Position numbers and translations under genes: made by a program
DNA from: Victivallales bacterium
GTDB lineage: Bacteria; Verrucomicrobiota; Lentisphaeria; Victivallales; GWF2-38-69
Reading direction: 5' to 3'
DNA: 53,988 nucleotides
Assembly: GCA_021733985.1 (NCBI GenBank)
Contig: JAIPJT010000015.1
Location: 1 to 53,988 of the forward strand
The notes under the pieces: generated by a model
The model's input: the letters and a program-made list of their open reading frames with translations, nothing else
Database searches by the model: none
What the model was told of the DNA's origin: nothing
Shown here: piece by piece, positions 1-53,988 of the stretch
How positions within the stretch are numbered: the first letter of the stretch is position 1
Layout of the letters: each line of letters opens with the position of its first letter

Positions 1-132
1 ATACCGGACAACGAACAGCAGGAAATACTAAATTTACTGGAAGTCAAATTGCCATAGCCAGTAAAATGAAATTTTATTTCATTATAAGTACTTTATCATT
101 AAGAAGATTAATGCTTTTATCTTAAATAATAA
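1..132. other. AT-rich stretch left of a broken pepD; no clear gene
   Basis: No frame is open into the pepD homology that follows. One frame stops at 55-57 after 18 codons (ending LLEVKLP) and could be the tail of a gene beginning left of the window, but this is too short to judge. A small hairpin with arms AATGAAAT (65-72) and ATTTCATT (76-83) lies just after that stop and may be a weak terminator. Nothing else is recognisable. Confidence 0.4.
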
Positions 133-342
133 CCGTTTAAAGATATGTTCGGCTCATTTCCGGAAAAGAAAATTGTACACGGCGGTCTTGAATGCGGTAT
201 TATCGGAAGCCTTTATCCCGGTCTGGAGATGGTTGCAATAGGACCTGATGTAAGAGGGAACCATTCACCTCAGGAAAAACTTAACGTCGAATCAATGGAA
301 AAAAGCTATAATTTTTTATTATCATTATTAAAAAATCTGTAG
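133..342 (+). pseudogene. pepD: 3' remnant of aminoacyl-histidine dipeptidase PepD (M20)
   Basis: About 69 codons match the C-terminal end of PepD / cytosolic non-specific dipeptidase (family M20), including the segment with GLECGI and the later IGPD...HSPQE region whose histidine is a metal ligand in this family. The full protein is about 480 residues, so only the last seventh is present. Homology begins near 133 and an in-frame TAA lies at 130-132. No other frame upstream continues the protein, so this is not a simple frameshift. The nearest ATG is at 145, but a 65-residue fragment without most of the metal site could not be a peptidase. It is probably a deletion or insertion remnant. The true cause lies outside the window. 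Confidence 0.75.
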
Positions 343-377
343 ATTAAAAACAAGAAGTTTTTTAACTTTACAGATTT
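333..377. terminator. Bidirectional terminator between convergent genes
   Basis: Perfect 9-bp arms AAATCTGTA (333-341) and TACAGATTT (369-377) enclose a second pairing (AAAAAC / GTTTTT). The element overlaps the stop codons of the pepD remnant and of the convergent HD-GYP gene, and gives A/T runs on both strands. Terminator function is inferred from structure. Confidence 0.6.
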
Positions 378-1339
378 AGTTTATTCTTATGATATAAGGA
401 TAAAAAAGCGTCTACTACAGCGGGATCAAACTGTGTACCTGAGTTCCGTTTAATTTCTTCAACAGCTCGTTCCGGTTTCCAGGCTTTTTTGTAAGGTCTT
501 TTAGAAATTAACGCATCAAACACATCAGCTATGGATACAATTCTTGCAGCTAAGGGAATATCTTTGCCTTTTAAGCCATTAGGATAACCTTTCCCATCCC
601 ATCGTTCATGATGAAATAAAGCAATATCGGCACTTTGAATAAACCATTTACTATTGCCTATTATTTCAGAACCTAAAACTGTATGTTTTTTCATTATTTC
701 AAATTCATCATTAGTAAGTTTGCCGGGTTTTTGCAATATTGAATCAGATATTGCTATTTTCCCTAAATCATGAAGTTGGCTATCTCTTCCTATTTTCTCT
801 GCCTTTTTAAAATCCATTCCCAGTTCGAGAGCAATTGATTCACTCAGCTGTTTTAATCTGCTGATGTGCAGCCCGGTGTCTGTATCTCTGAATTCCGAGG
901 CAATGGCAAGCATTTTGATTGAATGTTTATTAACTTCTTCAAGTTCTTTTTTCAGAGTAATGTTTTTTGAAAAATGTAAAAAATAGTTTACCTGCCCATT
1001 TTTGTTTTTTAACGGTAAAGCGCTGACTTGAACATACAGTGGATTATTTTTTTTATCATAATGAATATGAACTGTTTTGGATGGCTGTACTGTTCTTGTA
1101 GAATCTTCAAGGGGGCAGGAGTTCTTATGGCAACTGCAGGGAGCATTTAGATTATGGGTAATTTCATAACAGTATCTTCCGTAACCGCAGGAATAAAGTT
1201 TCTCAAAAGCTTCATTTGCCCATATTATCATATAATCTTTTGATACAATAAATACCAGTTCATCAATATGGTTCAAAACAGAATCCAACAGAATCCCTGT
1301 ATCAATATCCAGTTTAAAAAGAATTTTTTTTATATCCAT
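368..1339 (-). CDS. PAS domain / HD-GYP cyclic-di-GMP phosphodiesterase
   Basis: A 323-residue soluble protein. Residues about 15-130 form a PAS-like sensor domain, with five cysteines at 51, 57, 68, 70 and 75 that could bind a metal or cofactor (inference). Residues about 138-318 are an HD-GYP domain with the HD pair at 190-191 (HDLGK) and the signature HHERWDGKGYP at 243-253. HD-GYP proteins with these residues hydrolyse cyclic-di-GMP, so this one probably lowers it in response to the PAS signal. There is no receiver domain, membrane segment or adjacent histidine kinase. It is transcribed alone, convergent to the pepD remnant. The domain call is firm; substrate and signal are inferred. Confidence 0.88.
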   Translation of the reverse strand: MDIKKILFKLDIDTGILLDSVLNHIDELVFIVSKDYMIIWANEAFEKLYSCGYGRYCYEITHNLNAPCSCHKNSCPLEDSTRTVQPSKTVHIHYDKKNNPLYVQVSALPLKNKNGQVNYFLHFSKNITLKKELEEVNKHSIKMLAIASEFRDTDTGLHISRLKQLSESIALELGMDFKKAEKIGRDSQLHDLGKIAISDSILQKPGKLTNDEFEIMKKHTVLGSEIIGNSKWFIQSADIALFHHERWDGKGYPNGLKGKDIPLAARIVSIADVFDALISKRPYKKAWKPERAVEEIKRNSGTQFDPAVVDAFLSLYHKNKLNL

Positions 1340-1401
1340 AGTTTTCCACTTTGTTTATAATTAATTCAAATTCAAGCTGTATAGAGTTGCTCATCTTTAC
1401 C

Positions 1402-2034
1402 CTAATCCTGTGCTTTTGGGATTAGAACTGCTCTGACAGGGGAACCGTCGCCGTTTTTTATTTTAAGCGGCAGACAGATAAGTTCATATATACCCGTAGG
1501 GACACTTGATAAATCTATACCTTCAAGTATATAAATATTATTTGATAATAAGGCACTGTGTACAGGGTGCTCTTTTGTTGCAGGGGTATCGATTGTCAGG
1601 AAATCAATGCCGACAAGTTTTACACCTTTTTCTACACACAATTCGGCGGTCTCCTTTTCTACATAGACATAATTATTATTGTATTTTTTATTGTAGATTC
1701 CAGATAAAGAGTTGTCTGTTTTAAACAGGACTGCATTCCCGGGATTAATATTCAAGTCCCGGATATGTTTTACATTTATTGATTTTACTCCTGCTGCTTC
1801 GACAACATGAGCTTTTATTATAAAGTCGTTTAAATCAAGCTTGTCAATTGACTCTCCTTCTTTAATAAAATGGGCCGGTGCATCGATATGTGTACCGCTG
1901 TGTGATGACATTTCAAGTTTTGATAAAGTGCAGGTTTTCTCAGAAATTAAAGTTCTGATAAACTTAGGATCTCCCGGATAAGACGGGGTTTTACTGTTCA
2001 GTTCAATTGAAATATCATATATTTGCTGTTTCAT
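1402..2034 (-). CDS. Cyclase family protein (kynurenine formamidase-like metal hydrolase)
   Basis: A 210-residue protein with the cyclase-family metal motif HSGTHIDAPAHF at 45-56, as in bacterial kynurenine formamidase (KynB) and polyketide-cyclase-like enzymes. The N-terminal YDISIELN...PSYPGDP segment and the later DFLTIDTP segment are also typical. These enzymes are Mn/Zn-dependent amide or ester hydrolases. No tryptophan-catabolism gene is nearby, so the substrate cannot be told. It lies 28 bp downstream of sufB on the same strand and may be the last gene of that transcript. Confidence 0.82.
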   Translation of the reverse strand: MKQQIYDISIELNSKTPSYPGDPKFIRTLISEKTCTLSKLEMSSHSGTHIDAPAHFIKEGESIDKLDLNDFIIKAHVVEAAGVKSINVKHIRDLNINPGNAVLFKTDNSLSGIYNKKYNNNYVYVEKETAELCVEKGVKLVGIDFLTIDTPATKEHPVHSALLSNNIYILEGIDLSSVPTGIYELICLPLKIKNGDGSPVRAVLIPKAQD

Positions 2035-2062
2035 CTGATTACCATGTTTCTGTTCAGTTCTT

Positions 2063-3004
2063 TTATGTTTGAGAGAGCATTCCGCGAATAATTAAGTCAG
2101 ACGCATTTTCTTCAGAAAGTCCACGTGCCATTAGTGTTTCAAGCTGTTTTTTGTCAACACTCCCTATCGAAGCCTCGTGTGTCACATGTGCAGTCGAATT
2201 TTTAACTCCGACTATTGGAACCGCATTTGCTTCAGCAATATCTTTTATTATTTCTTTACAGTCTACATGCCCGCGAGAATAATCACCTTCTGCAACTATT
2301 TTATTGTAAACATCAGCTTTGGCTTTATCCCTGACTGCTATTTTTGTAGTCAGTGCAGCTTTAGAATATTTACCTTTAAGAAATGAAGTTTCAGATATCT
2401 TTAATTTATCATTTTCGGATCCGGCGACACGGGCGGACATATCTGCTGTTCCATAATCATCAACATATGTAATATATTCTATGTCCATATTTCCTACGCG
2501 TCCTTCGATCAGCTCGAATTCCGTGGAAAAGACAGCATTTTTACCAATATTTATAGCTGCTTTGGGAATTACATTTATGCCGCCTTCAGGGCTGTGGATA
2601 TGTCTTTCAAAATATTTATATTTAGCGTTATCCCTGAGTGTTATTTCTGCGTTCATAATGTGCTGAACATCTACAGCATTAGGAAAAACGCAATGCGCCT
2701 TCAGGGAAATTTCAGAGTTTTTGCCGATTACTACATCGAGATTGATTTTCTGTATTCCATTTTCAGGGATAACACCGAAGCATAGAAGGACCGGTTTTTC
2801 AATTTTAGTATTATCGGCCAGTTCAAGTTTAATATCTACACCCTGTTCTTTTTCATCCGACTCTACGGTCAGACCTTTAACACTGTTACCGGATATCACT
2901 TTGTTTCCATGAATTGTAAGTTTAGCCGACCTGGGGTCATTCTCCATAGCATGCATATCTTTTACATACTTGAAAAGTGATTTTTTGATTTCATTATCTT
3001 TCAT
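2063..3004 (-). CDS. sufB: SufB/SufD-type Fe-S cluster assembly scaffold
   Basis: A 313-residue SufBD-family protein, shorter than E. coli SufB (495) or SufD (423), as in minimal SUF systems. The beta-helix core is seen in the ordered IS / AEITL / HVTHEAS repeats. The C-terminal end (SRGHVDCKEI, then HVTHEASIGSVDKKQLETLMARGLSEENA) is the conserved SufB/D core. A longer reading from 3055 would overlap sufC by 62 bases. I chose the ATG at 3004 because AGAGGAAAAGAG lies just before it and the N-terminus MKDNEIKK then fits. It overlaps sufC by 11 bp, so the two are probably translationally coupled. SufS and SufU are not in the window. Confidence 0.85.
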   Translation of the reverse strand: MKDNEIKKSLFKYVKDMHAMENDPRSAKLTIHGNKVISGNSVKGLTVESDEKEQGVDIKLELADNTKIEKPVLLCFGVIPENGIQKINLDVVIGKNSEISLKAHCVFPNAVDVQHIMNAEITLRDNAKYKYFERHIHSPEGGINVIPKAAINIGKNAVFSTEFELIEGRVGNMDIEYITYVDDYGTADMSARVAGSENDKLKISETSFLKGKYSKAALTTKIAVRDKAKADVYNKIVAEGDYSRGHVDCKEIIKDIAEANAVPIVGVKNSTAHVTHEASIGSVDKKQLETLMARGLSEENASDLIIRGMLSQT

Positions 3005-3743
3005 CAGTTCTCTTTTCCTCTTTCTTGACTTCAGGGTCTTTAATTTCGCATTCAATACACTCTTCTTTAAAGTAATTTTTTATTTTCTGTCTGTCACCTT
3101 TATCTACAATTTGGCCTTTACACATTAGGAATGCATGGTCAGCGCGGCTGAGCACCGCAAGACTGTGAGTAATAAAAACTACAGTTGTACCTTTTTCTTT
3201 AAGAATTTTTACAACTTCAAAAATTCTGCTGATAGATTCAATATCTATACCGGAGTCAGGTTCATCGAGAAATGCTATTTCCGGTTCCATAAGAAGTATG
3301 GATGCAAGTTCTATTTTTTTTCTCTCTCCTCCGCTTAGTGTTTTATCTACTGCCCTGTTCAGGTGGTCCTCAGGTTTAATCCCAACAGTAGAGAGTGCTT
3401 TTTTAAGTTCTTCTGTATTTTTTCTTTTAGCAGAGGCATTTAAAAAATCCTCAATTTTAAGTCCTTCATATCTTGCCGGTTCCTGCCAGCCGAGGGTAAT
3501 CCCATCCCGGGCACGTTCGGATATTGTTTTAGTCTTTAAAGATTTGCCTTTAAAAAGTATATCGCCTGAAATATTTTCGTACCCTGAAAGCCCCATAATC
3601 GTATTCGCAAGTGTAGATTTGCCTGCACCGTTGGTTCCCATTATGGCATGAACATAACCTTTCCAGATTTCAAAATTCAGATTGTTAAGTATTTTTTTAC
3701 CGTTAAGTTCAAGATTTAAGTTTTTTACTTCAAGTAACGCCAT
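2994..3743 (-). CDS. sufC: SufC-type Fe-S assembly ABC ATPase
   Basis: A 249-residue ABC ATPase with Walker A GTNGAGKST, signature LSGGERKK and Walker B IAFLDEPDSGID, the SufC form (SGID after the catalytic Glu). It lacks membrane segments and is the soluble ATPase that energises the SufB/D scaffold. The C-terminus is unusually acidic/basic mixed (PEVKKEEKRTDER). It is the first gene of the suf pair, followed at once by sufB. There is no SufR- or IscR-type regulator beside it. Confidence 0.9.
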   Translation of the reverse strand: MALLEVKNLNLELNGKKILNNLNFEIWKGYVHAIMGTNGAGKSTLANTIMGLSGYENISGDILFKGKSLKTKTISERARDGITLGWQEPARYEGLKIEDFLNASAKRKNTEELKKALSTVGIKPEDHLNRAVDKTLSGGERKKIELASILLMEPEIAFLDEPDSGIDIESISRIFEVVKILKEKGTTVVFITHSLAVLSRADHAFLMCKGQIVDKGDRQKIKNYFKEECIECEIKDPEVKKEEKRTDER

Positions 3744-3779
3744 TGGTTATATCTCTTTTTAAGTTTTAAATTTTATTGA

Positions 3780-4562
3780 TTATATAGCTCTTGTATTTAT
3801 AATTCGTATCGCAGCGCAGGCTGCACCGAAACCGTTGTTAATATTAACTACAGTTACTCCGCTTGCACAGCTTGTAAGCATAGCAAATAAAGGAGTGAAA
3901 CCCTGAAGAGAAGTTCCGTATCCTACGCTTGTAGGTACTGCGATTACCGGACATGATACCAGGCCCGCAAGTACACTGGGAAGGGCACCCTCCATTCCTG
4001 CAATACATATTACGGCATCGGCTTTTCTGATTTTTTCTATAGAACTGAAGAGTCTATGTATTCCTGCAACGCCTATATCAAAATAGGTTTTAACATTGCA
4101 GCTGCAGAGCTCTGCGGTATATTTAGCTTCCATTGCAACCGGTATATCGCTTGTACCTGCCGTTACAATCACTATTTTTCCTTTTGGTTCTGCTGCTTTG
4201 TTATTTTTTAGTATAAGGGCTTCAGCAGAGGAATCATACACAGCTTCAGGGAAGGTTTTTTTCAGTTTATTATATTTCTTTTTATTAAGTCTTGTCACTA
4301 ATACCTGCTGTCCGGACTGTTTTATTTTTCTAACAGCAGATTCAATTTGGGAAGCTGTTTTGGATGCACCGTATATAAATTCAGGAAAGCCGCAGCGGGA
4401 CGGCCTATCCCTGTCAAAAACTATTTCTGATCTTTCTACCTCTTCTTCTAAAAAAGAAATAACATCTTCAGTACAGATTTCTTTATTTTGATAACGGTAT
4501 AAAACATCCTTAAGTTTAATATCCTGTTCCATAATTTTTATCAAGATTTTTATGTTATTCAT
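3780..4562 (-). CDS. larB: LarB, nickel pincer cofactor biosynthesis carboxylase
   Basis: A 260-residue member of the LarB/PurE-like family. The N-terminal helical part is followed by the RCGFPEFIYGASKTASQI motif and the PurE-like domain with VTAGTSDIPVAMEA and GMEGALPSVLAGL. LarB carboxylates and hydrolyses nicotinic acid adenine dinucleotide in the first step of nickel-pincer cofactor synthesis. LarC, LarE and LarA are not in the window, so the partners must be elsewhere or the protein has another role. The start is ambiguous: ATG at 4562 or at 4532, neither with a good ribosome site. Confidence 0.85.
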   Translation of the reverse strand: MNNIKILIKIMEQDIKLKDVLYRYQNKEICTEDVISFLEEEVERSEIVFDRDRPSRCGFPEFIYGASKTASQIESAVRKIKQSGQQVLVTRLNKKKYNKLKKTFPEAVYDSSAEALILKNNKAAEPKGKIVIVTAGTSDIPVAMEAKYTAELCSCNVKTYFDIGVAGIHRLFSSIEKIRKADAVICIAGMEGALPSVLAGLVSCPVIAVPTSVGYGTSLQGFTPLFAMLTSCASGVTVVNINNGFGAACAAIRIINTRAI

Positions 4563-4724
4563 TATTGCAGTTGATTCTGCTCTTAATCATAGTCATAGTT
4601 CGACTTTGAATCAGAGAAGACTATAACTTTAACTGTAAACCTTTAAGACTGAGCTTTCAAGTAGTAAATGTTAAACCCTGACTGAAGAACTTAGAATGAA
4701 TAAATTTACAATTTAAATTTGGAT

Positions 4725-4753
4725 TTGTACAGTTTTGCACTTAATATTATAAT
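4725..4753 (+). promoter_or_regulatory. Sigma70-type promoter for the WYL-moxR operon
   Basis: TTGTAC (4725-4730), a 17-base spacer and a perfect TATAAT (4748-4753) lie 65 bases before the ATG of the WYL gene. This is among the best promoter-like sequences in the window. Confidence 0.6.
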
Positions 4754-4818
4754 GATCTTACATTCAGTTAGTTTAGAATTTGCTTTTAAAATTATTCAGT
4801 TTATATATTAGGAAGAAA

Positions 4819-5640
4819 ATGGCCGGAAGGACTAAATATTATCAGATCTGCTCTTTTATAGAAAGGACACTTTTCTGGGAAGGGAGCCTTGATGCAAAAT
4901 ATCTTGCTGAAAAATTTAATTTGAAACAAAGTACTGCAGAACAGTATATTTCCGATTATTCAGAAAGTGCTCCTGAAAATATCAATAAAACGTCATCTGG
5001 AAATGGAAAATATTTCCCGTCAGATTCAGTTTTTAAATTTGTTTATCCTGAAAATAATTATCATAACATTCTCCAAACGTTTACTGAAAGAAATGAACCT
5101 TATATAGTATCACTGCCTTTTCTGCAGCCTGTTATTGATAAAGAAATGTTAAAAGAAATAATCAGAGCTATGGTCGGAAGAGATAAAGTATTAACTATAA
5201 GGTATCAGTCCCTGAACTCGCCAGTTCCGGATGAGAGAAATATTATTCCTTATTTTCTAACATTCGTAAGGAACAGGTATCATCTCAGAGGCTACTGCTT
5301 TGCAAAAAAAGATTTTAGAGATTTTGTTTTAAGTCGTATTATATCAATAGTAGGTACTGCTGCATACAAAGGAGACAAAATCAGAGATATAGACAGCTGT
5401 GAATATGTTTCTGTGATCATTAAACCGCATACTGAACTTTCCAGGATGCAGAAGATGTGCACGGAAATGGAATATAATATGAAAGAAAGTCGAAAACAGA
5501 TAAAAGTAAGAAAATCACTTCTAATTTATCTGCTCGATGAGCTCAGGATAGGTAAAGAATACTATAAACCGCCGTTCACGGTCCTGGAACTTGTTAATAA
5601 TGAACAAATTAAAGAAGTAATGAGAAGGAATAATGGATAA
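4819..5640 (+). CDS. WYL-domain transcriptional regulator
   Basis: A 273-residue protein. An N-terminal helix-turn-helix-like segment (about 15-50, DAKYLAEKFNLKQSTAEQYI) is followed by a WYL domain at about 120-180 with LTIRYQSLN, RNIIPYFLTFVRNRYHLRGYC and FRDFVLSRI. WYL domains sense nucleic acid or nucleotide ligands and usually control the adjacent operon. I chose the ATG at 4819, preceded by AGGAAG, over an upstream in-frame start at 4780. Its stop overlaps the moxR start (ATGGATAA at 5633-5640), so the two are translationally coupled and WYL may regulate the pair. Confidence 0.78.
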   Translation: MAGRTKYYQICSFIERTLFWEGSLDAKYLAEKFNLKQSTAEQYISDYSESAPENINKTSSGNGKYFPSDSVFKFVYPENNYHNILQTFTERNEPYIVSLPFLQPVIDKEMLKEIIRAMVGRDKVLTIRYQSLNSPVPDERNIIPYFLTFVRNRYHLRGYCFAKKDFRDFVLSRIISIVGTAAYKGDKIRDIDSCEYVSVIIKPHTELSRMQKMCTEMEYNMKESRKQIKVRKSLLIYLLDELRIGKEYYKPPFTVLELVNNEQIKEVMRRNNG

Positions 5641-6583
5641 AAAAAGGATTAAAAATAAAGCTGAAAAGATAGTTAAATTATCTGATAACATTAACAGAGT
5701 CTTTCTCGGGAAGGAAGAAGTTGTTGAATATACTATACTTACTTTACTTTCCGGCGGACACGTTTTACTGGAGGATGTCCCGGGAGTGGGGAAAACTCTG
5801 CTTGCCAAAGCTGTGGCCGGTTCTATCTCGGGTAAACTGAAGAGGGTGCAGTTTACCGCAGACCTTCTGCCGACAGATATAACCGGAGTCACTATTTTTA
5901 ATCAGTCAGAAAATATTTTTGAATTTCGGCCCGGTCCAATATTTACAAATATTCTATTAGGCGATGAAATCAATCGTGCTACACCGAGAACCCAGTCCAG
6001 CCTTCTTGAAGTAATGGAGGAAAAACAGGCTACAATTGACGGAAAGATATATAAGGTCGATGAACCTTTTTTTGTTATAGCTACACAGAATCCGATTGAG
6101 CTTGAAGGAACTTACCCGCTGCCTTTTTCACAAATGGACAGATTTATGTCAAGGATAAGGATCGGTTACCTTAAACCAGAAATTGAAAAAAATATGCTCA
6201 TGGAACAGAAGACTGTTAGTCCGCTTGATGAACTGAAACCTATAATTACGCTTGACGAACTGACCGACCTACAAAAAGAAATTAAGCAAATAAAGATTGT
6301 TGAAGAGCTGTTGGGATATATTATCTCAATTGTTTCAAAAACACGGAACACTCCCGGTATTGAATACGGTGTCAGTCCGAGAGGTGCATTAGACCTAATG
6401 AGAATAAGTCAAGCCAAAGCGCTGATGCAAAATAGGGATTATGTTATTCCCGATGATATAAAACAATCTTCTGCGCTGGTCCTGTCACATAGAATAATAT
6501 TAAGAAAAGGGACTAGGCTTTCTGTTTCCGAGAACAATGATATTATTAAAGAAACAGTAGAGTCCATACCTGTTCCTACATAG
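5633..6583 (+). CDS. MoxR-family AAA+ ATPase
   Basis: A 316-residue AAA+ ATPase with Walker A VPGVGKT (49-55), Walker B LLGDEINR (108-115) and sensor TQNP (151-154), followed by the MoxR C-terminal helical lid. MoxR ATPases are chaperones that usually act with a DUF58/VWA protein encoded next door to mature enzyme complexes or respond to stress. No DUF58, VWA or transglutaminase-like gene follows: the next gene is convergent. The pairing with a WYL regulator is therefore the only contextual clue. Confidence 0.88.
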   Translation: MDKKRIKNKAEKIVKLSDNINRVFLGKEEVVEYTILTLLSGGHVLLEDVPGVGKTLLAKAVAGSISGKLKRVQFTADLLPTDITGVTIFNQSENIFEFRPGPIFTNILLGDEINRATPRTQSSLLEVMEEKQATIDGKIYKVDEPFFVIATQNPIELEGTYPLPFSQMDRFMSRIRIGYLKPEIEKNMLMEQKTVSPLDELKPIITLDELTDLQKEIKQIKIVEELLGYIISIVSKTRNTPGIEYGVSPRGALDLMRISQAKALMQNRDYVIPDDIKQSSALVLSHRIILRKGTRLSVSENNDIIKETVESIPVPT

Positions 6584-6673
6584 ATGAGATGTGCATTGAA
6601 GGATTATGGAAGTTTTTCCGAAAAAATATTCTGTATGACGGCGGTGTATAGAAGGCTGCAGTCTCCAAAAGCA

Positions 6674-8212
6674 TTATACGGAGAATTTATTTAAATCAAT
6701 AGAAAGGTTTTCTGTTTTGTAGTGCAGTATGCGCTTAGTTGTTTTCAGCAACCTTGCTGCAGCTGCGACATTTCCATTTGTTTTTTTCAATGCTTCGACA
6801 ATAATTTCTTTTTCAAAGCCTTTAACAATTGTTTTAAAATCAAGATTTTTATCTTCAATATTTGATGTCCGGCTTTCCTGTGCTGTCTGTAGAGAAGGCG
6901 GCAGATTGTATGCGTTAATAACGTTATTTGCGGTCATAAGCACTGCACTTTCAATACAGTTTTCGAGTTCTCTTACATTCCCCGGCCAGTGATAAGTCAT
7001 AAGCATATTAATCGCAGGTGTTGAAATGCGTCTGATATTTTTATTATATTGTTTACTGTATTTATTGAGAAAATGATTTGCCAAAAGGATTATATCAGAT
7101 TTTCTTTGTCTCAAAGGCGGCACGTTTATTGGAAAGACATTAAGTCTGTAGTATAAATCTTCTCTGAACTTTTCATCCTTAAGGGCCTGTTCAAGGTTAG
7201 TGCTTGTCGCTGCTATAATTCTAACATTTGCTTTGAGGGAAGTGTTTCCGCCGACTCTTTCAAATGTTCTTTCCTGGAGGACTCTCAGAAGTTTGACCTG
7301 AACTGGAATTGAGATATCGCCTATCTCATCCAGAAAGATAGTTCCTCCTTCAGCTAGTTCGAACCTCCCTTTTCTGCGGGTTTCTGCTCCTGTAAATGCT
7401 CCTCTCTCATGACCGAAGAGTTCTGTTTCAATCAGGCTTTCGGGCAGAGCGGCACAGTTCACTGCTATGAACGGTTTATTTGTCCGGGGGCTGCAGTAGT
7501 GTATTGCTTTTGCAACAAGTTCTTTACCGGTACCTGATTCGCCTCTGATAAGTACAGTTGCAAGGCTGTTCGCAACCTGGGCAATCATTGCGTAAACAAA
7601 TCGCATATTATTGCAGTTTCCAATAATATTGTCAGGGTGATACTTTACACCGAGTTCATTTTTCAGTCTCAGGTTTTCTGATTTGAGCTGTTCTTTTTCC
7701 TTTATTTCATTTCTGAGTTTTGCCACTCCGTCGGCAATAATATTTCCAACAGTTTCAAGAAGGCGTTTTGTGTTATCAAGATTCAAGTCGTTTTTTTGAA
7801 ATATATCAACACTCAGTGTTCCTACTGTTTTATTGCTGTGTTTTATCGGTATACAGATAAACGCGGTTTTCTGTGTATTATCGGCCTTATTAAGAATATG
7901 AATAAAATTAGTTTCTTTAGAAATATCAGGAATAATAACAGGCCTGCCGTTTTTACCTACTTTTCCGGTAATACCTTCACCTAAGCTGTACTCTCCGCTT
8001 TCTTTTTCAGAAACTGTAAGTCCTTTTGAAGCTTCGATTGTGAGTTTATTCTTTCTTTTTAATGTAAGGACACAGCGTTGGAGTTCCAGGTCTGTCTGAA
8101 GAACTTTTAATATATTTTTGAGAAGTGTACTGATGTCTGATTTATTGTTAAGAACTGTATGGCTTACATGATAGATTATGTCAAGTTCGGATTTTTTTCT
8201 GCTGCTGTACAT
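6674..8212 (-). CDS. NifA/NtrC-like sigma54-dependent activator with GAF domain
   Basis: A 512-residue enhancer-binding protein. A GAF sensor domain (about 10-165) leads by a coiled coil (165-190) into a AAA+ sigma54-interaction domain with Walker A GESGTGKE (224-231), the sigma54 contact loop GAFTGA (271-276) and Walker B TIFLDEIGD (291-299). A Fis-type helix-turn-helix ends it (about 465-505, GNVAAAARLLKTTKR). The layout matches NifA/FhlA-type activators without a phosphoacceptor. It implies RpoN in this organism. It is the last gene after rsmA (13-bp gap). Targets are unknown. I saw no -24/-12 promoter by eye upstream of glnN in this window. Confidence 0.92.
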   Translation of the reverse strand: MYSSRKKSELDIIYHVSHTVLNNKSDISTLLKNILKVLQTDLELQRCVLTLKRKNKLTIEASKGLTVSEKESGEYSLGEGITGKVGKNGRPVIIPDISKETNFIHILNKADNTQKTAFICIPIKHSNKTVGTLSVDIFQKNDLNLDNTKRLLETVGNIIADGVAKLRNEIKEKEQLKSENLRLKNELGVKYHPDNIIGNCNNMRFVYAMIAQVANSLATVLIRGESGTGKELVAKAIHYCSPRTNKPFIAVNCAALPESLIETELFGHERGAFTGAETRRKGRFELAEGGTIFLDEIGDISIPVQVKLLRVLQERTFERVGGNTSLKANVRIIAATSTNLEQALKDEKFREDLYYRLNVFPINVPPLRQRKSDIILLANHFLNKYSKQYNKNIRRISTPAINMLMTYHWPGNVRELENCIESAVLMTANNVINAYNLPPSLQTAQESRTSNIEDKNLDFKTIVKGFEKEIIVEALKKTNGNVAAAARLLKTTKRILHYKTENLSIDLNKFSV

Positions 8213-8225
8213 AATTTTAACAGTT

Positions 8226-9074
8226 TTAAATAGTTGACGGGGTATCCTGTCTGGAACAGTACACTTCTTTTGAAAGTTTTCTAAATGTTTCTGTGGTAAG
8301 CTGTTCGGCTCTGCTGTTGAAGTCTAAATTATATTTTTTAAACATCTTTTCAAAATCTGCTTCAGGAAAAAACGAACTGAGATTATTTATGACCTTTTTT
8401 CTTCTGTGAGAAAAGGCGGAATGCACTATGCGGTCGATATTTAATATTTCATTTTTGGATGGAAGCTCATCTTTTTTTATAAATTTTACAATAGCAGAAG
8501 TAATATCGGGCTTAGGGAAAAAAACATCCGGAGATACGGTTCTCACAATTTCAATATTGTAAATGCTCTGGAGTTTTACGGTTATAGCTCCGTATTCTTT
8601 TGTACTGGGATTTGCTGTAAAACGTCCGGCTGATTCTTTCTGGAGCAGGAAAAGCATATTTTCCGGAGGGATTTCCATTTCCGCAAATTCAGCAAGGAGA
8701 GGGGTTGTAATTGAATATGGCAGATTAGCTAAAACTCTCCATTTTTTATCCGGTGTGCATAGTTTATTATAATCTACAGAAAGCGCATCCTTTTCTATTA
8801 AAGTAAAGTTTTCAGACTTAATATTTTTTTTTATATACTCTGCAAGTCTTGAGTCAAATTCAACAGCTATAGTTTCTTCTGCGTTTTCTATGATTTTTTT
8901 TGTCAGTACTCCGAGCCCGGGTCCCACTTCCAGAACATGGTCACCGGCTTTTATGTCCGCTGTTCGCACAATAAAATCCAGCAGATTTTCATCTATGAGA
9001 AAGTTTTGTCCAAGCCTTTTCGAAGGTGTTATTCCAAACTCGGATAATACTGAGATTATTTTATTTTTTTTCAT
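8226..9074 (-). CDS. rsmA: 16S rRNA dimethyladenosine transferase RsmA (KsgA)
   Basis: A 282-residue SAM-dependent methyltransferase that dimethylates A1518/A1519 in helix 45 of 16S rRNA. It shows the family start KRLGQNFLID (20-28), the SAM motif LEVGPGLGVLT (48-58), catalytic NLPY (117-120) and the C-terminal FSHRRKKVINNL. Length is normal. Its start lies 14 bp inside the end of the preceding secreted-protein gene, so the two are probably co-translated. Confidence 0.95.
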   Translation of the reverse strand: MKKNKIISVLSEFGITPSKRLGQNFLIDENLLDFIVRTADIKAGDHVLEVGPGLGVLTKKIIENAEETIAVEFDSRLAEYIKKNIKSENFTLIEKDALSVDYNKLCTPDKKWRVLANLPYSITTPLLAEFAEMEIPPENMLFLLQKESAGRFTANPSTKEYGAITVKLQSIYNIEIVRTVSPDVFFPKPDITSAIVKFIKKDELPSKNEILNIDRIVHSAFSHRRKKVINNLSSFFPEADFEKMFKKYNLDFNSRAEQLTTETFRKLSKEVYCSRQDTPSTI

Positions 9075-10116
9075 TTTTTACAGGCAAATTACTTACAGGC
9101 TTATTTGTGATACCCGGTTTTACAGACGGTGATGGAGTTGTCGCATTCAGAGACTGAGTTTGAGATTCCACAATTGTATTTATAGCTTTTTCGGGAATCT
9201 TAATATTAATATCGAGTGTATTGCCTGATGGTGTAAGGTTAATATCTTCAGGATTAATTCCTGAATCAGGGTTCATGGCGAATATACCGAGGAACATCTG
9301 AATTGGAAGCATTGCCTTTTTTACGTCACTCGGCGTGGCACAGTTTAATAAACCTTTCAGGATAAGGGATTTATTCTTATAGTTGAAGGAAAGGATACCA
9401 TTTTTAATGTGTGGAACTTTAGACTTTTTATTGAAATCTTTATTAAAGCTGTCAGGAACAATAACCGCCATCCAAACCATATCTTTTTGGTATTTACTGC
9501 CCATAAGAGATACCATTTGTGTATCAGCAATAACAGAAACAGATTTTTCACCGTTGTTTTCGGCGCATTCTTTAATATAGTCTTTTGTGCCTACAGCTAT
9601 TGTATGACTGTCTATACCGGTGCAGTAAATAGGATGGTTATTAAAGTTCTGTTCTTCAGTATTAATGTATTCATATATGTTTTTGCCGTTTACCTCAGTT
9701 GTTGATATTTTAATACCGGGTTTACCGGCGGTTTTACTTTCAGTATATTGTTTTACATCCTTGACAAAATTTTTCAGGTCGCATTTATTTTCTGTCTGGA
9801 GTATTGCGATAAAAGAAGGGGATTTAACTTTGGTGTTTTTGATGATCATGCCGTAAGTTATATCGTTTATATTGTCTGCACTCATTCCTGAGGATTTTAA
9901 AAACTTATAAATCTGCTGCTGCTGAGATTCGCTGATGGCTTTATTTACACTTTGTATGGTTTTAATTTCTTTCAGGTTGATATTTCCAACAAGGTTGCAG
10001 GATTTTGGAATGTAATTAAATGCTTTTGGCATTGAAGCGGCGGTCAGGGTGAAAGCAGAACCGGTTAAAGCAGTAAAAACTGCAGAGATCAGTATTTTGT
10101 TAAAAATAGTTTTCAT
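9061..10116 (-). CDS. Secreted protein of unknown function
   Basis: A 351-residue protein that I do not recognise with certainty. It starts with a signal peptide (MKTIFNK, hydrophobic to about residue 27, ALTA-type small residues) and a mature part opening with IPKSCNLVGNINLKEI, which recalls DUF3352-like exported proteins. The middle is a repeated beta/alpha pattern and the C-terminus is a low-complexity Thr/Ser/Pro/Lys tail. There are no catalytic motifs or cysteine pattern. It overlaps rsmA by 14 bp. Likely periplasmic or surface located (inference). Confidence 0.6.
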   Translation of the reverse strand: MKTIFNKILISAVFTALTGSAFTLTAASMPKAFNYIPKSCNLVGNINLKEIKTIQSVNKAISESQQQQIYKFLKSSGMSADNINDITYGMIIKNTKVKSPSFIAILQTENKCDLKNFVKDVKQYTESKTAGKPGIKISTTEVNGKNIYEYINTEEQNFNNHPIYCTGIDSHTIAVGTKDYIKECAENNGEKSVSVIADTQMVSLMGSKYQKDMVWMAVIVPDSFNKDFNKKSKVPHIKNGILSFNYKNKSLILKGLLNCATPSDVKKAMLPIQMFLGIFAMNPDSGINPEDINLTPSGNTLDINIKIPEKAINTIVESQTQSLNATTPSPSVKPGITNKPVSNLPVKNEKK

Positions 10117-10154
10117 TATTATATGATACCTTTACTGTTACAATTTAGTTATGT

Positions 10155-10529
10155 TTAGAAAGAATTAGTCTGGAGAAGGACAAGCGTGCAGGCATTTACT
10201 GTTTTGATACCCGCCGTACGGCATTCATTTTCAAGTCCGGGGTTTTCCGCACCCGGATTGAAAATAATTCTAATAGGGTCTGTTTTTAAAATATCAGACT
10301 TTAAATTGTCTGAAATTTTTGCTCCGACATATAAACTTATCGTGTGAATATCTTCATTGATTTCCGTTAAAGATTTAAAGGTTTTATGGCCTGCCACCTC
10401 TTTCCCGGAGGGGTGCACAGGAAATACATTATAACCATTTTCGGACAGACGCTCTACAGCCATATAAGAATATCTGTCAGGTTTTGCCGAAGCTCCTAAA
10501 ACAATAATATTATTTTTATTTTCTGTCAT
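10155..10529 (-). CDS. CoA-binding domain protein (YccU-like)
   Basis: A 124-residue Rossmann-fold protein of the succinyl-CoA-ligase-like CoA-binding family. It has the nucleotide loop VLGASAKPDRYSY near the N-terminus, the VFPVHPSGKEVAG segment, and FNPGAENPGLENECR near the end. Small stand-alone members (YccU) have no assigned reaction. It sits 33 bp after thioredoxin on the same strand, so the two may be co-transcribed. Confidence 0.82.
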   Translation of the reverse strand: MTENKNNIIVLGASAKPDRYSYMAVERLSENGYNVFPVHPSGKEVAGHKTFKSLTEINEDIHTISLYVGAKISDNLKSDILKTDPIRIIFNPGAENPGLENECRTAGIKTVNACTLVLLQTNSF

Positions 10530-10562
10530 AATTATAAACTGACTTATAAAATGTTTAACCGC

Positions 10563-10880
10563 TTATAATGCAGAATTTATAGCGTTGGTTAAAGTTTTTT
10601 TATCCTGCATACCGATAAATTGTTCTACAGTCTGACCGTCCTTAATTAAAAATAAAGCCGGTATATTTCTAATGCCGAACTGCTGTGCTAATTGCGGGCA
10701 GTCGTCAACATTCACTTTAGCTATTTTAGCTTTATCTCCGATTTCAGCAGCCACCTGGTCAAGTACCGGGGTAAGCATTTTGCATGGTCCGCACCACGGA
10801 GCCCAGAAATCTACAAGAGTTACTCCGCTGGAAGTCTGAGATTCAAAATTTTCCTGATTTAATTCAATTGCATTTGACAT
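10563..10880 (-). CDS. trxA: Thioredoxin
   Basis: A 105-residue cytoplasmic thioredoxin with active site WCGPCK and the cis-proline loop NIPAL. It is the usual size and reduces protein disulfides with thioredoxin reductase (not in the window). An upstream in-frame GTG at 10889 is less likely, because AAGAGGTG forms a good ribosome site for the ATG at 10880. Confidence 0.96.
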   Translation of the reverse strand: MSNAIELNQENFESQTSSGVTLVDFWAPWCGPCKMLTPVLDQVAAEIGDKAKIAKVNVDDCPQLAQQFGIRNIPALFLIKDGQTVEQFIGMQDKKTLTNAINSAL

Positions 10881-11170
10881 AATTTTCACCTCTTTCTGTT
10901 AATTAATAGTATAATTAATATTAGTGTATTTTTGAAAATTTAAAGAATACGATTCAAAATAATACAATATGATTTAATTTCGAGTCATTTACCTGAATCA
11001 CGGATCCACGATTTAGCGAAAAGATAATAAATAATAACTTGCTGTTCCTTCTATGAGGCTGTAAATTTAATTTTGATTTAAGAAAATGTATAAAACTGCC
11101 GGCTGCATTTACTATTGTGCGGTCTGATCTCAATTCTATAAACAATGAACGGAAGTTGATTATCAGCAAT

Positions 11171-12337
11171 ATGTGTAAAGTTTTAAAAGAAAAATTTATA
11201 AATTTCTTCGGCAGTGTACCTTATATAACAGCGGCAGCTCCCGGGAGGCTTGAAATACTCGGAAATCATACAGATTATAATGAAGGGTATGTTCTCAGTG
11301 CTGCTACAGACCTGGAGACTCTGGTTGCGGTAATGCCGGTTGAGGGGAATGTCTGCAGGCTGCACAGTTTTGACAGTAATTCAACTGCAGAATTTGATTT
11401 GAATACACTGGAAAAACCGAAACCCGGATGCTGGAGCAGTTATATTAAGGGTGTAGTATATGAACTCAGTAAAATAGATAATACAAAGATTCACGCTTTT
11501 AATGCAGGTGTTATAAGCAGTATACCGCTCTCGGCAGGTATGAGCAGTTCAGCTGCATTGGAGATTTCAGCAGGTTATGCACTGGGAGAAATGTTCGGAA
11601 TAGATATAACTAAAGAAGCCTGGGCAAAACTGGGACAGCGCGTAGAAAATAATTATATGGGGTTGAACAGTGGACTACTGGATCAGTTCAGTTCGGTTTT
11701 CGGTGAAAAGAATAAATTGATATTCAGCGATTTCAGAGATGTTAAAGTAGTGAAAAAAATAAAAATCCCTGAGGATTATGTGTTTGTTGTTGCCAATACA
11801 ACGGTGAAACACAACCTGGTTGATTCTGATTACAATGACAGAAGGCAAAGCTGCGAGGCGGCCGTTGCCGGTATAAGTAAAAAATACTCTGAAGTACAAG
11901 CACTGAGGGATGTATCCACCAGTATGCTGAAAAACTGCAGAGAAATTTTAAACGTAATGGACTACCGAAAGGCTATGCATGTTGTAGGAGAAAATGAACG
12001 CGTTCTCAAAGGTATAGAATATCTTGAAAAAAATAAAATTAATGAGTTTGGACAGTTAATGTATGAATCGCATCAAAGTTCAATCGATAATTTTGAGAAC
12101 AGCTGTTCTGAACTCGACTATTATATTGAACTTTCAAAAACTGTTCCCGGCTGTATCGGTGCAAGGCTAAGCGGCGGCGGTTTCGGTGGAATTTCAATAC
12201 ATCTTGTAAAAAAAGCGCAGGCCGAACTGTATTCAAAACGTCTGCTCGCCGGATTTAAACTCTATACCGGAAAAGATAAAGCGACAGCACTGATATGTGA
12301 ACCCGGAAAAGGAGCGGAAAAAATTGCTGACGGTTGA
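11171..12337 (+). CDS. galK: Galactokinase
   Basis: A 388-residue GHMP kinase. It has the galactokinase signature GRLEILGNHTDYNEGY, the phosphate loop PLSAGMSSSAALE and the C-terminal GARLSGGGFGGISIHLV. It phosphorylates galactose (or a close sugar) at C1 in the Leloir pathway. No galT, galE or transporter is adjacent. The ATG at 11171 gives the normal N-terminus. An upstream GTG at 11117 would add 18 atypical residues. Confidence 0.9.
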   Translation: MCKVLKEKFINFFGSVPYITAAAPGRLEILGNHTDYNEGYVLSAATDLETLVAVMPVEGNVCRLHSFDSNSTAEFDLNTLEKPKPGCWSSYIKGVVYELSKIDNTKIHAFNAGVISSIPLSAGMSSSAALEISAGYALGEMFGIDITKEAWAKLGQRVENNYMGLNSGLLDQFSSVFGEKNKLIFSDFRDVKVVKKIKIPEDYVFVVANTTVKHNLVDSDYNDRRQSCEAAVAGISKKYSEVQALRDVSTSMLKNCREILNVMDYRKAMHVVGENERVLKGIEYLEKNKINEFGQLMYESHQSSIDNFENSCSELDYYIELSKTVPGCIGARLSGGGFGGISIHLVKKAQAELYSKRLLAGFKLYTGKDKATALICEPGKGAEKIADG

Positions 12338-12392
12338 CGAAGACATTCGGTGAGGGTGTTCAGTTTACGCCTGCAACTACTACGGGTTTAGT

Positions 12393-12506
12393 ATGGTGAG
12401 AGTGCAGCCGGTGCCTATTATCTTAATCCCGGATTTTAATGCAGTATTATCGAATTTTTCAGGAAACACAGAAGATGCCCGGAATAATGGCATTTTAGTT
12501 AACTGA
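12393..12506 (+). pseudogene. Possible gene remnant or short ORF
   Basis: The 203 bp between galK and the release-factor gene contain a 37-codon frame from ATG 12393 whose last part (IPDFNAVLSNFSGNTEDARN) looks protein-like. A different frame just upstream also reads as plausible protein (GEGVQFTPATTTGLVW, then stop). Both lack a ribosome site and resemble no family I know. This could be a decayed gene or chance. Confidence 0.2.
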
Positions 12507-12540
12507 AGAATTGTAAAACAGGAGACACCAAAAGGCAATT

Positions 12541-13032
12541 ATGAGTTATTTTGAAGGAAGAAATAAGTTACTGTCAGCTTCTGATGTGGATATTTTAAAA
12601 AATTGCAGAGTCGACTGGTATCAGTCCCGCGGTCCCGGGGGGCAGAAAAAGAACAGGAAGTTTTCAGCTGTCAGGGTACATCATATCCCCACAGGTGTAA
12701 CTGTTGAGGAAACCGGGGGGCGGAGCCAGAATCTGAATAAGCATAATGCAATAAAAAAACTCAAGCTTAAAATAGCTGTAAAAACAGAGGATGAAGAAAT
12801 AGATTTTTTCAGACCTGACTGCAGTGTAAAGAATGATAAGTTCCCTTTATGTGCAGCTAAAGTATTTGACCACTTAAAACGGAACGTTTTCTCAATCAGG
12901 GCTACTGCCGACAGCCTTGATATATCGACATCAAAGCTTATTAAGTTTTTGTGCCGGGATCTGTTTCTATGGAGAGAAATAAACGATTTAAGAGAAAGAA
13001 AAGGGATGAAAAGACTTAAGCTGATGAACTGA
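12541..13032 (+). CDS. Small GGQ-motif peptidyl-tRNA hydrolase / release-factor-like protein
   Basis: A 163-residue RF-1 domain protein with RGPGGQKKNR (GGQ at 33-35), followed by the family continuation VTVEETGGRSQNLNKHNAIKKL. It lacks the codon-recognition domains of RF1/RF2, so it resembles rescue factors such as ArfB or C12orf65, which free stalled ribosomes. Its C-terminus is a helical segment ending in a basic RKGMKRLKLMN tail. ArfB uses a basic tail to enter the mRNA channel, but this one is short. The exact role is uncertain. Confidence 0.8.
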   Translation: MSYFEGRNKLLSASDVDILKNCRVDWYQSRGPGGQKKNRKFSAVRVHHIPTGVTVEETGGRSQNLNKHNAIKKLKLKIAVKTEDEEIDFFRPDCSVKNDKFPLCAAKVFDHLKRNVFSIRATADSLDISTSKLIKFLCRDLFLWREINDLRERKGMKRLKLMN

Positions 13033-13174
13033 CATGAAAATTTGATTAATGTCTGATTTTTTAAGGCTTTTCTTAACACTTTAAACCCAAACTAAATACT
13101 GCATTCAACTATACACACTACGATTGATTTTTATTCATCCATCACATCATTAGATATGACTTGTGCTGTATAGC

Positions 13175-15274
13175 TCAGTCAATATCCTTTATTATTTTTT
13201 TAGAGAGTGAATTTATCTCCAGAACTGTATATTTGCTGCCGTCAGGAAGAATAACCTTATCATTTGTTTTTTTTCCAACAAGGGCCTTACCTAAACCTGT
13301 ATCGTATGAAACGTAATTTTTTGAAGGATCGCTGTCCCATGCGCCGAGGATATGGTAAGTTTCTTTTTCCCCTTTTTCGGATTCAAGGACTACTGAACAT
13401 CCTGCAACAATTCTATTGTTAACCTTAATATTGGAGAAATCAGTTGGTACAGTAGTCATTATTCCGTATTCGAGGTCTACTCTCCGTTCATTCAGATATT
13501 TTTGCCTCTCCTTTGCTGCCGCATATTCAGCATTCTCTCTTAAATCACCATGTTCTCTCGCGGTTGCGATGGCTTTTGTATTTTCCGGGACAAGAACATT
13601 AATGATTTCATCAAGTTCAGAAAGTCTGGCATTATATGATTTTTTTGAGGTGATATGTTGTTCGGTATTGTCCGTTTCTTCAATATCTTCAGTATTTTGA
13701 GATGATAAAAGGTCTTTTGCTTTGCCGGTGTTGAAAAGACTTTTCATAGTAGTGAACTGCCGGGAAAGTTTAACGATAATGCTTTGTTTTTCATTTTTTG
13801 AGAAAGTCGAAAGGTTGTTAAGCCTTTCCAGAAAATCTACAATATGCGATTCGCTGTTTTTGTCTTTAATCAATGACATCTGAAAGTTTGTATTTTCGAG
13901 AATAAGCTTTTTCAGTTCTTTTTTGGCGGTATTCCAGACAGCACCCTGTTTCTTTCTGCCTAAGGCGGCAAAAAGGTTAACTGTATTGATTTTCTCAGTT
14001 ACAGAATCCGGGAGAGTTGCTTTATTTTTCCAAATCCACAGTAATGCTTCCGGGCTGCTGATACGTTTTGAAGATTCTATAATGCCGGTAAATTTATTTT
14101 TTTCGACTTTGGAAATTATAGTAGGCCAGGCTCTCCATGGCAGTATTGTACAAAGTTCTATAAGATAGTCTTCGCCTTTTGCAGTTTTAGTAAATTCAGC
14201 CCAGGCGTTAAGGGTTTGTATTTTCATTTGAGTCCAGACTTTAATTCCGGGTATATCTGATGTGGTATTATTTTCAGGCCACAACATTTCAAGGACTCTT
14301 TTGTTTTCCGGAATAATTTTTCCAAGTTGGTCCTGTGTTAAAATTTTTCGCAGAAGACAGACTGTTTCAGCCCATAATAAATAATCACTGTAAGGGCTTT
14401 TCGGTTTAACTTGTTCAAGTACAATTTTTATTTTATCCAGTTCCGACTCTGTAATACTCTGTATTTCTTTATTTTGCATAAGGACCTGTTTAAGTTCCCT
14501 TATGCTTCTCACTGATTGGATTTTCGGAATGGAGTTTCCGGCTGCTGCAGAACCTTTTTTCCAATCTTGAAATTCTTTTGGAGTCATTTTTTTAGGGATA
14601 TAAATATAAAAAAGAGCATTTCTTATATCGTCGCTGCTTAATTGTGTAATACTGTTTTTTTCAAGAAGAGTGCGTGCATCATGAAAAGAAATTATATCTT
14701 TTTTGATTATAAGTCTGATAAGTTCTTCAGAATGGTTAAAAAGCAGCATCTGATTTAATGCAATTTTCAAATCAATTTCTGAACATTCTGTTTCCTGAAA
14801 GTTAGTTATTCTTATAGCTCCGGCAATCCAGTCAATTTTGCCGGTACGGCCCCAGGAATCAGAATTATCACTGAAATAAATTTTTGAGTCTTTCAATGAT
14901 ACAAGTTTTAAATAGTTTTTATAAATTTTGCATAAGGGGATATTGCTGTCTCTTACCCCCAGTGCTTTGATGGTGGTGGCTTTGTTGTATCCTTTCGGGA
15001 GTGATTTTTTTATGATTGAAGGTAAAGCGGAACGCAGCGCGGAAAATTCATTTTTGAAAAAACTTGTAACTTTCAGCAGAAACTCTGTTTTATTTTGTGA
15101 ATTATCCGGTTCAATTTGCCAGCTTTCAATTATAAATCCTAATGCATCGCAGATGTTCTGCGGAATTGGTGTAGGGACTGTGTCAAAAAGCTTAATTATT
15201 TCATCATATAATTCATTGTTTTCGGAACTGGCGGTTTCTAACAGTAATTCTTCAATTTTATTTACAGAACTCAT
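13175..15274 (-). CDS. greA: Transcription elongation factor GreA with long N-terminal extension
   Basis: A 699-residue protein. Only the last ~160 residues are GreA: a coiled-coil with the family signature TAREHGDLRENAEYAAAKE near 560-580, then the C-terminal domain (GLGKALVGKKTNDKV). GreA stimulates RNA polymerase to cleave backtracked RNA. The first ~540 residues are alpha-helical with no motif I recognise. Similar oversized GreA proteins are known in Chlamydiae and Spirochaetes. The GreA acidic tip (D, E) is retained. Confidence 0.88.
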   Translation of the reverse strand: MSSVNKIEELLLETASSENNELYDEIIKLFDTVPTPIPQNICDALGFIIESWQIEPDNSQNKTEFLLKVTSFFKNEFSALRSALPSIIKKSLPKGYNKATTIKALGVRDSNIPLCKIYKNYLKLVSLKDSKIYFSDNSDSWGRTGKIDWIAGAIRITNFQETECSEIDLKIALNQMLLFNHSEELIRLIIKKDIISFHDARTLLEKNSITQLSSDDIRNALFYIYIPKKMTPKEFQDWKKGSAAAGNSIPKIQSVRSIRELKQVLMQNKEIQSITESELDKIKIVLEQVKPKSPYSDYLLWAETVCLLRKILTQDQLGKIIPENKRVLEMLWPENNTTSDIPGIKVWTQMKIQTLNAWAEFTKTAKGEDYLIELCTILPWRAWPTIISKVEKNKFTGIIESSKRISSPEALLWIWKNKATLPDSVTEKINTVNLFAALGRKKQGAVWNTAKKELKKLILENTNFQMSLIKDKNSESHIVDFLERLNNLSTFSKNEKQSIIVKLSRQFTTMKSLFNTGKAKDLLSSQNTEDIEETDNTEQHITSKKSYNARLSELDEIINVLVPENTKAIATAREHGDLRENAEYAAAKERQKYLNERRVDLEYGIMTTVPTDFSNIKVNNRIVAGCSVVLESEKGEKETYHILGAWDSDPSKNYVSYDTGLGKALVGKKTNDKVILPDGSKYTVLEINSLSKKIIKDID

Positions 15275-15382
15275 ATTATCTCTTTCATGTTATATTTATT
15301 AATTTGATTTGCAGTTTAAGTAATCTAATACAAAAGTATATATTTTCTATTCAACAATTTTATAATAAGGTTATTTAGGTTT

Positions 15383-15973
15383 ATGAAAAGAGCTATATGT
15401 ATTTTTTGCGGTTCGAGTTTCGGAAATAGGAATGAATATGTAAATGCTGCTGAACAGCTTGCGGATGAATTCATAAAAAGAAACATTAAGTTAATCTACG
15501 GAGGTGCGAAAGTCGGTTTAATGGGAGTACTGGCCGACAGAATATTAAAACAGGGCGGTGAGGTGACAGGTATTATCCCCCGTTCTCTTCTGGATAAAGA
15601 AGTTGCGCATAAAAACCTGACCGAGCTGAAGATCGTTGAAGATATGCATCAGAGAAAGTATCTGATGCATGAAATGTCCGATGCATTCATTGCTATGCCG
15701 GGCGGCTTCGGTACATTGGATGAGATTTTTGAAGCTATAACCTGGGGGCAGCTGGAAATACATAAAAAACCCTGTGCATTTTATAATATCTGTAATTACT
15801 ATGAACAGCTTATTAAGTTTATAGACTATACTTCCGAAGAAGGCTTTGTCAGCAGGGAATATATTGAGATGATTATTAATGAAGATAACCCGCAGAAACT
15901 TCTCGACAGAATATACAGTTATAAACATCCTGTATACGACAAAGCTGAAGAGGCTAAAAAACAGTTAAGATGA
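15383..15973 (+). CDS. LOG family protein (Lonely-Guy type nucleotide phosphoribohydrolase)
   Basis: A 196-residue LOG-family (TIGR00730) protein with FCGSSFGNRNEY, the YGGAKVGLMG loop and the catalytic PGGFGTLDEIFE motif. Members hydrolyse cytokinin or AMP-like nucleotides to base and ribose phosphate. In bacteria the physiological substrate is usually unknown. It overlaps the next gene by 4 bases (ATGA), so it opens an apparent three-gene operon. Confidence 0.88.
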   Translation: MKRAICIFCGSSFGNRNEYVNAAEQLADEFIKRNIKLIYGGAKVGLMGVLADRILKQGGEVTGIIPRSLLDKEVAHKNLTELKIVEDMHQRKYLMHEMSDAFIAMPGGFGTLDEIFEAITWGQLEIHKKPCAFYNICNYYEQLIKFIDYTSEEGFVSREYIEMIINEDNPQKLLDRIYSYKHPVYDKAEEAKKQLR

Positions 15974-17229
15974 ACTTGAAAAATATCAAAAAAGATAAAT
16001 ATCTAAAAAAAAATGATGCTTATATACGGAAAGTATATCCGGCAATAAAAAACAATCGATTTATATATGCAATTGTTATACCTGTGTACAATGAACTTGA
16101 TTATTTTTTTAAGACGTTGGACAGCATACAGAGGAACGACAGAAAATTGCTGAAAAAAACCTTAATTATGCCGGTTATTAATAATCCTGAATGTATAGAC
16201 AGAAATTCAGTCGAATATATTAATAATCAAAGGCTGATAGTTTTGTTAAAAGAATATATACATAATTCGAAGCTTAATTTGTATTTTATAGACTGTTCAA
16301 GCACAAACCAGGGATTGAAGGCCAGGGGAGGTGTAGGAGCAGCAAGAAAAACAGGTATGGATACTGCTTTGAAGTTTCTGGTCTGGGAAAATACGCCTGT
16401 AATCTGCAGCCTTGATGCAGATACTTTAGTAAAAGAAGATTATTTGGCGGAAATAGATGATTTCTTTAAAAAAAACACAAAGATAAACTGTGCAACTGTT
16501 GCATTCAGGCATTTAAGAGACGGAACAGAAGAAGAGTGCAGGGCGATTAAAGCATATGAAATATTTTTGGACTATTATGTGGAAATGCTTAAAAAAGCAA
16601 ATTCTCCTTATGCATATCATGCTGTAGGTTCAACGATAGTTTTTAAAGCAGCTGCATATATAAAGTGCGGCGGAATGAAAATTAATACTGCCGGAGAAGA
16701 TTTTTACTTTCTTCAGGGAATGAGAAAGCTCGGGGAGATAGGACAAATAACAGGTACTGAAGTTTATCAGTCTTCAAGAGTATCCGACAGGGTTCCGTTC
16801 GGAACCGGCAAGGCTGTCGGAGACGCAGTAGACGGAAAGCAGACGTTGTTATATAATCCTGAAATTTTTATTTTGCTTAAAGACTTTCTTGAACAGGTAA
16901 AGAGCTGGATTACCGAAGATGATTTCAGAGATTATACAAAGCTCGAACAAAAAATCAGCACTGAAACTGCAGCTTTTTTAAGGGAATACGATTTCAAAAA
17001 TGTCTGGCTGAAAATAGTAAAAAACAGCTTCGGAATAAATTCAATAAATTCAAAAAACAATCCTGGAAATAAACTGTTACAGTGTTTTAATATATGGTTC
17101 GATGCGTTCAAAACTCTGAAGTTTGTGCATTTTATGGAAAATAATTACCCGGGAAAATTTTACAGAATTCATATTAATGATAAAGGATCTGCTGCAAGAT
17201 GGAATATTCAAAATATATTATCGGAATAG
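15970..17229 (+). CDS. Glycosyltransferase family 2-like protein
   Basis: A 419-residue soluble GT-A-fold protein. It starts with YAIVIPVYNELDYFFKTLDSI, carries a metal-binding-like SLDADT at about residue 156-161 and a later EDFYFLQGMRKLGEI acceptor segment. No membrane segments are evident, so it acts in the cytoplasm or at the membrane face. Sugar and acceptor are unknown. Its end overlaps the Hsp70-like gene by 31 bases, an unusually long coupling that implies co-expression. Confidence 0.78.
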   Translation: MNLKNIKKDKYLKKNDAYIRKVYPAIKNNRFIYAIVIPVYNELDYFFKTLDSIQRNDRKLLKKTLIMPVINNPECIDRNSVEYINNQRLIVLLKEYIHNSKLNLYFIDCSSTNQGLKARGGVGAARKTGMDTALKFLVWENTPVICSLDADTLVKEDYLAEIDDFFKKNTKINCATVAFRHLRDGTEEECRAIKAYEIFLDYYVEMLKKANSPYAYHAVGSTIVFKAAAYIKCGGMKINTAGEDFYFLQGMRKLGEIGQITGTEVYQSSRVSDRVPFGTGKAVGDAVDGKQTLLYNPEIFILLKDFLEQVKSWITEDDFRDYTKLEQKISTETAAFLREYDFKNVWLKIVKNSFGINSINSKNNPGNKLLQCFNIWFDAFKTLKFVHFMENNYPGKFYRIHINDKGSAARWNIQNILSE

Positions 17230-19958
17230 ATTTAGGCACTACAAACAGTGCGGTTACATATGTAGATTTAGAGGAGCGAAATCGGGAAGCTAAAGTTTTT
17301 AAGGTACCTCAGCTGTGTGAACCCGGGGAAGTTGATACAAATGAACTTCTTCCTTCATTCTGTTTTTTCCCGGACAGAAAGATTATACCTGAAAAGATCA
17401 CGGAGTTGCAATGGAAACCAAAACTGGAATATACAGTAGGTATCTATGCCAGAAAACATGGCTCTGCAATGCCGAACAGATTTATTTCTTCTGTAAAATC
17501 ATGGCTGTGTCATGCCGGAGTTGACAGGAAAAAACCTATCCTGCCCTGGGGGAGCAATATACCTGAACTCCAGAAATCACCCATTGAAATTACATCGTAC
17601 TACCTGGCGCATATAAAAAATGCATGGGATTACAAGTTCTCAAAAATTAAAGATATATATGGCAATAAAAGCTTTTTTGCAAACCAGCAGGTTATAATAA
17701 CTGTGCCCGCAAGTTTTGATGAAACGGCAAGAGAGCTGACTATTGAAGCTGCTGAAATAGCCGGATATAAAAATATAAAACTGCTTGAAGAACCGCTTGC
17801 GGCATTTTATTCCTGGCTCGATAAGGAAAACGAAAACTGGAAGGAATATATCAATCCCGGAGACCGTGTACTGGTTGTTGATGTCGGGGGCGGCACCTGC
17901 GACTTTTCCATTATTAAAATGGATGAGAAGGGCGTTCTTTCAAGAACTGCGGCAGGAAACCATCTCCTGCTCGGAGGAGATAATATAGATATTGCTGTTG
18001 CACGTAATATTGAAAAGAAATGGAATAAAAAGCTTTCACACGGTGAATGGCTTATTCTGTGTCAGAATGCCAGAGAAGCAAAAGAAAAACTTTTAAGCCG
18101 TGATATTGATTCTGTTGAAGTCGTTCTTCTGTCGCAGGGCAGCTCTGTGATCGGAGGAAGCCGTAAAGCCGTTGTCAGGAAAAATGATCTAATAAACCTC
18201 CTTAATGAAGGGTTTATTCCGGAAATAGATATAAAATCCAATGCGCCTGCACAGAAAAAAGGACTGCAGACAATGGGCCTCCCTTATGCTTCTGATGCTG
18301 CAATTACAAAGCATCTGCTACAGTTCCTGAGATACTCTCATCAGATATCTGAAAAAATCGGTTCCCGCAGTGACAGTGATAGAGAAGGCGTTTTGTTTCC
18401 GGAAAAAATTCTTTTTAACGGCGGAACAATGGTCCCTGCACTGATGAGGGATAGAATAATCAATATAGTTAATTCGTGGTTTCCCGACAAGAAAATTACC
18501 GAACTTCATTCCAGAAATTTAAGCCTTGCAGTTTCATACGGTGCGTCTTATTACGGAAGGACCAGACTTGGTGACGGGATAAAAGTCAAGAGCGGTACTG
18601 CATTGTCTTATTATCTCCAGATTGATGAGCGTAAAGGTAAAGAGAAACTGATATGCATAATGCCGCGCGGCATAGAAGAAAATATTGATCAGAATTCGGA
18701 AAAGGTTTTTAAACTGATGGCAAATAAAAAAGTTAGATTTCCATTGTACAGCAGTGCGACAAGAATTGGTGACAGAAGCGGGGACATAATACCTTTTGAT
18801 AGTGAAATAACATTTGTTTCATCAATGAATACGGTACTGAAATACGGCAGACAGAACAGTGGAAAAGAAGTGAAAGCATCAATACATTCACTGCTTACAG
18901 AAACAGGTGTTTTAAAAGTATATTTGAAATCACTTCAAAGCACTCACAGTTGGCCGCTTAATTTTGATACACGGCTTATAGGAGAAAGTCTTAACGACAA
19001 AAAAGTAAATAATGAAATTGTCATTGACCAGGGGAAGATAGATACGGCTTGTAAAAAAATTAAAATATATTTTGATTCATCGAATAATTCTGAAAATATT
19101 GTTAAGCAAATTGAAAGTACTGTTGAATTAAAGAAAAAGGAATGGCCGCTGCAGTGTCTGAGAAAATTTGCAGATGCTCTTATTACAGTGCCTTATGAAA
19201 CATTAAGGCTGCCTGCGAAAGAGGCTAAATGGCTTAATTTAACCGGATATTGTCTTAGACCCGGTTTCGGTGATCCGGAAGACGGATTAAGACTGAAAAA
19301 GATCTGGGGACTCTGGTATAAAAAAATGAACAACCCCAAAAATGCTGCCGTTGTTTCTGAATGGTGGATATTCTGGAGGCGTGTAGTCTCCGGACTCAAT
19401 AACGGACATCATAGAACGATTTCCCAGGAACTGGTAAAAAAATTATGCCCAAAGGGTAAATTTATGAAAAATATAAAGATCGGCACTCAGGCCAAGGCTG
19501 AAATGTGGAGATGTCTCGGGGCTGTTGAACTGATTTTACCTCAAAAGAAGCAGGAAATCGCTAAAGCTCTGCTTGAACACGTAAATAAACTTGAGAGCTA
19601 CGAATACTGGGTGCTTGCCAGGCTGGGGAACAGGCGGCTTTTCCACGCACCGGTTAACAATATTGTACCCTCGGAGAATGTTCAAAAATGGCTTGATAAA
19701 ATACTGAACTCAAAGCATTCCCCTAAAACTTTGAATGAGAAACTGTTTGCAGTTTCATGTATGGCCCGACTGACTGACAACAGAGCTGTTAATGTTGATG
19801 AGGAGCATCTCAATGCGGTTTTAGACTACCTGAAAAAACATAAGGCATCGGTTAACTGGATAGAGCATTTGAAAGCTGTTAGAAAAGATTCTGTCTCTGA
19901 ACAGGGTAGAATTGCAGGGGATTCTATTCCGCTTGGCTTAACACTTGAAGAAAAATAA
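17199..19958 (+). CDS. Hsp70 (DnaK-like) family protein with extended C-terminus
   Basis: A 919-residue protein. Its N-terminal ATPase has IGIDLGTTNSAV (8-19), VVDVGGGTCDFSI and FNGGTMVPALM, the three nucleotide-binding motifs of the actin/Hsp70 fold. After about residue 470 the substrate-binding part is unlike DnaK. The last ~300 residues (from EWPLQCLRKFADAL) form a helical domain probably matching the DUF3731-type extension seen on some bacterial Hsp70 paralogues (inference). It lacks a DnaK EEVD-type tail. No DnaJ or GrpE is adjacent. Confidence 0.85.
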   Translation: MEYSKYIIGIDLGTTNSAVTYVDLEERNREAKVFKVPQLCEPGEVDTNELLPSFCFFPDRKIIPEKITELQWKPKLEYTVGIYARKHGSAMPNRFISSVKSWLCHAGVDRKKPILPWGSNIPELQKSPIEITSYYLAHIKNAWDYKFSKIKDIYGNKSFFANQQVIITVPASFDETARELTIEAAEIAGYKNIKLLEEPLAAFYSWLDKENENWKEYINPGDRVLVVDVGGGTCDFSIIKMDEKGVLSRTAAGNHLLLGGDNIDIAVARNIEKKWNKKLSHGEWLILCQNAREAKEKLLSRDIDSVEVVLLSQGSSVIGGSRKAVVRKNDLINLLNEGFIPEIDIKSNAPAQKKGLQTMGLPYASDAAITKHLLQFLRYSHQISEKIGSRSDSDREGVLFPEKILFNGGTMVPALMRDRIINIVNSWFPDKKITELHSRNLSLAVSYGASYYGRTRLGDGIKVKSGTALSYYLQIDERKGKEKLICIMPRGIEENIDQNSEKVFKLMANKKVRFPLYSSATRIGDRSGDIIPFDSEITFVSSMNTVLKYGRQNSGKEVKASIHSLLTETGVLKVYLKSLQSTHSWPLNFDTRLIGESLNDKKVNNEIVIDQGKIDTACKKIKIYFDSSNNSENIVKQIESTVELKKKEWPLQCLRKFADALITVPYETLRLPAKEAKWLNLTGYCLRPGFGDPEDGLRLKKIWGLWYKKMNNPKNAAVVSEWWIFWRRVVSGLNNGHHRTISQELVKKLCPKGKFMKNIKIGTQAKAEMWRCLGAVELILPQKKQEIAKALLEHVNKLESYEYWVLARLGNRRLFHAPVNNIVPSENVQKWLDKILNSKHSPKTLNEKLFAVSCMARLTDNRAVNVDEEHLNAVLDYLKKHKASVNWIEHLKAVRKDSVSEQGRIAGDSIPLGLTLEEK

Positions 19959-20148
19959 AGGTTTCCGTGTGTTAAGAAAAAAGGTTTTTTTATTGGTATT
20001 TCTTGTCAACCGTATATAAAAAAAAACAATATTGAAGGTATTCTTCCTTGTAATTTATACAAACTGTATTAAATTCAATACTCTTATATTTAAGCCTATT
20101 TTATTAGTATATTAAAATTACAAACATACAGAAAATTGGAGCTGAAAA

Positions 20149-20355
20149 ATGAAAGATAAAATACATCCGAAATATCGCGATTCCAAAGTAGTATGCGCCT
20201 GTGGCAAAGTTTGGGAAACAAGAGCAACCGTTAAAGAAATTAAGGTTGGAATATGCGCGAGCTGCCATCCTTTCTATACCGGTTCTCAGAAACTTGTTGA
20301 TACTGCCGGACGTGTAGACAAGTTCCGCAGACGCTACGGAATGAAAAATAATTAG
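20149..20355 (+). CDS. rpmE: 50S ribosomal protein bL31, zinc-binding form
   Basis: A 68-residue bL31 of the C+ type with zinc ligands C16, C18, C36 and C39 and the CHPFYTGSQ continuation. Its presence in the zinc-binding form suggests the organism also has or lacks a C- paralogue elsewhere (unknown). GGAG lies 9 bases before the ATG. It follows a 190-base leader, which contains a possible promoter (TTGTCA at 20003 and CAATAT at 20027). Confidence 0.96.
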
Positions 20356-20427
20356 ATTCCAATCTTTAAAAAAATCAATAATTTATAAAGAATTTAAAAG
20401 TCATAAACCTCCCCGAAAATGACTATA

Positions 20428-20470
20428 CGGAAGGGCTGTCCCCAGTAGGGCTGTCCTTTCGTCTTTTTTT
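20428..20470 (+). terminator. Rho-independent terminator after rpmE
   Basis: CGGAAGG pairs with CCTTTCG around a loop that contains a further CCC/GGG pair. A run of seven T follows. It also contains two copies of GGGCTGTCC, seen elsewhere in this window (see findings). Confidence 0.75.
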
Positions 20471-20505
20471 GTGAAAAATCATATATCATTTAACGGATAA
20501 ACAAA

Positions 20506-20519
20506 CCAAAACGTTTTGG
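20506..20519 (+). promoter_or_regulatory. Perfect palindrome just before the MFS transporter
   Basis: CCAAAACGTTTTGG is a perfect 14-bp palindrome with a CG centre, 23 bases before the MFS ATG. The CG-centred form is typical of LacI/GalR-type operators, and the position would block transcription or translation initiation. No such regulator is in the window. Confidence 0.5.
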
Positions 20520-20542
20520 GTATATTTTGGGGAAATTAGTAA

Positions 20543-21748
20543 ATGAGTAAAGACAAAGTTAGAGGATTTTCGTTATTAGGCAGGGTGCTTTTTTTATCTT
20601 ATATTACATCCTTTTTTGCCGGTTACGCTTTTCCTCTGGCCGGAATATTATCGCCTCAAATAGCTGCAGCTCTGAATGTGGATGTTTCTCATATAGTATT
20701 TGTTGATGCGTTTTTTCTAATCGGGCTCACTTCAGGGAGTATTCTTAGCGGAAAGATCATTGTACGTTGTGGAAGCGTTAAAACAATTGTTTCGGCTACG
20801 ATCACACTTTTTTTCGTAAATATTGGTTTTTCACTTCAATATTTAATTTTCATATATGCCTTTTTAGTTTTTATGAACGGTATTGCAATGGGGGTTCTCA
20901 TAGCTGCTGTAAATTATTTTATAATCTTATACTTTTCCGGAGTTAATAATAACCAGTCCGATTCTAAATTAAATATAATGCAGTTTTTTGTCGGCTTCGG
21001 ATGCTTTATCGGGGCGGGAACTGCAGGTTTAATCGTAGTTAACCTATCCTGGAGATGCGTATTTGGTATTGTTGCAGTTTTATATTTATTTATACTTATC
21101 TGTTTCAAGCTTGTAAAAGTACCTTCTTCTTCCGGAAACTTAACTGAGGAGACTGAAAATAGAAACGTCAGCAGTGAAAAAAGAATTCCTTTGTACATAC
21201 TGATGATAGGGATAGCAATGATAGCTTATGTTTATACTGAGTATGTTATCTCGTATTGGTTTTCACCGTATTTACAGCAGGAAAGGGGATTTTGCATTGA
21301 AAAGGTCGGTTATGCTATAAGTGTTTTCTGGATCACACTTGCTTTCGGGCGTTTATTTCTGGGTAAATTTGTTATTCCTAAGGTATCTGATTTTTATTTT
21401 ATTATTCTTTTGGCCTTTATAACAGTTTTAGGTTTTGTAATTTTTATAAATTCCTACAGCTTACTTATGATTTTTGTTTCGATAATAATTCTCGGCATCG
21501 GGTGTTCTGCTATATTCCCAACACTTCTTGCATACGGAATGAAATTATCCGACGGAATATCCGCCTATATTTTATCATTTCTTGTTATGTGCGGGTTTCT
21601 CGGAGGTTTTTTGTCATTGATCTGTTCAGCATTCCTGGGAGCAAATTTTCCTAAAGCAGTACCTGTTTTAACCGGACCGCTCTGGACGGGGCTGATAATA
21701 CTGTTTTTGTTTTTGGGATCTATACTGAAGGATAAATCTAAGAATTGA
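20543..21748 (+). CDS. Major facilitator superfamily transporter
   Basis: A 401-residue protein with about 12 hydrophobic segments, in the typical two halves of six (second half begins near IPLYILMIGIAMIAYVY), and a soluble loop around residue 205. It retains MFS features such as the loop after the second helix (GKIIVRCG). Substrate cannot be inferred. Its end overlaps the convergent AI-2E-family gene by 11 bp. The palindrome upstream suggests sugar-type regulation (inference). Confidence 0.85.
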   Translation: MSKDKVRGFSLLGRVLFLSYITSFFAGYAFPLAGILSPQIAAALNVDVSHIVFVDAFFLIGLTSGSILSGKIIVRCGSVKTIVSATITLFFVNIGFSLQYLIFIYAFLVFMNGIAMGVLIAAVNYFIILYFSGVNNNQSDSKLNIMQFFVGFGCFIGAGTAGLIVVNLSWRCVFGIVAVLYLFILICFKLVKVPSSSGNLTEETENRNVSSEKRIPLYILMIGIAMIAYVYTEYVISYWFSPYLQQERGFCIEKVGYAISVFWITLAFGRLFLGKFVIPKVSDFYFIILLAFITVLGFVIFINSYSLLMIFVSIIILGIGCSAIFPTLLAYGMKLSDGISAYILSFLVMCGFLGGFLSLICSAFLGANFPKAVPVLTGPLWTGLIILFLFLGSILKDKSKN

Positions 21749-23171
21749 TCTCCTGTTCATTTATTATTGAATATGCTTTTGGAATTAAATATTTAATAAC
21801 TGCAGCTACTGGAACAGCAAAAATAAGCCCTGTGATTCCCGCCAGGATACCTCCCAGAAGTACTACAATAATTGTTTCAAATTCGTTCAACCCTAAAGCA
21901 CCGCCAACTATTGACGGATAAAGAAAAAGCTGTTCACAGGCACCGTTCATGAAAATATAAAGAGAGAGTATAATGAGTATCTGGATGATAGAACCTGGAC
22001 CGAAGACAAGGCATACTGAAATAGTTAATAAGAAACTTAAAACAGGCCCTATGTAGGGAAGAAGGATTGTTAATCCGGCAATTATCCCTACACCTACAGC
22101 GTATGGCACTCCGGCAAGAAGAAAAGTAGTTACATAAAAAATAGTTTCTATTATTATAATTGAAAGATAGCCTCTTATCCATGCTTTGAGTTTGGATAAA
22201 ATATCATCGATGATAGTAACAGCCCCTTTAATTGTTTCTTTCTTAATATTCGGAAACCAGCCGCTGTATACAATTCCCCTGACTATATACTGTCCGGTTG
22301 TCAGCCTGTCATTAATCCTGTGGGCCAGTTTTGCCATTTGACTAAGGAAGAATGCAAAAAAGAAAAAGGTAAAAACAAGGTTCATAAGGAAAGAAAAAAT
22401 GCTGCCTAATGCTCCAGTCGTAAAAGAAAATATACCTCCGGATTTTTTCAGGAAGAAAGCCGGCAGGCCACCGGCATCTTCCGATTCTCTTATTGAAGAA
22501 GTAAGGTATTTTTTTATTACCTGAAAAGTTTGTGATTCTTCTATTGCCGGCCTTACTGAATCCAGTTTATAAAGGATGGCATTAACCAGTTCCCTGAGAT
22601 TGAACCCCTCTTGACTCTCTTGTGCTGAACCTACTGCATTTTTTTTATTGTTTTTCGGTAAAGCTATGTTTTTTTCTTTGAAACCACTGTCTGTCACAAT
22701 ACGGCTATGGTACTCATCAGTGGTTTTGTTTACCCAGCTTGAAACTGAATTTGTTAATGAAGAAAAACAGGATGTTGAAATCCAGCTTATTGTACTGAGC
22801 ACTAACAGAAGGAAAAGTATTACTGAAAAAACTGTAGTTGTGCAGGAAAGGTTAATATGCTTAAGCTCTTTATCCTTTTTAGTTAAAGTTTTCTCACCTT
22901 TTCTATTGTAAAGCAGCAACTTTATAATAGAAAAAGGGTAGGTGACAGGTAGGAAGATTATATGGATTACTTTAGATATAAAAAGAAAAAACCTGCTTTT
23001 AATTATTTTTCTTTTAATCCAGTCCTGGACAGGTAGGCAGAAGCAGGCAAGGATTAAACCGAAAATAACAGACTTTAAATAGGTTACGGCCAAAAAAAAT
23101 ATTGCTATTATACATAAAGCTAAAACTAAAACTGTAGCCGAATTTATTTTATTTTTTATTGCATCGATCAT
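21738..23171 (-). CDS. AI-2E family transporter / PerM-like membrane protein
   Basis: A 477-residue membrane protein of the AI-2E exporter (UPF0118/PerM) family. It has two N-terminal membrane segments, a soluble loop with a charged insertion (about 155-255) and a C-terminal block with IIAGLTILLPYIGPVLSFLLTISVCL and LGGILAGITGLIFAVPVAAVIKYL. The transported species of most members is unknown. I chose ATG at 23171; in-frame TTG (23219) and ATG (23213) would add about 15 residues. Confidence 0.85.
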   Translation of the reverse strand: MIDAIKNKINSATVLVLALCIIAIFFLAVTYLKSVIFGLILACFCLPVQDWIKRKIIKSRFFLFISKVIHIIFLPVTYPFSIIKLLLYNRKGEKTLTKKDKELKHINLSCTTTVFSVILFLLLVLSTISWISTSCFSSLTNSVSSWVNKTTDEYHSRIVTDSGFKEKNIALPKNNKKNAVGSAQESQEGFNLRELVNAILYKLDSVRPAIEESQTFQVIKKYLTSSIRESEDAGGLPAFFLKKSGGIFSFTTGALGSIFSFLMNLVFTFFFFAFFLSQMAKLAHRINDRLTTGQYIVRGIVYSGWFPNIKKETIKGAVTIIDDILSKLKAWIRGYLSIIIIETIFYVTTFLLAGVPYAVGVGIIAGLTILLPYIGPVLSFLLTISVCLVFGPGSIIQILIILSLYIFMNGACEQLFLYPSIVGGALGLNEFETIIVVLLGGILAGITGLIFAVPVAAVIKYLIPKAYSIINEQEINS

Positions 23172-23504
23172 ATTTTTATTTTCTTTAAATGGACATTGTA
23201 TGAAAAGTATCATAAACAATGGAGCACTGTTATGGAAAAATTATTGCCTATATTAATCTAACGTGCAACTCGTATATCTTAAAATATATCAGTTATTAAG
23301 GGAAATAACAAATTGATATATTTTTAAGACGGTCTTTGTTGGTTCTTTTGAAATATTCATCTGCATATTATAAAAGCTCCGTTTCAGCTCTATTTTAAAG
23401 AGAAATATAAAATAAATGTTTGCAAACAATTTGAAAATTTTACTTGCACCATGATTAATAGATATTAATTTAATAGAAATAAAATTAAACTGTCGAGGTA
23501 TATT
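23172..23504. other. Intergenic region before serC; palindrome and possible promoters
   Basis: A 333-bp AT-rich stretch between divergent genes. It holds a perfect palindrome GTTTGCAAAC (23418-23427) and weak promoter-like TTGAAA and TTGCAC elements followed by ATTAAT about 40-60 bases before serC. No RNA gene is recognisable. Confidence 0.35.
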
Positions 23505-24590
23505 ATGAAGATATTTAACTTTGCTTCAGGACCGGCGATGATGCCTAAAACTGTGCTGAATAAAGTGAAGGATGAATTTACCGATTTCAATAATTACGGT
23601 GTTAGCATAATCGAAGTTTCCCATAGATCATATGAATTTAAAAAGATAATTGAACGTGCCGAAAGAAATATCAGAGATATAATGAAGATTGGTGATAATT
23701 ATGCTGTGTGTTTTATTCAGGGCGGTGCGAGTCTTCAGCATGCAATGATTCCTATGAATTTAATGAAACCGGACGGATTCGCAGAATATGCGGATTCCGG
23801 TCACTGGTCAGGTGTGGTTATTAAAGAGGCTGAAAAATTCGGAAAGGTTGAAGTTATCGGTTCAAGCAAGAATACAAACTACGACAGAGTCCCGAATATT
23901 AGAAAATGGAAACCCGACAACAATTCTTCGTATCTTCATATTACAACAAATGATGCTACCCACGGGACACAGTATCATACTATACCTGAATTGGGCAACG
24001 GGGTACCGCTGATAGGTGATATGTCTGCCGATATTATGACAAGAGAAATTGATGTAAACCAGTTCGGGGTAATTTATGCTGCTACTTCACGAGTTATGGG
24101 GCCTACCGGCTTGACTATTGTTATAATCCGCAAAGACCTTGTGAGTCGGTCTGAAGGGAAAAATCTGCCTTTGATGCTTGATTATAAAACATATGTTGAT
24201 GAGGGGTCTCTGCATAACACTCCTCCGACTTTTTCGATATACCTTTTAAAGCTTGTTACAGACTGGATTGTTGAAAAAGGCGGAATGCAGGAAATGGAGA
24301 AAATTAATTCTCTGAAGTCCAATGTACTCTATGAGAGAATAGATTCTACAGATTTTTATCAGACTTTAGTTGAACCTTCTCACAGATCAAGGGTCAATGT
24401 TGTGTTCAAAACTCCGAGTGCAGAGCTGGACAGAAAATTTTTGGATGAAGCCAAGAACTGCGGTTTGATTGGCCTCAGCGGGCACAGGTCTGTGAATAAA
24501 CTAAGAGCGAGTATGTATAATGCCATGCCACTTGAAGGAGTCGAAGTTTTAATAGATTTTATGAATGATTTTGAGAAAAAGTATGGATAA
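23505..24590 (+). CDS. serC: SerC-like phosphoserine aminotransferase homologue lacking the PLP lysine
   Basis: A 361-residue SerC homologue (fold type I), full length and well conserved: NFASGPAMMP start, SHRS (39-42), PLP-phosphate GGAS (73-76), GDMSAD (171-176, Asp172 to the pyridine N) and GHRSVNKLRASMYNAMP near the end. The expected Schiff-base lysine in AGAQKNIGPAG is replaced: this protein reads AATSRVMGPTG, so Arg196 stands where Lys should be. Several neighbouring residues changed too, so a one-base error is unlikely. Without lysine it cannot form the normal internal aldimine. It may be inactive, a different PLP or ligand protein, or an unusual enzyme. The amrS start overlaps its stop. 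Confidence 0.88.
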   Translation: MKIFNFASGPAMMPKTVLNKVKDEFTDFNNYGVSIIEVSHRSYEFKKIIERAERNIRDIMKIGDNYAVCFIQGGASLQHAMIPMNLMKPDGFAEYADSGHWSGVVIKEAEKFGKVEVIGSSKNTNYDRVPNIRKWKPDNNSSYLHITTNDATHGTQYHTIPELGNGVPLIGDMSADIMTREIDVNQFGVIYAATSRVMGPTGLTIVIIRKDLVSRSEGKNLPLMLDYKTYVDEGSLHNTPPTFSIYLLKLVTDWIVEKGGMQEMEKINSLKSNVLYERIDSTDFYQTLVEPSHRSRVNVVFKTPSAELDRKFLDEAKNCGLIGLSGHRSVNKLRASMYNAMPLEGVEVLIDFMNDFEKKYG

Positions 24591-25482
24591 AGCAAATAAC
24601 AACTTCAAAGAAGCCCGTTTTTACCATTTACTACCGGATGGCAGTAAAAAAATAAAATGTGAATTGTGCCCTCAAAGCTGTGTGATCTCACCAGACAGCA
24701 GCGGATTCTGCAAAGTAAGGCATAATTTTTCAGGGAAACTGTACTCTCTTGTATACGGATACCCGACTGCTCTTCAAATAGATCCTATAGAAAAAAAACC
24801 TTTTGCCGAGTATTTAAACGGAACAACCACTTTTTCAATTGGAACTTACGGCTGCAATCTGGACTGCCAGTTTTGTCAGAATTATCATTTATCTTGCGGG
24901 AAACCTTCTTTGGACGTTTCCCGAAAAGATTTTATTTCTCCTGTCAGGATAGTCGATAATGCTGTTAAAAATAAATGCAGGTCAGTTGCATTTACATATA
25001 ATGAACCTTCTATATGGGTTGAATATGCTGCTGATATTGCGCTTAGAGCCAGAGAGAATAATTTGTCTTCAGTTCTAATTTCAAACGGTTTTATCAATAG
25101 GGCAGCGGCAGAAGAGTTTTATCCGCTGATCGATGCTGCAAATATTGATATGAAAGGTTTTTCTGAAGAATTTTACAGCGACCTCACAAAAGGCAGGTTA
25201 AGTACTGTACTTGAATCAATAAAACTGTTATATTCTCTTAATAAACATATTGAAATAACTAATTTAGTGATCCCCGGTAAAAATGATTCAGATCAAATAA
25301 TCAGAGGTTTTCTTGAATGGGTAGATGTAAATCTTGACAAAAATGTACCTCTTCATTTTTCAGCTTTTTTCCCTGCCTATAAACTTAAAAATGTTCCTCC
25401 GACTCCAGCAGCAAAGCTATATGAGATCAGAGATCACGCTATAAGTATGGGATTTACATCCGTATATTTGGGGAATGTTTAA
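24583..25482 (+). CDS. amrS: AmmeMemoRadiSam system radical SAM enzyme
   Basis: A 299-residue radical SAM protein. It has the SAM cluster motif CNLDCQFC (Cys91, 95, 98). The N-terminus has a Cys-rich entry (C26, C29, C33, C43), and KKPFAEYLNG...FSIGTYG is typical of AmrS. The AmmeMemoRadiSam group includes AMMECR1 and MEMO1 homologues, neither in this window. The ATG overlaps the serC stop (ATGGATAA at 24583-24590), indicating translational coupling to the lysine-less SerC. Confidence 0.88.
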   Translation: MDKANNNFKEARFYHLLPDGSKKIKCELCPQSCVISPDSSGFCKVRHNFSGKLYSLVYGYPTALQIDPIEKKPFAEYLNGTTTFSIGTYGCNLDCQFCQNYHLSCGKPSLDVSRKDFISPVRIVDNAVKNKCRSVAFTYNEPSIWVEYAADIALRARENNLSSVLISNGFINRAAAEEFYPLIDAANIDMKGFSEEFYSDLTKGRLSTVLESIKLLYSLNKHIEITNLVIPGKNDSDQIIRGFLEWVDVNLDKNVPLHFSAFFPAYKLKNVPPTPAAKLYEIRDHAISMGFTSVYLGNV

Positions 25483-25497
25483 CCCGGGTTACTTGTT

Positions 25498-26304
25498 ATG
25501 CCGCATGCAGTGCTCAAAAATAATATATCTATGTATTATGATATTTCTTATAAATCCGGGAACAGTGAATATTTATTTTTGATTCCGGGCCTTACAAGCA
25601 ATTCCTTAGCTTTCTCCTACATTATCCCCAGGCTGTACAGGACTTTTAATGTAATTTCAGTTGATAACCGCGGAGTTGGCAGAACAATTTACGGTAAAAT
25701 GAATTTTTCCATAGAGGATATGGCTGAAGATATAATAATGCTTATGGATTACCTGGAAATAGAAAGGGCTGATTTTCTTGGACATTCAATGGGCGGATAC
25801 ATTGCACAGGTTATAGCTGCATCATATCCGCATAGAATCAGAAAAATGGTTTTAAGCTGTTCATCGACAGGATTATCTGTTGCGGGAAAAAAGATTTTAC
25901 AGAATTTATATAATGATAGAAGTTCCGGGAAAATTTCTTTCAGGGAATTCAACAGGATAATTTTAAAATATTTTACTTCGCCCCTGATTTATGAGGATGA
26001 CTTTATGCGCGAAGCAATGCTCGATTTTATGGATAATAACCCCTACAAACAACTCATTGACGGCTTTAAAAGCCAGGTCGAAGCATGTAAAAACTTTAAT
26101 ATGGGCAATAAACTTGGCAGGATAAAAACCGAAACTCTTGTTATTACAGGGGAAATTGACTCTATTGCCACAATTGATGATGCGATAGAGCTTAACAGTG
26201 GTATTGAAGATTCTGCTTTGAAAGTATTAAAAGGTGCGGGGCACTTGCCTTATATAGAAAAAACCAGCGAATATGTTGACACAGTTCTTGAGTTTCTTAA
26301 TTAA
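25498..26304 (+). CDS. Alpha/beta hydrolase
   Basis: A 268-residue cytosolic alpha/beta hydrolase with nucleophile elbow GHSMGG, oxyanion region IPGLTSNSLAF, DNRGVGRT early and a C-terminal GAGHLPYIEKT histidine. Its family includes 3-oxoadipate enol-lactonase and esterases. The substrate is unknown. It starts 15 bp after amrS on the same strand, so it probably belongs to the serC-amrS operon. Confidence 0.85.
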   Translation: MPHAVLKNNISMYYDISYKSGNSEYLFLIPGLTSNSLAFSYIIPRLYRTFNVISVDNRGVGRTIYGKMNFSIEDMAEDIIMLMDYLEIERADFLGHSMGGYIAQVIAASYPHRIRKMVLSCSSTGLSVAGKKILQNLYNDRSSGKISFREFNRIILKYFTSPLIYEDDFMREAMLDFMDNNPYKQLIDGFKSQVEACKNFNMGNKLGRIKTETLVITGEIDSIATIDDAIELNSGIEDSALKVLKGAGHLPYIEKTSEYVDTVLEFLN

Positions 26305-26345
26305 ATATGTTAAATTATATTTTTTATATGCTAATTTAACTGAGT
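26296..26345 (+). repeat. Possible degenerate copy of the dispersed repeat tail
   Basis: The AT-rich stretch immediately after the hydrolase stop resembles the right tail of repeat copies 2 and 3 (ATTAAATATGTTA, then TATTTTTTATAT, then a TAA-TTTAAC-GA pattern). It lies directly before the full repeat at 26391. By-eye similarity only. Confidence 0.3.
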
Positions 26346-26390
26346 ATATGAAATATCTGCTGCAGTAGGAACTTCAGTATAAAGTATTAA

Positions 26391-26586
26391 GCGTTGATCT
26401 TCGTTCGACGAATTTTAATCTTTTCTGAAACAAAACGGTAGGGCGCGATCTCCGACCGTGTGAGCCATAGCCCCGCTACTCCGGGGCGACGGCTTAGCGC
26501 GCCGCAATACAGCATTATTGTTAAATGTATAATAAGATTATACGATTTAATGCAATATTTTACCGTATAGTAATTTTTGTTTCAGG
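26391..26586 (+). repeat. Dispersed structured repeat, copy 1 (internally deleted)
   Basis: First of four related elements. It begins with GTTGATCTTCGTTCGACGAA (a small hairpin TTCGT/ACGAA), then CTGAAACAAAA (26425-26435), which pairs perfectly with TTTTGTTTCAG (26575-26585) as an outer inverted repeat. Inside, GGGCGCG pairs with CGCGCC, TGAGCC with GGCTTA, and GCCCCG with CGGGGC around CTACTC. About 70 bases found in other copies (the CCCTGC...GCAGGG arm) are absent here. Confidence 0.85.
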
Positions 26587-26653
26587 GGAGAAGATGGTTT
26601 ACCCGAAATTGCTTTAATTTGAATAACAATATTTTTACTCATTGAGGATTTAT

Positions 26654-27973
26654 ATGTCATTCCCTCAGCTTTCTAAACATTTTGAAACAAAAATACCTTC
26701 TGCTGTAAGATTGGCGCAGTTGGAATATAATAAGAGGACTGATAACGTCGAAGCAGTAAATACAGCTATTGGAAATGTGGCTATGCCACTTCATCCTGCA
26801 ATACAGAAAAGGATGTTTGCTTTGAGTTCAGTTGAGTGTCCATTTCATGCTGGGGTTGTTAAGTATACACCAACTGCCGGAGAAAAAGAAACCAATAATG
26901 CTTTCAAAAACGTTATAGCTGCCAGCGGCTTCAGCGCTGATAATTTATATTCGATGGTTACAGATGGAGCAAGTCAGGCGATAGAATTAATAATTACCGG
27001 CATATGCGGAGCTGCAGGATCCGATGAAAAACCACTTTTAGTTATTGATCCCGCATATACCAATTATATGGCTTTTGCGGAGAGGCTGGGACGAAAAGTT
27101 ATTTCTGTTTCCCGGGAATTAAGCGAAAATGGTAAATTCTGTATGCCTTGCACAGAAAGCCTCGAGGAAAAAATAAAAAAATATAATCCCGGGGGGCTCG
27201 TTGTTATACCCTATGATAATCCGACCGGGAATTATTATGACAGGGATGTTATGCAGAGGCTTGCTCTGATTTGTGTGAGAAATAATATATGGATGATAAG
27301 CGACGAAGCATACAGGGAGCTGAATTACAACGATGTTGAACCTTCAAGTATTTGGGGGATAACAGATAAAGAGGTGCCCGGAATAGAAAATAGAAGAATC
27401 AGTATTGAAACAACTTCTAAAATATGGAATGGATGCGGATTAAGAATAGGAGCTATAATCACTGATAATAAAAAGTTTCATGAAAAGGCTGTGGCAGAAT
27501 ATACAGCTAATTTATGTTCAAATGCTATCGGACAATATATATTCGGTGCAATTGCTCATGAGAAAATACCGGATTTAAGAAAATGGTTCGAAACTCAGAG
27601 GCATTATTACAAATCTATGATGAATGAATTAAAATTTGAACTCGAAAATAGGCTGCCCGGAGTAATAGTATCTGCCCCTGATGCTGCAATTTATGCTGTT
27701 ATTGATGTAAAAAATATTGCCCGGCCCGGATTTGATTCTTCTGACTTTGCTTTATATTGTGCCGGTGAAGGGGTGGTCAACATCAATAATGAACTCTATA
27801 CCCTGCTATTGGCGCCAATGTCCGGTTTCTATTCTAACAAAGAAAATGGAAGTAATCCTGGTAAAACCCAGATGCGTATTGCATTTGTTGAAAAACCGGA
27901 AAAAATGATTCTTCTTCCACATTTATTTGTTGAGCTGTTCCATCAGTACGAAAACACAGGAATAAAGCTATAA
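26654..27973 (+). CDS. Class I/II PLP-dependent aminotransferase
   Basis: A 439-residue fold-type I aminotransferase with YDNPTGNYYD and SDEAYREL segments, and the PLP lysine in ETTSKIWNGCG (Lys256) followed by LRIG. It therefore retains the catalytic residue lost in the SerC homologue upstream. The specificity cannot be told: aromatic, alanine or aspartate-type are possible. GAGGA lies just before the chosen ATG at 26654. Confidence 0.87.
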   Translation: MSFPQLSKHFETKIPSAVRLAQLEYNKRTDNVEAVNTAIGNVAMPLHPAIQKRMFALSSVECPFHAGVVKYTPTAGEKETNNAFKNVIAASGFSADNLYSMVTDGASQAIELIITGICGAAGSDEKPLLVIDPAYTNYMAFAERLGRKVISVSRELSENGKFCMPCTESLEEKIKKYNPGGLVVIPYDNPTGNYYDRDVMQRLALICVRNNIWMISDEAYRELNYNDVEPSSIWGITDKEVPGIENRRISIETTSKIWNGCGLRIGAIITDNKKFHEKAVAEYTANLCSNAIGQYIFGAIAHEKIPDLRKWFETQRHYYKSMMNELKFELENRLPGVIVSAPDAAIYAVIDVKNIARPGFDSSDFALYCAGEGVVNINNELYTLLLAPMSGFYSNKENGSNPGKTQMRIAFVEKPEKMILLPHLFVELFHQYENTGIKL

Positions 27974-28098
27974 AAAAACAATTTCAGTATTTTACTTATT
28001 AAAAAATAAGTTATAGTATCAACCTGTGGGTAAATTATAAGATTGTTATTTTTAATTTAGTTAAAGTTAATGTAAAACCTACAAACAAGAGTATTTAC

Positions 28099-29499
28099 AT
28101 GGTATTATCACACGAAGATATCAGCAAAAAAAAGAAAAAAACCGAAAACAACAACGGTAATTTTTACTTCGGTAATAATCCGACTCTCAATTCATACTTT
28201 CACCAAATTTCAAAATCTGAGCTTTTGACCCCTGAAGAAGAAGGTTATTTACTTAAAACATATTTTGAATATTCCGAACGTGTTAGAGATTATATGTATT
28301 CAGTTTTTTTTGTTGCTGACGAGCACATAAAACTGATCGAGGAGCTGGATAATGACAATAGTAATATTGATGAAGTTTTTGAAACAAGTATAAAAAACAG
28401 AAGCTCTGAAACAGTTAGCAGAATTTGTGCAGACCTGGTTGAGTGGAAAGAAGAAATAATTGAAGTTAAAAATAGATACCGCCAGGCTTTTCTTATAGGA
28501 AATTTGACGAATCTCCGGGAAATTCGGGAAGAACAGGTGCGGGTTTTGCATAAACACAGAGTACAGAGTGAGGTAATAGAAGAGTGGCTTCAGGACTGCA
28601 ATGAATATATGAAGACTCTTATGAAAAAAGGGGATTATTATAAAAACGAATTAGATTATGAAAATAATATGCTTTCAAATATACTTGATGAAGACGCAGA
28701 TTCTGTTTTTGAGTCGATCATCGATAAAACTTCTATGCCTGTTGTTGAATTCGAAAAGCTTATTGATGATACTAAAAAGCTGAAAGATAAAGCTGAACAA
28801 TCCAGAAGCAGAATAGTCGAGTGCAATCTGAGACTGGTAGTCAGCATTGCTAAAAAATTCAAAAACAGGGGAGTTCCATTTGTAGATCTGATACAGGAAG
28901 GCAATATCGGTCTAATGAAAGCAATTGACAAGTTTGACTGCAGTAAAGGTTTCAGATTCAGCACTTACGCTACCTGGTGGATAAAACTTTATATAAGAAG
29001 AGCAATCGAAAGACAGGGAAGAATAGTCAGAATTCCTACTCATATGCTTGAGACAATAAATAAAATGTTTGTTAAAGAACAGATTTTTATAAGAGAAAAA
29101 GGGAAAGAACCTGCTCCGGAGGAACTAGCTCTAATTCTTGAACTGCCTGTAGAAAGAGTCAGGGCACTAAAGAGAATGGCTATGCAGCCCTTATCACTAC
29201 AGGCATCATTATCTTCAGAAGAAGAAGACAGCACCTCGCTTGAAGATGTTCTTGAAAGTTCTGTAAAAGATCCTTCCATGCAGGCTGTTCAAAAATCTTT
29301 TAAAGAAAAGTTTAAGCAGGTAATGGAAGACCTGATGGAACGGGAGAAGCTTATTCTTAAGATGAGATACGGCCTTTCAAACGAACGCCCCAAAACCCTC
29401 GAAGAAGTAGGAAAACATTTTGATCTTTCAAGAGAGCGTATAAGCCAGATTGTGCTTAAAGCTATTGAAAGACTTAAAAATATGGCTACAGAATCATAG
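28099..29499 (+). CDS. Sigma70-family sigma factor with altered promoter-contact residues
   Basis: A 466-residue sigma factor. Region 1.1 is absent; region 1.2 is at about 28-60; a long non-conserved region (about 80-230, acidic) leads to region 2 (235-320), 3 (325-400) and 4 (405-463). Region 2.4 reads YATWWIKLYIRRAI, so the -10 contacts of RpoD (Gln437, Thr440) are Leu297 and Arg300. The region 4.2 helix reads RERISQIV, so RpoD Arg588 is Ser449. This suggests a group-2 or divergent sigma recognising other promoters, rather than the housekeeping factor. It is monocistronic and converges on the Ppx-like gene. Confidence 0.88.
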   Translation: MVLSHEDISKKKKKTENNNGNFYFGNNPTLNSYFHQISKSELLTPEEEGYLLKTYFEYSERVRDYMYSVFFVADEHIKLIEELDNDNSNIDEVFETSIKNRSSETVSRICADLVEWKEEIIEVKNRYRQAFLIGNLTNLREIREEQVRVLHKHRVQSEVIEEWLQDCNEYMKTLMKKGDYYKNELDYENNMLSNILDEDADSVFESIIDKTSMPVVEFEKLIDDTKKLKDKAEQSRSRIVECNLRLVVSIAKKFKNRGVPFVDLIQEGNIGLMKAIDKFDCSKGFRFSTYATWWIKLYIRRAIERQGRIVRIPTHMLETINKMFVKEQIFIREKGKEPAPEELALILELPVERVRALKRMAMQPLSLQASLSSEEEDSTSLEDVLESSVKDPSMQAVQKSFKEKFKQVMEDLMEREKLILKMRYGLSNERPKTLEEVGKHFDLSRERISQIVLKAIERLKNMATES

Positions 29500-29513
29500 A
29501 GTATTTATGCAAT

Positions 29514-30470
29514 TCACACTGAATGTTTAGTTTTTTCTATGTAGGATTTAATAAGACCGGTTTTTAAATCATTTGTAGTAATATAAAAATCTTTGAATCC
29601 GAGGTTTTTGATAAGTTTAGAGATAGTATATATCCCTATATGTGTAAATTCAGCTCTGGTAGATTCAGTATCAAGCATTGACTGTCTGGCTGAGACTGTC
29701 ATTTTTCCCATTTTTCTTGCCATGATTCTTGCAGTGTTTATATTGCTTTTTATATCATTGAGCGAAGCTCTATTGTACTGACCATCTTTAGATATTAAGC
29801 CTGCGTAGGTTGTTGCACAGCTTCCGGTGCAGATGATCAAAGGATCCCTGTTATTCAACCAGTTATTTATTGTGTTTACGGCGTCTTCGGAAGTTTTTTT
29901 AATAAATTTCCTTAAAGGACTGCGAACTTTGTTAAAGAAAGTATTTTTTAATTTAAAAATATGCGAAAGATATAGTGAACCTAAGTTTAAGCTGAATGCA
30001 TCTATCATAACTTCTTTTGTACCGTAAATAATCTCTGCTGTATGTTCTCCGACCTCAATTACTATTATAGGTTGTTTTATGTTTAGAAAATCCTGAACCG
30101 CTCCCTTGTATATATAATTATTTTCTTCATGTGGGGTTAGTATATGGGGGAAAATATTAAATCTTGTGTGGCAGCCGCCCAGGAATTCTGACCTGTTGAT
30201 AACCTTACTTAAAGAAGACGTAACAACAGCTATAATTTTATCATAATTATCAGCGTTGACGATATTTACCATTTCCTCACATATATCAATTGTTTTTTTT
30301 ATTGACTCTTTAGGTAAAATATTGTATTTGTTAATACTGTCTACAAGTCGTGTTACAGCGCCGAACTCATTAATAATTTCAAGATTTCCCAAACCGTCTG
30401 AACAGGTTAGAAGCATTGAAACCGAATCAGGGCTGATGTCAAGTACAGCTATTTTTTGTTCTTTTTTCAT
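29514..30470 (-). CDS. Degenerate Ppx/GppA-like protein
   Basis: A 318-residue protein with the layout of the exopolyphosphatase / pppGpp phosphatase N-terminal half (ASKHA fold). The motifs are altered: VLDISPDS (9-16) for the usual IDIGSNS, IEVGEHTAE (138-146) for DIGGGSTE, and TGSCATTYAGL for the third loop. It lacks the helical C-terminal half of full Ppx. Catalytic activity is therefore doubtful. It may bind nucleotide or polyphosphate without cleaving it. It lies 39 bp after trpS on the same strand and near PPK2. Confidence 0.65.
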   Translation of the reverse strand: MKKEQKIAVLDISPDSVSMLLTCSDGLGNLEIINEFGAVTRLVDSINKYNILPKESIKKTIDICEEMVNIVNADNYDKIIAVVTSSLSKVINRSEFLGGCHTRFNIFPHILTPHEENNYIYKGAVQDFLNIKQPIIVIEVGEHTAEIIYGTKEVMIDAFSLNLGSLYLSHIFKLKNTFFNKVRSPLRKFIKKTSEDAVNTINNWLNNRDPLIICTGSCATTYAGLISKDGQYNRASLNDIKSNINTARIMARKMGKMTVSARQSMLDTESTRAEFTHIGIYTISKLIKNLGFKDFYITTNDLKTGLIKSYIEKTKHSV

Positions 30471-30509
30471 AATAGGTATTTAAAAGTTTCTTTTTTAAAA
30501 ATAGATTGT

Positions 30510-31598
30510 TTAAAAGATAGACATATTCATTACTTTTCTTACTTCTTCAAGTGTCCTTATTGCTTCTTCTCTTGCTTTTTCTATCCCACTTTTAAGTACT
30601 GTCTTTAAATAATCATAATCTTGGCCTAACTCAGTTCTTCGTTTTCTGATAGGCTTTAAATATTCATTAAGAGCTTCTGTCACAAATTTTTTGAGTGTAC
30701 CGGCACCTTTGTCTCCTATCTCTTCCGCTATTTTCTCAGGAGTGCTATCTGTGCTTAATGCGGCAATACGTAATAAATTGGATATTTCCGGCCTGTTGTC
30801 CGGATCAAAAGTAATATTTCTTTCCGAATCGGTCTTTGCCTTTTTAATCAGTTTTGCAGTTTCATCTTCAGTAGCGGAAAGCATTACAGTATTGTTGCGG
30901 CTTTTGCTCATTTTCTCTGAACCGTCGAGGCCTAAAATTATAGGTGCATCACTTAGAAGTGCTGTGGGTTCCGGGAAAACTCTTTTTTTCTTAGCATATT
31001 TTTTATTAAACCTTTTAGCAATTGTGCGAGTAATTTCGAGATGAGGGAGCTGATCTTTACCGACAGGAACAACGTTACCCTTACAAAACAGAATGTCTGC
31101 AGCCTGGTGTATTGGGTATGTATATATTCCGGCATTAATAGTATTCATTCCGGAGGCTTTAATCTCATCCTTTACTGTAGGGTTTCTATTTAGCTCCGCA
31201 TTAGTTACAAGGTTAAGGAAAGGCAGAAGTAACTGGTTCAGTTCAGGAATATAACTGTGAGGAAAAATATAAGTTCTGCTTTTTTCAGGTTCGATACCTA
31301 CTGCAAGATAATCAAGAACTAATTCATATATAGTCTGGGATATTTTGTTGAAAGTTTCTCTGTCAGTTAATACCTGGTAGTCCGCAATTACTATAAAAGT
31401 TTCAATTCCCATGTTTTGAAGTTTTACCCTGTTTTGAAGAGACCCGAAAAGATGGCCGATATGAAGATTGCCTGTTGGCCTGTCGCCTGTCAGCAGCCTG
31501 TATTTCCCGGGATTAATTTTTAAATCTTCTTCAAGCTGACGGCTCCTTTTCAGAGAAGATTCAAAAGTACCGTAAACTGTATCATTATTTATGGTCAT
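30510..31598 (-). CDS. trpS: Tryptophanyl-tRNA synthetase
   Basis: A 362-residue class I synthetase with the HIGH motif GNLHIGHLFG, the KMSKS motif KMSKSRNN and the tryptophan-binding GDRPTGNLH and YQVLTDR loops. Length is within the usual range (about 330-360). It charges tRNA-Trp. It is co-directional with and 39 bp upstream of the Ppx-like gene, and divergent from ppk2. Confidence 0.96.
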   Translation of the reverse strand: MTINNDTVYGTFESSLKRSRQLEEDLKINPGKYRLLTGDRPTGNLHIGHLFGSLQNRVKLQNMGIETFIVIADYQVLTDRETFNKISQTIYELVLDYLAVGIEPEKSRTYIFPHSYIPELNQLLLPFLNLVTNAELNRNPTVKDEIKASGMNTINAGIYTYPIHQAADILFCKGNVVPVGKDQLPHLEITRTIAKRFNKKYAKKKRVFPEPTALLSDAPIILGLDGSEKMSKSRNNTVMLSATEDETAKLIKKAKTDSERNITFDPDNRPEISNLLRIAALSTDSTPEKIAEEIGDKGAGTLKKFVTEALNEYLKPIRKRRTELGQDYDYLKTVLKSGIEKAREEAIRTLEEVRKVMNMSIF

Positions 31599-31671
31599 AA
31601 CTGTAGTCCTTTAGTTATTTTGATAGTAACTTTATATATATTAATTCCAACAAAGAGACATTCAACAGTAA

Positions 31672-31701
31672 AAACCAAAATACTGTATAGCATTTTGGTT
31701 T
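31672..31701. promoter_or_regulatory. Inverted repeat overlapping the ppk2 promoter
   Basis: Perfect 10-bp arms AAACCAAAAT (31672-31681) and ATTTTGGTTT (31692-31701) lie between the divergent trpS and ppk2 genes. The right arm overlaps the -35 box of ppk2, so it is a plausible repressor site. It may also be an RNA hairpin. Confidence 0.45.
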
Positions 31702-31728
31702 GAAAACTCTTTTTATATAAGATATAAT
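31700..31728 (+). promoter_or_regulatory. Sigma70-type promoter for ppk2
   Basis: TTGAAA (31700-31705), a 17-base spacer and a perfect TATAAT (31723-31728) lie 62 bases before the ATG. Confidence 0.65.
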
Positions 31729-31790
31729 TTATTGAAAGCAAATGATAATTTATTATTTAAAAAAGTTTAATCATTAAAGAGGTGAACGGA

Positions 31791-32630
31791 ATGTCAAAAT
31801 CTAAAGAAAAAACTAATTCTGAAAGTAAGGACAAAGAAAATCTAAATAAAAAGGGGAAGCTCAAGAAAAAATATTACTACAAAGAGTTGAATAAACTGCA
31901 GATAGAGTTAGTTAAACTTCAAGAATGGATAAAAGATAAAGGACTGAAAGTAGTTGTTTTATTTGAGGGGAGGGATGCAGCCGGTAAGGGCGGCGTAATC
32001 AAAAGAATTACTGAAAGCCTAAACCCTCGTGTCTGCGGTGTTAAAGCTTTAGGTACTCCGACTGACAGAGAAAAAACACAGTGGTATTTCCAGCGTTATG
32101 TTCCGAATCTGCCTGCTGCCGGGGAAATGGTACTGTTTGATAGAAGCTGGTATAACAGAGCGGGAGTCGAACGTGTAATGGGATTTTGTAAAGAAGACCA
32201 GGTGCAGGAATTTTTTCGTACTGTCCCGGAATTTGAAAATATGTTAATCCGCTCAGGTATTATCCTAGTAAAATACTGGTTTTCTGTGAGTGATGAAGAG
32301 CAGGAGAGAAGATTTCGTTCGCGTATTGCGGATCCTACAAAAAGATGGAAGCTAAGCCCGATGGATTTAAAATCCCGTGATAAATGGGAAAGTTATTCGA
32401 AAGCAAAAGATGAAATGTTTTTGTATACTGACACAAAACAGTCACCCTGGTATGTTGTTAATGCAGACGACAAAAAGAAGGCCAGGCTGAACTGTATTCA
32501 CCATTTACTAAGTATGATTGATTATGGCGACCTCACCCCTAAACCGTTTAAACTTCCTAAAAGGAAAGAGGCCAAAGGTTATGTAAGGCCTCCAATTACC
32601 GACCAGACTTTTGTGCCTGAGATTTATTAA
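31791..32630 (+). CDS. ppk2: Polyphosphate kinase 2 (PPK2 class I)
   Basis: A 279-residue PPK2 with Walker A EGRDAAGKGG (59-68), FDRSWYNRAGVE and the lid YVPNLPA region; the spacing matches class I enzymes. They phosphorylate NDP (or, less often, NMP) with polyphosphate. ATG at 31791 is preceded by AAGAGGTGAA. It is divergent from trpS/Ppx-like, so polyphosphate use and a putative polyphosphate/nucleotide binder are side by side, though on different transcripts. Confidence 0.93.
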   Translation: MSKSKEKTNSESKDKENLNKKGKLKKKYYYKELNKLQIELVKLQEWIKDKGLKVVVLFEGRDAAGKGGVIKRITESLNPRVCGVKALGTPTDREKTQWYFQRYVPNLPAAGEMVLFDRSWYNRAGVERVMGFCKEDQVQEFFRTVPEFENMLIRSGIILVKYWFSVSDEEQERRFRSRIADPTKRWKLSPMDLKSRDKWESYSKAKDEMFLYTDTKQSPWYVVNADDKKKARLNCIHHLLSMIDYGDLTPKPFKLPKRKEAKGYVRPPITDQTFVPEIY

Positions 32631-32646
32631 TTTCAAATCAATATTC

Positions 32647-32685
32647 GTCTTTTCCCTGATAAAGGGAAAAAGACTATTCTTTTTG
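32647..32685 (+). terminator. Rho-independent terminator after ppk2
   Basis: GTCTTTTCCCT (32647-32657) pairs with AGGGAAAAAGAC (32663-32674, one bulged A) around GATAA. CTTTTTG follows. Confidence 0.75.
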
Positions 32686-32711
32686 TTTGAAGTTTGTCTG
32701 TTTCTTATAAT

Positions 32712-32757
32712 ATTGCTGATAAAAAGATACAGTCATTTTTTTAATAAGATCAGCAAT
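32712..32757. repeat. Inverted repeat abutting repeat copy 2
   Basis: Perfect 9-bp arms ATTGCTGAT (32712-32720) and ATCAGCAAT (32749-32757) end three bases before repeat copy 2. The loop is AT-rich. Function unknown. Confidence 0.4.
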
Positions 32758-32760
32758 TCC

Positions 32761-33022
32761 CGTTGATCTTAGTTCGACAAGTTTTATCCTATTTGAACCA
32801 AACTGGTAGGGCGAGATCTTTCGCTGCTATACTCGGAAATAGTTAAGACGAAAAACTGCCCGCCCTTTCGTAGCGCCTAAACGGTACGAAGCAGGGTGAG
32901 CCATAGCCCCGCCACTCCGGGGCGAAGGCTTAGCGCGCCGAAATACAGCATCGTTTATTAAATATGTTATATTTTCCATTTAAACAGTAAGTTTACACTG
33001 ATATAATAATTCTTGTTTCAGG
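32761..33022 (+). repeat. Dispersed structured repeat, copy 2 (longest, about 262 bp)
   Basis: Stems seen here: TGAGCC (32897-32902) / GGCTTA (32927-32932), and inside it GCCCCG (32906-32911) / CGGGGC (32918-32923). The GTAGCGCC...GGTACGA hairpin is also present. The right tail ends with CTTGTTTCAGG. It fills most of the 432 bp between ppk2 and the convergent trmL. Confidence 0.88.
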
Positions 33023-33024
33023 AA

Positions 33025-33064
33025 AGATGTTCCATGATGTCAAGCCTGACATAATGGAACATCT
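33025..33064. repeat. Near-perfect 40-bp palindrome at the trmL stop
   Basis: AGATGTTCCAT (33025-33035) pairs with ATGGAACATCT (33054-33064), and inside it ATGTCA pairs with TGACAT around AGCC, with one mismatched pair between. The trmL stop codon lies in the last bases. There is no T-run, so a simple terminator is unlikely on sequence alone. Confidence 0.7.
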
Positions 33065-33536
33065 AATACGTTCTTCTCAAATATTCAAATAAAACAATAG
33101 CTGCAGAATTGGAAAGATTATAACTTCTGCAATGGTTGCCGTACATAGGGATTTTGTAAAGCCTGTCTTTAAAATCATTATAAAGTTTCTCGGTCAGACC
33201 GAATGTCTCGCTTCCGAATATTAAGTAAATTTTTTTATTTTGTTTGATTAAATTGGAAAAATCGCAGTCCCAGAAAACCTTTTCAGTTTTAGTTGAAAAA
33301 AAATATAGAGAATTTCGGTCTTTGTTGTTGGCAAAAGCTTTCCAGTTATCATGTATTTCAAGTTTAAGATACTGCCAGTAATCCATGCCGGCACGTTTTA
33401 TGTATTTTTCATCTAAAGAAAAGCCGAGCGGTTTTATCAGGTGCAATCTTGTTTCAGTGTTAACACACAATCTGCCTATATTGCCGGTGTTCTGAGGTAT
33501 CTGAGGGCTGAATAGTACTATTTCTGCATTGTTCAT
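33063..33536 (-). CDS. trmL: tRNA (cytidine/uridine-34-2'-O)-methyltransferase TrmL
   Basis: A 157-residue SPOUT methyltransferase with PQIPQNTGNIGRLC near the start, FGSETFGL in the middle and the knot motif RSYNLSNSAAIVLFEYLR at the end. It methylates the wobble ribose of tRNA-Leu in E. coli. Length is typical. Confidence 0.93.
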   Translation of the reverse strand: MNNAEIVLFSPQIPQNTGNIGRLCVNTETRLHLIKPLGFSLDEKYIKRAGMDYWQYLKLEIHDNWKAFANNKDRNSLYFFSTKTEKVFWDCDFSNLIKQNKKIYLIFGSETFGLTEKLYNDFKDRLYKIPMYGNHCRSYNLSNSAAIVLFEYLRRTY

Positions 33537-33668
33537 ATAAAAATTCCATTTTTCAAGTGAGTATAATACAGTATAAGTTATTATAGTATTTGATTATATA
33601 TTGTTTTTGCAGTTTAGTCAAATATTTTTTATATCCGGAATGACGAATTTATTGAAAGGACTTTTGAT

Positions 33669-34172
33669 ATGAAAAGTAATATTACACTTATTGGAATGCC
33701 CGGTGCAGGAAAGAGTACTGTAGGGATAGTATTGGCTAAATTAAATTCATGTGGTTTTATTGATACGGATATACTGATCCAGATAAACAGACAGAAACCA
33801 CTTCAGGAAATTATTGATACTGCCGGTTATCTCAACTTAAGAACAATTGAAGAAGAAGAAGTATTGAAAATCAATGTTGAAAAGCATGTCATTGCGACAG
33901 GCGGAAGCGTAGTTTACAGTGAAAAGGCTATGAGGCACCTGAAGGCTGTATCCGATATAGTATTTCTTGAAGTAGATTTTGATATAATTAAAAAACGTTT
34001 ATACAATATAGAAACTCGTGGTATTGCAAGGCCTGAAGAACAGACAATCGAAGAAGTTTTTACTGAAAGAGAAGCCCTTTATAAAAAGTACGCGGAACAT
34101 ACAGTGGAAACCTCGTTTTTAGACCAGGATGCTGCCGCAGAAGAAATAGTAAGAAAATTGAAAGAGCAGTAA
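33669..34172 (+). CDS. aroK: Shikimate kinase
   Basis: A 167-residue NMP-kinase-like fold with Walker A GMPGAGKST, the shikimate-binding Asp in FIDTD, Arg in LNLRTIEE, Gly-rich ATGGSVV and the lid RGIARP. It makes shikimate-3-phosphate in aromatic amino-acid synthesis. No other aro gene is in the window. Its stop is inside the palindrome shared with the convergent secDF. Confidence 0.9.
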   Translation: MKSNITLIGMPGAGKSTVGIVLAKLNSCGFIDTDILIQINRQKPLQEIIDTAGYLNLRTIEEEEVLKINVEKHVIATGGSVVYSEKAMRHLKAVSDIVFLEVDFDIIKKRLYNIETRGIARPEEQTIEEVFTEREALYKKYAEHTVETSFLDQDAAAEEIVRKLKEQ

Positions 34173-34186
34173 ATTTACTGCTCTTT
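34161..34186. terminator. Bidirectional terminator between aroK and secDF
   Basis: A perfect 26-bp palindrome (AAAGAGCAGTAAA then its complement) contains both stop codons and ends in T/A runs on each strand. It is an economical shared terminator. Confidence 0.85.
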
Positions 34187-36661
34187 TATTCCAATAACTT
34201 TTTTGTGCCAGTATGCTACCAGCGGGGAAGCTACAAATATCGATGAATATGTCCCGATAATTATACCGGCCAGCATTATCAGAGCAAAGTTGTTAATTGC
34301 CACTCCGCCGTAGAGAAAGAGTATCAGCACAACGAGGAAAGTAAGGAAAGATGTTATAACTGTTCTGCTCAATGTCTGATTGATACTTAAGTCAATGATC
34401 TCACGGTATTTCAAATCCTTGCGGAGATTAAGGTTTTCCCTTATCCTGTCAAAAACTATAATTGTGTCATTTACTGAATAGCCTACAACGGTCAGTATGG
34501 CCGCTATTACTGTAAGAGATATCTGTCTGTCACAGGCTATAAGTACTCCTGTACCGATAATTACATCGTGCAGGAGGGCTATTATTGAAGCAATTGCATA
34601 GGTAAGCTCGAATCTTAAGGAAACATAAATAATAATGCCAATAAAAGATATTATTATTGCAATCACAGCAGCCCAGGCAAACTGAGAACCGACCAGTCCG
34701 CCAATTATTGTCTCCTTGACACCATTAAAATGTGCTTTCGGAAACTTCTTATTTAGTAAAGTAGATATTTCGTCAAGTTTTGAGTTTCCAGCATCAGAGA
34801 CCTTCTGTCCGCTGATTACAACCTCCAGTCTGTTGCCTTCTACAGGAGAGGATTTATAAGACGTCTTAGTTTGGTATCCGGCATTTTTCAGAGCTTCAGA
34901 AACTTTTCCCTGCGGTACAAAATTCTGATAATCAAATACAAGCTGAGAGCCCCCTGTAAAGTCCACGCTTAAAATTCTGTCGCCTATTACAATCCTTGTT
35001 CCTGCTATAATAAAAGTAGTAATTATTAAGAATAATGATAAAGCTATACAGTATTTCCAGAGTTTAAGAAAATGTAATTTTGAATTAGTAAGTAGATGCA
35101 GCATCTTAAGTTTTTTCATATTAAAAAATCTCAGAAAAATATCAAAAATCAGTCTTGTTACAAAAATTGCGGTAAACATACTGGAAACGATACCGATACT
35201 TAATGTGATTCCGAAACCTTTGACTGGTCCGGAGCCCTGCCAGTATAGAACGAGCGCAACAATCAAAGTTGTAATATTAGAGTCTAGGATCGTAGTAAAT
35301 GCACGTTTATATCCGATATCTATTGCGTTAGGGAGTGTCTTGTTTGCCTGAAGTTCTTCTCTAATACGTTCATAAATAAGAACATTTGCATCAACTGCCA
35401 TGCCGATAGTAAGAATAATACCTGCAATACCGGGAAGAGTTAAAGTTGCACCGAGTGATGCCATAGCGCCGACGACGAGCAGAACGTTTGCAACGAGAGC
35501 AATATTAGCGACGAGTCCGGCTTTAAGGTAATAGATAAGCATAAAAAAAGCTACTAGTACCAAGCCGACAATCCCTGCAATTTCTCCGCTTTTAACTGAA
35601 GCAGTCCCGAGTGTAGGTGCTGTGTCAAAAATTGAATCGATTTTGATTGTTGCCGGGAGATTCCCGCATGCCAGTGCTGTAGCTACATTACTGGCTTCTT
35701 CCTGTGAAAAGTCACCCGTTATACTGGCGTTTCCTCCATAAATAGGCTGCTGGATTGTCGGTGCTGAGTAAAGAGTACCGTCAAGCACAATTCCCAATCT
35801 GCGTCCTACATTTTTTTTCGTCACTTCACCAAATTTTTTTGCACCGTCAGAATTAAATTTGAGAGATATTTGACGCTGTCCGTAGCGATCCATTACTACA
35901 TTGGCGTTTTTAATATCTGTTCCACCCATTTCCGGGTGGATCTTTACAAAACAGGTTTCAACAGTCCTCTTTCCCATTCTGCTTGTGCTGATCATCTGCA
36001 TTCTTTCTACACCAACAGGCGGGACAAACTTATCCGGGTTTGATTTATATTCGGAAACAAGCTGTTGATTATCTTTTACTATAAGGCGGAACTGTAGCTT
36101 TGCAGACATCTGTATAAGCTTTTTGTATTCCTTTTTCTGAGCCTCCGTGGAGACAGGTATTTTCAGAGTAATTCTGTTAGATCCCTGAGCTGCGATTTCA
36201 GGCTCAACAAGTCCGGATTTATTTATCCTGTTACGCAGAATCTGCATAACCCTGTCTCTGAGTTTTGTTATAGGTACGGTATTCTCTTTATCCGGAATAA
36301 CGCTAACGTCAAATTCAGTTCCTCCATTAAGGTCCAGTCCCAATTTAATAGAACTTGCAGATTTTGATCTGACAGTTCTTATGACGTCTTTATTTGTTAT
36401 AGCATTAGGTATATCAGTATATTTGGAAAGATTAATATGTTTTTTTTCAGCGGCCAGTTCTATTGCTCTGCCGGGATAAAGGTTATCTTTTTCTTCCAGT
36501 TTTTTTGCTTCTTTTACAAGTTGAACTATTTCCGGGTTATTTTTCGTCAGTTTAAGAAGTGTATTATAATAGCTTTTCGGCTGCAGCGGAAACATAGAAT
36601 ATCCAAAAACAGCCAGTACAATTACTGTTATTATTATTCTTGCGATAACCGGTTTTTTCAT
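34175..36661 (-). CDS. secDF: Fused protein-export membrane protein SecDF
   Basis: An 828-residue fusion of SecD (about 1-500) and SecF (about 520-828). The SecD part has a periplasmic P1 domain and GIAGIILTIGMAVDANVLIYERIREEL; the SecF part has FTGGSQLVFDYQ and VGYSVNDTIIVFDRIREN. About 12 membrane helices are expected, and both proton-relay Asp motifs (DAN, ND) are seen. It drives late protein export with the Sec translocon. It lies downstream of yajC on the same strand, as in many bacteria. Confidence 0.95.
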   Translation of the reverse strand: MKKPVIARIIITVIVLAVFGYSMFPLQPKSYYNTLLKLTKNNPEIVQLVKEAKKLEEKDNLYPGRAIELAAEKKHINLSKYTDIPNAITNKDVIRTVRSKSASSIKLGLDLNGGTEFDVSVIPDKENTVPITKLRDRVMQILRNRINKSGLVEPEIAAQGSNRITLKIPVSTEAQKKEYKKLIQMSAKLQFRLIVKDNQQLVSEYKSNPDKFVPPVGVERMQMISTSRMGKRTVETCFVKIHPEMGGTDIKNANVVMDRYGQRQISLKFNSDGAKKFGEVTKKNVGRRLGIVLDGTLYSAPTIQQPIYGGNASITGDFSQEEASNVATALACGNLPATIKIDSIFDTAPTLGTASVKSGEIAGIVGLVLVAFFMLIYYLKAGLVANIALVANVLLVVGAMASLGATLTLPGIAGIILTIGMAVDANVLIYERIREELQANKTLPNAIDIGYKRAFTTILDSNITTLIVALVLYWQGSGPVKGFGITLSIGIVSSMFTAIFVTRLIFDIFLRFFNMKKLKMLHLLTNSKLHFLKLWKYCIALSLFLIITTFIIAGTRIVIGDRILSVDFTGGSQLVFDYQNFVPQGKVSEALKNAGYQTKTSYKSSPVEGNRLEVVISGQKVSDAGNSKLDEISTLLNKKFPKAHFNGVKETIIGGLVGSQFAWAAVIAIIISFIGIIIYVSLRFELTYAIASIIALLHDVIIGTGVLIACDRQISLTVIAAILTVVGYSVNDTIIVFDRIRENLNLRKDLKYREIIDLSINQTLSRTVITSFLTFLVVLILFLYGGVAINNFALIMLAGIIIGTYSSIFVASPLVAYWHKKVIGIKEQ

Positions 36662-36721
36662 TTATATCTTTCCAAAGTTTATTAGTTTTTAAATGTTTTT
36701 ACTGAAAATAAATAGAAGGAT

Positions 36722-36755
36722 CATATAGACCGAGAGATAAACAGCGGTCTATATG
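36722..36755. other. Hairpin between yajC and secDF
   Basis: Perfect 11-bp arms CATATAGACCG (36722-36732) and CGGTCTATATG (36745-36755) enclose a 12-base loop. It lies in the yajC-secDF gap and may be an attenuator or an mRNA-stability element. There is no T-run of terminator type on the minus strand. Confidence 0.5.
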
Positions 36756-36802
36756 AAAAATTGAAGTTTAGTGTCAATTAAAACAATCTGCAGAAATTAA
36801 TT

Positions 36803-37126
36803 TTATTCAGATTTTTTTTCTATAATACCGTTGACAGAACTTCTGCTTACTTCAATTACAACATTTTCAGCGATTTTAAGTTTTACAACTTTTTCTTCGA
36901 GTTTGGTTATTGTACCCATTACGCCGCCTGCAGTAATAACTTTATCGCCGGCTCTCATTGAATCAAGCATCTTTTGACGCTGTTGATTTTTTTTCCGTTG
37001 AGAGCGAAAGAGAAGGAAGTACATAACTACGATAATAAGGATGAAGGGGCCAAAACTGACTAAAAGGCCTTTAAGACCTCCCGCATTTTGTGAATTGGCT
37101 GCAATAAGTGAAGTAATTGAGTTCAT
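36803..37126 (-). CDS. yajC: Preprotein translocase subunit YajC
   Basis: A 107-residue protein with one N-terminal membrane segment (about 20-42, PFILIIVVMYFLLF) followed by RSQRKKNQQRQKML and the conserved MRAGDKVITAGGVMGTI. YajC binds the SecDF complex. CAGGAGA lies before the ATG. It precedes secDF by 141 bp. Confidence 0.95.
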   Translation of the reverse strand: MNSITSLIAANSQNAGGLKGLLVSFGPFILIIVVMYFLLFRSQRKKNQQRQKMLDSMRAGDKVITAGGVMGTITKLEEKVVKLKIAENVVIEVSRSSVNGIIEKKSE

Positions 37127-37156
37127 ATTTTATCTCCTGTTTAATAAATTGATATT

Positions 37157-37188
37157 TATTACAACCGATTTGGAAACCGGTTGTAATA
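37157..37188. terminator. Hairpin after rpsA
   Basis: Perfect 11-bp arms TATTACAACCG (37157-37167) and CGGTTGTAATA (37178-37188) lie between rpsA and yajC. The minus-strand continuation has only scattered T (TAAATATCAATTT), so termination is possible rather than certain. Confidence 0.5.
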
Positions 37189-37202
37189 GAATAATTATTT
37201 TT

Positions 37203-38987
37203 TTAACTGTTGTTTGTTTCTTCTTCTTTTGCTGTTTGTGAAAGTTTATCAAGATCGCTGCTGTTAAGTGCATCGCTGATACCGACCATTGTTTCGCCAG
37301 ATTTAAGTGCCTGGCTGACTTCCTCTCCTACAGCTGTCAGATCTTCTTTTGAATATTCTTTCTTTGTTGCCTTGATGCTCAAACCAATTCGACGGTCTGC
37401 TTTGTCAATTTTGATCACGCGAGCTTCTACTTCATCGCCGACTTTGAGGACGTCTTTGACCTTTTCTATATGTTCATCACTAATTTGTGAAACATGAATT
37501 AGTCCGTCAATCTTATGACTTAATTCAATGAAAGCACCAAATGCTGTAATCTTTGAAACTTTACCATTGACTATATCACCGATTTTATAGAGCTTTTCAA
37601 TATTTTCCCATGGGTCCTCTTCAAGTTGTTTCATTCCGAGGGAAATCCTCTGCTGATCGGGGTCTATTGCAAGAATAACAGTTTCTACTTCATCGCCGAC
37701 TTTAAGAAGTTCTGCTGGATTATTTATTTTGCGTGTCCAGGACATATCGGAAACATGTATCATTCCATCTATATCATTTTCGATTTCAATAAAAGCACCG
37801 TAGCTTGTCATATTTCTGACTTTACCTTTAATTCTGCTTCCGACCGGATATTTTTTGGAAAGTACTTCCCATGGATTTTCTGTTGTCTGTCGCAATCCAA
37901 GAGAAATTTTCTTTGTTTCAGGCTGTATGTCCAGTATAACAGCTTCTACTTCCTCGCCGATATTCAGAAAATCGCTTGCTCTGCTAATACGTTTTGTCCA
38001 GGACATTTCAGAGACATGTATGAGTCCTTCTATACCCTGCTGTATTTCAATGAAGGCACCATAAGGCATAATATTGACAACTTTGCCTTTAATTTTGCTT
38101 CCGACAGGATGTTCTTTTGCAACAGTTTCCCAGGGGTTGGGTGTCTTCTGTTTATAACCAAGTGACACACGTTCTTTTTCATAATCAATATCAAGTATCA
38201 TTACTTCTATTTCCTGGCCCACTTCAAGCATTTCAGAAGGATGAGTAATTCTGCCCCATGACATATCGGTAATATGGAGGAGTCCGTCTACGCCGCCGAG
38301 GTCAATGAATGCGCCAAAATCGGTAATATTTTTAACTGTCCCCTTATATATTTTACCTTTCTCCATTTCCTTGAGCATTTTTTCACGTTTATCTGCTCTT
38401 GAAGCTTCAAGTAGTTCTCTTCTCGACACAACAATATTTTTTCGTTCTTCATTGATCTTTACGATTTTTAATTCAAATTCCTGTCCCAGCAGTTCATCCA
38501 TATTCTTGACAGGAGCAATATCGATCTGTGAGCCCGGAAGAAATGATTCCACACCTTCAACATCTACAATCAGTCCGCCTTTAACGCGGTGTTTAACAAT
38601 ACCTTTGACAATATCGCCTTCGTTATATTTACTGGTAACGTTTTTCCAATTTTTGATAAAAACAGCCTTTTGAATACTTAATACAGGCTGATTCATTTCA
38701 TTCTCAATTTCTTCCAGAAAAATGTCAATTTTGTCATTTTCACTTATATCTTCCCAGTTGGGAATTTCTTCTTTTGAGATGAAGCCTTCAGCTTTACAGC
38801 CTATATCAATAAGTACACCGTTGTCTTTTTTTTCAGCAATTTTTCCGGTGATAATTGACCCTTCCGTAAAGTTTTCAGTTTTTGTTTCAGAAAGTAGCTG
38901 GTCCATTGAAGGCATGTTCTCGAGGTCTAAAAAAGTTGGAAGTGATCCAATTTCGTTGAGTTTGTTTGTTGTGGTTTCCTTTGACAT
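37203..38987 (-). CDS. rpsA: 30S ribosomal protein S1
   Basis: A 594-residue protein with six S1 domains (about 40-110, 125-190, 210-280, 295-365, 380-455 and 465-540), as in proteobacterial S1. The third to sixth carry the RNA-binding pattern (YGAFIEI or FGAFIDL and IHVSEMSW). It brings mRNA to the 30S subunit. A terminator-like hairpin at 39053-39074 separates it from the EF-G paralogue upstream, so it probably has its own promoter. Confidence 0.95.
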   Translation of the reverse strand: MSKETTTNKLNEIGSLPTFLDLENMPSMDQLLSETKTENFTEGSIITGKIAEKKDNGVLIDIGCKAEGFISKEEIPNWEDISENDKIDIFLEEIENEMNQPVLSIQKAVFIKNWKNVTSKYNEGDIVKGIVKHRVKGGLIVDVEGVESFLPGSQIDIAPVKNMDELLGQEFELKIVKINEERKNIVVSRRELLEASRADKREKMLKEMEKGKIYKGTVKNITDFGAFIDLGGVDGLLHITDMSWGRITHPSEMLEVGQEIEVMILDIDYEKERVSLGYKQKTPNPWETVAKEHPVGSKIKGKVVNIMPYGAFIEIQQGIEGLIHVSEMSWTKRISRASDFLNIGEEVEAVILDIQPETKKISLGLRQTTENPWEVLSKKYPVGSRIKGKVRNMTSYGAFIEIENDIDGMIHVSDMSWTRKINNPAELLKVGDEVETVILAIDPDQQRISLGMKQLEEDPWENIEKLYKIGDIVNGKVSKITAFGAFIELSHKIDGLIHVSQISDEHIEKVKDVLKVGDEVEARVIKIDKADRRIGLSIKATKKEYSKEDLTAVGEEVSQALKSGETMVGISDALNSSDLDKLSQTAKEEETNNS

Positions 38988-39052
38988 ATTAATTTGTTTT
39001 CCGTCCTAAGATAAAAATTAGCTTAATTGTTATTTGTTTGTATATCAAAAAT

Positions 39053-39074
39053 GACTCCTCACGATTGAGGAGTC
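39053..39074 (-). terminator. Terminator after the EF-G paralogue
   Basis: Perfect 9-bp arms GACTCCTCA (39053-39061) and TGAGGAGTC (39066-39074) form a tight hairpin with a 4-base loop, followed on the minus strand by ATTTTTG. Confidence 0.7.
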
Positions 39075-39137
39075 TGCTAAATAAATTCGTAAATTATACA
39101 TATTTGAGTTAAAAGGCAAATAAAATTTCAAAAAAAT

Positions 39138-41147
39138 TTATTTATTTGTTTCTTCAAGTTCTTTTTTATGTTTATCTATAATTTGTTTTGCTATATTTGC
39201 CGGTACCATTTCATATCTTGAGAATTCCATTTCAAAAGTACCGTTACCCTGAGTAATGCTGCGGAGTTCTGTAGCATATTTTGAAAGCTCAGCAAGAGGT
39301 ACGTCTGCATTTACGACCTGCATACCTTCTTCCACATCCATTCCGAGTATTCTGCCGCGTTTCTGGTTTAAGTCGCCGCTGATATCTCCCATGTACTGGT
39401 CGGGGATATATATTTTTACTTTCTGTATAGGTTCAAGAATGATTGGTTTGGCTTTTTCCATTGCATCGCGGAATGCGGAACGGGCAGCTATTTTAAAAGC
39501 CATTTCTGAAGAATCGACATCATGGAACTTTCCGTCGTATACTGTAACAGTCATATTCTGTACAAGGCATCCGGCAAGCGGGCCGTCCTCCATAGCTTCT
39601 ATTACTCCTTTTTCTACAGCAGGTATATAGTTTTTAGGTATATTTCCGCCGACAACTTCATTAGTGAATTCGTAACCTTCCGGGTTTGGAGCGATCCTGA
39701 GATAAACTTCTGCAAACTGGCCATGGCCTCCAGTTTGTTTTTTATGCCTGTAGTGTCCTTCGCCGTTAGTCGTAATAGTTTCTCTGTAGGGTATTTTCGG
39801 TATGTCGGCATTGACTTCCACCTTGTTTTCTTCTTTAAGTTTTTTGATCACAAGGCCGAGATGCTGATCCCCCATTCCGGACAGCAGCATTTCATGAGTT
39901 TCAGGATGACGGGTAACTGATAAAGTCGGATCGCTGGCACATATTTTATTGAGCCCGGTACCGATTTTATCTTCTTCGCCACTTTTTACTGCAGTAATTG
40001 CATAAGACATGACCGGTTTCGGAAATTCCATTTTTTGGAGCTCTTTTCCGTTGTTGGAGGTGGCAAGTGTATCGTCAAGGGTTGTATTTTTCAATTTTAC
40101 CATAGATGCGAAAGTGCCGGGGACGGCTTCTTCTATCTTTGTTTGGTTTTTACCGTTTAGTAAAAGGATTGGTCCAAAGCGTTCTTTAGCACTTTTGGTT
40201 ATGTTATAAACCTCTGAGTCGGCTTTAAAAGTACCGCTGTAAACTCTAAAGAATGCAAGCTGTCCTAAAAAAGGGTCTGTAATGGATTTAAATACTCTTG
40301 CCAATCCTATGCTGTCTTCTGACAATTCGATTTCCTCGCCGTCCGAACCTTTGATTTTTCCTTTTGCCAAAGGTTCGGGAAAGAGGTTGACAATAGAATT
40401 CATCAGTTCTTCGATACCAAGGTCTTTTTCAGCGCTGGTAACAAATACCGGGACAAGGCTGCCTGACTGAATAGCGTTCTTGAGACCGCTTGAAATTTCT
40501 TCTTCGGTTAATTTTTCACCCTCCAGATAGCGCATCATAAGTTCTTCATCTGATTCTGCAACTGTATCCATTAGCTGCTCTTTATATTCTTCAGCTTCGG
40601 CGGGAATATTTTCTTCAGTAAGAATATTGACTACCTTTTCAAAGGAAGCTGCTTCACCAACAGGCACTGTTATCGGTATACAGACTGTTTTCCCATAAGT
40701 GTCCTGCAGTTGATTCAGTACCTTGTTATAGTCTGCGAGTTCTCTGTCTAAACCGTTTATGAGGAATGCTCTCGGTATATTATGGCTTTGTGCGATTTTC
40801 CAGGCTTTAATTGTACCTACCTGTACACCATCAGCGGCATCTACAGTAATTAAAGTCATATCTGAATTCTGAATCACAGCGATTGGTTCAGAGATAAATT
40901 CTCCGTAACCGGGAGTATCAAAAAAGAAAAAACTGTGATCTTTCCAGCTGCAGTTCAGTGAAGATGCAAAGATACTGCTAAGTTTTGACTGTTCCTCAGG
41001 TGTATAATCCGATACGCTTGTCTTGTTTGTTACTTTACCGATCCTGTTGACGGCTCCGGCTTTATAGAGCATAAGGTCGCAAAGGGAAGTTTTACCGGCT
41101 CCAAGGTGTCCGGCAATTGAAAAGTTTCGAACATTAGATGATTTCAT
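39138..41147 (-). CDS. Elongation factor G-like GTPase
   Basis: A 669-residue EF-G homologue, shorter than canonical EF-G (about 700). G1 is GHLGAGKTSL (near 13-22), G3 is DTPGYGEF and the G4 position reads INGLDREL where canonical EF-G has NKMD. The loss of the G4 lysine weakens the expected guanine contact. Domains II to V follow, with HKKQTGGHGQFAEV typical of EF-G domain IV. This looks like a paralogue (EF-G2-like) rather than the main translocase; the true fusA should be elsewhere. Confidence 0.87.
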   Translation of the reverse strand: MKSSNVRNFSIAGHLGAGKTSLCDLMLYKAGAVNRIGKVTNKTSVSDYTPEEQSKLSSIFASSLNCSWKDHSFFFFDTPGYGEFISEPIAVIQNSDMTLITVDAADGVQVGTIKAWKIAQSHNIPRAFLINGLDRELADYNKVLNQLQDTYGKTVCIPITVPVGEAASFEKVVNILTEENIPAEAEEYKEQLMDTVAESDEELMMRYLEGEKLTEEEISSGLKNAIQSGSLVPVFVTSAEKDLGIEELMNSIVNLFPEPLAKGKIKGSDGEEIELSEDSIGLARVFKSITDPFLGQLAFFRVYSGTFKADSEVYNITKSAKERFGPILLLNGKNQTKIEEAVPGTFASMVKLKNTTLDDTLATSNNGKELQKMEFPKPVMSYAITAVKSGEEDKIGTGLNKICASDPTLSVTRHPETHEMLLSGMGDQHLGLVIKKLKEENKVEVNADIPKIPYRETITTNGEGHYRHKKQTGGHGQFAEVYLRIAPNPEGYEFTNEVVGGNIPKNYIPAVEKGVIEAMEDGPLAGCLVQNMTVTVYDGKFHDVDSSEMAFKIAARSAFRDAMEKAKPIILEPIQKVKIYIPDQYMGDISGDLNQKRGRILGMDVEEGMQVVNADVPLAELSKYATELRSITQGNGTFEMEFSRYEMVPANIAKQIIDKHKKELEETNK

Positions 41148-41478
41148 AAAAATGATAACTCCGATATTTTTTTAATTATATGTTTTATATTTTTATTCGA
41201 AAAGAGCAACAGGGTTAAAATCCCTTATAGAAATATAAAATGTTAAATTTAATATCACTTTATAATTATTTCAAAATTTTAATAAAAATAGTTCATTAAT
41301 AATTTAAGTTTTGTATAATCCGGTTTTAAGTATTAGGGAAAGCATAAAAAATCAAAATTAACTTGATATAAAATGAAAAGAGACAAAAAAAGTATTATAT
41401 TCAATTTGAATGGAAGTAAAAAAACAATTATTATAAATAATAATGGTAACATTTTTTAAAGTTTAAAAGGAGAAGTTT
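41148..41478. other. Divergent regulatory region between the EF-G-like and zinc-ribbon genes
   Basis: A 331-bp, very AT-rich stretch. A perfect TATAAT on the minus strand (plus-strand ATTATA at 41175-41180), with only a weak -35, could serve the EF-G-like gene. The plus strand has a clear promoter at 41406. No RNA gene or repeat is visible. Confidence 0.4.
41406..41434 (+). promoter_or_regulatory. Sigma70-type promoter for the Cys-rich protein
   Basis: TTGAAT (41406-41411), a 17-base spacer and TATTAT (41429-41434) lie 44 bases before the ATG, which is itself preceded by AAAGGAGAAG. Confidence 0.55.
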
Positions 41479-41988
41479 ATGGGTGAGATGTTTGATGCTG
41501 ACGGAAGACTGCATATTCCGGTTGATATAAAAAGTAAAGTTAAACTGCCGAAAAGTAAAATAGACGTTGACACTAATAAACGCTATGTGATAAAAGAAGC
41601 TTACTGTCCTAACGGACACAGTCTGATCAGTGATACACGGATAAACGGTTACGGTGGTATTCATCTTATTTTTACTGATTTAAAAGACACTAAGGAAGTT
41701 GATATAATTATTTCGCCTGTTGTAGGTGAAAGAAAAGTCATGGTCCAGAAGGGCGATGTTTTTGAAGATGGTGAAGTTATAAAAGCTTTATGTCCGGTGT
41801 GCAGGACAGAGCTGGAAATACTTTTCGACTGTGAGTGCGGGGCTCACGTCTACGTTTTTTATCTTGACAGACAGCTTGACCATAATTACGGTCAGTCTTT
41901 CTGCTCGAGAATAGGTTGTTCAAAATCAAGCAGGCTTAGATATTCAGAGGATGCCCTTCACGAATTCTTCAAAAATCATTTATTATAA
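41479..41988 (+). CDS. Cys-rich zinc-ribbon-like protein of unknown function
   Basis: A 169-residue soluble protein I do not recognise. Cysteines or histidines occur in pairs typical of zinc ribbons: YCPNGHSL (Cys43, His47), LCPVCRTEL (Cys105, Cys108), CECGA (Cys118, Cys120) and FCSRIGC (Cys142, Cys147). The centre (IDVDTNKRYVIKEAY, then GGIHLIFTDLKDTKEVDIIISPV) looks like a small beta-rich domain. It could be a metal-dependent regulator or RNA/protein binder. It has its own promoter and a strong ribosome site (AGGAG). It is not coupled to any neighbour. Confidence 0.65.
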   Translation: MGEMFDADGRLHIPVDIKSKVKLPKSKIDVDTNKRYVIKEAYCPNGHSLISDTRINGYGGIHLIFTDLKDTKEVDIIISPVVGERKVMVQKGDVFEDGEVIKALCPVCRTELEILFDCECGAHVYVFYLDRQLDHNYGQSFCSRIGCSKSSRLRYSEDALHEFFKNHLL

Positions 41989-42082
41989 ATTATCTCACTG
42001 ATTCAGGGGGTTAGCTCTGTTAATGAGCTGAACTTATAATCTGCTATGAAAAATATTTTTTTATTAGAATAGTATAAGCGGA

Positions 42083-43480
42083 TTAAAAATCGGCGTTATT
42101 TGGTGTTCTGGGGAACGGGATTACGTCACGGATATTCTGCATACCTGTACAAAACTGAATAAGCCTTTCAAATCCAAGACCGAAACCTGCATGCGGGACT
42201 GTTCCGAATTTCCTAAGGTCGAGGTACCACCAGTAATTTTCTATAGGCTGACCTAATTCCCTGATCCTGTTCTGAAGGACGTCAAGCCTTTCTTCTCTCT
42301 GGCTGCCGCCGATAATTTCACCTATACCGGGTACGAGCATATCGATAGCTGCTACGGTTTCATTGTCATCGTTCAGTCGCATATAGAATGCTTTGATGTT
42401 TTTTGGATAATTTACAACCGTAACCGGGGCTTTGAAATATTCTTCGGTTAGGAATTTTTCATGTTCAGACTGAAGGTCTATACCCCATTTTACCGGATAT
42501 TCAAATGTTTTGCCGCTTTTTATTAGAATATCTATGGCATTAGAATAGTTAATTGTTTTAAAAACAGCTTCTGATACCTTAGTCAGCCTTTCAATAAGCC
42601 CTTTCTGTATTCTTTTGTTAAAAAAATCCAGGTCTTCTGAACAGTGTTCAAGAATATCAGAGGTTAAGTACCGGACATAATCTTCAGCGAGCCGGACATT
42701 ATCATCTATGTCAGCGAAAGCCATTTCAGGTTCAATCATCCAGAATTCGGAAAGATGCCTCCTTGTATTGGAGTTTTCTGCACGGAAAGTCGGACCGAAA
42801 GTATACACATTTCCTAATGCGCATGCATAGGATTCAGCTTCGAGCTGTCCGCTTACGGTAAGGCTTGCTTTTCTGCCGAAAAAATCCTGAGAATAGTCTA
42901 TTTTGTTATTGACAGTTTTAGGTAAGTTATTCAAATCCAGTGTGGTAACCTGAAACATTTCGCCTGCGCCCTCACAGTCACTGCAGGTTATAACAGGTGT
43001 ATTTAAATAATAAAAATTCCGTTCCTGGTAAAATTTATGTGTAGCATAAGCAAGCCTGTTTCTTATTCTGAGCATAGCACCGAAAGAGTTTGTCCTCGGC
43101 CTTAAATGAGCCACTTCACGAAGTTTTTCAAAGGGGACTCGCTGCTTTTGAAGAGGGTAACCGTCTTCCTGTTTACAGAAACCTAATACCTTTACTGCTA
43201 AAGCGTGGATTTCTACTGACTGGCCTTTTCCGGGAGACTCTACAAGTTTTCCTTTAACCGAGACAGAGGCCCCTGTCAGAAGTTTGACTATTTCACTGGT
43301 ATAGTTATGCAGCGAATTTTCGGCCAGAATTTGAATATTTCCAAAGCAGGAACCGTCGTTTAATTCTATGAAAGAGAAACCGCCCTTAGAGTCTCTTCTG
43401 GTTCTAACCCAGCCTGCTACAGTTATTTCAGTTCCGAAATCTTTTCTTTTTAATACATCTTTTATAAATTCTCTTCTCAT
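42083..43480 (-). CDS. asnS: Asparaginyl-tRNA synthetase
   Basis: A 465-residue class IIb synthetase. It has the N-terminal OB fold ([26 protein letters not shown]), the motif 2 loop [24 protein letters not shown] and the motif 3 GFGLGFERL. Glu in ENSN is typical of AsnRS. It charges tRNA-Asn directly. Together with asnB downstream, this implies the organism makes free asparagine and does not rely only on tRNA-dependent amidation. Confidence 0.96.
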
Positions 43481-43791
43481 CAGCTCAATACTCCGGTTGT
43501 GAATTGCTGTATTAACGGAAAAGCTTTCACTTTAAGCGAACTTATTTCCGTTAACAACATTTGTTTTCAGTTTCTGTAAAATATTGTTAAATTATTTATA
43601 GTTAAGAAAATATAACATAAATGGTTTATATTATTTATAATATTCATCTAAGTTAAAATGAAAAGCTATAATTTAGCACCAATAACAGATATTTTAAAAC
43701 AGGATGCTGGAATAAATACTTTTTTGTAATACTGTAATAATAACACTAATGTACTTTTATTATTAATAATAATTAAATATTTACAAATATT
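43481..43791. other. Intergenic region with a leader hairpin before asnS
   Basis: 311 bp. The arms TTAACGGAAA (43512-43521) and TTTCCGTTAA (43545-43554) are perfect and contain a second AAGC/GCTT pairing in the loop. It lies 32 bases before the asnS ATG on the minus strand, so it could be an mRNA leader structure. The rest is AT-rich with no recognisable gene. Confidence 0.45.
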
Positions 43792-44664
43792 ATGACTTTT
43801 GAGTTTGAATTAGGTGGACAGAAAGGCTGGTGTCACGAAAGTGAAGTAGGGTACGGGTATTTCCATACTTATGATGACCTTACTCTCGGTTCAGATACAA
43901 GAAAAATCCACATATTATTGCCTGAAGATTATAAAACCGGAAAAAAGCGCTATCCTGTTGTCTACATGAATGATGGACAGACGGTGTTTTTTCCTAACTC
44001 TAAAGGCCTTGTTTCCTGGAATACGGATAAAGTTGTAGACTGTTTATATCGCAATATGATGATTGAGCCTGTGATTGTGGTAGCTGTATATCCTAAAGAC
44101 AGGGAAAAGGAATATTTGTATGGGGAAAACTATAGAGACTTCACCGGAAGGACGATTCCCGGGGGCGGTGTTGAAGAATATTCTGATTATTTAGCACAAC
44201 AGCTAAAACCGTTCATAGATAACAACTATTATACTCTGCCTGAAAGCAGCAGATCATTGATTATCGGTTCATCCTATGGTGGAATAGCTTCGTTTTATAC
44301 TGCCTGTAAATATCCTGATAGATTTGGCATGGCCGCTGCATTATCTCCTTCGTTTTACCATGAGTTTCAGTCCAGGAGCTTAACGGAATCTGTAAAAGGG
44401 GAACCGTTTTTTAAAAAGATAAAAGAATTTTTAGATAGCGCTGAAGTGTTACCGAAGTTATGGCTTGACTGGGGAGTGTTTGAGAATTATAAATTTAATT
44501 ACAGCCCTGATATAATGCTTTATCTTACAAGAAACTTTGACGGTTATATCGCGGATAAGAATATTTTCTACTATGAAGATCCGTTCGGAAGGCATGAAGA
44601 AACTTCATGGTCTTACCGACTCAACTTAATTTTGACTAAATTTTATAAAAGAAATAGGGTTTAG
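43792..44664 (+). CDS. Putative esterase (alpha/beta fold, Fes-like)
   Basis: A 290-residue protein of the putative esterase family (enterochelin esterase Fes / EstD-like). It has the start of the catalytic region PVVYMNDGQTVFF, nucleophile elbow IGSSYGGIASFY and a closing FGRHEETSWSYR histidine. No signal peptide. The stop is immediately followed by the next gene's ATG, so they share an operon. Confidence 0.82.
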   Translation: MTFEFELGGQKGWCHESEVGYGYFHTYDDLTLGSDTRKIHILLPEDYKTGKKRYPVVYMNDGQTVFFPNSKGLVSWNTDKVVDCLYRNMMIEPVIVVAVYPKDREKEYLYGENYRDFTGRTIPGGGVEEYSDYLAQQLKPFIDNNYYTLPESSRSLIIGSSYGGIASFYTACKYPDRFGMAAALSPSFYHEFQSRSLTESVKGEPFFKKIKEFLDSAEVLPKLWLDWGVFENYKFNYSPDIMLYLTRNFDGYIADKNIFYYEDPFGRHEETSWSYRLNLILTKFYKRNRV

Positions 44665-45624
44665 ATGAGAAAAGCTATATTTATTTTACTGTCTGTTTTT
44701 TTGTTTTTTTGCGGAGTATTCGTTGTTAATCCTGTTTTTGCTAAAGTCGAAAATTCAAAGCAGGATATTTTCAAGTTAATAGACAATCTGTTTGATAAAA
44801 CTAAAATAACAGAAGACTCAGTAAAAGTCGAAGGGCATAAAATATATTATCTTGAAGCTGGATACGGAAATAAGGGGGGAGTTTTATTCCTGCATGGTTT
44901 GTTTGCGCAAAAAGAACAGTGGATCAAAACAATGGAGCTTTTCGTAAAAAAGGGGTATTATGTGATAGCTCCAGACCTGCCTGGATACGGGAAAAGCAAA
45001 CAATATCCCCTGAGTGTATACTCTGTAGATAAACAGGTCAAATTATTACACAAATTTATAAATGAATTAGGATTAGAAAATATTAACATTGCGGGTAACT
45101 CCCTGGGTGGAACTATTGCGCTTGCTTATGCATGCAAGTACGAAAATAATATAAAGTCCCTGGCATTGTTAGGGGGGCCGGCCGGCCTTGTTAGATGGAG
45201 TCCGGAAATAGTTAGGGAATTCGATAAAGGCAAGAATCCCTTCATTCCACTTACAAAGAAAGATTTTTACAAAGAAATGAACATGCTTTTCCATCAGCCG
45301 CCGAAGATACCTGAGGAAGTTGCTATAAAAATGGTTACCGGATATAAAACCAACTATGAAAGGCTTAAGAGTGCTTTTGCCCTTTTTTCTGTATCAATAT
45401 ACAATTTTGCAGTGAAAATGAAGACGGACCTGCAAATTCCGACTTTGATAATATGGGGATATGACGATAAGATCTTTACTGTTAAAAATGCTCTGAATGC
45501 AAAAAAGAAAATCGCCGGCAGTAAATTGGTTATCCTTAAAAATACAGGCCACCTGATAATGCTTGAAAGTCCTAAAGAAATCTTTGGAGTCTATGAAAAA
45601 TTCCTCAGAAAAAACACTGATTAG
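44665..45624 (+). CDS. Secreted alpha/beta hydrolase
   Basis: A 319-residue hydrolase with a signal peptide (MRKAIFILLSVFLFF, small residues before about position 26), oxyanion LHGLFAQKEQW, DLPGYGKS, nucleophile elbow GNSLGG and GHLIMLE near the end. It is probably periplasmic or lipoprotein-like. The substrate is unknown. It follows the esterase directly and precedes dsdA after a hairpin at 45628. Confidence 0.85.
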   Translation: MRKAIFILLSVFLFFCGVFVVNPVFAKVENSKQDIFKLIDNLFDKTKITEDSVKVEGHKIYYLEAGYGNKGGVLFLHGLFAQKEQWIKTMELFVKKGYYVIAPDLPGYGKSKQYPLSVYSVDKQVKLLHKFINELGLENINIAGNSLGGTIALAYACKYENNIKSLALLGGPAGLVRWSPEIVREFDKGKNPFIPLTKKDFYKEMNMLFHQPPKIPEEVAIKMVTGYKTNYERLKSAFALFSVSIYNFAVKMKTDLQIPTLIIWGYDDKIFTVKNALNAKKKIAGSKLVILKNTGHLIMLESPKEIFGVYEKFLRKNTD

Positions 45625-45627
45625 AGC

Positions 45628-45651
45628 TGTCCTGAAAAGGTAAACAGGACA
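45628..45651. other. Hairpin before dsdA
   Basis: TGTCCTG (45628-45634) pairs with CAGGACA (45645-45651) around AAAAGGTAAA, 14 bases before the dsdA ATG. It shares CTGTCC-type sequence with the rpmE terminator and with 52790-52800, so it may be a small dispersed element. No T-run follows. Confidence 0.5.
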
Positions 45652-45664
45652 CTTTGGGTAGATA

Positions 45665-47017
45665 ATGAATACTGAACTTATAAAGGAGCTCGCTGACTCC
45701 TGTCCGCTAATTAAAAATCTTATAGAGTTTAAGGAAACCTTCTGGTTTAATCCGAATATCACCACGTTTGAAGAGGGATTACCTTATGTGGGGTTAACTG
45801 CTGATGATGTAAAAAATGCAGCTGAAAGGCTGAAACGTTTTGCACCCTACATTGCAAAAGTTTTTCCGGAGACTAGTAAGTACAATGGTATTATTGAGTC
45901 CGGCATAGAAAATATAGAAAAAATTAAAACTGAACTGGCTGCTTTAGGTTATAAAAATATAAAAGGGGATTTATTACTGAAGAAAGACAGCCATTTACCT
46001 GTTTCCGGTTCGATAAAAGCCCGCGGCGGTATTTATGAAGTGTTGAAGTACGCCGAAGATCTGGCAGTTGAAGCAAATTTACTCTCCTACAGTGATAATT
46101 ATGAAAAACTTTGCTCAAAAGAGTTTACTGACTTTTTCAGTCGCTACAGTATTGCAGTGGGATCAACCGGCAACTTAGGGCTTTCTATCGGCATAATAAG
46201 TGCAGCGTTAGGGTTTAACGTTTTTGTTCATATGTCAGCTGATGCCAGCCAATGGAAGAAGGACAGGCTCAGATTTCTTGGGGTAAATGTGATCGAATAC
46301 AATTCGGATTACAGTATAGCTGTGGAAAAAGCCAGAAAGGGGGCCGAAAATAATCCGCTGTGTTTTTTTGTTGATGATGAAAATTCGAGAAACCTTTTCC
46401 TGGGATATTCTGTAGCAGGTGAACGTGTCAGAAAACAATTAGAAGATATGAATATAACCGTCGATGTGAAAAATCCGCTGTTTGTATATCTTCCATGCGG
46501 TGTTGGAGGCGGACCCGGCGGTGTAGCTTTCGGCTTAAAGCTGGCCTTTGGAGATAATGTTCATTGTATATTTGCAGAACCGACCCATTCTCCATGTATG
46601 TTTCTTGGTGTATATACCGGCATGCATGATAAAATAAGTGTCCGGGATATTGGCATTGATAATATTACTGCAGCCGACGGATTGGCGGTTGGAAGGGCAT
46701 CGGGATTTGTCGGCCGTGCAATGAAACGTTTAATTGACGGTTATTATACTGTAGAAGACCGGAATTTATACTGTTTGCTCGCTTTGCTTAATAAAACTGA
46801 AAAGATAAAGCTTGAACCTTCAGCTCTTGCCGGAATGCTCGGCCCGGTTCACACTTCCAGATCTACCGATTACTTAAAATTTTTAAATATAGATACCGAA
46901 ACGATGAAAAATGCTAAACATTTAGTATGGGCAACCGGAGGTGGGATGGTTCCTGATAAAGAGTTTAATGAATATATAAAGAAGGCCGAACTGATTAGTC
47001 TACGGCCTTTCCTTTAG
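45665..47017 (+). CDS. dsdA: D-serine ammonia-lyase (dehydratase)
   Basis: A 450-residue PLP enzyme of the serine/threonine deaminase family. The PLP lysine is in [11 protein letters not shown] (Lys118), with the DsdA-type [11 protein letters not shown] phosphate loop and [16 protein letters not shown]. It converts D-serine to pyruvate and ammonia, so it detoxifies or uses D-serine. DsdX and DsdC are absent. It may be in the hydrolase operon. Confidence 0.93.
46982..47009 (+). terminator. Hairpin within the 3' end of dsdA
   Basis: AAGGCCG (46982-46988) pairs with CGGCCTT (47003-47009); the stop follows at 47015 and TCCTTTAGGTTTT comes after. It may be a terminator overlapping the CDS end. 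Confidence 0.45.
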
Positions 47018-47460
47018 GTTTTGTAAATTTGTATAGTCGTTTATTTGTTTGTTTTTGACACTACCTTTCTTTAGCTTTGTTCTTTATACAACGAAGCTTA
47101 ATCTTGTTTGAAATAATCCGGTAGGGCGCGTTCTTTCACCGTAATACTCGATAATAGTTAAGACTAAAAACCTGCCTGACCTGCGTAGTGCCTAAACGGT
47201 ACGGAGCAGGGTGAGCTATAGTCCCGAGACTCCGGCCCGACGGCTTAGCGCGCCGAATACAGCATCGTTTATTAAACATGTTATATTTTTCATATAAATG
47301 GTAAGTTTACTCTGATATAATAAATTTTTTGTTTCAACGCTTATAATTATTGATTGAAAAGTCAGAACCTCTTTTTGTTTGTGCTGCCCGGGAAAACGGT
47401 AGTTCAGTGACTCTGTAATACAGAACCACTGAAATTCAGTTGACTATACATAAGGACTTT
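47018..47460. other. Intergenic region filled by repeat copy 3
   Basis: 443 bp between the convergent dsdA and glnN. The repeat at 47077-47336 takes most of it. The last ~120 bp contain a GTTCAGTGAC / CAGAACCACTGAAA region that may pair (CAGTG / CACTG) as a weak terminator; otherwise nothing is recognisable. Confidence 0.5.
47077..47336 (+). repeat. Dispersed structured repeat, copy 3 (diverged)
   Basis: Aligned with copies 2 and 4 from ACGAAG-CTTAATCTT onward. The stem TGAGCT/GGCTTA is kept by wobble, but the inner GCCCCG/CGGGGC stem is broken (GTCCCG / CGGCCC). The outer GGGCGCG / CGCGCC pairing is intact, and the right tail has TTTTTTGTTTCA. Confidence 0.82.
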
Positions 47461-49602
47461 TTACGATATAAACAGCATTTCACTGTATTTAGGCAGTGGC
47501 CACAGTTTGTCATCTATTTCTCTTTCAATAGTGTCTACTGTCAGTCTCAAGTTGGCAAGAGCTACAGCAATCTCTTCCGGGTCCCTTGATTCGACAATTT
47601 TTTCTAAATCTTTAATTTTGAGGGACATATCATCTAAAAGAGAACTTATATATTCTGCCTTTTCTCTTATTGTTTCAGTCCCTGTTCCGATTCCGGTGTC
47701 AGTGAGGAGCTTTAAATTTTTTAAAATAGAAGACTGATATTCAATAACAGCCGGTGTTACAATTGTTTTTGAAATGTAAAGACCGACCTGTCCCTCTATA
47801 TTTAAACGTGTTTCAAAGTTTTCTTTATAAACCTCGTATCTTGAAAATAACTCCTTTTTTGAAAGAACATTATATTTTTCAAAAACATTAATGCTTTCTT
47901 CCGATATAATTTCTTTTAATGTTTCAGAAACAGACATAATATTCGGCAGTCCTCTTTTTTCGGCTTCATAAATCCAGCCTTCTGAATAATTATCGCCGTT
48001 GAAAATAACCTTTTTATGTTTCCTGATTATATCCTGGAGAACCGACTGCAAAGTTTCATTAAATTTATCGGTGCCGGCAACCGGTTCAAGTTTTGTTGCT
48101 ATCTCATCAAACGCCTCTGCTACAATAGTGTTCAGTGTAACGTTCGGGCCTGCACAGTTCTGACTTGATCCAACTGCTCTGAACTCAAATTTATTTCCTG
48201 TAAATGCAAATGGACTTGTTCTATTCCGGTCGGTCGTGTCCTTAGGCAGAACAGGGATTGTGTCAATGCCGATTTTTAAGGTTTCAGCTTTCTTCGCTGA
48301 AGCGGTATTGCCGGTTTCTAACTGTTCAATTATATCTGTAAGCTGCTCTCCTAAGAAAATTGAAATTATTGGCGGCGGTGCTTCATTTGCGCCTAATCTA
48401 TGGACATTTCCAGCGTTAGCGACTGTTGACCTAAGTAAAGCGGGATGTTTGTCTATGGCCTGAATTATTGCACATAGAACTGTCAGGAATATTGCATTTT
48501 CCTGCGGATCTTTACCGGGATTCAGAAGGTTGTCTCCATTGGCGCTTATAGACCAGTTATTATGCTTACCTGAACCGTTTAATCTGGCAAACGGTTTTTC
48601 GTGAAGAAGACAAACCAGTCCGTGTTTATCTGCAACCTCTTCGAGTGTTTCCATTATAAGCATATTATGATCTGTCGCGAGATTAAGTTCTTCATACTGA
48701 GCGGCTATCTCAAACTGAGAAGGAGCGACTTCATTATGCCTTGTCTTTGCCGGAATTCCAAGACGCCAGAGTTTTTTGTCTACCTCTGACATATATGCCA
48801 GTACACGCGGTTTTATAGAACCGAAATAGTGATCGTCGAGCTGTTGATGTTTTGAAGGTTCACAGCCGAAAACCGTACGTTCACACTGGATAAGGTCGGG
48901 TCTTGCATAATAAAGCTCTTTATCTATAAGAAAATATTCCTGCTCTGCACCGAGTGTTGTATGAATTCTGCTGCTGATTTCTACACCGAAACACTTTAAA
49001 AGTCTTTTCCCCTGTACGGAGATTGCCTGCATAGATCTAAGAAGAGGAATTTTTTTATCGAGTGCTTCACCGGTATAGGAATAAAATGCTGTTGGAATAC
49101 ATAAAGTTGCATTGTTGATTCCGCGTTTAATAAAAGCAGGGCTGGTCGGGTCCCAAACTGTATATCCTCTTGCTTCAAAAGTTGCTCTGAGTCCTCCGGA
49201 CGGGAAGCTTGAAGCATCCGGCTCTCCCTGTATCAAAGTCTTACCGGAAAAATCAAGCATGACTCCGCCTTCGAGGTCCGGTTCTATAAATGAATCGTGT
49301 TTTTCTGCAGTGGAACCTGTCAATGGCTGAAACCAGTGTGTATAATGGCTGGCTCCTTTGTTTATAGCCCATCGTTTCATAGCGTTTGCAACTTCATCAG
49401 CAATCGATGAATCTATACTTTTTCCAAGCCTTATTGTTGATAACAAACTTTTATACACCGGCTTCGGAAGATAGTCCTTCATTGTTTTTAAACTGAAAAC
49501 ATCTTCACCGTAAAGTTCTTCAACTGTTCTTTTTTCATAAGAAATAGAAGATGCAGTCCTTGATGAGATGTTTGCAATAATTTGTTTTCTTAAATTTTCC
49601 AT
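47461..49602 (-). CDS. glnN: Glutamine synthetase type III
   Basis: A 713-residue GSIII (GlnN). The catalytic blocks include LTGSTAEKHDSF, LGAEQEYFLID, RHNEVAPSQFEIA and NGSGKHNNWSIS. GSIII enzymes make glutamine from glutamate and ammonia. The size is right for GSIII (about 700-730) and distinct from GSI (about 470). It has a good ribosome site (AAGGAAA). No ntrC/glnB neighbour is seen, but the tandem dyads at 49797-49849 lie upstream. Confidence 0.95.
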   Translation of the reverse strand: MENLRKQIIANISSRTASSISYEKRTVEELYGEDVFSLKTMKDYLPKPVYKSLLSTIRLGKSIDSSIADEVANAMKRWAINKGASHYTHWFQPLTGSTAEKHDSFIEPDLEGGVMLDFSGKTLIQGEPDASSFPSGGLRATFEARGYTVWDPTSPAFIKRGINNATLCIPTAFYSYTGEALDKKIPLLRSMQAISVQGKRLLKCFGVEISSRIHTTLGAEQEYFLIDKELYYARPDLIQCERTVFGCEPSKHQQLDDHYFGSIKPRVLAYMSEVDKKLWRLGIPAKTRHNEVAPSQFEIAAQYEELNLATDHNMLIMETLEEVADKHGLVCLLHEKPFARLNGSGKHNNWSISANGDNLLNPGKDPQENAIFLTVLCAIIQAIDKHPALLRSTVANAGNVHRLGANEAPPPIISIFLGEQLTDIIEQLETGNTASAKKAETLKIGIDTIPVLPKDTTDRNRTSPFAFTGNKFEFRAVGSSQNCAGPNVTLNTIVAEAFDEIATKLEPVAGTDKFNETLQSVLQDIIRKHKKVIFNGDNYSEGWIYEAEKRGLPNIMSVSETLKEIISEESINVFEKYNVLSKKELFSRYEVYKENFETRLNIEGQVGLYISKTIVTPAVIEYQSSILKNLKLLTDTGIGTGTETIREKAEYISSLLDDMSLKIKDLEKIVESRDPEEIAVALANLRLTVDTIEREIDDKLWPLPKYSEMLFIS

Positions 49603-49796
49603 TTTATTTCCTTTTTTAATTATAAACCACTAAATACGTTATTACATATTTTTCTGTATGCTTTCATAACAGAGCAGAAAGAATGCCGTAATTCCTTCTG
49701 TGGATATGTCTGATCGATAAATATTTATATTTTGAATATAAAATTTTTTCTTAAAGTTCATAAAAATGCAGGAAGAGAGGGGGGGATCTGATTTTT

Positions 49797-49849
49797 AAGA
49801 AGTTACAAAATTGTAATAAGCAAAGCAAAGAAGTTACAAAATTGTAATA
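49797..49849. promoter_or_regulatory. Two tandem TTACAA-AA-TTGTAA dyads upstream of glnN
   Basis: An identical 22-bp unit occurs at 49797-49818 and 49828-49849, start-to-start distance 31 bp (about three helical turns). Each contains a dyad TTACAA AA TTGTAA (49803-49816 and 49834-49847). A half-site ATTGTAAT at 49871 follows. Two same-face sites suit a dimeric regulator. They lie 195-247 bp before the glnN ATG. The regulator is unknown. Confidence 0.55.
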
Positions 49850-49891
49850 TCTGGTTAGGGTAAAATCACTATTGTAATTCAAAATATGGTT

Positions 49892-49948
49892 TCACCGGAT
49901 CAGGATACCGTCCTCATAGGCAGTAGCAGGATCGCCATCAGTATCGGG
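49892..49948 (-). pseudogene. Possible remnant of a Ca-binding secreted protein's C-terminus
   Basis: On the minus strand the sequence reads PDTDGDPATAYEDGILIR then stop, which resembles DxDGD calcium-loop and DGxLIxR-type segments of large extracellular proteins. Only 18 codons are open, and the frame starts right beside repeat copy 4. It may be a fragment left by insertion or deletion, or chance. Confidence 0.2.
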
Positions 49949-49955
49949 TTAATCA

Positions 49956-50116
49956 GCGTTGATCTTCGCACGACGAAGTTTAATCTTTTCTGAAACAAAA
50001 GGTAGGGCGCGATCTTTCGCCGTAATACTCGAAAATAAAACTGCCTGCCCTGCGTAGTGCCTAAACGGTACGAAGCAGGGTGAGCCATATAGCCCCGCTA
50101 CTCCGGGGAGACGGCT
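49956..50116 (+). repeat. Dispersed structured repeat, copy 4 (right-truncated)
   Basis: Begins GCGTTGATCTTCG and contains CTGAAACAAAA and GGTAGGGCGCG like copy 1, plus the central arm absent there: CCCTGC (50048-50053) pairs with GCAGGG (50075-50080) around GTGCC...GGTAC. It ends after CGGGGAGACGGCT, so the GGCTTAGCGCGCC arm and right tail are lost. It sits between glnN and asnB. Confidence 0.85.
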
Positions 50117-50253
50117 GTGAAAAATCATAAATCTTCTGATATGATTATCATAACAAAAGAAAGATCAAAGCTAAGAAACACCTTTTCGTGGACCGTCTAA
50201 TTACGATATGCTGTAGTTGTACCGACAGGTAAACCCAAAACACATTTGATCTT

Positions 50254-52122
50254 TTACTTCATAAAACGGTTATACCATAACTCAAAAATCATTAATGACC
50301 AAATTAGATAACTGTGATCTTCTGTCTTATTCCGGTGTTGTTTTAAGATCTTTTCGAGTTCAACTGAGGAAAAACCGCAATCTTTTATACCTGAACCGCT
50401 AAGGATTAAATCTTCAGACAGGCTACTCCATTCATTTCTCAGCCATGATGCAACAGGTACGCCGAATCCCATTTTTTTTCTGTTCACAAGAAGCTCCGGT
50501 ATTAAATCAGAAAATGCATCAACCAGAATCCTTTTTCGTTTACTGTGTTTTATCTTATATTCAAAGGGGAGAGAATTGATGAATTCAATAAGTTTATGGT
50601 CTAAAAACGGGCTTCTCAGTTCGATAGAATTTGCCATTGACGCTATATCTATTTTAGGTAGTATATCATTAGGCAGGTAAGTATTAATATCTAATTCCAT
50701 TAGTTTTTCAACTGGATTTTCTGCTGTAAATTCACTGCAGAGTTCCTCAAAGTATTTTTGTGTGGTTCTGTTTCGACGGTTTAGGACTGAATGTTTAGTA
50801 CTTTCTGTAACTCTGCTTATCATCTGCAGGTAACGGTGGTTTCTCGGTTCAGCCCACATCTTTAAAATCCTGTTAAATTTACCTTTAAAAGAGCGTTCAT
50901 CCGGAGTTGTCGGGATAATACCTGAGAGAAGGCGGGCAAGTTTTTTCCTTAAAAATGGAGGAATAAAATCGAATTTTAAGGAATGTAAATATACAAGATA
51001 CCTGTAGTAGCCGGCAAATACTTCGTCAGCTCCGTCTCCGCTAAGCGCAACTGTAATTTTTTCACCAGCAAATTTTGATAAAAGGAAAGTCGGAAGCATT
51101 GAAGAATCCGCATACGGTTCACCGTAATTATTAACAAGGCTTTCTACAATGGAAAAATCTGCGGGATCGACTTTTTTCTCATAGTGTTCTGTTTTAAAAT
51201 ATTCGGCAGCCAAACCTGCATAGCTTCTTTCATCGTATTTAGAGTTGCTGAATCCTATAGTAAATGTTTTTAAAGGGTTGTTCAGTTTTTTAGAAGCCAG
51301 TCCCGCAACTATGGATGAGTCGATTCCGCCGGACAAAAAGACTCCGAGGGGCACGTCAGACATCAGACGTTTTTCAACTGCCTGCTCCGTTAAGTTTCTG
51401 ACTTCCGCTTTAGCGTCTTCATAAGATATGGAAATTTTGTTTTTGAACTCGCATTTCCAGTAGTTACTCAGCTTTAGCTCCCGGCTGGAAGTTTTTATTA
51501 ACATATAATTAGCGGGAAGAAGTTTAAAAATATTTTTATATATAGTATTGGGGGCTGGTATATACTGGAGAGTAAGATAATCATGCAGGCCTGTAAAGTT
51601 TATTTCTTTAAGAATTTTCGGATGTTCCACAACGGCCTGAAGTTCGCTGGCAAATACAAAGGTATTATTATGAAGTGCATAGTATAATGGTTTTTGTCCC
51701 ATTCTGTCCCGGGCGAGGAACAGTTCATTTTTCCTTTTATCAAGTACAGCCAGAGCAAACATCCCTTGAAGTTCGGATAAACATTCAGGGCCTAACTCTT
51801 CATAAAGATGAATTATGACTTCTGTATCTGTATTTGTTTTAAATATATGCCCCTTTAAAATTAAATTGGAACGCAGTTCGGTATAGTTATAAATTTCCCC
51901 GTTAAAAACAATCCAGAGAGTACTGTCTTCGTTTGTTATCGGCTGGTGACCGGAAGATAAGTCGATTATAGATAAACGCCTGTGAGCAATCCCGATATTT
52001 TGATAAAGGTAACTGCCTGAATCATCAGGGCCTCTATGATGAATAGTATTATTCATTCTTTCAAGCAGTTCCTTTTCAGTATGACTGTTGTCAAAGTTTA
52101 TAATTCCGCAAATTCCGCACAT
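50254..52122 (-). CDS. asnB: Asparagine synthase (glutamine-hydrolysing)
   Basis: A 622-residue AsnB. The N-terminal Ntn-glutaminase starts MCGICGI with Cys2, and NGEIYNYTELR follows; the synthetase domain has SGGIDSS and the pyrophosphate-loop region with LSGDGADEVFAGYYRY. It makes asparagine from aspartate, glutamine and ATP. A few AsnB-like proteins act on peptides or glycans, and the full length (about 620) is compatible with either. It runs alone on the minus strand. Confidence 0.93.
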   Translation of the reverse strand: MCGICGIINFDNSHTEKELLERMNNTIHHRGPDDSGSYLYQNIGIAHRRLSIIDLSSGHQPITNEDSTLWIVFNGEIYNYTELRSNLILKGHIFKTNTDTEVIIHLYEELGPECLSELQGMFALAVLDKRKNELFLARDRMGQKPLYYALHNNTFVFASELQAVVEHPKILKEINFTGLHDYLTLQYIPAPNTIYKNIFKLLPANYMLIKTSSRELKLSNYWKCEFKNKISISYEDAKAEVRNLTEQAVEKRLMSDVPLGVFLSGGIDSSIVAGLASKKLNNPLKTFTIGFSNSKYDERSYAGLAAEYFKTEHYEKKVDPADFSIVESLVNNYGEPYADSSMLPTFLLSKFAGEKITVALSGDGADEVFAGYYRYLVYLHSLKFDFIPPFLRKKLARLLSGIIPTTPDERSFKGKFNRILKMWAEPRNHRYLQMISRVTESTKHSVLNRRNRTTQKYFEELCSEFTAENPVEKLMELDINTYLPNDILPKIDIASMANSIELRSPFLDHKLIEFINSLPFEYKIKHSKRKRILVDAFSDLIPELLVNRKKMGFGVPVASWLRNEWSSLSEDLILSGSGIKDCGFSSVELEKILKQHRNKTEDHSYLIWSLMIFELWYNRFMK

Positions 52123-52276
52123 TTAGATTTAATCTTTCTGTATTATCATTCGTTATTTGTATAATCAAAGGTTACTTGTATCATGGATGATTTCAATATA
52201 TTATTAATTAATAATTTTTGAAAATTAATCAGTTTTGTATAAAACACTAAATTTTATTTAAAAAAAGGCGTATAAG

Positions 52277-52753
52277 ATGGGCTTGGAAATAGAAAGGAAG
52301 TTTTTAGTTAAAAATTTGAATTTTCTTAAAGGAGTAACAGGGGTAAAGTACTCACAGGGCTATATTCCCTCAGATGGGAATCCGGGGTTAAGAATAAGAA
52401 TTGCCGGTGATAAAGGTTTTATTACCTTAAAGAGTAATCTTAAGGGCATAAAGGTAAGAAGAGAATTTGAATACGAAATTCCTGTAAAGGATGCAGAAGA
52501 AATGCTGCAGTTTTTCTGCCTTAAACCGTATATAGAGAAATATCGGTATAAGCTTGATATTAATGGAAGAACGTGGGAGATCGATGTATTCGAAGGCGAT
52601 AATAAAGGTTTGGTATTGGCCGAAGTCGAGCTCGATGATGAAAATCAGCAGGTGGAAAAACCTGAATGGATTGAAAAGGAAGTGACCGGTGATTGCAGAT
52701 ATCAGAATTCAAGCCTTGCAGTTAACCCCTACTGCAGCTGGAAAGATAAGTGA
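52277..52753 (+). CDS. CYTH-domain triphosphate tunnel metalloenzyme
   Basis: A 158-residue CYTH protein starting GLEIERKFLV (the ExExK motif, residues 4-8), with LRIRIAGDKGFITLKSNLKG and the tunnel-end WEIDVFEGDNKGLVLAEVEL. Family members are inorganic triphosphatases or adenylate cyclase-like enzymes. A polyphosphate/triphosphate role would fit the PPK2 and Ppx-like genes in this window, but they are distant. Confidence 0.88.
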   Translation: MGLEIERKFLVKNLNFLKGVTGVKYSQGYIPSDGNPGLRIRIAGDKGFITLKSNLKGIKVRREFEYEIPVKDAEEMLQFFCLKPYIEKYRYKLDINGRTWEIDVFEGDNKGLVLAEVELDDENQQVEKPEWIEKEVTGDCRYQNSSLAVNPYCSWKDK

Positions 52754-52887
52754 ACGAAATAAGGCTGTAATTCACAGATTTAAAAAAGGGCCATTATCAG
52801 GACAGCCTTATGGCAGGGGGTGTTATTGTGACTGAGGTCATATAATTAGAAGCTGCACGAAAAGAGTTTTCGTCTAAAAGTTTTTCC

Positions 52888-52925
52888 CCTGAAACAAGAA
52901 TTATTATATCAGGGTAAAATTACTA
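52888..52925 (-). repeat. Inverted tail of the dispersed repeat
   Basis: 38 bases that match the reverse complement of the right tail of repeat copy 2 (32985-33022) at about 35 of 38 positions, starting CCTGAAACAAGAATTATT. It lies just before the FAH-family gene and may form its leader. No core is attached. Confidence 0.75.
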
Positions 52926-52967
52926 ATTAAATGTAAAGAATAAGTTTTAAATATACAGGTGATGATA

Positions 52968-53822
52968 ATGAAATTGATTAGATTTGGAAACCCCGGAAAA
53001 GAAAAACCGGGTATAATTACAGGAGATGGAAAGAGGATAGACTGTTCTTCAGTCTTTCATGACTGGGATAACTCGTTTTTTAATAAATCCGGGTTGGAAA
53101 AAGTAAAAGATATGAATTTTGAAGGGTTACCAGAAGTCCCTGATAGAGAACGCTGGGGGGCACCTGTACCGCGTCCGGGTAAAATATTATGTATCGGCCT
53201 TAATTATCATGCTCATGCCAAAGAAACCGGGGCTGTACTTCCCAAAGAGCCTATGCTTTTTATGAAAGGAACCAATGCTGCTGCAGGCCCCTATGATAAT
53301 ATAATAATTCCTAAAAACAGCAGGCGGACCGATTATGAAGTAGAATTGGGTGTGGTAATAGGTAAAGACTGCAGATATCTTGATTCTGTTGAACAGGCCC
53401 CAAATTATATTGCAGGTTATGTTATTTCAAACGATGTGTCAGAACGAGAATTCCAGAAAGATCATAGCGGACAGTTCTGCAAAGGTAAATCATGTGATAA
53501 TTTTAACCCTATTGGACCATTTCTTGCAACTGCAGATGAAATTAGTGATTCCTGCAGTCTAAATATGACATTGAAGGTTAACGGAGAAGTAAGGCAGAAC
53601 AGCAATACTTCTGATATGATCTTTAAACCTGATTTTATTGTTTACTACCTTTCACAGTTTATGACACTCGAAGCAGGTGACCTGATTTCAACAGGGACTC
53701 CCTCAGGAGTAGCTTTGGGTATGGAAGAGGACGGGTATCTTAAACCGGGTGATATTGTCGAGCTTCAGATAGAAAAACTTGGAAAACAAAAGTCTGTTTG
53801 CATTGATTACTCTCAAATATAA
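52968..53822 (+). CDS. Fumarylacetoacetate hydrolase (FAH) family protein
   Basis: A 284-residue FAH-family enzyme with the metal-binding DYEVELGVVIG, CDNFNPIGPFL and GTPSGVALGM loops. The N-terminal MKLIRFG...IITGDGKRIDC segment is typical of the 2-hydroxyhepta-2,4-diene-1,7-dioate isomerase / acylpyruvase subfamily. The substrate is unknown. AGGTGA precedes the chosen ATG at 52968; an upstream GTG at 52959 is less likely. Confidence 0.88.
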   Translation: MKLIRFGNPGKEKPGIITGDGKRIDCSSVFHDWDNSFFNKSGLEKVKDMNFEGLPEVPDRERWGAPVPRPGKILCIGLNYHAHAKETGAVLPKEPMLFMKGTNAAAGPYDNIIIPKNSRRTDYEVELGVVIGKDCRYLDSVEQAPNYIAGYVISNDVSEREFQKDHSGQFCKGKSCDNFNPIGPFLATADEISDSCSLNMTLKVNGEVRQNSNTSDMIFKPDFIVYYLSQFMTLEAGDLISTGTPSGVALGMEEDGYLKPGDIVELQIEKLGKQKSVCIDYSQI

Positions 53823-53862
53823 ATCAATCGTAGTGTGTATATCAATGCTGTTGAATTAAGAC

Positions 53863-53963
53863 GTTGGAGTTCGCACTTTAGTGTGTTAGGCAGAATATTC
53901 AGCCAGACAAGCTAATCACGTCATTCGACACGACAAGAGCTTGAACTCCAACCATACACTAAA
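53863..53963. repeat. Inverted-repeat element at the right edge
   Basis: GTTGGAGTTC (53863-53872) pairs with GAACTCCAAC (53943-53952), and TTTAGTGT (53877-53884) is complementary to ACACTAAA (53956-53963). The order a-b-a'-b' means the two pairings are not nested and would form a pseudoknot or alternative folds. CAAGCT/AGCTTG lies inside the first. The window ends soon after, so the boundary is unknown. Confidence 0.5.
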
Positions 53964-53988
53964 ATTTGATGCTCAATTTCTTAATTCA

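Follow-up and report, generated by a model that had tools for sequence, protein, structure and literature searches.

A full-length SerC homolog with arginine in place of the Schiff-base lysine in a Victivallales bacterium that carries a second, lysine-bearing SerC

The closest described counterpart of the protein studied here, SerC1, is SerC itself, the phosphoserine/phosphohydroxythreonine aminotransferase (models NF003764 and TIGR01364; solved structures 1bjn, 1w23, 4xk1, and 6czx). SerC1 shares with it homology over the full length, the fold (TM score of 0.95 to 0.96 between its AlphaFold2 model and solved SerC), the Trp, the Asp, and the phosphate loop of the cofactor site, the Asn and Thr contributed by the dimer mate, and the substrate-binding His and Arg residues, but it lacks the Schiff-base lysine, and the cofactor-contacting Thr and Gln are replaced. 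Arginine at the Schiff-base lysine is also the substitution of K258R aspartate aminotransferase, a laboratory mutant reportedly described by Toney and Kirsch in 1991, which, unlike SerC1, was engineered and has an otherwise intact site. Natural proteins that, like SerC1, have a PLP-enzyme fold and an intact gene but no conserved lysine are known from families other than SerC, namely, Rv3778c of M. tuberculosis, which is related to cysteine desulfurases (PMC12910592), and LCB1 of serine palmitoyltransferase. Both are kept as noncatalytic proteins; LCB1 has a known catalytic partner, whereas none is known for SerC1. The ColD/E1 3-dehydratases resemble SerC1 in combining an aminotransferase fold with a replaced lysine, but there the replacement is His and the chemistry is PMP dependent and acts on sugar nucleotides (PMC8987622), while SerC1 has Arg and no such context.

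SerC1 is encoded on the forward strand at positions 23505 to 24590 of the window, i.e., the whole stretch of 53,988 nucleotides that was analyzed. Translation gave 361 codons with no internal stop, and the disrupted reading frame expected of a pseudogene was thus not observed. The protein scored above the curated cut-offs of both NF003764 (460 bits; cut-off, 253) and TIGR01364 (443.9 bits; cut-off, 443.6), aligned end to end with the nearest solved SerC chains (41 to 44% identity), and was 43% identical to E. coli SerC. Its AlphaFold2 model had a mean pLDDT of 88, with drops to 74 at residues 191 to 200 and to 67 to 70 at residues 211 to 240. In the tree, the SerC1 proteins of the window's family (f1) formed one clade (99*) nested inside the SerC proteins of the order; judged by this placement, SerC1 descends vertically from the order's own serC. 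Promoter and terminator scans returned matches at chance level only.

We then compared the active-site segment, AATSRVMGPTG (residues 192 to 202; positions 24078 to 24110, forward strand), with the solved SerC structures and E. coli SerC, against which it aligned without gaps. Arg196 (CGA, 24090 to 24092) falls on the PLP lysine (E. coli Lys198, AtPSAT1 Lys265), which is K in all other aligned SerC proteins, in agreement with the reading of this motif against AGAQKNIGPAG in the earlier note. The same note had counted four further differences around the lysine; the surrounding change is real, but four is an undercount, since, leaving the lysine aside, the segment departs from that of E. coli at six positions (193, 194, 195, 197, 198, and 201). 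Positions 193, 194, and 197 are likewise altered (Ser, Thr, and Val) in the lysine-bearing orthologs of the family, and Thr201 is also present in one of these relatives, G002.

Cofactor contacts were assigned from the contact list of Arabidopsis PSAT1 (PMC6043687). Besides the aldimine lysine, two direct contacts are lost: Ser195 (TCA, 24087 to 24089) stands at the Gln that binds the PLP phosphate (AtPSAT1 Gln264), and Ala151 (23955 to 23957) stands at the Thr that binds PLP O3' (AtPSAT1 Thr221, E. coli Thr153), these positions being Q and T, respectively, in 115/115 full-length sequences of the order. In addition, Gly193 is changed to Ala and the cationic Lys104 to Val, and no spare lysine lies one or two residues from Arg196 in the active-site segment. 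Retained at the cofactor site are the stacking Trp101, Asp172 (24018 to 24020), which is the partner of PLP N1, and Ala75, Ser76, and Ser174, so that the earlier description of a full-length protein with a conserved phosphate loop and Asp172 held; the dimer-mate residues Asn238, Thr239, and Gln72 and all of the substrate anchors checked (His40, Arg41, His327, Arg328, and Arg334) are kept as well. Because the aldimine Lys, the Thr, and the Gln are lost together, and because every catalytically active aminotransferase is stated to have the lysine without exception (PMC9309667), a normal transamination cycle is not expected of SerC1, as had been proposed. By descent, SerC1 belongs to the SerC family, but its annotation as a functional phosphoserine aminotransferase is not warranted.

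The earlier note had suggested aligning the lysine position in relatives. Within the order, 137 genomes were searched, and 123 distinct SerC sequences were extracted outside the window's family; a second set comprised 80 SerC sequences from other bacteria, mostly Bacillota, and E. coli SerC. The lysine column was K in every one of these sequences. Of the 215 rows in the alignment, 213 had K and 2 had R, both of the latter being SerC1 itself, entered twice. In a set from the class and phylum, which took in divergent SerC proteins and genomes carrying SerC twice, 64/64 rows covering the site had K, although some rows repeat one gene. Both orthologs of SerC1 in family f1, from G001 (L003, 1209 to 2291) and G002 (L019, 1501 to 2586), keep the lysine in the motif ASTQKVLGP and are 61 and 54% identical to SerC1. 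A contig search for closer relatives returned relatives of 41 to 45% identity only and no member of the genus, which is represented here by the window's genome alone. No other Lys-less SerC was found among the more than 260 sequences compared or in the literature searched. Relatives with Lys at this site, which the earlier note had named as a refuting outcome, were thus observed. As the lysine is present in all relatives aligned, its loss is, on this sampling, specific to the window's lineage; a conserved Lys-less SerC clade is ruled out by the two family orthologs and all other sequences. The G001 and G002 orthologs share unusual residues at the near-invariant sites 179, 193, 197, 297, 325, and 337, hinting that the substrate or role of SerC1 may already have changed within the family at a time when the lysine was still present.

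A second, lysine-containing serC in the same genome, which had been suggested as a check, was found on contig C28 (10058 to 11119). Its product, SerC2, is 39% identical to SerC1 and has the intact motif GGAQKNLGPAG. The gene adjoins a serA homolog and a gene that, from such clusters in general, we take to be DUF1015-like, and the same serA-serC-DUF1015 arrangement occurs in G001 and G002, hence in 3/3 genomes of the family. A second full-length SerC was absent from all other genomes of the order (137 searched), most other double matches coming from fragments or from sequence repeated at the ends of contigs. In the tree, the SerC2 proteins of the family form a separate, distant clade on a long branch, of which the natural reading is that SerC2 was probably acquired from outside. 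SerC is also used in the DXP-dependent vitamin B6 route (PMC9997740). PdxA and PdxJ were not found in 3/3 genomes of the family, a provisional result given assemblies of about 96% completeness but one that recurs across the three genomes; both proteins were present in 3/4 order relatives checked. PdxS is carried by G001 and G002, and in the window's assembly (about 96% complete) neither PdxJ, PdxA, nor PdxS was found. The window's bacterium encodes PLP enzymes, yet it may be without de novo vitamin B6 synthesis. A search for serB in seven genomes gave no match above the cut-off in any of them and consequently says nothing about serine synthesis. Since SerC2 is present in all three family genomes and PdxA and PdxJ were not found there, the ancestral serC is, as far as gene content indicates, redundant before the loss of its lysine.

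We next considered the neighborhood of serC1. The adjacent gene encodes AmrS, an AmmeMemoRadiSam-type radical SAM enzyme (24565 to 25482, forward strand; TIGR04337, 307.7 bits; cut-off, 220), and is followed by a gene for an alpha/beta-fold hydrolase (25498 to 26304, forward strand) that did not reach the cut-off of any NCBIfam model shown and is also found downstream of amrS in G002. The likely amrS start, ATG at 24583, overlaps the SerC1 stop, TAA at 24588 to 24590 (ATGGATAA). The same junction in G001 and G002 (ATGGCTGA) has the same kind of ATG/stop overlap, with a SerC1 that bears the lysine. Beyond these two relatives, amrS also neighbors a serC that encodes the lysine in about 13 further members of the order (loci L004, L006, L008, L010, L012 to L015, L018, L021, L022, L039, and L040), and the linkage is thus not specific to the Lys-less SerC. 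Being present with lysine-bearing SerC across the order, the serC-amrS neighborhood is, by this distribution, ancestral and older than the lysine loss, and it is therefore uninformative on recruitment after that loss. The proposal that SerC1 may have been recruited as a partner of AmrS, as far as it was drawn from linkage, is thus not supported. The overlap nevertheless suggests that the two genes are translationally coupled, in which case disruption of serC1 should affect translation of amrS, and the SerC1 frame may stay open for this reason.

Several other genes were recorded. Two Memo-family homologs lie away from amrS, L215 (C62, 38592 to 39401) and L216 (C21, 12358 to 13179), and one of these two, which lies within an open frame of 510 codons, may be a fusion. 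In the window itself, two genes downstream, a further aminotransferase-fold gene (26642 to 27973) has an apparently intact lysine motif, TTSKIWNG, but its product scores under the cut-off of every NCBIfam model shown. At 17199 to 19958, a protein of 919 amino acids looks Hsp70-like by its N-terminal GIDLGTTNSAV and has a long C-terminal extension.

We then analyzed how the SerC1 sequence has changed. Of the 48 unique rare residues of SerC1, 12 fell in the quartile of sites with the highest conservation, compared to 1/28 and 4/42 for the orthologs (Fisher P = 0.014 against the pooled orthologs and 0.095 against G002 alone). The unique substitutions of SerC1 are spread evenly over the conservation classes, as under drift. 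AmrS of the same genomes showed no such shift (3/30 versus 1/30 and 3/24). When SerC1 change was modeled as a mixture of the orthologs' pattern and simulated neutral change, the neutral share was 0.69 (0.33 to 1.0) and a share of zero was rejected (2ΔlnL = 17.2). Relative-rate (Tajima) tests, mostly not significant, indicated no general acceleration of SerC1 versus G001 and, versus G002, if anything fewer changes in SerC1. Under the estimated drift, only about two stops would be expected in SerC1 and the probability of none is 0.14 to 0.39, so that the intact frame is weak counterevidence to decay. On the whole SerC1 branch, omega = 1 was rejected with a difference of about 545 log units. Given the saturation of dS and the instability of the branch estimates, this shows only an older period of constraint, and relaxation cannot be dated from dN/dS. 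The earlier statement that selection has kept the fold thus applies to the entire branch and agrees with the confidence of the model, but at the most conserved sites the substitutions point to relaxed or changed constraint. The data fit normal constraint followed by relaxation as well as changed constraint at catalytic sites, and the two are not firmly separated.

Most likely, SerC1 does not belong to a new enzyme system but is a leftover, either dead or put to another use. In its specific form, the account we lean toward, and consider somewhat probable, is that SerC1 is a nontransaminating relict whose frame is held by coupling to amrS and by limited time. Both known jobs of SerC1 would have been removed in family f1, SerC2 making serine and the DXP-dependent B6 route being missing. 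In the window's genus, the redundant protein would then have lost its Schiff-base lysine together with the Thr and Gln contacts to the cofactor, leaving it presumably unable to run the normal transamination cycle, a relict in transition. Its frame would be intact because the stop overlaps the amrS start, so that a frameshift or nonsense mutation would disturb amrS expression, and also because the loss would not be very old. Against this account stand the lack of any stop, frameshift, or indel in SerC1, an overall rate that is not raised versus the orthologs, the rejection of omega = 1 on the branch, and the retention of the substrate-anchoring His and Arg residues. The main rival is a repurposed pseudoenzyme that would keep the fold and a cationic pocket and, without transaminating, serve as a sensor, store, or scaffold, its ligand being a metabolite that is phosphorylated or acidic, or noncovalently bound PLP or PMP. 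In its favor, Trp101, Asp172, the phosphate cup (Ala75, Ser76, and Ser174), and the substrate anchors His40, Arg41, His327, Arg328, and Arg334 are kept, the frame is intact and the SerC fold is predicted with high confidence, and the lysine-keeping orthologs are altered at near-invariant sites 193, 197, 297, 325, and 337, which suggests that the role had begun to shift earlier. The drift-like spread of the unique substitutions argues against it, as do Lys104, which by alignment lies in the cationic pocket of AtPSAT1 and is Val in SerC1, and the occurrence of the Lys-less state in no relative. We consider repurposing possible, though clearly not the favored outcome.

In SerC, each active site is completed by residues of the other protomer, and a lysine-bearing SerC2 is present in the same genome; SerC1 could accordingly be the noncatalytic subunit of a SerC1-SerC2 heterodimer, its Arg protomer completing or regulating the site of the Lys protomer, for which hLCB1, which has no PLP lysine and pairs with hLCB2, is a precedent (PMC3794620). 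The trans-acting residues Asn238, Thr239, His40, Arg41, and Gln72 are kept in 5/5 cases and the losses fall on cis-acting residues, but this contrast involves very few residues, and the two proteins are only 39% identical and encoded at separate loci, which makes such a pairing unlikely. Taken in the broader form of either a regulatory or structural subunit pairing with SerC2 or a Lys-less SerC sensing a phosphorylated metabolite, a positive function appears rather doubtful. It is more unlikely still that SerC1 is a lysine-independent PMP enzyme working in the manner of the ColD/E1 3-dehydratases, where the acid/base would be Arg196 or some other residue: aminotransferase-fold enzymes with His for Lys and a PMP cofactor do exist (PMC8987622), but in SerC1 the Thr and Gln contacts to the cofactor are gone as well and no sugar-nucleotide pathway gene adjoins it. 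Arginine is, in addition, a poor general base, which counts against this chemistry. An error of sequencing or assembly over the active-site codons might be suspected from a single draft assembly of 71 contigs and from one genome for the genus; however, the Lys codon differs by at least two bases (CGA versus AAA or AAG), and Ala151 and Ser195 (TCA) are changed independently, so that a single miscall would not suffice. With several multibase changes at cofactor contacts in an undisturbed frame, we rejected this explanation as highly improbable.

SerC1 would represent a clean natural case of a PLP enzyme of an essential pathway losing its lysine after becoming redundant, in which relatives show what the ancestral form looked like before the loss, which gene replaced it, and that the second pathway has gone. 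It also calls for caution in automatic annotation, since SerC1 is called a phosphoserine transaminase, passing both curated cut-offs, despite the lost catalytic residue. If SerC1 is functional, it would be a SerC pseudoenzyme, of a kind not met in the sequences or the literature searched, and if it acts as a subunit or a sensor, this pseudoenzyme would have evolved naturally and would have a positive function.
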